Positions 1 to 38,693 of a stretch of DNA of 38,693 nucleotides are shown piece after piece; position 1 is the stretch's first letter, and each line of letters opens with the position of its first letter. Below the pieces are notes generated by a model. It had not been told where the DNA came from. It did no database searches and saw only the letters and a list, made by a program, of their open reading frames with translations. This DNA comes from a virus. Position numbers and translations under genes: made by a program. The stretch lies in the IMG/VR virus record IMGVR_UViG_3300042876_000684, positions 1 through 38,693 of that record; one strand, given 5' to 3'.

Positions 1-127
1 AGCAGCTCGTGCTCGCCTTGCCAAAAATCCACCGGAAGCTGATAGGGTAAAGGACTCATTTGATCGCCTCGACAATTCGCCGTCTCAAACCTGCCATGTA
101 ATCGAGCAGACTTTGCTGAAATTCGCG
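1..127. repeat. Left copy of 127-bp terminal direct repeat (assembly overlap)
   Basis: Bases 1-127 are identical to bases 38567-38693, the very end of the window. A 127-bp exact overlap equals a common assembler k-mer size, so the simplest reading is a circular genome of 38,566 unique bases cut arbitrarily. The repeat holds the first codons of the MuF-like gene (its ATG is at 57-59 here and 38623-38625 at the other end) and part of the small frame that precedes it. Confidence 0.95.
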
Positions 128-175
128 CTCGATCTGGCCGCGCGTCTTACGGGTAGGTTTCAAACCCTTCGCCAC
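56..175 (-). CDS. 39-residue portal C-terminal extension (+1 frame) or small separate gene
   Basis: This open frame runs past the portal stop in the +1 frame. It ends with TGA overlapping the ATG of the MuF-like gene (ATGA), an arrangement typical of real coupled phage genes. From residue 1 (GTG at 175-173) it encodes a basic, helical segment with the core IEREFQQSLLDYMAGLRRR, which looks like genuine protein and resembles linker helices between portal and MuF proteins. No convincing Shine-Dalgarno precedes a start; the frame can be opened upstream to an ATG at 274, but that part overlaps portal and has poor-looking sequence. The likely options are translation by +1 frameshifting from portal at UUU-CGU (about 502 aa in total), a small coupled gene, or a one-base assembly error in the T6 run. 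Confidence 0.55.
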   Translation of the reverse strand: MAKGLKPTRKTRGQIEREFQQSLLDYMAGLRRRIVEAIK

Positions 176-1565
176 GAAAAAACTTTGCAATGCCGGACTC
201 CGGGCCGGTGTCAAACAAGTCCGCTGTGGGGGGCGTGGGCGCCTGGTCGGGCCGGTGCTCGGATGGCACCCCATCCCGCTCCTGTATGTAGCCCACGTCG
301 TACACGCCCATGTCCAGGTTGATTTGATCGACCTGGGCCTGCTTCAGCGTGTCCTCGGATGGGTCAAGGCCCACCCATTGGTATTTGAGGTGCGGCTTAC
401 GCATGTAGCGATGGATGACTCTGGTAAAGATCCGCGCCACGAATTGGGTGACCGGTTGGATCATCGAGCGCTGGTGCACGTCGGCCATTGCGCCGGCATA
501 ACCGGCCCCGCCCAACCCGCCGCCCTGCACCAGGCCGAATTCCTGGGGGCTATTGCCGTAGGCCCAGCAGGCAATTTTCATAAGCCACTCATCCATCACG
601 GTCGTGTCCATGCTGCCCTTTTTGAACTCGTAGACCGGCGGCGATCCCGCACCAACCGTGGGAATCCAATGCAGTTTGCGCTGTTTGGACACGTCGCCGG
701 TGATCATGCCATCCCAATATTGCTGCCAGGTGTCGATCTGGGGTTGCGACCAGGTGGCCGGGGCGCCGATCAGGGCATCGGGCAGGTTGCCTTCGGTGTA
801 GGTCGCGATCCCAAATGAGTCGCGGCGCAATGCCATGTTGACCATCAGTAGGATGAATTCGAGCGGGCTCATGCCATAAGGAGAATTGACCGAAGCGTTC
901 ATCGGGCGATAGATCATTTCGTCGGTGGTCCACGATCCCTGGGGCATCCCATACAGGACCTGGATATAACCGGGCGCCGGTGGCGCGGCGATCTTGCCGC
1001 GATAATCCAAAACTGGGCGAATCCGGGTGCCGTCGATCAGATCCAGGCTGCGCAGCTCGCCATTGATCAGATTGGGATAGATCGTGAGCGCATCGGTGAC
1101 TAAGACCTCTTCCAGCAGCGCGTTGACCCAACCGTCAAAATCGAGTTGCCCGTCAGGGCTCTCGAGCAGGGCTTGCACCTCGGCAATATCGCGGCTGTAA
1201 TCGGTCTTATCGTTTTCGACAGACGGCACGATCTTCCATTCCAGCGACCGCACCTCGCGCTTGATCAGCTCGATGTTGAGCCGGACCTCTTTGCAGGCCG
1301 CGGCCAAATTGCGCAGAGTCTGGAAATCGGCCAGGCCGTAGCCGTAGCGCGGCATGATGACCAGGTTGACCCCGGGCCGGTACTCGAAGATCCGGGGCCG
1401 GTCGAGGGGGTTGACCGGCATCACCGGCAGCCCTGGGCCAAAGATGGTTGACTTCTGGTTCTGGGCCTGCTGCCCCAACGGGGTGGGCTTACCCCAGCTC
1501 ATGGTGGTATTCCCGTCCGTGAGATTCGATAAATCGGTCATGATGCCGCCGTTGGTGTCAGGCAT
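147..1565 (-). CDS. Portal protein
   Basis: This 472-aa protein is called as the dodecameric portal at the capsid vertex through which DNA is packaged and ejected and to which the tail docks. Its length, its position directly after the large terminase and before the MuF-like gene, and the composition of the core fit phage portals: segments around LIKREVRSLEWKIVP, YGMSPLEFILLMVNMALRR and the wing-to-clip region with HQRSMIQPV. The ATG at 1565 is preceded by GGAGG with 9-nt spacing and overlaps the terminase end by 8 nt, which suggests coupled translation. The 3' end is odd: the in-frame protein stops at 147, but the +1 frame stays open to the start of the next gene (see 173-182). The family call rests on context and sequence feel rather than a single diagnostic motif. 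Confidence 0.88.
   Translation of the reverse strand: MPDTNGGIMTDLSNLTDGNTTMSWGKPTPLGQQAQNQKSTIFGPGLPVMPVNPLDRPRIFEYRPGVNLVIMPRYGYGLADFQTLRNLAAACKEVRLNIELIKREVRSLEWKIVPSVENDKTDYSRDIAEVQALLESPDGQLDFDGWVNALLEEVLVTDALTIYPNLINGELRSLDLIDGTRIRPVLDYRGKIAAPPAPGYIQVLYGMPQGSWTTDEMIYRPMNASVNSPYGMSPLEFILLMVNMALRRDSFGIATYTEGNLPDALIGAPATWSQPQIDTWQQYWDGMITGDVSKQRKLHWIPTVGAGSPPVYEFKKGSMDTTVMDEWLMKIACWAYGNSPQEFGLVQGGGLGGAGYAGAMADVHQRSMIQPVTQFVARIFTRVIHRYMRKPHLKYQWVGLDPSEDTLKQAQVDQINLDMGVYDVGYIQERDGVPSEHRPDQAPTPPTADLFDTGPESGIAKFFRGEGFETYP
173..182 (-). other. Candidate +1 ribosomal frameshift site UUU-UUU-CGU at portal 3' end
   Basis: In portal frame the codons are AAG TTT TTT CGT. Slipping the Phe tRNA from UUU to UUC at 178-176 gives GTG as the next codon and opens the 39-codon +1 frame. 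UUU followed by CGU is the same shift-prone pair used for the influenza PA-X +1 frameshift. The T6 run could equally hide a one-base sequencing or assembly error, so this is a candidate only. Confidence 0.4.
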
Positions 1566-3186
1566 TTGCGACTACCTCCACTGTTTTTATTGCCACCGAC
1601 AGGGCTTGTAATTGTTCCCGCCGATATGCTTTCAATTGCTGTTTGGCCCAATCCGTCCAACCATTGTTAGAACCAGCCAACAAATCCAAACCGCCCGAGG
1701 CTGTGTCGACCTGGTCGTCATGGCCCCCGTTGGGGAAGTCCAGCGCTTCGACGATAAATGCCTGGTTCCAGTTACCCTGGATTAAGAAAACCTTTCCGGC
1801 TTTCGCGCGGGTCTGCAAGGGCCGCGCCCGGGTGACCTTATCGCCATTCGGTTTGGTCTCGCGGATGGCCACGTTGGCCAGGTCCTTATCGCGCATCAGC
1901 TCCTGGAAGGCCAGTGCCTGAAAAGCCACGTCCTCTAAGGCCCAATCCGTTCCCCGCTCTTCCGGGGAAAGCATCAACGCTTTAAGTTGACCTTTGAATT
2001 TCGTCCAACCCTGCTCGCGCAGCATATCCCGCAGGTAGAGGTTGCCTTCCTCATCCAGCGCTTCGGCCACCGTGGCGTTGAAATCAGCCGTCTTTTTCTC
2101 ACTGATCGCCAGGTCGATGTAACGGACCCAATGCAAATCCTCCGGGGCTCTTGGAATGATTCGGAAATCATTGGCCCCAAAAAATACGCCGTCTTCGGGC
2201 CGCGGTTGCTGCATGTACAGCGCGTGCCAATCGCCCGCTTGCCCGGTCGCTTCCAGGGTGGCCTTGATCTGCTCCAGGGTCTCAACCGGGAATTCCTCCG
2301 CCCATAGCGGCGTTCGGCTGCCTGGCACCCGTCCCAACGGATCCTCAAACGGCTTAAACAAACCTTCCAACTTCGAGCGGATCTGCTCGTCCAGGTTGAT
2401 GGCGTATTCCTTCGCTTCCAGCGGGAAAGCGGGCAGGCTGATGATCTTCCAGGGCCGGGCTTTGGGGTCGACCTGGGTAGATTTGATCATCTCTCCAATC
2501 AGGTCCTCCCGGTTCCAGCGGGTATGGATCATCACGATGGCCGTCCGTTTGCGCGTGCGGGTCAGCACGGAGCTGGTCATCCACTTCAGCTTTTTCTTGC
2601 GTTCCACCGGGTTGCTGGCCTCTTCCTGATTCTTGAAGGGGTCATCCACCACGATCAAATCAGCCGGCTTACCGGTCGTACCGCCGCCGACGCCGGTGGC
2701 CAAAAGACCGCCGCGATGGGGCTCACCCAAATTCCAGGCTTGTTTCGAAAACGAGTCGTCCGAAATCTGCACCGGTGCTTCGACCACGCTGGTTTCGCCG
2801 AACACCGCCGCGTAGCGTCCGCTGGTGATGATGTTCCGCACCAGGCGGCTGCTATCCTGGGCCAGCTCGGCAGCGTATGAGGTCAGAATGATCCGGCTAT
2901 CGGGCCGCTTGCCCAACAGCCACGAGGGGAAGAGCTGAGAGACCATCGTCGTTTTGCCGTGCTGCGGTGGCATCTCGATGATCAGCGACCCGGTACCTTC
3001 CTGCCCATTTGAGTCGATATAAGCAAAAACTTCCTCCAGGGCCGCCGCGATCAGCTCGTGCACCGGCGCCGGGTTCCACCAGTCCAGCACGTATTTGCCA
3101 AAATCGCACAATCTCCGCCGCGCCAATTCGCGTTGGATGATCAGTAATGCGGCTTCATCCGGAGAGAGGGTCTTGCTCTGACTCAT
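1558..3186 (-). CDS. terL: Terminase large subunit (packaging ATPase/nuclease)
   Basis: This 542-aa motor protein would drive ATP-dependent DNA packaging and cut the concatemer. The N-terminal ATPase has a Walker A variant PPQHGKTT at about residues 73-80 and a Walker B LIVVDD at 177-182, followed by an ERKKK-type segment and IVMIHTRW, as in Terminase_6-type enzymes. The C-terminal RNase H-like nuclease has candidate acidic residues at D358 (RYIDLA), E418/D419 (ALEDV) and the closing HDDQVDT at 489-495. Its ATG overlaps the stop of the preceding small-terminase-like gene (ATGA). The PPQHGKTT loop with His before GK is common in phage terminases, so no catalytic residue appears to be missing. 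Confidence 0.96.
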   Translation of the reverse strand: MSQSKTLSPDEAALLIIQRELARRRLCDFGKYVLDWWNPAPVHELIAAALEEVFAYIDSNGQEGTGSLIIEMPPQHGKTTMVSQLFPSWLLGKRPDSRIILTSYAAELAQDSSRLVRNIITSGRYAAVFGETSVVEAPVQISDDSFSKQAWNLGEPHRGGLLATGVGGGTTGKPADLIVVDDPFKNQEEASNPVERKKKLKWMTSSVLTRTRKRTAIVMIHTRWNREDLIGEMIKSTQVDPKARPWKIISLPAFPLEAKEYAINLDEQIRSKLEGLFKPFEDPLGRVPGSRTPLWAEEFPVETLEQIKATLEATGQAGDWHALYMQQPRPEDGVFFGANDFRIIPRAPEDLHWVRYIDLAISEKKTADFNATVAEALDEEGNLYLRDMLREQGWTKFKGQLKALMLSPEERGTDWALEDVAFQALAFQELMRDKDLANVAIRETKPNGDKVTRARPLQTRAKAGKVFLIQGNWNQAFIVEALDFPNGGHDDQVDTASGGLDLLAGSNNGWTDWAKQQLKAYRREQLQALSVAIKTVEVVANA

Positions 3187-3830
3187 TTGCCATCCTCTGG
3201 GCCTGGCTGCTGGCCACCGGCGAGCTTATCAGAAATCAGGCGCGCCTTCTTGCGCAGTTCCTCTTCCGGCAGCTCCAACGGATCGCCCAACAGACCGCGG
3301 TCGGCTTCCACTTTGACCTTAGGAAGATAATCGTTGGTCATTTCGAAATATAGCTTCCGGTCCGGGTTATTGCGATGATCCGGATCGCTCGCCGCCTTCG
3401 ACAGCGCCTCAAACACATCCCGCCGGTGCTCCATCAATGGCGCGGCCTGTAGAGTAGCAACCACTTCGTCGATAGCCGGGTTGGTCTCCCGCCAATGATG
3501 GATCTGTCTGGGGCCGGTCAGCCCTAACACTTCGACCGCCAATTCTTTGATGGTTTCCGGCTTGCGCCCAATCTTCGGGCTGCTGGCCCAGGCGATGTAT
3601 ACGGCCACGCGCCACGGCCAATTCGCGTCGCGCAGCGCGAAATAATCTTCCATCCACCCGCCCGACTTCCCGCTCTCCAGCGCTTCCCGCGCGGTTTCAG
3701 ACCGCAACCTGGCCTCAGCCGGTGAAGGGGGATTCTGCTGGCCAGCAGCCTGCGGCTCTTCATCGATGGCCAAATTCAAGGCCAACTGCCGTAAGTAGCC
3801 TGGTTCTGGATTAAGATCCTTCGTTTTCAT
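3183..3830 (-). CDS. Probable terminase small subunit
   Basis: A 215-aa protein directly upstream of, and overlapping by ATGA, the large terminase, the classical place for the DNA-recognition subunit. Residues around 65-120 (WPWRVAVYIAW, then GRKPETIKELAVEVLGL and RQIHHWRETNPAIDE) look like a helix-turn-helix region such as those that recognise packaging sites, followed by a helical oligomerisation segment and a charged tail. The ATG at 3830 is preferred over the GTG at 3839 because GGTGA sits just before it; the GTG adds three residues. No specific small-terminase family motif is recognised, so the call depends on HTH-like content and gene order. Confidence 0.72.
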   Translation of the reverse strand: MKTKDLNPEPGYLRQLALNLAIDEEPQAAGQQNPPSPAEARLRSETAREALESGKSGGWMEDYFALRDANWPWRVAVYIAWASSPKIGRKPETIKELAVEVLGLTGPRQIHHWRETNPAIDEVVATLQAAPLMEHRRDVFEALSKAASDPDHRNNPDRKLYFEMTNDYLPKVKVEADRGLLGDPLELPEEELRKKARLISDKLAGGQQPGPEDGK

Positions 3831-3842
3831 CCCTATCACCGC

Positions 3843-4286
3843 CTAATGGAACACAATTGCCGCCTGCCCGGTCACCAGGCTCAGCAGCACCGCGATCAAG
3901 ACCGCCGTCAAAATCCCCGCGATCCATTTTAAGAGCCGGTTGGTACTCACCAGCTCGGTCAGCAGCACAGCCTGGCCTTTTACCGTCAGCTCGATCTCGT
4001 CTACCTTTGCCTTCAGCACTCGGTTGGCATGGCCCAAATCGCTCACCGCCGCCGCGTTGGCCGTCGCCACCATCGCCAGTTCGTCGATCTTCCGCCAGGC
4101 CGCCTCGAGCCGCCCGGTCGTCATCGGCCTGCACCCCGCCTCGGAGTTCTCCAACGCCCGCACCCGCTCGCTCAGATCAGTCAACATCGCCTTCATCTCA
4201 GCAAAGCCCCCTTTCATCGACTCGGCCAGGCCATCAATCTGAGTCTGCAACACATCCGCGCCCATCGGCGCCCGCGCCGGAGTCAT
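3843..4286 (-). CDS. Coiled-coil protein with C-terminal membrane segment, holin-like
   Basis: This 147-aa protein has a long helical, heptad-rich region (roughly residues 15-105) ending in one strong transmembrane segment (about 118-143, LKWIAGILTAVLIAVLLSLV). That layout resembles XhlA-type holin accessory proteins, small membrane proteins that help permeabilise the host membrane at lysis. It starts two bases after the preceding membrane protein ends, with only a weak ribosome site, so translation is probably coupled. It is the second gene after the late promoter. No endolysin is recognised beside it. A virion or exclusion membrane protein is the alternative. Confidence 0.6.
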   Translation of the reverse strand: MTPARAPMGADVLQTQIDGLAESMKGGFAEMKAMLTDLSERVRALENSEAGCRPMTTGRLEAAWRKIDELAMVATANAAAVSDLGHANRVLKAKVDEIELTVKGQAVLLTELVSTNRLLKWIAGILTAVLIAVLLSLVTGQAAIVFH

Positions 4287-4288
4287 GG

Positions 4289-4696
4289 CTAAAATGGCTT
4301 TGACGGCTCGGCAGCGGTCGCCTGAGCTGAAATAACCATCGCCATTTGTTTGCTCTCACCCATCCCCAGCTTCTCAAAGACTTTCATGAGCACCAGGTCG
4401 TAGACCACTTTGGCGAAGCCCACCAGCGCCGTCAGAACCACCAGCACCTGCCCAACCCACTGCAAAACCACGATCACCAAATCAACCGGATCGCCCGTCG
4501 GCAGCAGCACCGGCCACGCCGGAAAAGCCGGGCCCGCGAAGATCACCGCCAGCACCAACGAAATCCCCGCGCTGACCCACGTAATCACCACCCGGCTCGG
4601 CTTCCACCCCCACCACGCCGCCGCCAGCTTGACTGCCTGTGCCAAAAACGACACCACCAACCCGATCACCACCATCTGCTCCACTGTGAGCGTCAT
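4289..4696 (-). CDS. Small multi-span membrane protein, candidate holin
   Basis: A 135-aa protein with about three hydrophobic spans (near residues 5-25, 38-58 and 78-102) and a short charged C-terminal tail. It is the first gene after the late promoter and leader terminator, and it pairs with the coiled-coil membrane protein that follows. Size, span number and position fit a holin; no family motif is recognised. The ATG at 4696 is chosen because GAGGAGG lies 5 nt upstream; the open frame extends to 4753, but that part runs through the terminator hairpin and is unlikely to be translated. Confidence 0.62.
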   Translation of the reverse strand: MTLTVEQMVVIGLVVSFLAQAVKLAAAWWGWKPSRVVITWVSAGISLVLAVIFAGPAFPAWPVLLPTGDPVDLVIVVLQWVGQVLVVLTALVGFAKVVYDLVLMKVFEKLGMGESKQMAMVISAQATAAEPSKPF

Positions 4697-4715
4697 ACCA
4701 GCCTCCTCAAGTCTT

Positions 4716-4748
4716 AAACAAAATCGCCCGGGCATCTCTGCCCGGGCG
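4716..4748 (-). terminator. Strong intrinsic terminator inside the late leader
   Basis: On the minus strand a perfect 10-bp GC-rich stem (CGCCCGGGCA, 4-nt loop, TGCCCGGGCG in plus orientation) is followed by ATTTTGTTT. It lies between the late promoter (4820-4847) and the first late gene (4696), so late transcription must pass it. This is the arrangement of a lambda tR'-type terminator under antitermination control. Confidence 0.75.
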
Positions 4749-4784
4749 CTCATCCACCGGATCGACCCACCCCTGTGGGCCTGC

Positions 4785-4817
4785 TTGTATCGCTACATTC
4801 AACTTGTACCGATACAA
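4785..4817 (-). promoter_or_regulatory. Palindromic operator at the late transcription start
   Basis: The palindrome TTGTAccgaTACAA (4804-4817) covers the predicted start site (about 4813), and a further half site TTGTATCG (4785-4792) forms an 8-bp inverted repeat with CGATACAA (4810-4817). Such repeated dyads at +1 suggest binding by a repressor or activator. The cognate protein is unknown. Confidence 0.55.
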
Positions 4818-4819
4818 TA

Positions 4820-4847
4820 ATTTTAACAGACCATGAGTCATTGTCAA
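4820..4847 (-). promoter_or_regulatory. Sigma-70-type late promoter
   Basis: Minus strand: TTGACA (4847-4842), 16-bp spacer, TAAAAT (4825-4820). The -35 box is a perfect consensus match and the -10 matches at five of six bases. It points at the holin/terminase/structural genes and lies just downstream of the early-operon terminator. Confidence 0.75.
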
Positions 4848-4911
4848 GAGTCAATCTTCCACCCACAGCCATCCCTTTAACAACCTCCCCCACATATACC
4901 GCCCACCCAAC

Positions 4912-4940
4912 AAAAAAGGGCGAGCTATAAGCTCGCCCTT
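4912..4940 (-). terminator. Intrinsic terminator of the early operon
   Basis: A perfect 11-bp stem (AAGGGCGAGCT, loop ATA, AGCTCGCCCTT) is followed on the minus strand by T6. It sits just after the last early gene and before the late promoter, separating the two transcription units. The remainder of 4697-4994 holds the late promoter, operator and leader terminator but no supportable gene. Confidence 0.85.
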
Positions 4941-4994
4941 GCCTAACCGGAAACCGCTCCGCTGCCCACAACCCCCCAAATATAATCCCAAACC

Positions 4995-5135
4995 TCAATC
5001 CTTCTTCGCCGGTGGCGGCAAAGTCACAATCTGGGCAGCCTTGTTTTTACCCACCCGCAACTGCCACTCATCTGGCCTCAGACCCTGGTCGAGCACCACC
5101 GGGATCCCGATCTCTCCCGGGCTCAAATTGACCAT
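4995..5135 (-). CDS. 46-residue protein repeating a PVVLD...PDE motif; possible frameshifted tail
   Basis: From the ATG at 5135 this frame encodes IPVVLDQGLRPDEWQL...GKN and ends PPPAKKD. The same pattern, MPVVLDPTMHPDECKL...GKN, occurs in the upstream gene (5068-5610), so the two are a tandem duplication now read in different frames. Only GGCGG, very close to the ATG, could serve as a ribosome site. It may be a small gene overlapping the previous one by 68 nt, or the true C-terminus of that gene after a +1 shift or sequence error. It occupies the end of the early operon. Confidence 0.5.
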   Translation of the reverse strand: MVNLSPGEIGIPVVLDQGLRPDEWQLRVGKNKAAQIVTLPPPAKKD

Positions 5136-5610
5136 CACCGCCGAGTAAGATATCCGGAATTTCCGGAACACTCTCCCGCATTGCATCCCACGGCACCCGA
5201 TTTTTCCCGGCCACCAATTTACACTCATCCGGATGCATTGTAGGATCGAGCACCACCGGCATCCTTGCCGCGCACAACGCCACCTGGAGCACCCCCACCA
5301 TGCGCGGTCTTTCTCCGGATTCCACCGCCTTCTTGCTTCCCCCCTGAAGCACCCGCCACACCAACTCGACGTCATCGTCTTCGGCCAGTTCGTCCACTTC
5401 CCCATGACTCAACCGCAAAATTTCCAGATCGCTCAACCCCGTGCAATACCGGTCCTTGAACGCCTCATATTCCTGATCCACGATCCAATTCGCGAAGATT
5501 TCCTCCGCCGCCGCGCTCTTACCCTGTGGCCGCATTGCAAACCATGCCACAATATCCCGCGGCAGATAAAACTGCACTTGCTCGTGCTTCACATGATATT
5601 TGTCTTTCAC
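5068..5610 (-). CDS. Unknown early protein with ribbon-helix-helix-like N-terminus
   Basis: A protein of about 180 aa with no firm family match. The start QVQFYLPRDIVAWFA...KSAAAEEIFANWI looks like a ribbon-helix-helix DNA-binding fold (strand, then two helices). The middle is acidic and helical, and the C-terminal part contains the motif MPVVLDPTMHPDECKL that recurs in the frame at 4995-5135. The GTG at 5610 is preferred because AAGGAG lies 8 nt upstream; an in-frame GTG at 5628 overlaps the previous gene. It is the penultimate early gene, just before the terminator and late promoter, the position held by Q antiterminators in lambdoid phages; that parallel is positional only. The last 26 residues, after the frames diverge, look unnatural (GRDRDPGGARPGSEAR). 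Confidence 0.65.
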   Translation of the reverse strand: MKDKYHVKHEQVQFYLPRDIVAWFAMRPQGKSAAAEEIFANWIVDQEYEAFKDRYCTGLSDLEILRLSHGEVDELAEDDDVELVWRVLQGGSKKAVESGERPRMVGVLQVALCAARMPVVLDPTMHPDECKLVAGKNRVPWDAMRESVPEIPDILLGGDGQFEPGRDRDPGGARPGSEAR

Positions 5611-5611
5611 C

Positions 5612-5926
5612 TCACACGCTCCTTTCACCGATCATCTCAACTAATTTTTTATTGGCCATCGCAATCGCTTCCTCAATTGAGAACGCGCGAATGATTCTCC
5701 TGCCATCCGGATAATCCCATTCGTAATAAGCCAAAAAACCACCCCGCTCCTGAACGGTCCGGTTCGGCAAGATGAGCGTAAATTTTTTATCCCCCCATTT
5801 CGTCATGCCCTGCCGCGCCTTCAAAAAGGCTCCCGTCTCTGTGCATAGCGCTACCCAATCGCACATCGCCATTGCAAACCGTTCATTCTCCGGAAGCTCA
5901 GCCAAATCAGAAATAAATTTCAACAT
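5612..5926 (-). CDS. Small hypothetical early protein
   Basis: A 104-aa soluble mixed alpha/beta protein of unrecognised family (LPNRTVQERGGFLAYYEWDY; C-terminal helix FSIEEAIAMANKKLVEMIGE). The ATG at 5926 overlaps the end of the preceding gene by 7 nt, and TAGAGG in front of it lies at the edge of a dispersed CTCTGTGTCTCC-type repeat (5939-5972). It is followed almost at once by the gene starting at 5610. Confidence 0.65.
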   Translation of the reverse strand: MLKFISDLAELPENERFAMAMCDWVALCTETGAFLKARQGMTKWGDKKFTLILPNRTVQERGGFLAYYEWDYPDGRRIIRAFSIEEAIAMANKKLVEMIGERSV

Positions 5927-6198
5927 TTTGCCTCTACTCTCTGTGTCTCCGTGCCTCTGTGGTTATCTTTCCGGCCCGCCGACTCAAACCACGACCGGAT
6001 CGACCCGCACACGCTACAAACTACATCCGTCTGCCCAATGATCACCGCCGCCACATCCACATCCACCTGCTCGGCCCCAGGCGTCATATCCAGTGCCACC
6101 CGATACAACAGCAGTTCCTGCCGGTGATCGTTCCGCCGCCTGGCCAGGCCCAACACGTGCCCCCTCTCACACCGCCACTGCCTCGCATCATTGCCCAC
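5920..6198 (-). CDS. Small zinc-ribbon-like protein
   Basis: About 92 aa with C-x3-H near residues 10-14 (WRCERGH) and C-x2-C near 61-64 (VCSVCGS), a split zinc-ribbon pattern. Function is unknown; the early location suggests nucleic-acid or protein binding. GGAGG lies 5 nt before the GTG at 6198; a TTG at 6210 is possible. The last residues (NHRGTETQR...) are encoded by a dispersed repeat commonly seen in bacterial chromosomes, so the C-terminus seems to have been altered by a repeat insertion. Confidence 0.65.
   Translation of the reverse strand: MGNDARQWRCERGHVLGLARRRNDHRQELLLYRVALDMTPGAEQVDVDVAAVIIGQTDVVCSVCGSIRSWFESAGRKDNHRGTETQRVEAKC
5939..5972. repeat. Host-type dispersed repeat (CTCTGTGTCTCCGTGCCTCT)
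   Basis: The plus strand shows the CTCTGTGTCTCCGTGCCTCTGTGG pattern in two parts, CTCTGTGTCTCC and GTGCCTCTGTGG, typical of a short dispersed element found in many bacterial genomes and recognised in translation as HRGTETQR. It overlaps the 3' end of the zinc-ribbon gene and the ribosome-binding region of the next gene. Identification is by pattern memory, not a search. Confidence 0.5.
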
Positions 6199-6233
6199 GC
6201 GCACCTCCAACTCTTCGAAAATCCTGATAAGTT

Positions 6234-6275
6234 CGTTTTGTTATAATTTTTTTGACTTATAACAAAACGTTATAA
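6234..6275. promoter_or_regulatory. AT-rich inverted repeats with three GTTATAA boxes
   Basis: CGTTTTGTTATAA (6234-6246) and TTATAACAAAACG (6257-6269) form a perfect 13-bp inverted repeat, and GTTATAA (6269-6275) adds a third box that forms a second palindrome, TTATAAC-AAAAC-GTTATAA. It lies between two minus-strand genes. It may be an operator/promoter for the genes from 6198 onward or an AT-rich hairpin; no GC stem plus U-tract is present. Confidence 0.5.
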
Positions 6276-6797
6276 AATCACGACAAACCCGCTGGGCACC
6301 CACGGCCTGGCCTCCGACACCACCTCCCCCACCCCCTCGACCATGACCTTATCCGTCGCCCCCCTGGGCAACACCTTCACCCACGCCCGCCCCGGATCGC
6401 GCCCCACCCGCATCTTAAACAACGTCCCAGCCAGGTCGATGGCCTCCCTGAGCGGCGCCCTCCCCTCGCCGCTCAACGATTCCCCGGTCCACCACATCAC
6501 CGCCAACTCTGGCTCCCTTCCCTTCAGGGAGGGGTTGGGGGTAGGTTCTTCTCCCGCCGGGATCGCCTCCCCCACCAACTTGACCATCTCCCGCGCAGGC
6601 CAGCACAGCGACAAATGGAAAGCCTCCAACGGCTTCTCCTCCCACCGCGCCACGGTCACATCGGTGGCCTCCGCGGGCACATACTGCCCGCGCACCTCCG
6701 CCACATCGATCTCCCCCCCCATCCGGAGCAGATGCACCCACCTGAATCCCTGCCAGGAAAGCTTGTTATCCACCACCACCACCGGTCCCGGTCTCAT
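6270..6797 (-). CDS. Hypothetical early protein carrying an embedded repeat peptide
   Basis: A 175-aa protein of unrecognised family with an N-terminal part rich in beta-strand residues (WQGFRWVHLL, then IDVAEVRGQYVP). It is coupled by ATGA to the Mom-like gene upstream, so it may act in the same pathway. Residues about 86-93 read TPNPSLKG, the usual translation of a short palindromic repeat found in many bacterial genomes (DNA at 6511-6553), indicating an in-frame insertion. The stop lies inside the GTTATAA inverted-repeat element. Confidence 0.65.
   Translation of the reverse strand: MRPGPVVVVDNKLSWQGFRWVHLLRMGGEIDVAEVRGQYVPAEATDVTVARWEEKPLEAFHLSLCWPAREMVKLVGEAIPAGEEPTPNPSLKGREPELAVMWWTGESLSGEGRAPLREAIDLAGTLFKMRVGRDPGRAWVKVLPRGATDKVMVEGVGEVVSEARPWVPSGFVVIL
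6511..6553. repeat. GC-rich palindromic dispersed repeat inside a gene
   Basis: CCCTTCCC-TTCA-GGGAGGGG followed by TTGGGGGTAGG is the pattern of short dispersed palindromes that translate as TPNPSxKG in many bacterial chromosomes. Here it is in frame within the gene at 6270-6797. It suggests acquisition from a host chromosome. Recognition is by memory of the pattern. Confidence 0.5.
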
Positions 6798-7501
6798 ACG
6801 GCCCCCTGGTAATCAAATTTCAACTGATCTCGCTGTGCCCTGATCCGGATCGCGCGCTGGTCCCGTTCACTGGCAGCAATCACCATCTTATTTTGCATAC
6901 CATCCAACCCATTCAACCGGATTCTCCAGGTCTGGATCCCGTCCTCATTCGTCCGGAACAACTCAAACCCGGCCTGCTGGTAAATCACACCCCGATGCAA
7001 GCGAGTATCGCAATAACTCAGCAGCCATTTCAATTCGTATGGCTCATTCAAAAATACCGGAGGCCGCACCATCAGGTAATTCTGACTGTACTGGCGGATC
7101 CATTGCTTAATCACTGTGCTGGCCAACGTTGAGCGCCACAATCCGCGCCGGTCGTAAAATCCCGGAACATACTCCGGATTGCATAACTCTCCATCGGCCT
7201 GAAACCGCGGATCGATCCACACCCGCGCCAGGTTGAGCACCTGATAGCGCGTCACCTCGCACCGCCCGGCCCGCACATCCTCCACGGACCCAAACCAATC
7301 TTGACAGCGCGTGGCCTGGGGCCTGCCGAACACCAAATAGCCGATCCGCTTGAGCAGATCATCGGTCATAATCACATAAATCTCATACGATGTTTTAAAG
7401 TGAGGCATCTTATGCAGGTAATGTCCCTCTTCAATTGCTCGGGCACAATCCAGCGCGCTCATCGACACTCTATCCGCGTGATAAATATTAATCAGTCTCA
7501 T
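6794..7501 (-). CDS. Mom-like GNAT-fold protein (possible DNA-base modification enzyme)
   Basis: A 235-aa protein with features of a GNAT acyltransferase fold as in the Mom/XF1762-type phage family: a strand ending GYLVFGRPQATRC (about 54-66), the segment VLNLARVWIDP (88-98), a helix after LWRSTLASTVIKQWIRQY (121-138), and LLSYCDTRLHRGVIYQQAGF (160-179). Mu Mom adds a carbamoylmethyl group to adenine and protects phage DNA from restriction; this relationship is inferred from pattern, not alignment. The ATG at 7501 overlaps the stop of the DUF5131 gene (ATGA), indicating coupled expression, and the next gene is coupled too. The upstream extension to 7576 reads Gly/Ala-rich and was excluded. 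A generic acetyltransferase is the main alternative. Confidence 0.65.
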   Translation of the reverse strand: MRLINIYHADRVSMSALDCARAIEEGHYLHKMPHFKTSYEIYVIMTDDLLKRIGYLVFGRPQATRCQDWFGSVEDVRAGRCEVTRYQVLNLARVWIDPRFQADGELCNPEYVPGFYDRRGLWRSTLASTVIKQWIRQYSQNYLMVRPPVFLNEPYELKWLLSYCDTRLHRGVIYQQAGFELFRTNEDGIQTWRIRLNGLDGMQNKMVIAASERDQRAIRIRAQRDQLKFDYQGAV

Positions 7502-8445
7502 CTCGGCCCCTGCTCCCAGGTTATCCCATCCAACACCCGCCCCGCCGCCCGCTTTCCCACCCGCAGCATCCACCACGGATTCACGCCCGGGTTGGGCTGA
7601 TAAACATACGAAACATCATTCCCAACCCAATGCTGAGAAATCGTCCCATCCTTACCCAGGCACAACTCCTCGTTCGCCCCCATCCCCATATTTTCATGAT
7701 CCCCCTCGTACTTCTCAAAGCTGTCCGTATCGCCGTACTGGGGGAATGCTGGCCACCACTCCCCCCAGCTCTTCCACCAAAATTTCACCCCCATATTATG
7801 ACAATCATCCCGCAAATACCGCGCCCAATCCGGATGGCACGGCCTGGCCCCCACGCCCGTCTCAGCCCCGCCGACCACCAGGTTGATTTTCTGGAAAGCC
7901 CACCGCACCCACGCCAAATGCACCGGCCCGATCAGCGGCTCGCAGCTCACCCACCGACCCGCTGCCGGCGTATTTGCCAAATTCTCAAGCCGGTGGCACA
8001 CATCCTGATTCTCAATCGACACCCCGGCCCAAATATTGGCCGCTGGATCGCGACCCTCATACCGCCGTTGGAAGTACCCCATCATCCGCTTCGCTCGCTT
8101 TGTAAGCACGAGGAAGAGGTGCTGGCTGGCCCGCTCCATCGCCTCGAAGATCAAATCCAACGCCTCATCGCTCACATCCTGGTGGAACAAATCGCCCTGG
8201 CTGCTCACCAGCACCGTCTGGGGCTTCTTCCAGTGCGCAGGCTCATCCAACCGCTTATACATCACCTGCACCACATCGAACGGCTGGGCATACTGCTCTG
8301 GCATCGCCTTACCCGCCACATAAGCCCGGTGTCGCATGTTATGCAGCTCCCTGGCCCAGCAATGCTCACATCCCGCGCTCGCCTTATCGCACCCTACCAC
8401 CACGTTCCATGCCTTAGTCACGTAATCGATCTTCGTTGTACCCAT
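7498..8445 (-). CDS. Phage Gp37/Gp68 family (DUF5131) protein, radical-SAM-like
   Basis: A 315-aa protein of the DUF5131 / phage Gp37-Gp68 family. The N-terminus has three cysteines, C19-x6-C26-x2-C29 in the motif GCDKASAGCEHCWA, plausible ligands for an iron-sulfur cluster as in radical-SAM-like enzymes. Later family hallmarks are VLVSSQGDLFHQDV, LFLVLTKRAKRM, WAGVSIENQ, SCEPLIGP and VVGGAETGVGARPCHPDW (glycine-rich, possibly SAM binding). The reaction and substrate are not established for this family. The ATG at 8445 shares a base with the upstream stop (TGATG), and the gene is coupled to the Mom-like gene downstream, so a joint role in nucleotide or DNA modification is reasonable but unproven. 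The longer frame to 8526 only overlaps the previous gene. Confidence 0.85.
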   Translation of the reverse strand: MGTTKIDYVTKAWNVVVGCDKASAGCEHCWARELHNMRHRAYVAGKAMPEQYAQPFDVVQVMYKRLDEPAHWKKPQTVLVSSQGDLFHQDVSDEALDLIFEAMERASQHLFLVLTKRAKRMMGYFQRRYEGRDPAANIWAGVSIENQDVCHRLENLANTPAAGRWVSCEPLIGPVHLAWVRWAFQKINLVVGGAETGVGARPCHPDWARYLRDDCHNMGVKFWWKSWGEWWPAFPQYGDTDSFEKYEGDHENMGMGANEELCLGKDGTISQHWVGNDVSYVYQPNPGVNPWWMLRVGKRAAGRVLDGITWEQGPR

Positions 8446-9341
8446 CACGCACCTCCCATATACTTCTTCGCAAACGCCGCCAACTCCGTCTTCATTTTCA
8501 TTTCTTCCAGGATGGCAGTCTGCCACAACCCCTCATCCCGCTGGGCCAACACCGCCTCTTCCACCAGGCTCGCCAACTGGCTCGGATTGACCGCGTCCAA
8601 CTCCCACGACGACTCGCCGAACTCATCCACGTAAGCACCATAGCGCGAATCGGTCTCCTTCGCCGGGTTCTCCGGAGGAGACCATTTCTCGATCTGATCC
8701 CAGTTCAGCGCGATCCGCACCACCTCTAACCCGCCAATCACTCCCACTTCCGAGTACATCTCCAACCGTTCGCGCACATCCCGGGTCATATCGATTCCAG
8801 ATGGGTCATGGTCACCTAGATAGACAACGCACAATTTTTTCCCATGCCGCCACTCATAATTCAACCGCTTCCCAAACTCGTACATCGTAGACGAGCTGCT
8901 GTAACCCTTATTCGCCGTAATCGCGATATCCAACCGCTGGCAAACCGGCTCCAACACCCCGCTCAACGCATCCTTCTCAACCATCACCTCCACATGCCAC
9001 GGCTGCCCATGCCACTTGTCAATCCGGAACTGCTGGGCCGCTACCTGGATGATCTCACCCGGGTTATTCCAATGAGACAGCGAAGTCGTCTCCCGCCCGC
9101 GATCCTCGATCATCCCCCAATCGATCAACCCCGCCTGGCGCGCGTTCGACACCAGATTACCCATGTTTTTATAGCTGCGCTGGTTATTTTCGACATAATC
9201 CCGCGAAACCATCTGGTAATACAACTGCCGCAGGCTCAGCCGGAACCCCTGCAACCGGTACTCCTCCAAAATCGCATTGATCGTCTCGATCATCGCCCGG
9301 CTTTCCGCCGAAAATTTACGGTCAACAAATTTCTCTTTCAT
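8445..9341 (-). CDS. Spo11/Topoisomerase VI A-like protein with TOPRIM domain
   Basis: A 298-aa protein with the two parts of a Topo VI-A/Spo11 core. LSLRQLYYQMVSRDY (about 36-49) resembles the winged-helix segment carrying the catalytic tyrosine (Y41 or Y42), and a TOPRIM domain follows with E122 (VMVEKDALSGVL) and GDHDPSGID at 176-184 (D177, D179). KGYSSSSTMYEF between them matches the family. Topo VI-A proteins cut DNA through a tyrosyl link together with an ATPase B subunit; no B subunit is seen here, so it resembles the stand-alone 'Mini-A' proteins of mobile elements. It could nick or cleave DNA for replication or recombination. AAGGAG precedes the ATG; it is coupled to DUF5131. Confidence 0.78.
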   Translation of the reverse strand: MKEKFVDRKFSAESRAMIETINAILEEYRLQGFRLSLRQLYYQMVSRDYVENNQRSYKNMGNLVSNARQAGLIDWGMIEDRGRETTSLSHWNNPGEIIQVAAQQFRIDKWHGQPWHVEVMVEKDALSGVLEPVCQRLDIAITANKGYSSSSTMYEFGKRLNYEWRHGKKLCVVYLGDHDPSGIDMTRDVRERLEMYSEVGVIGGLEVVRIALNWDQIEKWSPPENPAKETDSRYGAYVDEFGESSWELDAVNPSQLASLVEEAVLAQRDEGLWQTAILEEMKMKTELAAFAKKYMGGA

Positions 9342-9344
9342 GCC

Positions 9345-9560
9345 CTACTCCTTTCCTTCCAACGAACCCCACCCCCACCGCTGCAACGCCCCCAGGCCAC
9401 CGGCTACCACCACGAACGCCACCACCCCGGCTGCCAGCACCCACTCCACCCCCAGACCCGGAAACAAAAATCGCCGCCCCAGCGCCACCAACGCCATCCA
9501 TGCCAGCGCCATGCACAGCCCAATAAAACCATCTAACACCACCAATACCCGCTCGCTCAT
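9345..9560 (-). CDS. Small two-span membrane protein
   Basis: A 71-aa protein with two hydrophobic segments (about 6-28, LDGFIGLCMALAWMALVAL, and 38-58, WVLAAGVVAFVVVAGGLGAL) and short charged ends. The ATG at 9560 overlaps the upstream stop (ATGA). Its function is unknown; an early-expressed membrane protein could be an exclusion or inner-membrane factor, and a pinholin-like role cannot be ruled out. Confidence 0.6.
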   Translation of the reverse strand: MSERVLVVLDGFIGLCMALAWMALVALGRRFLFPGLGVEWVLAAGVVAFVVVAGGLGALQRWGWGSLEGKE

Positions 9561-10060
9561 TTTTGCCCCCTTCGCGCCCATTCCATCATCCGAACTCCGG
9601 CCACCTTCAAATCCCACGGAGCGCCCAACTTCCGCTCCCCATACGCCAGGCCCCACAGATGCACCTGGTCGATAACAGTGCTGCCATATATCCCGCACAG
9701 CCCCTTATAGCAAAGCCCCGGCCTACGCCACAGCGCATCCAAGAGCTTCACGTGCACCGCATATATATACCGGACTCCATACCCGGCCCGGATCCGCTGT
9801 GCTGCCTGGTTATGGCCCACGATCCTATCCTCATTCACCACCGGCGCCCACCCCTCTTCCAGGATCGCAGTGCCCCGCTGTAACACCTCGCGCCCCCACG
9901 CCGTCAGCTCGCACTGCTCATCGACCATGTCCTTCATCGCAAACCGCCGAGCGCCATTCATTCTTGCGTGTTCTAACCGCGTCGCCATCAAGCGCAGATC
10001 GCCGAACTGGCTCCAATTAAGATCCGTATAATCCAACAGCCACTGCTCTTTATCAGTCAT
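9557..10060 (-). CDS. Hypothetical early protein
   Basis: A 167-aa soluble protein of unrecognised family. Its segment KLLDALWRRPGLCYKGLCGIYG followed by TVIDQVHLWGLAYGE, with a preceding LTAWGREVL, looks like winged-helix modules (one at the start, one near 105-145), so DNA binding is possible. AAGGAG lies 7 nt before the ATG. It sits 11 nt after the PAPS-reductase-like gene and overlaps the next gene by ATGA, within the early operon. Confidence 0.65.
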   Translation of the reverse strand: MTDKEQWLLDYTDLNWSQFGDLRLMATRLEHARMNGARRFAMKDMVDEQCELTAWGREVLQRGTAILEEGWAPVVNEDRIVGHNQAAQRIRAGYGVRYIYAVHVKLLDALWRRPGLCYKGLCGIYGSTVIDQVHLWGLAYGERKLGAPWDLKVAGVRMMEWARRGQK

Positions 10061-10071
10061 CGAAAATCTCC

Positions 10072-11244
10072 TTATCTAACAAGTAAACTTTGCACAACCA
10101 ACTTACCCGCTTCCGATCTGATCAAATCAATCGGCTTATCCGCGACAATATCCTGCTCTGACCATTTCCGCGGCCAAGCATCCGCCGCCCACAACGCCCG
10201 GATCCGCGCCTGCTCCTCCGGATTGATTAGGTCCACCGACGCTCTCGCCTGGATATCCAGCACCCGCTCCAACCCATACGCCCGCCCGGCCATCGTCAAC
10301 GGCCCCATCCGCTGCCCGTTTTTTGAAAGGCTTCCGTCCTTCAAAACCTCCGGGCTCGCCTTGCGCTTACGCCACTTCGACCGGATCAGCTCGCGATACA
10401 GCGGCTTCAACTCCAACAGCGGCGAAAGGTAGCTCCAGGCCGGATCGCGCACGAGCCGCTCCAACGCCGTATCTCTCGACGCCAGGTTACAGCCCACGCA
10501 CCCCGTCCGCACGTCCTCATCCCCATAGATCGCCGCAATATCCGACACGTTGAACCCGTGCCGGGCCTGCTCGAAATACAGCCAGTCATAGACATGGCAA
10601 ACCCGCCAATGTAACAGCGGCGCCAATGTATCCGCCACGCTCTCATCCGTCGAAGTCTGGAACCACCCCTGTCCACACTCGCCCGAATCGCGTGAGCAAG
10701 AAAAAGCAATCCGCTGATCCCGCGCCGCGCTCTCACCCAACCGCACCCCGGTCATCATCAACAATTTTTCTCCGGTAGCCTGGCGCAGGTCCTGGAGCGC
10801 AGCCATCATCGGTGCCACCTTGATCTGCCCGGTGCACCACCGGAAAGTGTTCTTCGGTGGCGGCACCCCGAGGCCCAGCATATACACGTAAAAGCGTTTA
10901 TCTAACTCAGGCAAAACCACCTGAGCCTTGAACCCCAACGAGCTCAAAACCTTCAACAGCCCCATCGCCGTCATTTGCAAAGGAGGCAGCTCCATCCGGG
11001 TATCCGCGTACAAAACCGTCAAACTCTCCGGAGCAGGCACCAGGTGATTGAGGATTGCCCACGTCACGAAGATCACCGTAGCCGACGAATCCTTCCCGCC
11101 GCTATACGCCACCGCCCAATGCCGATAACGCCGCCCATACTCATTGAGGCTCATCAAACTCAATGACAGGCTATCCTCCAGCGTCATCCGCACCCCCTCA
11201 AACAGCGTCTCCTGGCGCATCCGGACCTTTCTACTAATCACCAT
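10072..11244 (-). CDS. PAPS reductase / DndC-like PP-loop protein
   Basis: A 390-aa PP-loop ATPase of the PAPS reductase/DndC superfamily. The nucleotide-binding loop is SGGKDSS at 48-54. Other family elements are VLYADTRMELPP, RWCTGQIK (C137), TGVRLGES-x2-R (165-175) and GCVGC (C249, C252), so C137, C249 and C252 with C183 or C190 could bind an Fe-S cluster as in DndC. DndC activates sulfur for DNA phosphorothioation, whereas PAPS reductases reduce sulfate; no other dnd gene is present. A nucleotide or DNA sulfur-chemistry role is therefore inferred. GGAGG lies 6 nt before the ATG, and three ATGTTCACAC boxes lie just upstream, so the gene likely heads a transcript controlled by those boxes. 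Confidence 0.82.
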   Translation of the reverse strand: MVISRKVRMRQETLFEGVRMTLEDSLSLSLMSLNEYGRRYRHWAVAYSGGKDSSATVIFVTWAILNHLVPAPESLTVLYADTRMELPPLQMTAMGLLKVLSSLGFKAQVVLPELDKRFYVYMLGLGVPPPKNTFRWCTGQIKVAPMMAALQDLRQATGEKLLMMTGVRLGESAARDQRIAFSCSRDSGECGQGWFQTSTDESVADTLAPLLHWRVCHVYDWLYFEQARHGFNVSDIAAIYGDEDVRTGCVGCNLASRDTALERLVRDPAWSYLSPLLELKPLYRELIRSKWRKRKASPEVLKDGSLSKNGQRMGPLTMAGRAYGLERVLDIQARASVDLINPEEQARIRALWAADAWPRKWSEQDIVADKPIDLIRSEAGKLVVQSLLVR

Positions 11245-11260
11245 TGCCTACCTCCAATAA

Positions 11261-11301
11261 ATGTTCACACTCTCAAAACAATGTTCACACGATGTTCACA
11301 C
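11261..11301. repeat. Three ATGTTCACAC iteron-like boxes upstream of the PAPS-like gene
   Basis: ATGTTCACAC occurs at 11261-11270, 11281-11290 and 11292-11301. Offsets of 20 and 11 bp put the boxes on roughly the same DNA face. Together with the groups at 11451 and 11587 they suggest binding sites for one phage protein (initiator or repressor). Degenerate relatives lie at about 11366-11382. Confidence 0.75.
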
Positions 11302-11450
11302 TCGCCTTACCCGCCCTACCCCCCTATAAGGCTTACAAGGCAAAATCGAGACGCTATCTCATATACATTCACAAATATTCATAAAGTAGTTAAAAAAGCC
11401 TCCTTTTTGGAGATTGACGGCCATCCAAAAACGACCGGTAAGGGACATCC

Positions 11451-11475
11451 GTGAACATGTGAACGTTGTGAACAT
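11451..11475. repeat. Three GTGAACRT boxes (inverse orientation)
   Basis: GTGAACAT (11451-11458), GTGAACGT (11459-11466) and GTGAACAT (11468-11475) are the reverse complement of the ATGTTCAC boxes, packed 8-9 bp apart. They flank the central dyad on one side. Confidence 0.75.
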
Positions 11476-11493
11476 TGGTAGGGGGTAGCGCAA

Positions 11494-11568
11494 TGTAATT
11501 TGTAATTGTGTTTTCTGGCAAAATCACACCCTGAAGAGCCTAATTTGCCAATTACAAAACAAATTACA
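11494..11568. other. Nested dyad; candidate replication origin core
   Basis: TGTAATT (11494-11500) pairs with AATTACA (11562-11568), TGTAATTG (11501-11508) with CAATTACA (11549-11556), and TGGCAAAAT (11516-11524) imperfectly with AATTTGCCA (11542-11550). This interrupted AT-rich dyad lies between two groups of iteron-like boxes and beside the primase-helicase gene. The 373-bp region 11245-11617 has no credible gene; an 80-codon frame there is simply translated repeats. Confidence 0.55.
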
Positions 11569-11586
11569 CGCCCCCATACCTGTACA

Positions 11587-11621
11587 ATGTTCACAATGTT
11601 CACAAAGTTCATAACGTTCAC
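11587..11621. repeat. Four tandem 9-bp iterons at the primase 3' end
   Basis: ATGTTCAC (11587), ATGTTCAC (11596), AAGTTCAT (11605) and ACGTTCAC (11614) recur at an exact 9-bp period. The last overlaps the stop codon of the primase-helicase gene. This is the tightest of the three groups in the intergenic region. Confidence 0.75.
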
Positions 11622-14500
11622 ACCAAACTCCCTTGCACCGGCTTTTGAGCGCCCTGGGCAGGCTTCTCGCCCTCTGGTGGCGGCCCAAAATCATCCGGGT
11701 TCACCCCGTGCTTGATCGACAGCCCCAAAACGCGCGGCTCATTCCAAAAGAACCAGTAGCCATCCCGCTGACGTTCATCCAGTTTCATCTGGAAGGTCTT
11801 TCGAATGATGTCACCCACCTTGCGCGGCTTGACTTCCTTTTCCGGGTTTCGGTCATCCTCCGCGGTCTCGTTCATCTCGTTGATCAGGTCATTGACGACC
11901 TTGGTAATATCCCCGATCTTAATCTTGGAGTTCCCAAGCTCATCGACCTTGATCTTCGCGTGCAGGTCTGGATATTTCCAGACCTTCCACATGGCTTCGA
12001 GCACGCGAGCCTCAAGTTGCATGTTCAAATCCTGGGTCATCTCCTTGTAATAGTCCCGCAGGGTGCGCCGGATATCTTCCTGCTGGTCCTGATCCTCATA
12101 CGCAATCGCCAGCAATGGCCCGGCCACCTGGTTCAACCGGGCTGAGATCGTCGTGTCGTAGAATTTCGAATCCACCGGGATCTCTTTCTGCCAGGTCTCC
12201 AACCGCCACCGCACCAATAAATTGCGCAGCGCCTGAGCCCTGGCCATCTCCTGGTCAGTCATTACCAGTGGGATATTAGCCGCGATCAGCTCCAACGTTT
12301 CTCTCGGTGCAAGGTTCAGCGTGAGAGACCGACTGGCTGGCGCATCATCTTTAGATTCACGCCGCTGCACGATCATTTTGGGAGCAAATGTTCTAAAGCT
12401 CACTGACTCCCAGGTTTTCTCTCCATCCGGACCCGTAACCTCAATCGTCCTCCAGATCGGGTTACCTGCCATTGCGCCGGTATTAATAAATTTGATCATC
12501 TCGCTGGCAGCATCCCCGCCATCCTCGAGGTCAAACTCGTCAAGGAACACCGTGCCCCGATATCTTTCTAGAGCACGGAAGAGGCTGCTGGGCGAAGCCG
12601 CGCCGCTCGCCGTCATGGTCCGGTAGCAGACGAAGCCGATTCTCTTCATAAGTTCACTTTTGCCGCTGCCCGCGCCGCCCATCGCGCGCAGGTAGATCAC
12701 GGTTTTGAAGCTGTCGTAAATCCACGTGGACATAACCCAGTATGAAATTAGCCGTGCGATTTTTTCCGATGGCATCAGATAAACCGCATTCAAATAACCT
12801 TCGATATACGTCACCAACTCTTTGAGCGATTTTTTATCCCCAAGCGCACTGGCGAATGTGACTCCCCCGCTCGCCAACACCTCGTTGGGGGGGGATGGCA
12901 GATAGCGCTGCCCATCGATGATCACCTCGTGCCCACTCCCCACCACCCCCACCGGGTCGCGCCAGGCCAGCGCAGCCTTTTGCGTCTCGATGTCATATAA
13001 ATATTCAATCAGCCAATCATGGATGTACCCGCCCCACGTATAGACCGGTGCGCTCCCACTGTCATCATCCTTATCGCCACCAGTAGCAGCCTTCAGCATC
13101 CGCGCGAAGTCGCGTGATTTTGTTCCGAGCGCAGTGACCAGGTCCCCCTGTAGAATCCCCAGGTCCTCTTTGGCCAGCTTGGCAATCACCCCCATCGCAT
13201 ACAGAGCTGCATCGTGCCTGCGTGCCCCTTCCTGCCGCCCGGCCCAGATCGCCACCTCTTCGGCCAGGGTCCGGCTCCCGTTGATAATCTGCCCGATCTG
13301 ATCTTGCTGCGCTTTTTCGTCGACCGCAGGCTTCGCTTCCTGCCCTGGCTCACTGATCGGGTGCTGCCATAGCTTGAGCACATCATTCGCGTCTTTGATG
13401 TAGCTCTGCTCGATATCGTTCTGCCCGGCCCGCTCCCAGTGCACCAGGTAGGTCATCGGCCCCAACGCCAGCATCCCTTTGAGCGTCCCCTTCGCTTCCT
13501 TGCCCTTGAGCACCTCATCCAGGTAAGTATCCAGGCTGCCTGCCTTATCGTTATCCAGCCCCATAAACTTGCGCCGGTGCCCCTTCAGCCTGGCTACCAG
13601 GTTGCTATCCAACGAAGTCCCCACCTGCGCCATCGCCGCGATCCCCCACTGGTCAAGGCTCAGCGCATCCGCCTGACCTTCCACCACCACACATTGCTCA
13701 GCCCCCGACGACCAGGTGTGATTGAAATACGGCTGCCGCGCCCCCACCAGCTTGCTCGGCAGGTTGTAATGCCGTTTTTCGTGTATTCCTCTGCCGGAGT
13801 AGAAGCAAATCCGGCCATCCTTCACATGTACATACACCAGCATATCCTGGCCAACCAGCCCCGGGATATGGCCATGATCGACCCACTTCTCGTCCAGCTC
13901 GTCGATCTTATGCTCACGCGCCCACCCGCGCACGTCGCCCGAATAGCCGCACAGCGCCACCGCCTCCGGCCCGTAACCATCCACCCCCTGGCCTGCCAGG
14001 CTCTTACGCAGGTCCTCACTCAGCGCTCTACCCTGGCTTTCCGAACCCGAATAACCCAACAGGTTCCGCCGTATGACCTCATCAGACCAACCCCTCCCCC
14101 TGGCATATGCAAGCGGCTCCCCCCCCTCCACCTGCCATAGCAAACGCTGGAAGAAACCAACCGCCGCACTCAGCGCATCCTCACGCGCCCGGGCGGCCAT
14201 GCGCGCCACCTGGCTCTCACCGTTCCATTCCGGTGGCGCCAGGTGCGCCCGGCGGCACAACAGCTCTACCGCCGCCTTGAAATCGCACCGCTGGAAGCGC
14301 ATTGTCCAGTTGATCACGTCCCCGTGCTCATCCTTGCTATTCCAGTGATAGCTTTGCTTGTGCGTATCCACCACCAGACTGTCATGCAATCGACAAACCC
14401 GGTACCTGCCCGCCTTACTCGCAAGCTGGAAACCGTCTTCTTCGATCACATCCTCAATCCGGTTGCGCTCTAACACCTGCCCAACGATGTCATCAGTCAT
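11618..14500 (-). CDS. Primase-helicase replication protein
   Basis: A 960-aa fusion that would prime and unwind DNA at the phage fork. Residues 34-82 look like a degenerate CHC2-type zinc-binding primase start (CRLHDSLVVDTHKQSYHW...GDVINW). A TOPRIM domain follows with E274 in VVVEGQADALSL and the acidic GLDNDKAG at 314-321. The C-terminal half is an ATPase/helicase with Walker A GGAGSGKS (608-615) and Walker B VFLDEFD (651-657), then the sensor region NTGAMAGNPIWRT. The layout is that of phage and plasmid TOPRIM primase-helicases. It is the largest early gene and abuts the iteron/dyad region, as expected for a replication module. One zinc-ligand position is not obvious (H, C and C are present), so the zinc site may be degenerate. 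Confidence 0.92.
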   Translation of the reverse strand: MTDDIVGQVLERNRIEDVIEEDGFQLASKAGRYRVCRLHDSLVVDTHKQSYHWNSKDEHGDVINWTMRFQRCDFKAAVELLCRRAHLAPPEWNGESQVARMAARAREDALSAAVGFFQRLLWQVEGGEPLAYARGRGWSDEVIRRNLLGYSGSESQGRALSEDLRKSLAGQGVDGYGPEAVALCGYSGDVRGWAREHKIDELDEKWVDHGHIPGLVGQDMLVYVHVKDGRICFYSGRGIHEKRHYNLPSKLVGARQPYFNHTWSSGAEQCVVVEGQADALSLDQWGIAAMAQVGTSLDSNLVARLKGHRRKFMGLDNDKAGSLDTYLDEVLKGKEAKGTLKGMLALGPMTYLVHWERAGQNDIEQSYIKDANDVLKLWQHPISEPGQEAKPAVDEKAQQDQIGQIINGSRTLAEEVAIWAGRQEGARRHDAALYAMGVIAKLAKEDLGILQGDLVTALGTKSRDFARMLKAATGGDKDDDSGSAPVYTWGGYIHDWLIEYLYDIETQKAALAWRDPVGVVGSGHEVIIDGQRYLPSPPNEVLASGGVTFASALGDKKSLKELVTYIEGYLNAVYLMPSEKIARLISYWVMSTWIYDSFKTVIYLRAMGGAGSGKSELMKRIGFVCYRTMTASGAASPSSLFRALERYRGTVFLDEFDLEDGGDAASEMIKFINTGAMAGNPIWRTIEVTGPDGEKTWESVSFRTFAPKMIVQRRESKDDAPASRSLTLNLAPRETLELIAANIPLVMTDQEMARAQALRNLLVRWRLETWQKEIPVDSKFYDTTISARLNQVAGPLLAIAYEDQDQQEDIRRTLRDYYKEMTQDLNMQLEARVLEAMWKVWKYPDLHAKIKVDELGNSKIKIGDITKVVNDLINEMNETAEDDRNPEKEVKPRKVGDIIRKTFQMKLDERQRDGYWFFWNEPRVLGLSIKHGVNPDDFGPPPEGEKPAQGAQKPVQGSLV

Positions 14501-14516
14501 GTTTTAGCCCTCGGAA

Positions 14517-14840
14517 TTACAACGTTTCTTTAACATGCGTAGGATGGCACGTGATTACAAACCCGCGCCCAGTTCCGGCACTTACAACCCATCCAATATT
14601 GGCAACCAGACCCCGTCCGCAAATATTCGCGCGTTTTTCGGTCGTTTTTTCGTGACACTTCTGGATAGGGAAAACGTCACAGAGCATTCTACAGAGGTCA
14701 CTCCCTAAAATGCTTTTGATAACAATTCTTATCAGAACTGATATCACGACCAAAACCACCAAAAACGCGCCCAAACCGCTCAAAAAATCGGCCTTTCGAA
14801 GACCCAATTCACCGACTTTCAACAAAACTTTCTTTAACAT
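14517..14840 (-). CDS. Small protein with one N-terminal membrane span
   Basis: About 107 aa: a basic start (MLKKVLLKVGELGLRKADF) followed by one transmembrane segment (about 22-42, LGAFLVVLVVISVLIRIVI) and a cysteine-containing tail. GGGGAGG lies 9 nt before the ATG at 14840, which fixes the start; an in-frame ATG at 14879 lacks this site. The role is unknown. The C-terminal half is less convincing in composition, so the true end could differ if the sequence has an error. It lies 16 nt upstream of the primase gene. Confidence 0.5.
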   Translation of the reverse strand: MLKKVLLKVGELGLRKADFLSGLGAFLVVLVVISVLIRIVIKSILGSDLCRMLCDVFPIQKCHEKTTEKRANICGRGLVANIGWVVSAGTGRGFVITCHPTHVKETL

Positions 14841-14898
14841 TGCGCCAACCTCCCCATCCACCGATCTAAAATTCTCCACACGCCCGCGCCCGAGGCAG

Positions 14899-14912
14899 GT
14901 GAACGTGTGAAT
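14899..14912. repeat. Extra pair of GTGAAC-type boxes
   Basis: GTGAACGT (14899-14906) directly followed by GTGAAT (14907-14912) matches the box family at 11.3-11.6 kb, 8 bp apart, upstream of the gene starting at 14840. It may be a secondary binding site or chance. Confidence 0.4.
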
Positions 14913-14936
14913 AAAAAGTTTTTCAACCTACTGCAT

Positions 14937-15185
14937 TCATCGGTTAGACCGCGCGCGCGTGGCGACCGGCACAACTGCCCCGATCTGGGTCTGACCCTGG
15001 CGGATCAAGTGCCGCACTTCGTCCAACGCACTCACAGCCGGATCCATCAGATCGGGCTGCCGCTTAGCGGCCTGCTGAACCCGGATGTCGATCAGGTTCA
15101 ATAGAACCAACGCGCTGCCCAGCGTAAACTGTGCGCTTTCAAGTTGGTCCCGCCGCTCAGTCTCGCTGATGCTCAGTCTCACCAC
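14937..15185 (-). CDS. Small helical hypothetical protein
   Basis: An 82-aa, mostly helical soluble protein (RRDQLESAQFTLGSALVLLN; then DEVRHLIRQGQTQ) of unrecognised family. The start is GTG at 15185, supported by GGAGG 9 nt upstream, and it overlaps the previous membrane-protein gene by 29 nt. It belongs to the early minus-strand operon. Confidence 0.62.
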   Translation of the reverse strand: MVRLSISETERRDQLESAQFTLGSALVLLNLIDIRVQQAAKRQPDLMDPAVSALDEVRHLIRQGQTQIGAVVPVATRARSNR

Positions 15186-15507
15186 GTTTCACCTCCGACA
15201 GGAGTACCTCGACCGATTTTTCTGACACTTTGACCCGCTGCGCCATTGCTATGTAACTGTCGACCGCATAAGCCCCCATCACAGTCAGCCCGCCGGCGGC
15301 CACGATAGCCCAGATCGCGATCACTACCGTCCACAACCCCCACATGATCATCAATCCGCTCAGCGGAAGGATCAAAGCCAGAACCCCCAGAATGTAGTTA
15401 AACACCACGTTTTTTGTCCCCCCCGGGGCATAGTGTTCCACCAACAAAATCAGGCTGGACACTAACGCTGCTATCGCAATCTGCACCGCAGTCGGCACCC
15501 ACTCCAT
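15157..15507 (-). CDS. Small integral membrane protein
   Basis: A 116-aa protein with three probable spans (about 7-27, 38-58 and 62-86; VVFNYILGVLALILPLSGLMIMWGLWT) and a charged cytoplasmic-type tail with a KVSEKSVEVLLSEVKRG helix. GAGGAGG lies 6 nt before the ATG at 15507; an ATG at 15513 directly abuts that site and is less likely. Function is unknown; candidates are membrane exclusion or host takeover. Confidence 0.65.
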   Translation of the reverse strand: MEWVPTAVQIAIAALVSSLILLVEHYAPGGTKNVVFNYILGVLALILPLSGLMIMWGLWTVVIAIWAIVAAGGLTVMGAYAVDSYIAMAQRVKVSEKSVEVLLSEVKRGETEHQRD

Positions 15508-15658
15508 GACCATCCTCCTCGCATAGCATCCGATACAAGATCCGCACGCCTCTCCAATACTCCGCCGCGTGCTCCACCGGGCAGGGAATCCAATCAACCG
15601 CTAACGATCCGTTGACCTCACCCTGCCTACGCATACAGACAATTCGAGGCAACCGCAC
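15398..15658 (-). CDS. Possible small gene overlapping the membrane protein
   Basis: An 86-codon GTG-started frame filling the space between two better-supported genes. Its first 50 residues (VDWIPCPVEHAAEYWRGVRI) look protein-like, but the rest overlaps the membrane-protein gene and reads poorly. No good ribosome site is seen. Kept as a weak candidate because the 175-bp gap would otherwise be empty. Confidence 0.3.
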   Translation of the reverse strand: MRLPRIVCMRRQGEVNGSLAVDWIPCPVEHAAEYWRGVRILYRMLCEEDGHGVGADCGADCDSSVSVQPDFVGGTLCPGGDKKRGV

Positions 15659-15682
15659 CCACGCCGGTCGCCTCGCACCGAA

Positions 15683-16369
15683 TCAGGCCGCGCTGCTGGG
15701 CGGCTTATACATCTCGTCCCGCACGATAGCCCGGATGGTCGAAACCAGGCATTGATCCGCTACCAATCCCCCAGGAAAACAACCCACAGGATCTGCCGGC
15801 AGATATTCCGGCTCTGCAATATTCAGACTCATCTTGATATCTAGCATCCGGGCGTAGTGATTGCTTGCCCTGGCCAGCGCCAGTTCCAGATCGGTCTCAA
15901 CCGCCGGTTCGACCTCAAAGCAATCGTCCGCATCCTCAAACCAAGCCTTGCCCCCCAAAACGCAAATACCTAACACCAGATAACCCTCGACCGCAAATTC
16001 CATCGGATCGTTCGAATGCGTGGTCGGCGTAATAACCCGTTTTAACATCGCCTGAATTGGCGCCAGGCCCCACGGCTCGCCATCGATGGACACAAATGTT
16101 CGCGGGGCCAGCTCCGGAGGATCAATATCCGGATCTCCATCACAGATCATCATTGGCCGCAAAACATCGGGCAGTCCCGTTTTCAGAATCTCGAAATAGC
16201 GTCCCCACGCTTCCAAATTCGTTTTCCGGAGAATCTCAAGCCTCTCTTGTTCGACCCGTTCGATCTCCACCAGGCGCTTTTTGCCATTGATCAACGCCGT
16301 CTCCAGCGCGATCTGCCAGGTCTTGTTGACCTTGCCACTGCTCGTGTTCATATCAACTATATTTCCCAT
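15683..16369 (-). CDS. Hypothetical early protein
   Basis: A protein of about 228 aa with an N-terminal helical, charged region (KRLVEIERVEQERLEILRK) that may be a coiled coil, followed by an alpha/beta-looking part (VSIDGEPWGLAPIQAMLKRV; FEDADDCFEVEPAVETDLELAL). No family is recognised. The ATG at 16369 is preferred because AAGGTG lies about 9 nt upstream; a GTG at 16381 has no proper site. It is in the early operon, with a plus-strand promoter and small gene (16408-16694) immediately upstream in opposite orientation. Confidence 0.6.
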   Translation of the reverse strand: MGNIVDMNTSSGKVNKTWQIALETALINGKKRLVEIERVEQERLEILRKTNLEAWGRYFEILKTGLPDVLRPMMICDGDPDIDPPELAPRTFVSIDGEPWGLAPIQAMLKRVITPTTHSNDPMEFAVEGYLVLGICVLGGKAWFEDADDCFEVEPAVETDLELALARASNHYARMLDIKMSLNIAEPEYLPADPVGCFPGGLVADQCLVSTIRAIVRDEMYKPPSSAA

Positions 16370-16407
16370 GTTGTTCTTCACCTTTCGTTGTTAGAAATTA
16401 GGTTCAA

Positions 16408-16436
16408 TTGACCTTCACGACCGATTTCTCTATACT
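16408..16436 (+). promoter_or_regulatory. Near-consensus sigma-70 promoter for the small zinc protein
   Basis: TTGACC (16408-16413), 17-bp spacer, TATACT (16431-16436): five of six matches in each box. The predicted start, near 16443, is 30 nt before the ATG at 16473. It is a plus-strand promoter inside an otherwise minus-strand operon. Confidence 0.7.
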
Positions 16437-16472
16437 GGTAAGGTCTTCACATCCCGTCCACCAGAGAAACCT

Positions 16473-16694
16473 ATGCCAAAAACAGACTTCGAAGAATTTC
16501 TTGAAAAGAAGGGCCTCACCTACCGCTGCCCCGTCTGCCAGTCCATTCGTTTCAGCGCCGAAGCGATGGGCCTGCACTATTCCGAATTAGGACGCAAAGA
16601 AAAACCGTCCGGGAATATCGTCCTCTCAGTTTTTGCCGTCACCTGTTTGGACTGCCAGCACGTCGACTTTTTTGAGGGACCCGAGATCATTTAG
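16473..16694 (+). CDS. Small plus-strand zinc-ribbon protein
   Basis: A 73-aa protein with two CxxC knuckles, C19-x2-C22 (CPVC) and C58-x2-C61 (CLDC), the pattern of a zinc ribbon that could bind nucleic acid or a host protein. It has its own near-consensus promoter 30-65 nt upstream and AGAGAAA near the ATG. It is embedded in the minus-strand early operon, and its 3' end overlaps the 3' end of the convergent zinc-protein gene by 69 nt, so its transcript would run antisense to the early genes. Function is unknown. Confidence 0.68.
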   Translation: MPKTDFEEFLEKKGLTYRCPVCQSIRFSAEAMGLHYSELGRKEKPSGNIVLSVFAVTCLDCQHVDFFEGPEII

Positions 16695-17051
16695 AAACTT
16701 CTCTAACTCATTCACGTCCGGATCCCAATCATCCTTCGAAGTACTGGCCACAGCGTCCGCTTGATCCTCGACCTGGCCCATCTCCGCCTCGTGGCACCGG
16801 CTACAAAACCAATGGCCTGCCCCCGGACGATCTTCATCCTGATCTACCCATTCCATCGATTCGCCGTGAACCTCGCAAAAGCCAGGATCAACGAAATCTT
16901 TCGGATCATCGTATACGCCCGGGAAGGTCTCCTCGATCATCTCCGCATTGCAGTACGGGCATACCCACGTCCCCGGATAACCGGGATCCCCCTCAACCCA
17001 ATGCGCTTCCACATTGTGAATTTCGCATATCACCGGCCTAAATTCATCCAT
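16626..17051 (-). CDS. Protein with duplicated CxxH...CxxC zinc knuckles
   Basis: A 141-aa protein whose first 90 residues contain two copies of the same pattern: C9-x2-H12 with C31-x2-C34, and C59-x2-H62 with C83-x2-C86 (CEIH...CPYC, CEVH...CSRC). This internal duplication suggests two zinc-binding modules. The tail is acidic. It is the second gene of the early minus-strand operon, overlapping the preceding small gene by 8 nt. Function is unknown; regulatory or host-interaction roles are plausible. Confidence 0.7.
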   Translation of the reverse strand: MDEFRPVICEIHNVEAHWVEGDPGYPGTWVCPYCNAEMIEETFPGVYDDPKDFVDPGFCEVHGESMEWVDQDEDRPGAGHWFCSRCHEAEMGQVEDQADAVASTSKDDWDPDVNELEKFLNDLGSLKKVDVLAVQTGDGKN

Positions 17052-17265
17052 TGCAATCCTCCGTCGACTCTACCTGCCCATCCCCCGCCAACGCCTCGAC
17101 CAAACTACCCCGGTCCAGGCCCAATTCCGTCGCGCTCTTCGCAACCAGGAAGTCCAACACATCTCCCCGGCTCAGCGTCACCCCGTTGACCAGCGCACTC
17201 CCCAGCCGGTCCAACATCCGGTCGCTTTGCTTTGTAACCAATAACGTCACCCGCACCTTATCCAT
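17044..17265 (-). CDS. Small early regulator, ribbon-helix-helix-like
   Basis: A 73-aa protein, first gene after the early promoter. MDKVRVTLLVTKQSDRMLDRL...LSRGDVLDFLVAKSATELG has a strand, helix, turn, helix order like ribbon-helix-helix DNA-binding proteins. By position it is the counterpart of cro, opposing the divergent repressor-like gene. AGGAGG lies 6 nt before the ATG at 17265; a five-codon extension to 17280 would cover that site and is rejected. Operator-like repeats lie directly upstream. The fold call is from pattern only. Confidence 0.6.
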   Translation of the reverse strand: MDKVRVTLLVTKQSDRMLDRLGSALVNGVTLSRGDVLDFLVAKSATELGLDRGSLVEALAGDGQVESTEDCNG

Positions 17266-17273
17266 TTGACCTC

Positions 17274-17327
17274 CTAACAAGTAATCTTTTGTTTAACCAG
17301 ATAAACACATTCTAACAAGTTATCTGG
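17274..17327. promoter_or_regulatory. Operator-like repeats of the lysogeny switch
   Basis: CTAACAAGTAATCT (17274-17287) and CTAACAAGTTATCT (17314-17327) match at 13 of 14 bases. The second overlaps the -10/spacer of the early promoter and the first covers the early ribosome site. ACCAGATAAAC (17297-17307) and GTTATCTGGT (17320-17329) add an inverted pair. These are likely repressor sites. Confidence 0.65.
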
Positions 17328-17337
17328 TGAAAGTCAA
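17309..17337 (-). promoter_or_regulatory. Early promoter (pR-like)
   Basis: Minus strand TTGACT (17337-17332), 17-bp spacer, TAGAAT (17314-17309): five of six consensus matches in each. It drives the minus-strand early genes from 17265. Operator-like boxes overlap its spacer and start region. Confidence 0.72.
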
Positions 17338-17342
17338 CAAGG

Positions 17343-17384
17343 AATACATATAAAATACATATTCCCTATGCTTATCCGTATAAT
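17343..17384 (+). promoter_or_regulatory. Repressor promoter giving a probably leaderless mRNA
   Basis: A perfect TATAAT (17379-17384) lies 6 nt before the ATG at 17391, so transcription would start at or next to the start codon. No good -35 is seen (TACATA, 17-bp spacing). Direct repeats AATACATAT at 17343-17351 and 17354-17362, 11 bp apart, suggest an activator or autoregulatory site in place of a -35. Confidence 0.6.
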
Positions 17385-17390
17385 TGAGGT

Positions 17391-17822
17391 ATGGAATTTA
17401 GCGAGTGGATCACAAAGAAATATGTGGAATGGCGCGGCAATAGGGTCGGACACGGAATCAGTGTTGCCGACTTTGCCAAAGAGTTTGGAGCGTCCCAACA
17501 AGTCATGTCGGGCTGGATGCACCCAGGTTCAAAACCCCCAAAAAAACCAGAATACCTAAACGCCTTAGAAAAACGCTATGGTGCCGAATTTCTTCAGGCG
17601 TTAGGTATCGAGCGTTCAGTATTCACAACTGGAATTAGCCACGATCAGCTTCCCCTCCCTTTGCGTTTATCCCTTGACGCGGCCTTAGCCGATCTGAATG
17701 CTGCATACGCCGCCGAAGGGATCTCAGCAGACTCCCCGCGGGCACTCGAAATAGCACTATCCGTTTTATCCAAACACGGATTCTCGATCACCAACGTGAG
17801 CGAGATATCAGGCGATGATTGA
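17391..17822 (+). CDS. Candidate phage repressor (HTH protein)
   Basis: A 143-aa protein with a helix-turn-helix in the first 45 residues (ISVADFAKEFGASQQVMSGWM) followed by PPKKPEYLNALEKRYG, the usual layout of XRE/Cro-CI DNA-binding domains. The C-terminal half is helical with no peptidase motif, so a LexA-type self-cleavage domain is absent; induction would need another route. It is divergent from the early operon across an operator-rich region, the position of a CI-like repressor. Its TATAAT box is only 6 nt before ATG, which implies a leaderless transcript like lambda cI from pRM. An activator or cro-like role is the alternative. Confidence 0.72.
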   Translation: MEFSEWITKKYVEWRGNRVGHGISVADFAKEFGASQQVMSGWMHPGSKPPKKPEYLNALEKRYGAEFLQALGIERSVFTTGISHDQLPLPLRLSLDAALADLNAAYAAEGISADSPRALEIALSVLSKHGFSITNVSEISGDD

Positions 17823-17850
17823 TGTTTTACAACGATAACGAAACCCACGA

Positions 17851-17931
17851 TGTTTATCTCCTGTTTCTAATTTATGACTTTTGAGGGATGAAAGTCAAGC
17901 ACTTGAGTGCTGATCCTAAAGAGATAAACAT
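17851..17931. promoter_or_regulatory. Inverted repeats downstream of the repressor gene
   Basis: ATGTTTATCTC (17851-17861) and GAGATAAACAT (17921-17931) are a perfect 11-bp inverted pair; a related CAGATAAACAC is at 17298-17308. TGAAAGTCAA occurs at 17889-17898 and at 17328-17337. A palindrome AGCACT-TG-AGTGCT is at 17898-17911. The shared words suggest that one regulator binds both sides of the repressor gene. Confidence 0.5.
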
Positions 17932-17967
17932 TCTCAAAGCAATTAGTTAATCCGGGAGGAAAAGATC

Positions 17968-18192
17968 ATGGAATTCAAAAGCAAAGTTCAAGCCGATATT
18001 TTTGTCGAACTAATGGAAAAAATTGCCCAAGAGCCAGACCTTGCGACAACAATGCTGCCCATAACAAAAATGCTCAAAGGCACAGACTCAAACCTGCGAA
18101 AAGAAAAAATGGCTGAATTCATCAAAATAATTGTTGCGGGTATGAATAAGGCCGGCGAAGAGATCCTGGCCAAACACGGAAATCAAGACTAA
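17968..18192 (+). CDS. Small helical hypothetical protein
   Basis: A 74-aa, charged, helical protein (KSKVQADIFVELMEKIAQEPD; KMAEFIKIIVAGMNKAGEEIL) with no recognised family. A strong ribosome site GGGAGG lies 8-10 nt before the ATG at 17968. It is downstream of the repressor-like gene in the lysogeny region, preceded by operator-like inverted repeats, so it may be expressed in the prophage. A lower GC, A-rich codon style than the integrase is noticeable. Confidence 0.65.
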   Translation: MEFKSKVQADIFVELMEKIAQEPDLATTMLPITKMLKGTDSNLRKEKMAEFIKIIVAGMNKAGEEILAKHGNQD

Positions 18193-18209
18193 TTCTGTTT
18201 ACGCAACAA

Positions 18210-18237
18210 AAAGACCAGGTCCATTTACTTGGCATCT
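18210..18237 (+). terminator. Degenerate hairpin, relative of the terminator at 19982
   Basis: AAAGACCAGGTC (18210-18221) is identical to the first arm of the terminator at 19982-20009, and 21 of 28 positions match over the element. It can still form CCAGGU-CCAUUU-ACUUGG using one G-U pair. It lies between the 74-aa gene and the two-gene cassette, and may be a decayed terminator. Confidence 0.4.
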
Positions 18238-18268
18238 GAATAAATTTTTAATCCTGAAAAGGGGAAAA

Positions 18269-18838
18269 ATGAAACCTGTTTCGCGGTCCGAACTCCATCT
18301 CGACCAGTTGCAGCAAATTGCGAAAATCACCCCGGGGAAAGCCCAATCCCTCCTGGAGTGCTGCGTGTGGTGTCTTGATAATTGCGAGCACACCAATGGC
18401 GTCAACCTGGATGTTCGCTACGACAAACACCGTTACTCCTACAGTCTGCAATGGGATGAAACCCTGATCGATAAAATTCACCTGCACAGCAGCTATAACG
18501 AAAACGACGCCACCGAATGGGGCGCCGAAGCCATTGCCCTTCCACTTTCCCTCCAACAGACCGAATATACTGCCGTCCTCAGAGCCACCTCTTTTACCGG
18601 AATCGACTATTGGCTGGGCCACACCACCGAAGACCCCAACAACCCATTTAACAAAAGCTGCCGACTAGAAATCTCAGGCATTCTCAAAGAAAACCATACC
18701 AACAAAGTGGATAGACGGGTTAAAATCAAGACCAACCAAACCAAACCCACCGATCATCTCACCCCCGTTTATGTTGTGGTCGTTGAATTTGGTCAACCCT
18801 TTGCCAGGATGGTATTCAAAAATGCCAACAGTCAATGA
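18269..18838 (+). CDS. First gene of a two-gene accessory cassette, unknown function
   Basis: A 189-aa protein of unrecognised function. Conserved-looking pieces are LLECCVWCLDNCEHTNGVNLDV near 28-50, ATEWGAEAIALPL near 76-92 and RATSFTGIDYWLG near 103-117; this GxDYWLG pattern recalls small uncharacterised bacterial proteins encoded next to a TPR-like partner. AGGGGAAAA precedes the ATG. Its last 17 nt overlap the next gene, so the pair is co-translated. The pair is bracketed by two related terminator repeats, as expected of an autonomous accessory (moron) cassette active in lysogeny. Defence, exclusion or toxin-antitoxin roles are possible but not shown. Confidence 0.68.
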   Translation: MKPVSRSELHLDQLQQIAKITPGKAQSLLECCVWCLDNCEHTNGVNLDVRYDKHRYSYSLQWDETLIDKIHLHSSYNENDATEWGAEAIALPLSLQQTEYTAVLRATSFTGIDYWLGHTTEDPNNPFNKSCRLEISGILKENHTNKVDRRVKIKTNQTKPTDHLTPVYVVVVEFGQPFARMVFKNANSQ

Positions 18839-19973
18839 TCTTCACTCCCAGGCTATGGACATTGCCGAAGACGCATTCCATCTACGTCGCACCGGCCAAT
18901 TTGAAAAAGCCAAATCCTGCTTCCTGCAAGCTCTGGATTTAGAAGCGCGCGCTGCCTATATGCTCTCGCTGACGCCGGAAAACGAACCCTCTCGCTCCAT
19001 TCTTTTCCGCAGCGCTGCATCTCTTGCCTATCATGGTGGAGATTACGACACCGCCGAGCGGTTGGTATCCAATGGATTAGCAGGATTTCCCCCCGAAGAC
19101 GTTCGCGTCGAACTGAAAGAACTATTCGACGAAATCAATTTCACCTGGCATCTCGCTCGCAGCGGGCAAACCCTATCCGATAACGAATGGGGCTATGAAC
19201 TATATGGCGAAGCCGTTGCCAATGGCAAAATCCAGTTAGATATCTTATTAGGCCGCGCCGATCGGCTCCGGGCACTCTATTACCGCACCTTCGAACGCAA
19301 GCTCAATTGGCCATACCGCACCTCCAGCGATGTCAGCCCGGCACTACGGCAATCTTATGGCCTATATGCCAAAGTCACCCCGGGCAGCTTCATGGTCACC
19401 TTTCAAGTGGGTAAACCAAACCTGCAAATGTCCCTCTTTCCAGAACTCGAAACTGCTCCCAAAGTAGAGCCATCCGAAGTGATCGAAGAAGTGATCCAAT
19501 GTATGGAACTGCTGGAAGGGCTCGAACCCAAAAAGTTAAAGGAGCGCATTCCCGACGAATCCTATTACGATAACTTCGTAGCTCTCTCCAAACATTTATC
19601 TCCAGACGGAGAAGACATCAAAGGAGCTGGGCTCGTATCAAATCACAATGGCAGAGTGCGGACTGTATCATTGCGCAAAAACAAAGTCCAACTCACCCAA
19701 ACTACGCAAAGCAATGAAATCATCCTCGCATCTTCCGAAGAAGAAAAATCAACTCTGACCCTTTCCGGAACCCTGAAAATAGCCAACGCTGCAACCGATG
19801 ACAAATTTGGACGAGTCACATTGATCGACACCGACCACCATAAAACAGACATCAAAGTCCCCATTGCCCTCATGCGCGACATTGTCCAACCTTACTTCGA
19901 TGAAGAAGTTACCATCCAGGTCAGGAAAAACAAAAAGTCCCTTATCCTGGAAGAAATTGAACGTAAAAAATAA
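18822..19973 (+). CDS. Second gene of the cassette: TPR-like helical repeat protein
   Basis: A 383-aa protein. Residues 5-110 look like TPR-type helical hairpins (AFHLRRTGQFEKAKSCFLQALDLEARAAYM, then SRSILFRSAASLAYHGG and AERLVSNGLAGFPPEDVR). The middle carries an antiparallel beta region (VTPGSFMVTFQVGKPN) and the C-terminal 130 residues are beta-rich (TLTLSGTLKIA; FGRVTLID; PYFDEEVTIQV), possibly an SH3- or OB-like ligand-binding part. No catalytic motif is seen. The ATG at 18822 overlaps the upstream gene; the longer frame from 18771 is its shadow. A perfect terminator follows at 19982. It is likely a partner of the 189-aa protein. Confidence 0.68.
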   Translation: MPTVNDLHSQAMDIAEDAFHLRRTGQFEKAKSCFLQALDLEARAAYMLSLTPENEPSRSILFRSAASLAYHGGDYDTAERLVSNGLAGFPPEDVRVELKELFDEINFTWHLARSGQTLSDNEWGYELYGEAVANGKIQLDILLGRADRLRALYYRTFERKLNWPYRTSSDVSPALRQSYGLYAKVTPGSFMVTFQVGKPNLQMSLFPELETAPKVEPSEVIEEVIQCMELLEGLEPKKLKERIPDESYYDNFVALSKHLSPDGEDIKGAGLVSNHNGRVRTVSLRKNKVQLTQTTQSNEIILASSEEEKSTLTLSGTLKIANAATDDKFGRVTLIDTDHHKTDIKVPIALMRDIVQPYFDEEVTIQVRKNKKSLILEEIERKK

Positions 19974-19981
19974 CTCAACAT

Positions 19982-20009
19982 AAAGACCAGGTCAAATGAC
20001 CTGGTCTTT
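19982..20009 (+). terminator. Perfect-stem terminator after the cassette
   Basis: AAAGACCAGGTCA, loop AA, TGACCTGGTCTTT: a perfect 13-bp stem nine bases after the stop of the 383-aa gene. The short TTTAT after it is a modest U-tract on the plus strand; T-richness on the opposite strand makes it possibly bidirectional. Confidence 0.75.
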
Positions 20010-20024
20010 ATAAAGGGAATCATC

Positions 20025-20654
20025 ATGACAAAATCTCAAATCGCCATCCTCACCACCCTGATCCTGGCCACCCTGGTCATCATCGCCGCTATCCTCCTCT
20101 TCAAGTTTCAGCCTGCCCTCTTCCTACCTCCCACGCCTACGCAGGCCCCGACCCTGCCACCCACCAAAACCCTCGTACCCTCCCTCACATCCATTCCACC
20201 CACCTTCCCTCCCACGTGGACCCCGCTGCCCAGTTCCACGCCTGGCGCAACCGCCACCGCCCGCATTAGTCCCACCCCATCGAAGACTCCAACCGTCTCG
20301 GCAGCGCTCAAAACTGCCATAGCCCAAAGTTTCAAAGGACTGCCCGCTCCGGGATCCAGTGGCGGCTCATTGGACGGTCTACCTGGCGGAAATTGCGAGC
20401 CTGTATTAATGGGCGCATATATCAAAATAACAGGAAGTATCAAAAATAATACCAACGTCCTGATCGGAACCGTTTGGATGCGTGGCAATATTTACGACAA
20501 AAATAAAAATCTTATTAATACCCATGCCAGCATAGCCGATTCGGATCAAATTGCGCCTGGTCAAACCTCAACCTACAGTATCTATATAGATGATCCCAAC
20601 CGGCAATTCGATTCGTGCAGCGTAGAATTCGAGAAAGTTGAATACAAAAAATAA
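20025..20654 (+). CDS. Membrane-anchored surface protein with Pro/Thr linker and FxLYD-like domain
   Basis: A 209-aa protein with an N-terminal uncleaved-type anchor (about 7-28, IAILTTLILATLVIIAAILLF), a 70-residue Pro/Thr/Ser linker (PTPTQAPTLPPTKT), and a C-terminal beta domain (KITGSIKNNTNVLIGTVWM...IAPGQTSTYSIYI) resembling FxLYD domains of extracytoplasmic proteins. It should sit outside the membrane. AAGGGA lies 7 nt before the ATG. Position between the cassette and the integrase suggests a lysogenic-conversion gene, perhaps blocking superinfection or altering the cell surface. The linker style is common in Chloroflexota secreted proteins and is a host clue. Confidence 0.72.
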   Translation: MTKSQIAILTTLILATLVIIAAILLFKFQPALFLPPTPTQAPTLPPTKTLVPSLTSIPPTFPPTWTPLPSSTPGATATARISPTPSKTPTVSAALKTAIAQSFKGLPAPGSSGGSLDGLPGGNCEPVLMGAYIKITGSIKNNTNVLIGTVWMRGNIYDKNKNLINTHASIADSDQIAPGQTSTYSIYIDDPNRQFDSCSVEFEKVEYKK

Positions 20655-20678
20655 CCCCCCTCTGATCTTAGCATCCTA

Positions 20679-22250
20679 ATGCCAAACAAAAACAACCCCT
20701 TTTCCCCCTCCGCCCTGATCGTCGCCTACCTCCGCGATTCCGGAGGAGACGACCAAGACCTATCCGTCCCCCAGCAGGAAGCCGCCCTGCGCGCCTGGTG
20801 CACCGAAAATGACATCACCCTCTCCCAAATCTTCGCCGACGTCGCCGCGCCCGGATCCACCGCCGTAGGGCGTGACGCCTTCCAGCGTATGATGACCTAT
20901 TTTCGCGCCCCCCACTGCCCCGCCGCCGGCCTGGTCGTCTGGAAGTTTTCCCGATTCGCCCGCAACCAGGATGACGCCCAATTCTACAAAGCCGAGCTGC
21001 GCAATATGGGTTTCGTCATCCACTCCATCACCGATAATATCCCCGAGGGCATCGATGGCCGTTTTTTTGAGGCTGCCACGGATTGGATGAACGAAAAATT
21101 CTTACAATCCATGAGCGAAGATGTCAAACGTGGTCTTGCCCACATCGTCCAAAACCTGGGCGCCATCCCCGGCAGCCCGCCCACCGGCTTCATCCGCCAA
21201 CCGGTCGACGCCGGACGCCGCCGCGACGGATCCCCGCACATCCTCCATCGATGGGCCCCGGACCCCAACCAGATCGACACCATCCGCCTGGCCTACACCA
21301 TGCGCGCCCGCCGCGCCACCCTCCAGCAGGTCCACGCCGCCACCCACCTCTGCGGCAGCCTCAACTCTTACACCACCTTTTTCCGTAACCCGATCTACCG
21401 CGGCGAGCTGCACTATGCCGACCTGGTCATCCCAAATTACTGCACCCCCATCGTCGACGAAGCCACCTGGCAGGCAGCCCAATCCATCCCCCAGCCCAAA
21501 CATCCCCGCCGGGCCAACTCTCAATACCTCCTCTCTGGCCTGGTCTATTGCGCCCAGTGCGGCAGCCCCATGAACGGTCACACCATCCACATCAAAAAGC
21601 ACACCGAACCCTACGACTATTACCGCTGCGCCCGCTCTCACCGCCGCCGCGACTGCCAGGCACTCCCCATCCAACGCCAGGCGCTCGAGACCCTGATCCT
21701 CGCCCACCTCACCACCGACGTGCTCAGCTCCGAAATGATCGCCAATCACCAGGCAGGCATCGACCACCAGCAGGAAGAGGATGCTGCCCAGGCCACCGCC
21801 GAACGCACCGAACTCAACAAACGCCAGGCCCAGCTCACCAAACGGATCGCCAACGTCGTCAACACCCTGGCCGACGTCGGCAGCTCCCCCGCCCTGATCG
21901 CAAAATTGAAAGCAATGGAAACCGAACAGTCCCAAATCCAGGCATCCCTGGCCGAATTATCCCGCCCCCAGACCATCCACAGCCCCACCCCGGCGCAGAT
22001 CGCCGCCGCGGCTGCGCGCATCCAGCAATTTATCGACGACCCGGAGCATCAAAACGACCTGCGCTCGATCTTCCACGCCCTGATCCATCGCATCACCGTG
22101 GAAAGAAAAGACCGCGTTATCCGCGGTCTGCTCACTTACTACCATCCCCCTGGGGTATTAGAATTTGTGTCTATGAACGTACTTCCCCGTGGGGGCACAC
22201 GCTATAGACACAAATTCGTTGTCTCGATCTACTCAAAAACGACATCATAG
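20679..22250 (+). CDS. int: Large serine recombinase (phage integrase)
   Basis: A 523-aa large serine integrase that would catalyse attP x attB recombination. The resolvase domain has the catalytic Ser21 in YLRDS, Q32/Q33 in SVPQQEAAL, and the SRFAR segment (91-95). The recombinase domain spans about 165-275, then the zinc ribbon C291-x2-C294...C317...C326 (YCAQCGSPM, YYRCARSH), and a coiled coil at about 355-430. Length fits the family. No clear ribosome site precedes the ATG 24 nt after the previous gene. The last 20 codons coincide with a 57-bp inverted-repeat element that may be attP, so integration would replace the C-terminus. It is convergent with the last tail gene across a bidirectional terminator. 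Confidence 0.95.
   Translation: MPNKNNPFSPSALIVAYLRDSGGDDQDLSVPQQEAALRAWCTENDITLSQIFADVAAPGSTAVGRDAFQRMMTYFRAPHCPAAGLVVWKFSRFARNQDDAQFYKAELRNMGFVIHSITDNIPEGIDGRFFEAATDWMNEKFLQSMSEDVKRGLAHIVQNLGAIPGSPPTGFIRQPVDAGRRRDGSPHILHRWAPDPNQIDTIRLAYTMRARRATLQQVHAATHLCGSLNSYTTFFRNPIYRGELHYADLVIPNYCTPIVDEATWQAAQSIPQPKHPRRANSQYLLSGLVYCAQCGSPMNGHTIHIKKHTEPYDYYRCARSHRRRDCQALPIQRQALETLILAHLTTDVLSSEMIANHQAGIDHQQEEDAAQATAERTELNKRQAQLTKRIANVVNTLADVGSSPALIAKLKAMETEQSQIQASLAELSRPQTIHSPTPAQIAAAAARIQQFIDDPEHQNDLRSIFHALIHRITVERKDRVIRGLLTYYHPPGVLEFVSMNVLPRGGTRYRHKFVVSIYSKTTS
22161..22217. other. Candidate attP overlapping the integrase 3' end
   Basis: Perfect 14-bp inverted arms GAATTTGTGTCTAT (22161-22174) and ATAGACACAAATTC (22204-22217) flank an inner CCCC-GT-GGGG (22185-22194). 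The dyad centres agree within half a base, and partial symmetry (ACGT vs GCGT) continues between them. A roughly 50-60-bp dyad beside the gene with a central dinucleotide is the known form of serine-integrase attP. GT is the candidate crossover dinucleotide. Confidence 0.6.
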
Positions 22251-22265
22251 ATGTCGTTTTTGAGT
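22231..22265. terminator. Bidirectional terminator between integrase and tail genes
   Basis: ACTCAAAAACGACATC, loop ATA, GATGTCGTTTTTGAGT: a perfect 16-bp stem with A5/T5 tracts on both sides. It overlaps the integrase stop region and follows the last minus-strand structural gene, so it can end transcription from both directions. Confidence 0.88.
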
Positions 22266-22287
22266 TAATACGGCTCAAACATGAAAT

Positions 22288-22914
22288 CTATACCCCTGTA
22301 TCCTCATAGAAATAAAGCCGGATCAAAACATTACCGTTACCGGTGGTCGTGACCCGGAACAAATACTCCGTGTTGGATTTCAGCACCCACTCCGACAGGG
22401 CCCGTTCGACGTTCGAAACCGCTTTACCCGAAAACAGATATCCCTGGAAAAACTGAGTCCCCAGGGCGTTGGGGGTCAAGGCCGTGCCGCCGCTGATGTA
22501 AATTTTCGTGTTAGGCGCTCCGCCCACATTGCGGTTGCGGTTGAATATTTTAGCGCTATCATCCGTCCCCACCGCCGTCCAGGTCGTGCCCTCGTAGAAA
22601 AATATCTGGGCCGTGGTGGTATCCATGATCACCTCGGCAATGAGGTGCGGCGTCCGGGTAGTTGCGGTCAGGGTGGGCACGCTGATGCGCACGTCCCGGG
22701 TAGCCGCGTTCAGCGCCCCAAAGTTGAACCACTCCCACGCCTCCCCCTCATGGATCTGGTGGTGATCGAAATCCAGCACAATCGGCAAATTGCTGATCAC
22801 ATCCCCCGGCCCGATCTGTACCTGGAGCACATTCCCCGCCGGCGTCTGGCTGCGCGCCGTCACTGCCGCGGTCAAACCTGTAATTGCATCTCGAATCGCA
22901 CCAATGAGGCTCAT
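22288..22914 (-). CDS. Probable virion/tail-associated protein
   Basis: A 208-aa protein, last of the late operon. VLDFDHHQIHEGEAWEWFNFG near 47-68 followed by a beta-rich part (HLIAEVIMDTTTAQIFFYEG; NVLIRLYFYEDTG) is typical of small structural proteins at the tail end of siphovirus gene sets; it may be a fibre accessory or decoration protein. No enzymatic motif is seen. It starts four bases after the fibre gene. Confidence 0.68.
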   Translation of the reverse strand: MSLIGAIRDAITGLTAAVTARSQTPAGNVLQVQIGPGDVISNLPIVLDFDHHQIHEGEAWEWFNFGALNAATRDVRISVPTLTATTRTPHLIAEVIMDTTTAQIFFYEGTTWTAVGTDDSAKIFNRNRNVGGAPNTKIYISGGTALTPNALGTQFFQGYLFSGKAVSNVERALSEWVLKSNTEYLFRVTTTGNGNVLIRLYFYEDTGV

Positions 22915-22918
22915 ATCA

Positions 22919-24442
22919 TTACTCCCATTTTCCCGTTTCCGTACAGGTCAAAATCAAATCCTCGCCGGCGTAAAGCGTCTGGCTGCTCTCGCCTTTGATC
23001 GTGTCGGATCCATCCGCGAAGATCACCAGTGACCCCGTCCGGCAGATAATCCGGTAGGTTTGGCCTACCACGGTTGCCGCCGGCAAAAATGCGTTGGCCG
23101 TAGCGGTAAACACCACTACATCATCGTTGGCCGCCAGGGTGTAATTGCCCGATTTGATTGCCACCTGTGGTTTGGCCGGTGCAGCCCAGACTGGTAGCCC
23201 ACCGATCCGGGTCAATATGTCTCCTTCGTCCGTCCCGATAGGCAGCCGTTCCGGCGCCAGATGTAAGCGAGTCAACGTCAGATCATGCGTGTCCGAATAA
23301 ACAACCGCAGCCGCGGTTCGTGATTGACTGGTCAGAACATACACTCCATCTGTCGGAGAGTTATCCACAAAAGATCCCGAAAACTGGACATTGTGCCCAT
23401 TGGTAGAATCGGCAGTCATCAGTTGGTCACTGGTGGCCAGCAACGCCCCAGTAACGCTGCCCCGGCGAAGGTTAATAGTTACGTATTTGTAGTAGCCATA
23501 GGCGGATACGCTCGTCCACACGTCCCACGTAATGGTGATCGGGCTTCCTGTGCTGATCACCAGGGTGCATCCGGGTATTGCCGCTTCCTCGTTAGCGGTG
23601 CTTGGGTTGATGGTTTCGTTAATTCCAGGATCGTAGTTCTCAACGCGGATTTCAGCGGCGTCGGATTCATAGATCATGTCCCCTTTCGTTGTCATCGGAT
23701 TTATGAAATCATCAATGATCTCCTTCATCACAAACCGCAAATCAACGATATCCGTCCCACCCAGCGCCTCGATGATCGCCTCCTGATTGAAATACAGCCG
23801 CACTGCGCCTAACACATACTGGCTGTCCGATGGAGGTCTGGGGATCCCCGCATAGTTTGGCGACAACACAACATCAAATTCGCTGCCAACAGTCCAAACC
23901 AGAACCCCGGATGCGTTGATTGTGCACAAGACATAAAGAGCCTTATCCAGGTTAATTGGTGAGTAGATCGACAAATCCACAGGAGGATCCAGCGCCTCGA
24001 CTAAAACATATTGCCCCAATGCGCTCGCCCACACCAAAATTGGATAAACAATCACACTCAGATTTTCATATGCCGCGAGCCGTCCGGCCATGATCTGTTG
24101 GGGCCAAACGGGGACCGGATCCGCACCCTCCCAGGAGTGCTGCTCGCCATGCTCAACGGTTTGAGCCTGATCCGCGCCATAGGTCCACCCGGCGCGGGTC
24201 CCCAAAATCTGAGGGACATTGGGGTTATCGGCATCATACCCAACCCAGACAGGGAGGTCAGCAACCGGAGCAATCCGGATGTTGTAAACCTGCGTTACCT
24301 CTCCGTTGATCCGGCAAAAGACCCAGTTATCAACGTCGGGGACTTTCACAAGGCTGGTTCCATCTCCCATGATCCCCGGAATCGGATCGAGCTTATTTTG
24401 TTTCGAGCCTAAAACATTTTGAAATTGATCACGTAGTTTCAT
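22919..24442 (-). CDS. Tail fibre / receptor-binding-like protein
   Basis: A 507-aa protein. The first 100 residues read as a globular attachment domain (WVFCRINGEVTQVYNIRI...LPVWVGYDADNP), the centre contains beta-strand-rich, Thr/Ser-rich repeats (TLVISTGSPITITWDVW; VTINLRRGSV), and the C-terminus is a small beta domain common in fibres (SGNYTLAANDDVVVFTATA; TYRIICRTGSLVIFADGSDT). The position at the end of the tail module fits host recognition. The start is taken at ATG 24442 (MKLRDQFQ), seven bases after the hub-gene stop, rather than the frame-open ATG at 24490, whose first residues are Arg-rich noise. Confidence 0.72.
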   Translation of the reverse strand: MKLRDQFQNVLGSKQNKLDPIPGIMGDGTSLVKVPDVDNWVFCRINGEVTQVYNIRIAPVADLPVWVGYDADNPNVPQILGTRAGWTYGADQAQTVEHGEQHSWEGADPVPVWPQQIMAGRLAAYENLSVIVYPILVWASALGQYVLVEALDPPVDLSIYSPINLDKALYVLCTINASGVLVWTVGSEFDVVLSPNYAGIPRPPSDSQYVLGAVRLYFNQEAIIEALGGTDIVDLRFVMKEIIDDFINPMTTKGDMIYESDAAEIRVENYDPGINETINPSTANEEAAIPGCTLVISTGSPITITWDVWTSVSAYGYYKYVTINLRRGSVTGALLATSDQLMTADSTNGHNVQFSGSFVDNSPTDGVYVLTSQSRTAAAVVYSDTHDLTLTRLHLAPERLPIGTDEGDILTRIGGLPVWAAPAKPQVAIKSGNYTLAANDDVVVFTATANAFLPAATVVGQTYRIICRTGSLVIFADGSDTIKGESSQTLYAGEDLILTCTETGKWE

Positions 24443-24449
24443 GTCTCTC

Positions 24450-27290
24450 CTACGCCGGCGGACAAACATTATAGAGAGCCAGGCTGTCAATATCGATCCG
24501 CCTGGTAGCGACCGGAGTTACTTCAACGTCCCACCGGAAAATTGTGGTCTGATCCGGGTCCCACCACAATTTGACCTCAAAGCCCAGGAAGCGAATTTGT
24601 GGTACTGCAACCGTCGTCGCCTCATACCCGCTCGTGTTATATTGCGTGGTCCCGACCTGGTAGACAGGATGTCCATAGGTCCCGTATGGATACCAGTAAA
24701 ACTCCAATTGGCGCATCCGGCTGCCGGATGCCCTCAACCGCACTGTGTAGTGCAATGCCGGGTTTGGCTTCATTTCGATTATCGCACCATGATAGATCAG
24801 GTTTCCACAGCCTCCACAGATAATAGAGGCATTCAGAACCACATAAGCCTTTGGCGTAGATTGTATGGTGTTTGTCGACTGGTAGTAAATCGATCCACTC
24901 TGGCCTAACCCGCATTGCGGTTCACTGATATTCCCAGTCGGCACCCCATCAAGATCAATAGCATCTCCGCCCATATCCAGCTTAATCGCGTATATCTCCG
25001 TGGCGGCCAATGGACCAAAGACACCACTGCGTACCTCACCCGGCGCGCTCACCGGGTCCTTGATACCTGTGACGAGCGTACCGCCAGATCTGCTTACCCC
25101 ATTGATCGAATAGAACGTATCATCCAGAGTAGGCACCCACGGTGACACCGAATCGTTGCGCGCATAAAACTTGCCCTTCAGCACGTATCTGGACTGATTC
25201 GGGCTGCCGGCCGCCCGGATTGTGCACGGGATATTGCCGTAATTCGGCCCCGCGTCGTTTGTGTACGTTCCCCTCATCCACGTATCCCACGGACCATTCG
25301 CCGGCGACGTGCTTAAACAATCGTCACCGGGAGGATCTACCGGTTGCGGATTCAGTGGCGGCTGAGGAATAACAATAGGCCCCCAACCGAATTTTGGCAG
25401 CTTGAATGGCGGATTGGGTTCCCCTCCCCCGGCGCGCTTGTTTGGTTTTGGCGTCGACGGCTGGGTAACTGTTACCGCCGGACCATCGAGCGTTTCCGCC
25501 TCAAACTCGATCTCAGGCTCAAGCGTTCCTGCCTCAGGGTCAAAAACATAGGACACCCGCCGCGGGATGATTCGCTTTGTCCAGGCCACCCCATAGGGGG
25601 TATCACTGGCGGTCACCGTCAGGGTGCAATACTGCCGCGGGGCAACGTCGATCATGCGATTATTGCCGGCCAATCGAACGGTGATTGCCGGATATTCGTT
25701 GTTTACCCGGGTCAAGAGACGCCCGGTCAGGGTATTGGCTTGTGCCTGAGACGCAAACAGCAAATTGTTTTTATTTTGCTTGTTGCCGAATTGGCCCAGG
25801 GCATTGCCCGGCGCGGATGACAGCATGGTTTGGAAGCGCCCATCAAAATAAAAACCGGCGGTTTCAAACCATCCGCACACCGCATATTCCCGCCGTTCAA
25901 TGTCGATGTCACCCGTCCAATCGAGATTGGCTACATCCATCACCACCGGCAAAGCGTTGCGCTCGGTATATTCGATCATTTGGGGATCGACCTCGACGAA
26001 CAACCGCCCGTACCGGTCGCACCGTGGAGAGGCTGTGACCTGGTCGCTGAACGATTTCAATTGTTCCCAGAACCCGCCCAGGTTACCCGATGCACTAAAC
26101 ATCGGGCGAGTATCCCCGGTCGGGTAAATATCCATGCAAAGCGCTGCCGTTGACCTCCACACAGCCCAGCACCAAATCGCCTTATCGACCGTCAAATCTT
26201 CCATGTGCAGCCAGTCCACCGCTTGATCTGGCGCACCTGGGGCAACCGCTGCCGTGTCCATCAGCGTAAACGGCCAGTTGGTTGCCTTCGAGAGCCACCA
26301 GGCCGGACCCTGCACCCCAAACGATCCCTGCGATAGCTCCGGATTCCATTTCACCGATCCGGTTTCAATCCGTCCCAGGGTGACGACGTGCTCATAGCCG
26401 GCCACCGGCCCGATGGATTGGATCGTATTGCCATAATGATCCTCAGCCACAAGGGCCACCATTGCCCGGCTGCGAGCTGCCGAAATCGTGAGCGGGTCGT
26501 AAATCTGGACCTTGTACGAGAAACCCTCGTTACTGCCCTCGATCCGCTCTACCATAAAATTATTGGTCAGAGGAGAGCTATCGTCGTACACGTACACATA
26601 GCGATATCCGTACCCGGTTTGAGTCCCGACCGTCGCCGCGCACCGGATCCGGTAATTGCCCACCTGGCTGAATGTCACCGTTGGCGCGCTGGCCGTGTCA
26701 TCATCGAATGTCACCGCTGCCGGGCCGTTCCCCGTCCAGAGATAACTATCAATGGTATCTCCCGGCACCCACGACGCGGATCCATCCATCACCAGGCTAA
26801 CGCTGCCCCCGGCCAGTTTGAGCGTGTTTAAATAGGGCCCCATCACCACCACCGGAATCATGGCTGTGTATTGGTCGGTGTACGGAGTTTCCCCTTCCAG
26901 CTCATACGCCCCGCCCAAAAAATTGAGCTTGCGCGCCCACACTTCGAAATCGTCGATGATCGTCAGATATTGGTCGACTGCCCAGACGATGTTTGACACC
27001 TCGCCCAGGGTGATGTTATTGGCGTCAATCGCTCTGACCCTGGCAAATCCGAGGTCAGAGCCGCCGGCAGTCGATCCTACCATCAAAGTCATGCCATCGA
27101 TCACGTTTCCGAGCGTACCAGCGCCATTGTGGTACGCGATCTCTGTAACTTTGTCATTTTCCGGAGGAACATTTTCTACCTGCCCGCTGAAAACGACTTC
27201 TGGCGTGTAAATAAACAAAAATAACTTGCTCCATTGCGAATCCGATCTCATCAGACCCCGTTCTGTGGTGGTTATTGCGCGCGCCATCAT
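24450..27290 (-). CDS. Large tail-tip/hub-like protein with PKD domain
   Basis: A 946-aa protein, the largest of the tail genes after the tape measure. Residues about 145-236 form a PKD/Ig-like domain (GSASWVPGDTIDSYLWTGNG...VTFSQVGNYRI). Residues about 240-610 are hub-like beta domains (GFSYKVQIYDPL, VKWNPELSQGSFGVQGPAWW, FDPEAGTLEPEIEFEAETLDG) as in tail tips that bind the distal tail protein. A Pro/Lys-rich linker follows (STPKPNKR...PQPPLNPQPVDPP) and a C-terminal domain with paired cysteines (IICGGCGN). The PKD domain suggests binding to host surface carbohydrate or protein. The start overlaps the distal-tail gene stop by ATGA. Confidence 0.8.
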   Translation of the reverse strand: MMARAITTTERGLMRSDSQWSKLFLFIYTPEVVFSGQVENVPPENDKVTEIAYHNGAGTLGNVIDGMTLMVGSTAGGSDLGFARVRAIDANNITLGEVSNIVWAVDQYLTIIDDFEVWARKLNFLGGAYELEGETPYTDQYTAMIPVVVMGPYLNTLKLAGGSVSLVMDGSASWVPGDTIDSYLWTGNGPAAVTFDDDTASAPTVTFSQVGNYRIRCAATVGTQTGYGYRYVYVYDDSSPLTNNFMVERIEGSNEGFSYKVQIYDPLTISAARSRAMVALVAEDHYGNTIQSIGPVAGYEHVVTLGRIETGSVKWNPELSQGSFGVQGPAWWLSKATNWPFTLMDTAAVAPGAPDQAVDWLHMEDLTVDKAIWCWAVWRSTAALCMDIYPTGDTRPMFSASGNLGGFWEQLKSFSDQVTASPRCDRYGRLFVEVDPQMIEYTERNALPVVMDVANLDWTGDIDIERREYAVCGWFETAGFYFDGRFQTMLSSAPGNALGQFGNKQNKNNLLFASQAQANTLTGRLLTRVNNEYPAITVRLAGNNRMIDVAPRQYCTLTVTASDTPYGVAWTKRIIPRRVSYVFDPEAGTLEPEIEFEAETLDGPAVTVTQPSTPKPNKRAGGGEPNPPFKLPKFGWGPIVIPQPPLNPQPVDPPGDDCLSTSPANGPWDTWMRGTYTNDAGPNYGNIPCTIRAAGSPNQSRYVLKGKFYARNDSVSPWVPTLDDTFYSINGVSRSGGTLVTGIKDPVSAPGEVRSGVFGPLAATEIYAIKLDMGGDAIDLDGVPTGNISEPQCGLGQSGSIYYQSTNTIQSTPKAYVVLNASIICGGCGNLIYHGAIIEMKPNPALHYTVRLRASGSRMRQLEFYWYPYGTYGHPVYQVGTTQYNTSGYEATTVAVPQIRFLGFEVKLWWDPDQTTIFRWDVEVTPVATRRIDIDSLALYNVCPPA

Positions 27291-27895
27291 ACCTGATCCT
27301 CCAACCGTTGGAATTTGATCTCCAGATCGACCCGGCGCAGAAAGTCGCGGTCCTCTTCCGGCCAGACCAGCACAGCCTTGTAAGGCTTGAATGTATCCCC
27401 TACATTTTGGCGGGTCGCGATGTAGACCTCAGCCGAAGCCCCCGGGCAGAACGTCCGGAGCTGCTCGATCTCTTCCGGGCGGATGATCTTCCAGTACCAG
27501 GTCGTGGCCTTCCAACCCAACCCCCGGATGGTGCCGTCCCCCAGTTGGACCGGCTTCGACCAGGGGTGGAAGGTCGACTTAGGCGCGGGCACCAACCGCG
27601 TCAGGCTGCGCAATGCGGTCATGCCCACCAGGCTGGTCCCGATCATATACTCGCTGTAACCGGTAAAGTCCTTGCCGGTTAGATTGGCGCTCACCACCGT
27701 CACAGCCAGGGTCGGGTGGTAAAAGCCACAACCGGCCTTGCTGGGAGTCAGGGTGTACGACCCCGCCGGCACCGCCGAAATCGTATAAGTGCCATCGCTG
27801 GCGGTCACCGCTGAGCGTGTGCCATCCGAAACGGTCACGCCGGGAAGACCCACCCCGGCGGCTAAAATTGTGCCTGAAATCGTGTAGGTGGTCAT
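27287..27895 (-). CDS. Distal-tail-like protein with Ig-like carboxypeptidase-regulatory domain
   Basis: A 202-aa protein. Residues 1-80 match a CarboxypepD-regulatory-like/Ig fold: ISGTILAAGVGLPGVTVSDG...TASDGTYTISAVPAGSYTLTPSK in separated parts, a domain found on phage tails. Residues 95-200 are a tail-component-like part (PVQLGDGTIRGLGWKATTW, LVWPEEDRDFLRRVDLEIKFQ) located between tape measure and hub, the place of the Dit protein. It is coupled by ATGA to both neighbours. The Dit call is positional; the Ig-like fusion is the secure part. Confidence 0.72.
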   Translation of the reverse strand: MTTYTISGTILAAGVGLPGVTVSDGTRSAVTASDGTYTISAVPAGSYTLTPSKAGCGFYHPTLAVTVVSANLTGKDFTGYSEYMIGTSLVGMTALRSLTRLVPAPKSTFHPWSKPVQLGDGTIRGLGWKATTWYWKIIRPEEIEQLRTFCPGASAEVYIATRQNVGDTFKPYKAVLVWPEEDRDFLRRVDLEIKFQRLEDQV

Positions 27896-29811
27896 TGCAG
27901 TATCCCCGTCAGCATAAGCTCATTGTCCTGGCGAATCGACCGGCGATCTTCCGGGCTCAGCCGCGAATCAAATCTACGGTGATCGTTGATCGTGAGCTGA
28001 GAAACATTCGTCCCTCCCGAGGTCACCCCGTTGCTCTGGTTCGAATTACCACTGGCCACCTGCGCCGCCGGCGTGTTGGCGGTCGGGGCTGGCAGTTTAT
28101 CAAAATAATCCTTCAGCAAGGCCGCATTATCAACCAGAGTTTGCATATCAGCTACCATCGATCCGGTAAAGTTTTGGAAAAGTTTCGCGGCCTTTTCGGT
28201 GCCGTCACTCATCGTGTCGAGGGCATCGGTCACGGCCTGTTTGCGGAGCCGCTTTTGTTCGTTGTAATCCTGCTGCATATCCGCCAATTGGGTGGCTCGC
28301 TGCTGCGCCTGGCGCAAACGCTGGGTATCAAAATCCTGCTGTTGGTCGGCCAGTTGGATGGCAAAATTTTGTAATCGGAATGCCCGCTGCATGTCCCAAT
28401 CGGCCTGCTGGTCAGCCTGGCTGCGGTTGAAATCCTCAATCTGGCGCGCGCGCGAAATATCATAATCCTCTTCAGACCGCGATTGCTGGATGGCGTATTG
28501 CCGGGTGGCCTGCATGTAACTGAAGGCATCTCCACTGCGGGCAATATCCCACAATTGGAACTGGAAATCCTCAGCGGCCCGGCTGCGCTGGCGCTGGAAA
28601 TCCTCCTCCGATCGCACCATCTGGATCCCGAAATCGCGCACGGCCCGGCTGCGCTGGATCTGGTACATGATGGTGTCCTGGCTTTCCTGCCTGGCGAAAT
28701 CGCGTACAGATCGCGCCCTGGCGCGGTTGAAATCCTCCTGCTCGTATTGCTGCTGCATCTCAAAATCGCGTTTGGACCTGGCAAGGTTGAGCAAATAGGC
28801 TCGCTGCGCCTGCTCTTCCTGGCGGTAATACTGGTTATAGATCAGGATCTGGTTGGCCAGGAAACCACCCAAACGAGAATTATTCGAATCCGTGGCTGCC
28901 GGTGGCGCCGCGGCTCCGGATGCCACCGCGCCATATTTCTCGATGCTCGTAAATCCTAACTGGCTGCTGGTCCCGGTTCGCTTGCGCATCTCACTGACAA
29001 CCATCCCCATTCCCGGCGAAATCGCGCTCAATAAACCCTGCAAAAAGTCACTCGCGAGCTGCGATTCAATCGGCTTTTCGCCGGTGGCCTTCGCCAACAG
29101 TTCATTCGCGCCAATCCCCAACCCCACTCCGCCCAAGCCCGAAAGAATAGCTCCCAGGCCGGTAGCGCCCGCCGCAACAGGCGCGGCTGCCTGAGCCGGG
29201 CCATAAGCCGCGGCGCCCACCCCGCCGGCAGAATTGATATAGGTGCCTGATAATGCCTTTCCGGCAGCGGCCAGAGCTGTGTTCCCGCCCAACGAAGTGA
29301 ATATTTTCGACCCCAGTGAAGCCACCGTGCCAACTGCGCCCAGGGCCGCCCCACCGGCGGCGATTTTCAAACCGGCATCCACCAACCCTGGGTTTTTCTC
29401 GGCAAACGCCGCGGCATGGTCCATGAAGGCTGAATATTTCTCCATCCACGGGATGGCCTGCTCGGCGAACACGCGCCCGATCCGGGTGCCGCTCATCTCA
29501 ATCGACTGGTTGGCCATCAGCCAGCGCCGTGAGCTGGCCTCAGTGGCCCCCATCTGTTTGGTGTAGGCATCGATTGAGCCGGTCATCAGCTTAAACGCGC
29601 CACCGGAAACAACCGCCAAAGCCGCGCTGGCTTTGAGCAGGTTATCCATTTGCTTGTTCAGGCCCTTGACCTTTTCCTCGGATTTTCCCGCCTGGCTTCC
29701 GGTGTCTTTGACGCCATTAGCAACGGTGTCAGCCGCTTTTTTGGAATCCTTGATCCCGCTTTCATCGGTGACATATTTGATTCTTACGGTAAGTTCTTTT
29801 TCATCAGTCAT
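27892..29811 (-). CDS. Tape measure protein with hendecad coiled-coil repeats
   Basis: A 639-aa protein; it sets tail length and occupies the tube. It follows the frameshifted chaperone genes, as is universal in siphoviruses. The N-terminus is helical, followed by Gly/Ala-rich hydrophobic stretches (150-245). Residues about 349-516 consist of an 11-residue repeat with Asp-Phe (or Asp-Tyr/Trp) at each register (DFEMQQQYEQE, DFNRARARSVR, DFGIQMVRSEE, DFQRQRSRAAE, DYDISRARQIE), i.e. a hendecad pattern. By the usual 0.15 nm per residue the tail would be about 95 nm, an estimate. The ATG at 29811 is preferred over 29838 because the 9 extra residues look spurious; it overlaps the chaperone frame. 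Confidence 0.88.
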   Translation of the reverse strand: MTDEKELTVRIKYVTDESGIKDSKKAADTVANGVKDTGSQAGKSEEKVKGLNKQMDNLLKASAALAVVSGGAFKLMTGSIDAYTKQMGATEASSRRWLMANQSIEMSGTRIGRVFAEQAIPWMEKYSAFMDHAAAFAEKNPGLVDAGLKIAAGGAALGAVGTVASLGSKIFTSLGGNTALAAAGKALSGTYINSAGGVGAAAYGPAQAAAPVAAGATGLGAILSGLGGVGLGIGANELLAKATGEKPIESQLASDFLQGLLSAISPGMGMVVSEMRKRTGTSSQLGFTSIEKYGAVASGAAAPPAATDSNNSRLGGFLANQILIYNQYYRQEEQAQRAYLLNLARSKRDFEMQQQYEQEDFNRARARSVRDFARQESQDTIMYQIQRSRAVRDFGIQMVRSEEDFQRQRSRAAEDFQFQLWDIARSGDAFSYMQATRQYAIQQSRSEEDYDISRARQIEDFNRSQADQQADWDMQRAFRLQNFAIQLADQQQDFDTQRLRQAQQRATQLADMQQDYNEQKRLRKQAVTDALDTMSDGTEKAAKLFQNFTGSMVADMQTLVDNAALLKDYFDKLPAPTANTPAAQVASGNSNQSNGVTSGGTNVSQLTINDHRRFDSRLSPEDRRSIRQDNELMLTGILQ

Positions 29812-30061
29812 CTTTTTTGATCTCGTTGAACTGGGCAACCAGGGTGAATAGATTATCCATTAGCAACTGGGGCTGATCGAGCAACCCACCCGAAAAAGGG
29901 AGGAACCGCCAGGCCGTAGCTTGCATCAGGGTGAAGGTGTGCCACGCCATTTCCATGTCGTCGACCGTTCCCACAAGCACGTTGTCTGGCGGTTCCTCTC
30001 CGGGTCCGAGTAAACTTTGCCCGGCGGCAAAACTCATCAATCGCTGCTGGATCTCAGTTCT
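29804..30061 (-). CDS. Tail assembly chaperone, frameshifted T part (GT)
   Basis: The -1 frame after the slippery A9 run encodes 85 residues (RTEIQQRLMSFAAGQSLLGP... to KKDD), giving a GT fusion of about 212 aa with the upstream frame. In lambda the GT protein escorts the tape measure during tail assembly and this two-frame layout is conserved in siphoviruses. It lies directly before the tape-measure start and overlaps it by 8 nt. An independent start is not apparent. Confidence 0.85.
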   Translation of the reverse strand, partial: RTEIQQRLMSFAAGQSLLGPGEEPPDNVLVGTVDDMEMAWHTFTLMQATAWRFLPFSGGLLDQPQLLMDNLFTLVAQFNEIKKDD

Positions 30062-30441
30062 TTTTTTTTGGCAGCTTCGCTGATGGTGGTCTCCGGGCTC
30101 CAATGGGAATTCATCTGGTAGGTGGCCTCTTCCCATGCCGCTAACAACCGATCTGGCAATAGGCAAAACTGCTCGAGCGGGATCGGCATCTTGGAGAAAT
30201 CGACCACGATCTCGGCATCGTTTGCGTCGAACACGGTCAGCGTTCCGGATCCCGATAGCACCGATGCCACCAGGTCGGGATAGGTGATGACCCGCAGCAC
30301 CTTATCCGCTTCGCTCTCGCCTTCAGCAGGCTTGCTGTTGTAGCGCAGCACCGAGCGAGTCATCCCCATCCGGCCATTGGCCTCGACGATGTCGAGTTTG
30401 ACACCATCGCATTCGACAATCGCCTTCGGCCTAATACTCAT
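30037..30441 (-). CDS. Tail assembly chaperone, unshifted product (G)
   Basis: A 134-aa protein between tail tube and tape measure. The N-terminal part is beta-rich (ATG at 30441; IVECDGVKLDIVEANGRMG), followed by helices around AVLRYNSKP-type and PLEQFCLLPDRLLAAWEEA segments. It ends shortly after GCC AAA AAA AAA GAA, the slippery site at which ribosomes enter the downstream frame. Its position and frameshift identify the role better than sequence similarity does. It overlaps the tube gene by 11 nt. Confidence 0.85.
   Translation of the reverse strand: MSIRPKAIVECDGVKLDIVEANGRMGMTRSVLRYNSKPAEGESEADKVLRVITYPDLVASVLSGSGTLTVFDANDAEIVVDFSKMPIPLEQFCLLPDRLLAAWEEATYQMNSHWSPETTISEAAKKKELRSSSD
30061..30069 (-). 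other. Programmed -1 frameshift site (A9 run)
   Basis: Zero-frame codons AAA AAA AAA GAA can slip back one base on A-AAA-AAA-G, with AGA (30061-30059) as the next codon in the downstream frame. This is the classical G-GT arrangement of tail chaperones. Confidence 0.88.
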
Positions 30442-31246
30442 ACGCCACCGTCATGTTGACCCCGGTGCCAGGCGCCGTGGCCATCGTGATTTTGGTCGTG
30501 GTAACGGTGGTGGGGATGGTCAGAACGCCATTGAGCCAAACCGAAACGCTGGCCACAATCGCCGGGTAGAGAACCGGGAAGGAGAACTCAACGAGCGTGT
30601 TATTCCCCTGCCAGGCGATCAGTTTGGGACGGCCCCGGGTGTACCCGCTCAAAAATTGAGCGCTGGTAAACCCTTCGGTGCCTTCCACAAAAGCCGTGCC
30701 CCAAATATGCTTTGAGACAATTGCGGGCAGGATCGTGTATGGACGGCTCATGATCTGATCGACCATACCGACCTCACGCCGGAATAAACGGCAGTTCGGG
30801 TAAATCAACGAGTTCCACCCGCCCAATCCGTTCGACCCGGCGTCCTGATCGGCGTCCACCGCGTGCTGGAAGCTCAGTAATCCCACCTGCGCCTCAAACC
30901 CGCGTTTGTTGGTGCCACCGCCCATGTAGACGCCGGTGCCAACGGTGAAGGCTTTTTGATCGGCGATCAGGGCATCCACCACGTCAGAAATAACCCCCAT
31001 TTGCATTTCACCGGTGACCCCTTCCAGGGGAGGGAGCATATCGCCGTTGACAATCCGGTCATCCCCGGCGTGCCAGAAGGTGCGCGGCTCTTTGTCGTTA
31101 ACAGTGTGGACCTTGCCGCCGATGAACTTGACCCCCTCGTAAGGGGTAGTGGGCGACGCCGCCGCGATGTAACCATTCGAGTCTAACAAAAACAGGGTTG
31201 AGGCTCGCAGCCCTACCCCGGTACGAACACCAGTTGGAGCGGTCAT
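30431..31246 (-). CDS. Major tail (tube) protein
   Basis: A 271-aa, beta-rich protein expected to polymerise into the tail tube. The N-terminus (TAPTGVRTGVGLRASTLFLLDSNGYIA) is typical of tail-tube subunits; the C-terminus ends in a small Ig-like/hairpin tail (VSVWLNGVLTIPTTVTTTKITMA). Position just before the tail chaperone genes and after the tail terminator supports the call. ATG at 31246, nine bases after the preceding gene. Confidence 0.85.
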   Translation of the reverse strand: MTAPTGVRTGVGLRASTLFLLDSNGYIAAASPTTPYEGVKFIGGKVHTVNDKEPRTFWHAGDDRIVNGDMLPPLEGVTGEMQMGVISDVVDALIADQKAFTVGTGVYMGGGTNKRGFEAQVGLLSFQHAVDADQDAGSNGLGGWNSLIYPNCRLFRREVGMVDQIMSRPYTILPAIVSKHIWGTAFVEGTEGFTSAQFLSGYTRGRPKLIAWQGNNTLVEFSFPVLYPAIVASVSVWLNGVLTIPTTVTTTKITMATAPGTGVNMTVAYEY

Positions 31247-31255
31247 AGTGACTCC

Positions 31256-31708
31256 TTATTCCGCGTAGGTAAATTGAATCTGTTCCTTCACCTGGAGTTT
31301 GAACTCAATCCCCAGGAGAGGGGTTTCAGGGTTATCGAACACCAGCCGGGTAACACCCGAGTCGCCGATCACGTAGGCATATTGGACGCCATGCGTGCCG
31401 TTCAGGAAGGGCCGAGCCGCGAAATAATCGCGCACAGAGGTAAAGAAGGGCTCACATAGCCTTTCGGCCTCTCCTGGAATCCCCAGGACCCCCTGGAGCA
31501 CGTAGAGACGCATCAGGTAAACCCGCGTTTCATAATCGCCGCCGTCTCCCAACCCTTCCCAGTCTTGATTGGCCACGCTGGTCAGGTTGACAAACATCGG
31601 CAGATCAGCCGTGTTGAGCGAGGCCGGGGCCTGAGCATAAGCGGTTTTGACGCCGGTGATCAGCTTTTGCATTACGACAATGGCAGCTTTTACGGTTGCG
31701 ACACTCAT
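31256..31708 (-). CDS. Probable tail terminator / tail-completion protein
   Basis: A 150-aa mixed alpha/beta protein located between the head-tail connector and tail tube, the place of the tail terminator (lambda U-like) which caps the tube before joining. Features are an amphipathic N-terminal helix (AAIVVMQKLITGVKT) and beta segments (TRVYLMRLYVLQGV, FKLQVKEQIQFTYAE). No diagnostic motif; gene order carries the call. Confidence 0.68.
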   Translation of the reverse strand: MSVATVKAAIVVMQKLITGVKTAYAQAPASLNTADLPMFVNLTSVANQDWEGLGDGGDYETRVYLMRLYVLQGVLGIPGEAERLCEPFFTSVRDYFAARPFLNGTHGVQYAYVIGDSGVTRLVFDNPETPLLGIEFKLQVKEQIQFTYAE

Positions 31709-31712
31709 AGCA

Positions 31713-32318
31713 TCACCAGGGGATCACACGGGTAAAGCGCCCGATAAAATCCTGGAATCGGATTGGCAGAGCCTTGACGTATTGAGCCACACCATAATCA
31801 TTGAGGCCCACCACGTCGGACATACCCGACTGTGACTCTTTGTACATTCTGATGGTCAACAGGGTTGCCAATTCGACCAGGTCACCCGGGAGGCTGGCGG
31901 TCGCTGCCGCCAGCCCTCCTGAATAACTCACCTGGGCCATGATCCGGGCCCGGTTGAAAGACTGCCAGCACTCGACCGCCACGCCATTGCTGACCATCAG
32001 ATAAGTCGGATCCACGGCCTGCCAGGTCTCCACCGGGCTGTACCGGTAGTTGACCGCAGTCACCGCAGTGATCACCGGCTTATGCGGCCAGAGGACCAGG
32101 TGATTGCTGCTATCGACCAGCGGGTTGCGGGATCCGGTCAGGGTCTCGAGGGTAATCGTCTCCAGTTGGAAATAATTACTCGCATCGACCCTGCCACCGG
32201 TGACCAGGCGGTCAATCGCGCGACTGGCTTCCGTCACCTTGCGACCGAGGAGGGTATCATCGGTCGTTTCGGTGGCGTGCATATCCGACTTGACAATGGC
32301 GGTCGTGGTGTAGTCCAT
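31713..32318 (-). CDS. Head-tail connector/adaptor protein
   Basis: A 201-aa protein directly after the capsid gene. ASRAIDRLVTGGRV, LETLTGSRNPLVDSSNHLVLW and the closing helix LATLLTIRMYKESQS fit gp6-like head-tail connectors, rings that attach under the portal. It begins one base after the capsid stop, so the two are probably co-translated. Confidence 0.72.
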   Translation of the reverse strand: MDYTTTAIVKSDMHATETTDDTLLGRKVTEASRAIDRLVTGGRVDASNYFQLETITLETLTGSRNPLVDSSNHLVLWPHKPVITAVTAVNYRYSPVETWQAVDPTYLMVSNGVAVECWQSFNRARIMAQVSYSGGLAAATASLPGDLVELATLLTIRMYKESQSGMSDVVGLNDYGVAQYVKALPIRFQDFIGRFTRVIPW

Positions 32319-32319
32319 G

Positions 32320-33867
32320 TTAGGCGTTGCCGATGTTGGTGATCACGGACAGGGCCGGGGTGAAATAGACGGCCAAAACACCGTCGAAATACACGCCGGA
32401 TTCGTACTGGCGGGTGCGCAGTGGCCATTCCATCTGGTAGTAATCCCGGCGCAGTTTTTTCTCGACGATGTTGGGCACACCGTTGATCGGATAGGGCAGA
32501 TCCCAGGTCACACCCATCAGGGTGCCAGGCGGCATATTGGGGTGGATCTCGATGGGGACGTTCTGCTTGCCGCTCTTGGCGTATTTGTTGAAATACGTAA
32601 ACACGCCGGCGCCCGCGGTGATGTTGCCCTGTTGCGGTCCGTTCTGGACCAGGGTCTGCATCACGTTGTAGGTGCCACCATTGCCCATCACCTTTTTGGT
32701 GATGTTTTTGGCTTCCTGGCTGTTGACGTAGATCGCATCCACGCCCAGGCGGTAATTGTCCCAGCGGTTCTGGAGCATTTCGTCGATCTCGACGATCCCC
32801 ACCCCGCCGTCGCTGGTCAGGCCGGTGCCGGTGCCCGCGGTGCCATCGGCCATCACTTTGGTGTACGCGCCCGATCCGGACGCAAACGCCTGCGAGAGCA
32901 GACCGTTATAGGCATAGCCGTTTTTGCTGTAATCGGTCGACCCGGTCAGCAAAGCCTGGCGCCCAGAGGTCACGTAGCTGGTCAGCTTGACGCTGTTGAT
33001 CAGCGTGATCGCCTGGCATTTACCGTTGCTGGTGCTGGTGCCGAGGAACCAGGCATAAGCCATAGCGCCCGGGATTTGGGTGCAGGTCGCGTGCACGCCC
33101 CAGGTATCCGCCGGGGTCAGGGTGGTGATGTCGGCCTGGTTGGAAACCCGGCTGACACCCGCCCCATAAGTGAAGGCCGATCCGCCATCCGCCGGGGTGA
33201 CACTGACATTATCCGGGATACTGGCCACCGTGGAGGCCAGCCAGCCGTGCATGGTCAGCGCGTACACGTTCATGTAGTAGTGCGCGGCAGCCGGGATGGT
33301 GCCACCGTTCGCATCCGCCACCGGCGTCCCCAAAACAGGCACGCCCAGGGCGATGGCGTCATAGTTGGCGCCCAGATCGCTGATTTCTTCCTCAATCATG
33401 GTTGCCCACAGCAAGCGTTGGCCGGTGGTGGCACGCACATTCTCGAAATTCTCCGCGGCCAGTTCGGCTTCGAACGTGACCGAGTCTTCCAGGCCCAGGG
33501 CCTTATAACTCGCCGAAACCGGGGCAGCAACCGTGGTCACCAACCCATTGCGCTTGCCTTCGGGCACAAACCCGCGCAGCGATGCGCTGTTGATCGCGGT
33601 CACGCTGATCCAGTTGGTGGCCGTGCCACCATTGCCCGGCACACGCGGGATCCGGTTGCGCAGTGGGGTCAAGACCGGGAAGAGGTTCTTCGCCGGGGCT
33701 TGCAGGTCATACCACACCAGACCGGAAGCCTGGCTGATGCCCGCCGATTTGGTGATTTCAGCAGCGATGCGCGGATCGCCCTGGCGTTGGTTCGATTTGG
33801 CCAGGCTCTTGCGGAATTGAGCGAGAGCTTCCTGGCTGAGCTGAGATAAATCGTTGATGGTGTTCAT
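32320..33867 (-). CDS. Major capsid protein (HK97-type expected)
   Basis: A 515-aa protein following the protease/scaffold gene. The N-terminal helical part (SQEALAQFRKSLAKSNQRQ...) would be an N-arm or delta domain, then a beta-rich core with segments FPVLTPLRNRIPRVP, ASLRGFVPEGKRNG, AELAAENFENVRATTGQRLLWATMIEEE and a C-terminal P-domain-like NKYAKSGKQNVPIEIHPNMPPGTLMGVTW...MEWPLRTRQYESGVYFDGVLAVYF. A Gly/Thr-rich insertion near 225-285 (PDNVSVTPADGG...) may be a surface Ig-like loop. AGGA precedes the ATG at 33867. A plus-strand antisense frame covers the same DNA but is a shadow. Confidence 0.85.
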   Translation of the reverse strand: MNTINDLSQLSQEALAQFRKSLAKSNQRQGDPRIAAEITKSAGISQASGLVWYDLQAPAKNLFPVLTPLRNRIPRVPGNGGTATNWISVTAINSASLRGFVPEGKRNGLVTTVAAPVSASYKALGLEDSVTFEAELAAENFENVRATTGQRLLWATMIEEEISDLGANYDAIALGVPVLGTPVADANGGTIPAAAHYYMNVYALTMHGWLASTVASIPDNVSVTPADGGSAFTYGAGVSRVSNQADITTLTPADTWGVHATCTQIPGAMAYAWFLGTSTSNGKCQAITLINSVKLTSYVTSGRQALLTGSTDYSKNGYAYNGLLSQAFASGSGAYTKVMADGTAGTGTGLTSDGGVGIVEIDEMLQNRWDNYRLGVDAIYVNSQEAKNITKKVMGNGGTYNVMQTLVQNGPQQGNITAGAGVFTYFNKYAKSGKQNVPIEIHPNMPPGTLMGVTWDLPYPINGVPNIVEKKLRRDYYQMEWPLRTRQYESGVYFDGVLAVYFTPALSVITNIGNA

Positions 33868-33907
33868 TGCTTTCCTTTCAAAAATTGGTTAGTTCCTGCC
33901 AGGCAGG

Positions 33908-35215
33908 CTAATGTCTTGCATACCCGATGTAATTCGGGGTAGCGGCTTTGATTTCCATTTCCGCGATTTGGTGCGAGAGGGTCTCGCGGAAAGCCGGATC
34001 CAGGTTAGTATCAGCGGCCATCCCCTTGAGGATCTCAATCGTCGGGTTGGCCGGAACGTTCGGATTGCCCCACGGCAATTCGCGCAGCACTGGTTTTTGT
34101 TTCAGCGCCTCAACCTGAGCGGTCAGATCCTCAACCGCTATTGCCAGGCGCGGGATGTCATTGCCAAAGGCTTTGGCAATCTCCTCGATCCGGTCCTGAA
34201 GGGTGGTAAATTCAGCCTTGCTGACCACATCCACCACCGGCGCGCGTTTGGCCACGACCGTCTTTTTGGAAGCGGGTTTCTGCCCCTTCGCCACGGTCGT
34301 CTTTTTCTCGTCATCCTCCACCGGCTGCTCGCTCTCCAAACCGGCTAAGGCCGCCTGCTTTTCTTCTTCGGTGGCGGGTTCATCGGGCGCGCCTTCGCCT
34401 TCGTCTTCTTCCGGCGCAGGTTCGCCCAGGGCGGCGTGCTCTTCTTCGGCCTCTTCGTCGTCTTCGGCGACCACTTCGACCTCAGCGCCATTGGCTTGCA
34501 TCACAAGCGCAATCGCGTTGGTGTAATGACTGGCCTTTGCCAGATCCCCGGCCAATTCGGCAGCATTGCGCAATTCTTGCAACGCCTGGACGGCTGGCAG
34601 GTGATCGGCGGCCTTCTTGACCTCTTCTTCTTTGGGGGTCTCTTCTTCCGGATCCATTCCATATCCTTTCCACAAAATTACCTGTGCGCCGGGCGTAGCC
34701 GGACGATCCACCAGGCTGATTTCTTTAAGCCCAATCTCCTGGATCAGTCTGACGACCTTTCCGGCAAATTTGGCGATCTGCAACTTGAACACGTCGGCCT
34801 TGATCGAGAAGCCCTTATAAACGCCGGTGATGACCTTTTCCCACGCCAGCGGGTCGACGATGTGGGCCACCACGTGCAGCGGGTTATGGACCTTGCGCCC
34901 GTCGGGCAGCTCGATCTCGCCTTTCAGCACCTCGGCCTTGAGGATGACCCCCACCGCGCTGGTATCGCCGTGCATTTCGCGCAGGTTGGCGTACTGCATG
35001 TAATCGGGCAGGGCCTTTTCGATGGCCGCCGCCTGGACCACGTCGCCCTCGTAATAGACCTGGTCGCGCGGCTTGGTGCCGTCCTTGTTATCGGGCGGCC
35101 ACACCCCGCCCTGAAGGTCGATGTCTTCGGATGAGGCATATCCCTCCACAATATGTTGTTCCTCATCGCGCTTTGCGATGGTAAAAAAACTGGTATGAGC
35201 AGAAATAATGCGCAT
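33908..35215 (-). CDS. Prohead protease (XkdF/S78-like) fused to acidic scaffold-like tail
   Basis: A 435-aa protein. Residues 1-180 resemble the XkdF/U35-type prohead serine protease: VEGYASSEDIDLQG (23-36), REMHGDTSAVG with candidate His82, and KGFSIKA with candidate Ser137, then LKEISLVDRPA. From about 190 it turns into a very acidic, Glu/Ala-rich region (EEDEEAEEEHAALGE...), Lys-rich stretch, and a C-terminal coiled coil (339-390, LQDRIEEIAKAFGN, IAVEDLTAQVEALKQK), as expected for a scaffold. So cleavage and scaffolding are in one chain. AGGAG precedes the ATG at 35215. Confidence 0.8.
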   Translation of the reverse strand: MRIISAHTSFFTIAKRDEEQHIVEGYASSEDIDLQGGVWPPDNKDGTKPRDQVYYEGDVVQAAAIEKALPDYMQYANLREMHGDTSAVGVILKAEVLKGEIELPDGRKVHNPLHVVAHIVDPLAWEKVITGVYKGFSIKADVFKLQIAKFAGKVVRLIQEIGLKEISLVDRPATPGAQVILWKGYGMDPEEETPKEEEVKKAADHLPAVQALQELRNAAELAGDLAKASHYTNAIALVMQANGAEVEVVAEDDEEAEEEHAALGEPAPEEDEGEGAPDEPATEEEKQAALAGLESEQPVEDDEKKTTVAKGQKPASKKTVVAKRAPVVDVVSKAEFTTLQDRIEEIAKAFGNDIPRLAIAVEDLTAQVEALKQKPVLRELPWGNPNVPANPTIEILKGMAADTNLDPAFRETLSHQIAEMEIKAATPNYIGYARH

Positions 35216-35242
35216 GTATGCTCCTCTCCTAAAAAATAAACT

Positions 35243-36457
35243 TTATGGCACCTTGAATACGCAGAATCTGCTGATCCGCACGGTACCTGACACAGCCTGA
35301 AACTGCCAATAAGAGCGGATTTTGGTCGTATTGGCCGGGATGATTACGTTGGCAGTCCTGAGAATTGCGTAGCGAGGATTAACAATAGCCGCTCCACTGC
35401 CACCCCCAGCCGAATATCCCAATGCATACTCGAATTTCAGGACACTGCTGCTGGCGTTGAGACAAGCAAGATAAAGGTTTATGTTAAATGCCCCAACCCA
35501 ATCGTCGTCAGAATCCAATTCGAGCATAGCGGCGATATTGTCTCCAACCGCAAAACCCGTGGTCGCATCGCCGATCATGCTCAGCGTCAAGGTATCCGAT
35601 TCGGCGCCCAAGACCGCTTTCTGCCAGTTCCCTACTCCGGAACCGTGGGCAATCTGCGACCAGGTGCCTCCACCGGTCGCCGTATAAAAATGGGCTACCG
35701 TTCCGGTGGCCGGCGCGGATTTTGTTCCATCGGTTCCGGTCATGAGCGGATTCGGAACGGCGTTGAACCAAATCAATCGCGGATCGCTGTTGTTTGGGAT
35801 CAGTATGTCTCGCACCGGAATAATGTTTTTTAGGTCAGCATACATTTTCTGGCCGATGGTGCCGGCTCCCAGCGCGTTGGGATGGACCTGATCGCTAATT
35901 GTGTAACCGGCCAGTGGCACCGCATACGCCGAACCGGTATCACGATAGAGCGGTCCGATATCAGACAAAACAAACTTTTCGGCAGGTTGGTCGGCGGCGT
36001 AAATTCGCAAGCGATTGTTGACATCCAGCCACGTTGCCGTGCGCTGAGTGGTATTAAAAACAGACGACGGCAATATCGTTGTGCCAATTACCCGCTGGCC
36101 ATTGCTAAAGCACTTGTTGTATATCGCAACCAGGTTGCTATAGATTGTGTCAGCACTGGCATCCGCCGCAATATCGTTTGCCCCGCCTTCGACGAGTACC
36201 CATCCGGCGTCCTTCGACAAAACATCAGGCTGTATTCTCGTCAGCATCTGGGTGGTCGATTCTCCGCCCACCCCGGAGTTGGCAATAACATCCAATCGCT
36301 GCCCCAACAATGCGTTAGCCCAATTCCAGAACCCGCAACCCGTTGGGTGGGTGGCGTTTTCGAGCGTGATGGAATCACCAAACAACACAAGGCCGAAACG
36401 GTTTTTGTTGCTCCCGCTGAGCATGCGCTTTCTGTGCATATTCATAGTTCTGTTCAT
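35243..36457 (-). CDS. SGNH/GDSL hydrolase in the head module
   Basis: A 404-aa esterase-type protein. Catalytic SGNH blocks are clear: FGDSI with Ser29, SGVGG with Gly62, GGANDI with Asn94, and SDQVHPN with Asp189 and His192. Enzymes of this family remove acyl groups from polysaccharides, lipids or peptides. Residues about 215-404 form a beta-rich domain likely to bind glycans (VAHFYTATGGGTWSQI; SGTVRISRFCVFKVP). GGAGG lies 8 nt before the ATG. It lies between structural protein genes, so it is probably a virion component deacetylating the host surface during infection. Nearly all catalytic residues are in place. Confidence 0.85.
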   Translation of the reverse strand: MNRTMNMHRKRMLSGSNKNRFGLVLFGDSITLENATHPTGCGFWNWANALLGQRLDVIANSGVGGESTTQMLTRIQPDVLSKDAGWVLVEGGANDIAADASADTIYSNLVAIYNKCFSNGQRVIGTTILPSSVFNTTQRTATWLDVNNRLRIYAADQPAEKFVLSDIGPLYRDTGSAYAVPLAGYTISDQVHPNALGAGTIGQKMYADLKNIIPVRDILIPNNSDPRLIWFNAVPNPLMTGTDGTKSAPATGTVAHFYTATGGGTWSQIAHGSGVGNWQKAVLGAESDTLTLSMIGDATTGFAVGDNIAAMLELDSDDDWVGAFNINLYLACLNASSSVLKFEYALGYSAGGGSGAAIVNPRYAILRTANVIIPANTTKIRSYWQFQAVSGTVRISRFCVFKVP

Positions 36458-36482
36458 TTTCGGCCTCCTGAAAAGCTACTTC

Positions 36483-37418
36483 TCAATTTGCGTCATCCGT
36501 AACTTCGATAAAAAAGGTCTGCCCGCTGGCCGGAGCTGCCGGAGTGGGGGTCGTGATCTCGACCCGCATATACAAATCCCGCCCGGGGATGGTATCGCCG
36601 TTATAGACCAGCATCGGCAGTCCCGAAATGCCATCTCCGGAGGTAACCAACGAATGCGCGCTGTCCGACCCGCTGCCCTCGGTGGTCATAGCGGGCATAT
36701 TCACATATCCGAGTCGCGCGGCCCGGTTGGCCCACAGCAGGGTAAACAGGACGTTATCGAGCTGGGCCGCAATCGGCGAAGCATAGAAATGCAGGCGGAA
36801 GCTATTGATATCGGTGACCAGGTTGGTCAGCATCCGGATCTTGGTGATGTACCCCGACCCGCCCGCCACCCGGAAGAAATTGCGCAGGGTCCACAGCCGC
36901 GCCACCAGCCCGGTGCCGCCATAGGCCCCGTTGCCCGCCACCGGGGTGGTGAGGGCCTTATCGGAGTACAGCGCGAAGGTCAAGGTGGTGTAGCCGGTCA
37001 CCTTTGCGTAGAACGTGCCGTTGGCGTTGGTATTGCCGGTGATCCCGCTGATCGTCACCACGTCGCCATCGGCCAGGCCGTGGGTAGGCGTAGTCACCAC
37101 AATCGGGCTGGCATTGGTAGCATCCGAGCAGGCCAAATTGACGTTGACCGCGTCTTTGACGGTGTACGCGGTCGTATCCGCCGGGCGCGAAAACTCCACC
37201 GTTTTGACAATTGCCACCCCGCCAAAATTGCCAATGTGGGCCTCGCCCGCGTTGATCTGTACCCCGTTGGTTACGCCAGGCGTGCTCTGATCGATCCCCG
37301 CGGCCATATCCAGCGCATAAATCGCCTTGCCGTCGGCAGCCACTTCGCCGGTATCCACCAGCTTGACCTTCATCGGCCCTTCCGGACCTGGGAAATAGGC
37401 ATAACTATTGACCGTCAT
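36483..37418 (-). CDS. Structural protein with inserted Ig-like module
   Basis: A 311-aa beta-rich protein in the head-gene region. Residues about 96-170 form a separate module (VVTTPTHGLADGDVVTISGI, then FYAKVTGYTTLTFALYSD), seen by memory in many metagenomic phage structural proteins, apparently inserted into a host protein whose halves read KTVEFSRPADTTAYTVKDAVNV and LWTLRNFFRVAGGSGYITKI. No enzyme motif. Its place between the gp10-like gene and the SGNH hydrolase suggests a head decoration or capsid-surface fibre. Confidence 0.62.
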   Translation of the reverse strand: MTVNSYAYFPGPEGPMKVKLVDTGEVAADGKAIYALDMAAGIDQSTPGVTNGVQINAGEAHIGNFGGVAIVKTVEFSRPADTTAYTVKDAVNVNLACSDATNASPIVVTTPTHGLADGDVVTISGITGNTNANGTFYAKVTGYTTLTFALYSDKALTTPVAGNGAYGGTGLVARLWTLRNFFRVAGGSGYITKIRMLTNLVTDINSFRLHFYASPIAAQLDNVLFTLLWANRAARLGYVNMPAMTTEGSGSDSAHSLVTSGDGISGLPMLVYNGDTIPGRDLYMRVEITTPTPAAPASGQTFFIEVTDDAN

Positions 37419-37427
37419 ACAATCCTC

Positions 37428-37973
37428 CTAAAAACTGATTTGAGCTAACATCTCGTTCCACGCCGCGTCGATATCCGGACCGGCCTGCTCGGCTGCATCG
37501 TCGATCTTTGTCCAGCCGATGTTGGCAAACAGAGCGAGCTGGTTGGTGCCCTGCACAGCCTCGGCATAACTGACGTCCGTGCCGATCACGCCGGTGACTG
37601 CGCCGTCTTTGACCTCGATCTCAATCGACCATGACTTACCCAACTGCTCTGACGTTGGCGCCAGCACGTAAACCACCTGACCCGCCCGCCTGAGCCCCAT
37701 GCCCCGCCCGCCTTTTTTGCCCTTCGGCAGTTTACGCTTCGATGGCCACCACATGCCGGTATTGCGCTCGTAGTAACCCATCGGCCTGCCATTGCGGTCG
37801 ACCCGGCCCGGACGATTGGCCGCGGTTTCGGCGGGATACTCTTTCAGGATCCCTTCGACCGCCAGGCAGGATTTACTCATCGCCACCTCAGCCAGCGGCA
37901 GGGACCGCTCCGGCATGGTCGTGAGCGACTCCATCAGTTCATCAAATCCGGAGAGTTCGGCTTCAAACGCCAC
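37428..37973 (-). CDS. HK97 gp10-like head-tail/tail-completion protein
   Basis: A 181-aa protein beginning GFDELMESLTTMPERSLPLAEVAMSKSCL, the helical start of gp10-like proteins, with a basic loop (PSKRKLPKGKKGGRG) and beta C-terminus (WSIEIEVKDGAVTGVIGTDVSYAEAVQ). GTG start at 37973 supported by GAGG 6 nt upstream; it overlaps the MuF-like gene by 11 nt. The order before the capsid gene is unusual for gp10-type proteins. Confidence 0.65.
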   Translation of the reverse strand: MAFEAELSGFDELMESLTTMPERSLPLAEVAMSKSCLAVEGILKEYPAETAANRPGRVDRNGRPMGYYERNTGMWWPSKRKLPKGKKGGRGMGLRRAGQVVYVLAPTSEQLGKSWSIEIEVKDGAVTGVIGTDVSYAEAVQGTNQLALFANIGWTKIDDAAEQAGPDIDAAWNEMLAQISF

Positions 37974-38625
37974 CGGCCACCTCGCTGAACTTCCTGCCCA
38001 AATAATCGCCCTGGCTGATGATCACGCCATGCAGCCCGCCACACCCGGCCACCAGGCCCCACGGGGTTTGCACCGGCCTCTTGCACACCAGGCTATCCCG
38101 TTCGGTCAGCCAGACCACGACCCACTCGTTTTTCGAGCGCAGCCGCCGCACCGCCGTATCACAGCGGCAGTTGACGTGGGCCGGCGGCTTGAATGCCATC
38201 CCCGGAATTTGAGCGGCCTGGTAGGCGATATCGTTGCCCTCGGCATAAGCCAGGGTGGTTTCGGTGACGGCCACGGCCCACGCCCGCGCGGCATTCTGAT
38301 CCAACACCGGCTTGAGCATGTCGACCAACTGGCCTACGTTCTGCCCGGGCGTCTCGATCCAGGCCGCGATTTTCTCGCCGACCATGCCCTGCGTGCGGGT
38401 TTCGAACTGCTGGAGGATTTCATCGGTGTGACTGCGGGCCCACCGGGCAGCCTGCTCGTGCACCAGCGAATTATCGAAGTAAATCCCGAGGGCGTTGAGT
38501 TTGCGCTCAGCCCCGATGATCCCGGCAGCCGCAAGACCCTGCAAGCGCGGTTGGATCAGCTTGACGAGCAGCTCGTGCTCGCCTTGCCAAAAATCCACCG
38601 GAAGCTGATAGGGTAAAGGACTCAT
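37963..38625 (-). CDS. MuF-like head morphogenesis protein
   Basis: A 220-aa protein related to phage Mu F / SPP1 gp7, minor head proteins injected or bound near the portal. Diagnostic parts are YFDNSLVHEQAARWARSHTDEIL (49-71), AVTETTLAYAEG (119-130) and HVNCRCD (150-156). It is shorter than many MuF proteins and has no toxin tail. The ATG (38625, equal to base 59 after closing the circle) overlaps the stop of the small frame at 56-175 by ATGA, which links it to the portal gene. Confidence 0.88.
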   Translation of the reverse strand: MSPLPYQLPVDFWQGEHELLVKLIQPRLQGLAAAGIIGAERKLNALGIYFDNSLVHEQAARWARSHTDEILQQFETRTQGMVGEKIAAWIETPGQNVGQLVDMLKPVLDQNAARAWAVAVTETTLAYAEGNDIAYQAAQIPGMAFKPPAHVNCRCDTAVRRLRSKNEWVVVWLTERDSLVCKRPVQTPWGLVAGCGGLHGVIISQGDYLGRKFSEVAGGV

Positions 38626-38693
38626 TTGATCGCCTCGACAATTCGCCGTCTCAAACCTGCCATGTAATCGAGCAGACTTTGCTGAAATTCGCG
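38567..38693. repeat. Right copy of 127-bp terminal direct repeat
   Basis: Identical to bases 1-127. It contains the 5' end of the MuF-like gene and part of the small frame before it. Joining the copies makes the late operon continuous from portal to MuF-like protein. Confidence 0.95.

Follow-up and report, generated by a model that had tools for sequence, protein, structure and literature searches.

A Mom-like GNAT protein, a DndC-like PP-loop protein, and a DUF5131 protein in a putative anti-restriction gene cluster of a phage probably infecting Chloroflexota

The sequence analyzed here (the window) is a stretch of 38,693 bases that spans the whole of an IMG/VR virus record, IMGVR_UViG_3300042876_000684. 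It encodes a terminase, a portal protein, a head maturation protease, and a serine integrase, a gene content that reads as that of a temperate tailed phage. A lipase/esterase-like protein (phrog_6102, E = 5e-40) is encoded amid the structural genes, at positions 35243 to 36457. The host probably belongs to the Chloroflexota (Anaerolineae), since all five cellular contigs that encode relatives of the Mom-like protein described below are Chloroflexota sequences.

The minus strand carries, from position 11244 down to 6270, the genes for a PP-loop protein, two small proteins, a Toprim protein, a DUF5131 protein, a Mom-like protein, and a further protein encoded at positions 6270 to 6797 (Table 1). 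The preliminary description had placed the PP-loop, DUF5131, and Mom-like genes here, and domain searches agreed in all three cases (PF01507, E = 1.4e-8; PF07505, E = 2e-72, 244 bits against a cutoff of 28.9; PF25680, 30.7 bits against a cutoff of 27.1, covering only 35 residues). It had also considered the latter two genes to be coupled by overlapping codons, which could be read directly from the sequence: the ATG codon of the Mom-like gene (7501-7499) overlaps the stop codon of the DUF5131 gene (7500-7498) as ATGA. The start of the DUF5131 gene similarly overlaps the Toprim stop codon as TGATG, and such overlaps couple all of the last four genes of the cluster, from Toprim to the 6270-6797 gene. 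Three genes separate the PP-loop gene from the DUF5131 gene. Because the genes are closely spaced and lie on one strand, it is plausible that the entire cluster constitutes a single operon.

Table 1. Genes and flanking elements of the cluster
Feature	Positions	Strand	Remarks
DndC-like PP-loop ATP pyrophosphatase, phrog_12882 'PAPS reductase', 390 aa	10072..11244	-	SGGKDS motif
Small 167-aa protein between the PP-loop and Toprim genes	9557..10060	-	only marginal PHROG match, E = 0.009
Small hydrophobic protein	9345..9560	-	ATGA overlap with preceding gene; from sequence
Toprim-domain protein, phrog_6247 'DNA topoisomerase'	8445..9341	-	E = 1e-106
DUF5131 protein, 315 aa	7498..8445	-	invariant CX6CX2C
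Mom-like GNAT protein, 235 aa	6794..7501	-	
175-aa protein	6270..6797	-	ATGA overlap with Mom-like gene
Perfect 13-bp AT-rich inverted repeat	6234..6269	-	directly 3' of the 6270-6797 gene
Nine iteron-like copies of TGTGAACATTG	11259..11622	.	upstream of the PP-loop gene

The cluster is flanked by two noncoding elements. Between the primase gene and the PP-loop gene, four of the TGTGAACATTG copies are perfect and the rest carry one or two mismatches; the array is a candidate operator or replication origin. At the opposite end, the inverted repeat would form a strong hairpin (z = -4) that is not followed by a T-tract and is possibly a terminator or an operator. Homologs of the Toprim protein are encoded in loci L114 and L068 and, in truncated form, in L018 and L019; no homolog of the 9557-10060 protein was found in the loci fetched.

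The protein encoded at 6794-7501 matched the phrog_1384 family ('Mom-like DNA modification protein') with an E-value of 1e-9, and its profile-profile comparison with Mom of phage Mu in hhalign was of no more than intermediate strength (E = 1e-4 and a probability of 57%, with ∼21% identity over 119 columns). The Mom family product is N6-carbamoylmethyladenine. A comparison of the predicted structure with Mom had been named in advance as a check of the preliminary description, and it came out in its favor: the model (mean pLDDT of 91.9) has the GNAT fold, its best matches are GNAT acetyltransferases, and the viral matches include Mom from Salmonella phage FSL SP-031 (E = 2.3e-6). The protein shares with Mu Mom (PF25680, phrog_1384) not only this fold but also an HY motif and a D-x(n)-G-x-x-Y motif. 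It is referred to here as Mom-like, not Mom, and, judging from its sequence and modeled fold, is a divergent relative of the Mu protein. Single-sequence searches with it found nothing in phage records or viral contigs, a search of PDB sequences returned spurious matches only (E of about 0.03), and the Mom-like subfamily had no match among 50,697 phage records. The relatives that were recovered come from 18 viral loci and five cellular contigs and, after de-duplication, represent 18 distinct loci, not counting the window. In L018 (9935-14854), as well as in L019, the DUF5131 gene is flanked by two Mom-like genes, with a Dam methylase gene and the truncated Toprim gene located upstream.

The PP-loop protein is best described by the phrog_12882 'PAPS reductase' family (E = 2e-124), and a sequence search of the PDB with it gave no matches. 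It is also recognized by the PADLOC model of DndC, the sulfurtransferase of DNA phosphorothioation (E = 1.5e-34), and by the DndC model TIGR03183 (E = 6e-33), in the latter case with 114 bits, well below the equivalog cutoff of 290. Although the identity to the Salmonella DndC is only 27%, the two proteins have in common the ATP-binding motif SGGKDS and the aligned residues Cys137, Cys249, and Cys252; a second set of cysteines, Cys183, Cys190, and Cys216, is specific to the phage family and absent from DndC. Three cysteines hold the 4Fe-4S center of DndC (PMC10853773), and the phage protein, by its aligned residues, probably binds such a cluster as well. A canonical Dnd or Ssp system was considered and rejected, as PADLOC detected no partner genes in the window ORFs to which it was applied, a subset of the ORFs of a record that may itself be incomplete. 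With both DndD and DndE missing from that subset, this is not a canonical phosphorothioation system.

In the DUF5131 protein, the three cysteines pointed out in the preliminary description (Cys19, Cys26, and Cys29) are identical in all 46 aligned sequences. Three clustered cysteines are likewise found in spore photoproduct lyase, which belongs to the radical SAM enzymes and has a DNA substrate, and in the NCBIfam family TIGR04471 (radical SAM mobile pair protein A), which matched DUF5131 with 53 bits against a cutoff of 355. However, the spacing in DUF5131 is CX6CX2C and does not conform to the radical SAM motif CX3CX2C. A fold search with the DUF5131 model (pLDDT of 87) yielded no match at E ≤ 0.001; the nearest fold was that of spore photoproduct lyase (E = 8.5e-3, TM score of 0.39), and weak similarity extended to viperin and NifB. 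DUF5131 also matches the PADLOC candidate-defense models PDC-M41B and PDC-M30B. Literature searches found no paper that deals with DUF5131 in connection with Mom or phage.

The Mom-like and PP-loop genes are genuinely associated. Eight of the 18 distinct relatives (L002, L006, L016, where the gene is truncated, L183, L192, L195, L198, and L199) have a PP-loop gene of the PAPS reductase type no more than 3 kb from the Mom-like gene; the other 10 have none in the vicinity. Counted by Pfam PF01507 alone, such genes were detected in 7/18 Mom-like loci and, anywhere in the record, in 7/86 controls (Fisher's exact test, P = 0.0024), a comparison that is conservative with respect to distance but uses controls unmatched for the hosts and habitats of all Mom-like loci. 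The controls combined 50 phages picked by DUF5131 with 39 picked by the window terminase, which gave 86 distinct records; with the short control contigs dropped, P was 0.004. The Mom-adjacent PP-loop proteins are of several kinds, some belonging to phrog_12882 and others matching phrog_424 (E-values from 3e-10 to 2e-27). When the presence of a PP-loop neighbor was mapped onto the Mom tree, seven changes were required, and well-supported branches forced no fewer than three of them, so the pairing cannot be attributed to a single inherited event; on the PP-loop tree, the Mom-linked proteins appear in four places. The genes for an N4/N6 methylase, a Mom-like protein, and a PP-loop protein overlap head to tail in L183. 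No prior account of the link between Mom and PP-loop proteins was found in literature searches. Two loci deserve separate mention: in L192 (6930-10600; also L193) the Mom-like gene is immediately preceded by a pair of phrog_424 PP-loop genes together with a DUF488 gene, and in L016 (7597-8148) an in-frame TAG cuts the PP-loop gene about half-way, reflecting either a decayed gene or an assembly error. Certain genes in L016 and L006 seemed DpdA-like, but neither Pfam nor PHROGs bore this out, and 7-deazaguanine modification was dismissed.

DNA methylases are frequent in the same neighborhoods, being encoded within 8 kb of the Mom-like gene in 10 of the 18 loci; for C5 methylases taken separately, the frequency (5/18 vs. 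5/39) did not differ significantly. In relatives of the window locus, the position beside the PP-loop gene is held by C5, N4/N6, or Dam methylases. Among those that lack a Mom gene, tight coupling links the PP-loop gene to a C5 methylase gene in L024, L034, and Rhizobium phage RR1-A, to an SNF2-type methylase gene in L025, and to a Dam methylase gene in L030. A Mom gene was present within 10 kb in only 2 of the 84 PP-loop loci. Thus, the view that the three enzymes of the cluster jointly build one modification, as the preliminary description proposed, was not supported: the Mom-like, PP-loop, and DUF5131 genes each regularly occur without the others, and methylases replace Mom beside the PP-loop gene.

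Tests of co-occurrence had a split outcome with respect to the earlier proposal, as the association of Mom-like and PP-loop genes stood out above the control but that of DUF5131 did not, this gene being common in the window's phage lineage in the absence of both of the others. Among the 39 terminase relatives of the window, 16 encode DUF5131 and none encodes a Mom-like protein, and L101 carries a homolog of the 6270-6797 gene after its DUF5131 gene, with no Mom gene in between. Lineage can therefore explain why DUF5131 is found next to Mom in the window, and the terminase control removes that adjacency as evidence for DUF5131 being a specific partner of Mom. With respect to the PP-loop gene, DUF5131 lies within 10 kb of it in 23 of the 84 PP-loop loci, and in the terminase set all three carriers of a PP-loop gene also have DUF5131 (P = 0.06); the reverse test gave 0/80. 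Given the high background in this lineage, these figures only hint that DUF5131 might be enriched next to the PP-loop gene. Another phage of the same lineage, L102 (15707-17663), encodes a PP-loop protein of another kind, and the product of the gene after it resembles IbrB/ParB by eye.

Because the partners of the PP-loop gene interchange, a kit of separate marks is preferred here over a single pathway. With slightly better than even confidence, the cluster is judged to be a modular accessory island that serves anti-restriction in a temperate tailed phage, whose hosts are probably Chloroflexota, and that makes separate marks rather than the product of a three-enzyme pathway. The Mom-like GNAT would modify bases of the phage DNA with a small acyl-type group, probably at N6 of adenine as in Mu, and the DndC-like protein, with ATP and its probable Fe-S cluster, would place a second, sulfur-based mark, for which a host desulfurase might supply the sulfur. 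The DUF5131 protein, radical-SAM-like, would be a semi-permanent member of the phage lineage with a task of its own. These parts would act as modules of one kit that shields phage DNA from host nucleases, not as successive steps toward one product. The genes, the folds, the conserved cysteines, and the recurrent pairing of Mom-like and PP-loop genes are observations made here; the DNA target, the nature of the marks, and their protective role are suggested by homology and gene neighborhood. A point against the island is that the PP-loop proteins of phages may have a role other than DNA modification.

The same three genes might instead be chance neighbors, caught together in an accessory region that is rich in such genes. 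This fits DUF5131 well, which occurs in 16 of 39 phages of the terminase lineage with or without the other genes, including L101 with its Mom-less arrangement of DUF5131 and a 6270-type gene, but it does not fit the presence of Mom with PP-loop genes in 7 of 18 loci vs. 7 of 86 (P = 0.0024) and in several different combinations, so that chance is an unlikely explanation of the whole. In a single pathway, the PP-loop protein would activate or thiolate the group that the Mom-like GNAT puts on adenine, or would finish a group placed by Mom, yielding a new modified base, perhaps with the help of DUF5131. The enrichment of the pairing, the variety of PP-loop subfamilies that take part in it, and its translational coupling in L183 would agree with this, and the scarcity of PP-loop neighbors in canonical Mom phages would fit a different chemistry in the window's subfamily. 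However, a nearby PP-loop gene is lacking from 10 of the 18 Mom-like loci, 82 of the 84 PP-loop loci have no Mom within 10 kb, methylases occupy the same place, and a loose island accounts for the same facts, which leaves a joint pathway distinctly unlikely. Its two-enzyme form, in which the Mom-like GNAT and the PP-loop ATPase of Chloroflexota phages would produce a so far unseen DNA modification, such as an ATP-activated or sulfur-bearing adenine adduct, in contrast to Mu, whose Mom works with no PP-loop-type partner, is just as doubtful.

Alternatively, the proteins of the cluster might act not on phage DNA but on tRNA or rRNA, nucleotide pools, or host defense proteins. Both the PP-loop and the GNAT superfamilies include many enzymes that modify RNA or small molecules, and in mycobacterial prophages the label 'RNA methyltransferase' is attached to DUF5131 genes or to genes near them. 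Against this stand the DNA methylases, whose genes lie near the Mom-like gene in 10 of 18 loci and are also immediate neighbors of PP-loop genes, as well as the fact that the best-known relatives, Mom and DndC, both modify DNA; a target other than DNA appears the least probable of the explanations considered. To our knowledge, phage genes annotated as 'PAPS reductase,' although common, have no assigned role. Under the preferred interpretation as an island of separate marks, their recurrence with Mom-like proteins and methylases would suggest a concrete and testable one, the marking of DNA against restriction.

Genes similar to PAPS reductase have been seen beside DNA methylases in Rhizobium phage RR1-A and Pseudomonas phage phiC725A, that is, the same PP-loop family in a DNA-modification neighborhood; in the window, no methylase was detected and the neighborhood contains a Mom-like GNAT instead. 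Mu-type Mom was matched in 290 phage records. In 9 of 10 such records read, no annotated PP-loop gene lay within 5 kb of the canonical Mom, although many genes there are labeled 'hypothetical protein' and one could have been missed. The exception is Psychrobacter phage Y8A, which encodes a PAPS reductase about 4 to 5 kb away; in this genome (L282, 6521-7778), a ParB/sulfiredoxin gene overlaps the Mom-like gene, and the PAPS reductase gene is located upstream. The paper on the Psychrobacter phage names both Mom and PAPS reductase and draws no connection between them (PMC10434257). Most of the canonical Mu-type Mom loci read are devoid of PP-loop or methylase neighbors, in contrast to the Mom-like subfamily of Chloroflexota viruses defined in the current analysis, whose gene neighborhood is unlike that of Mu.
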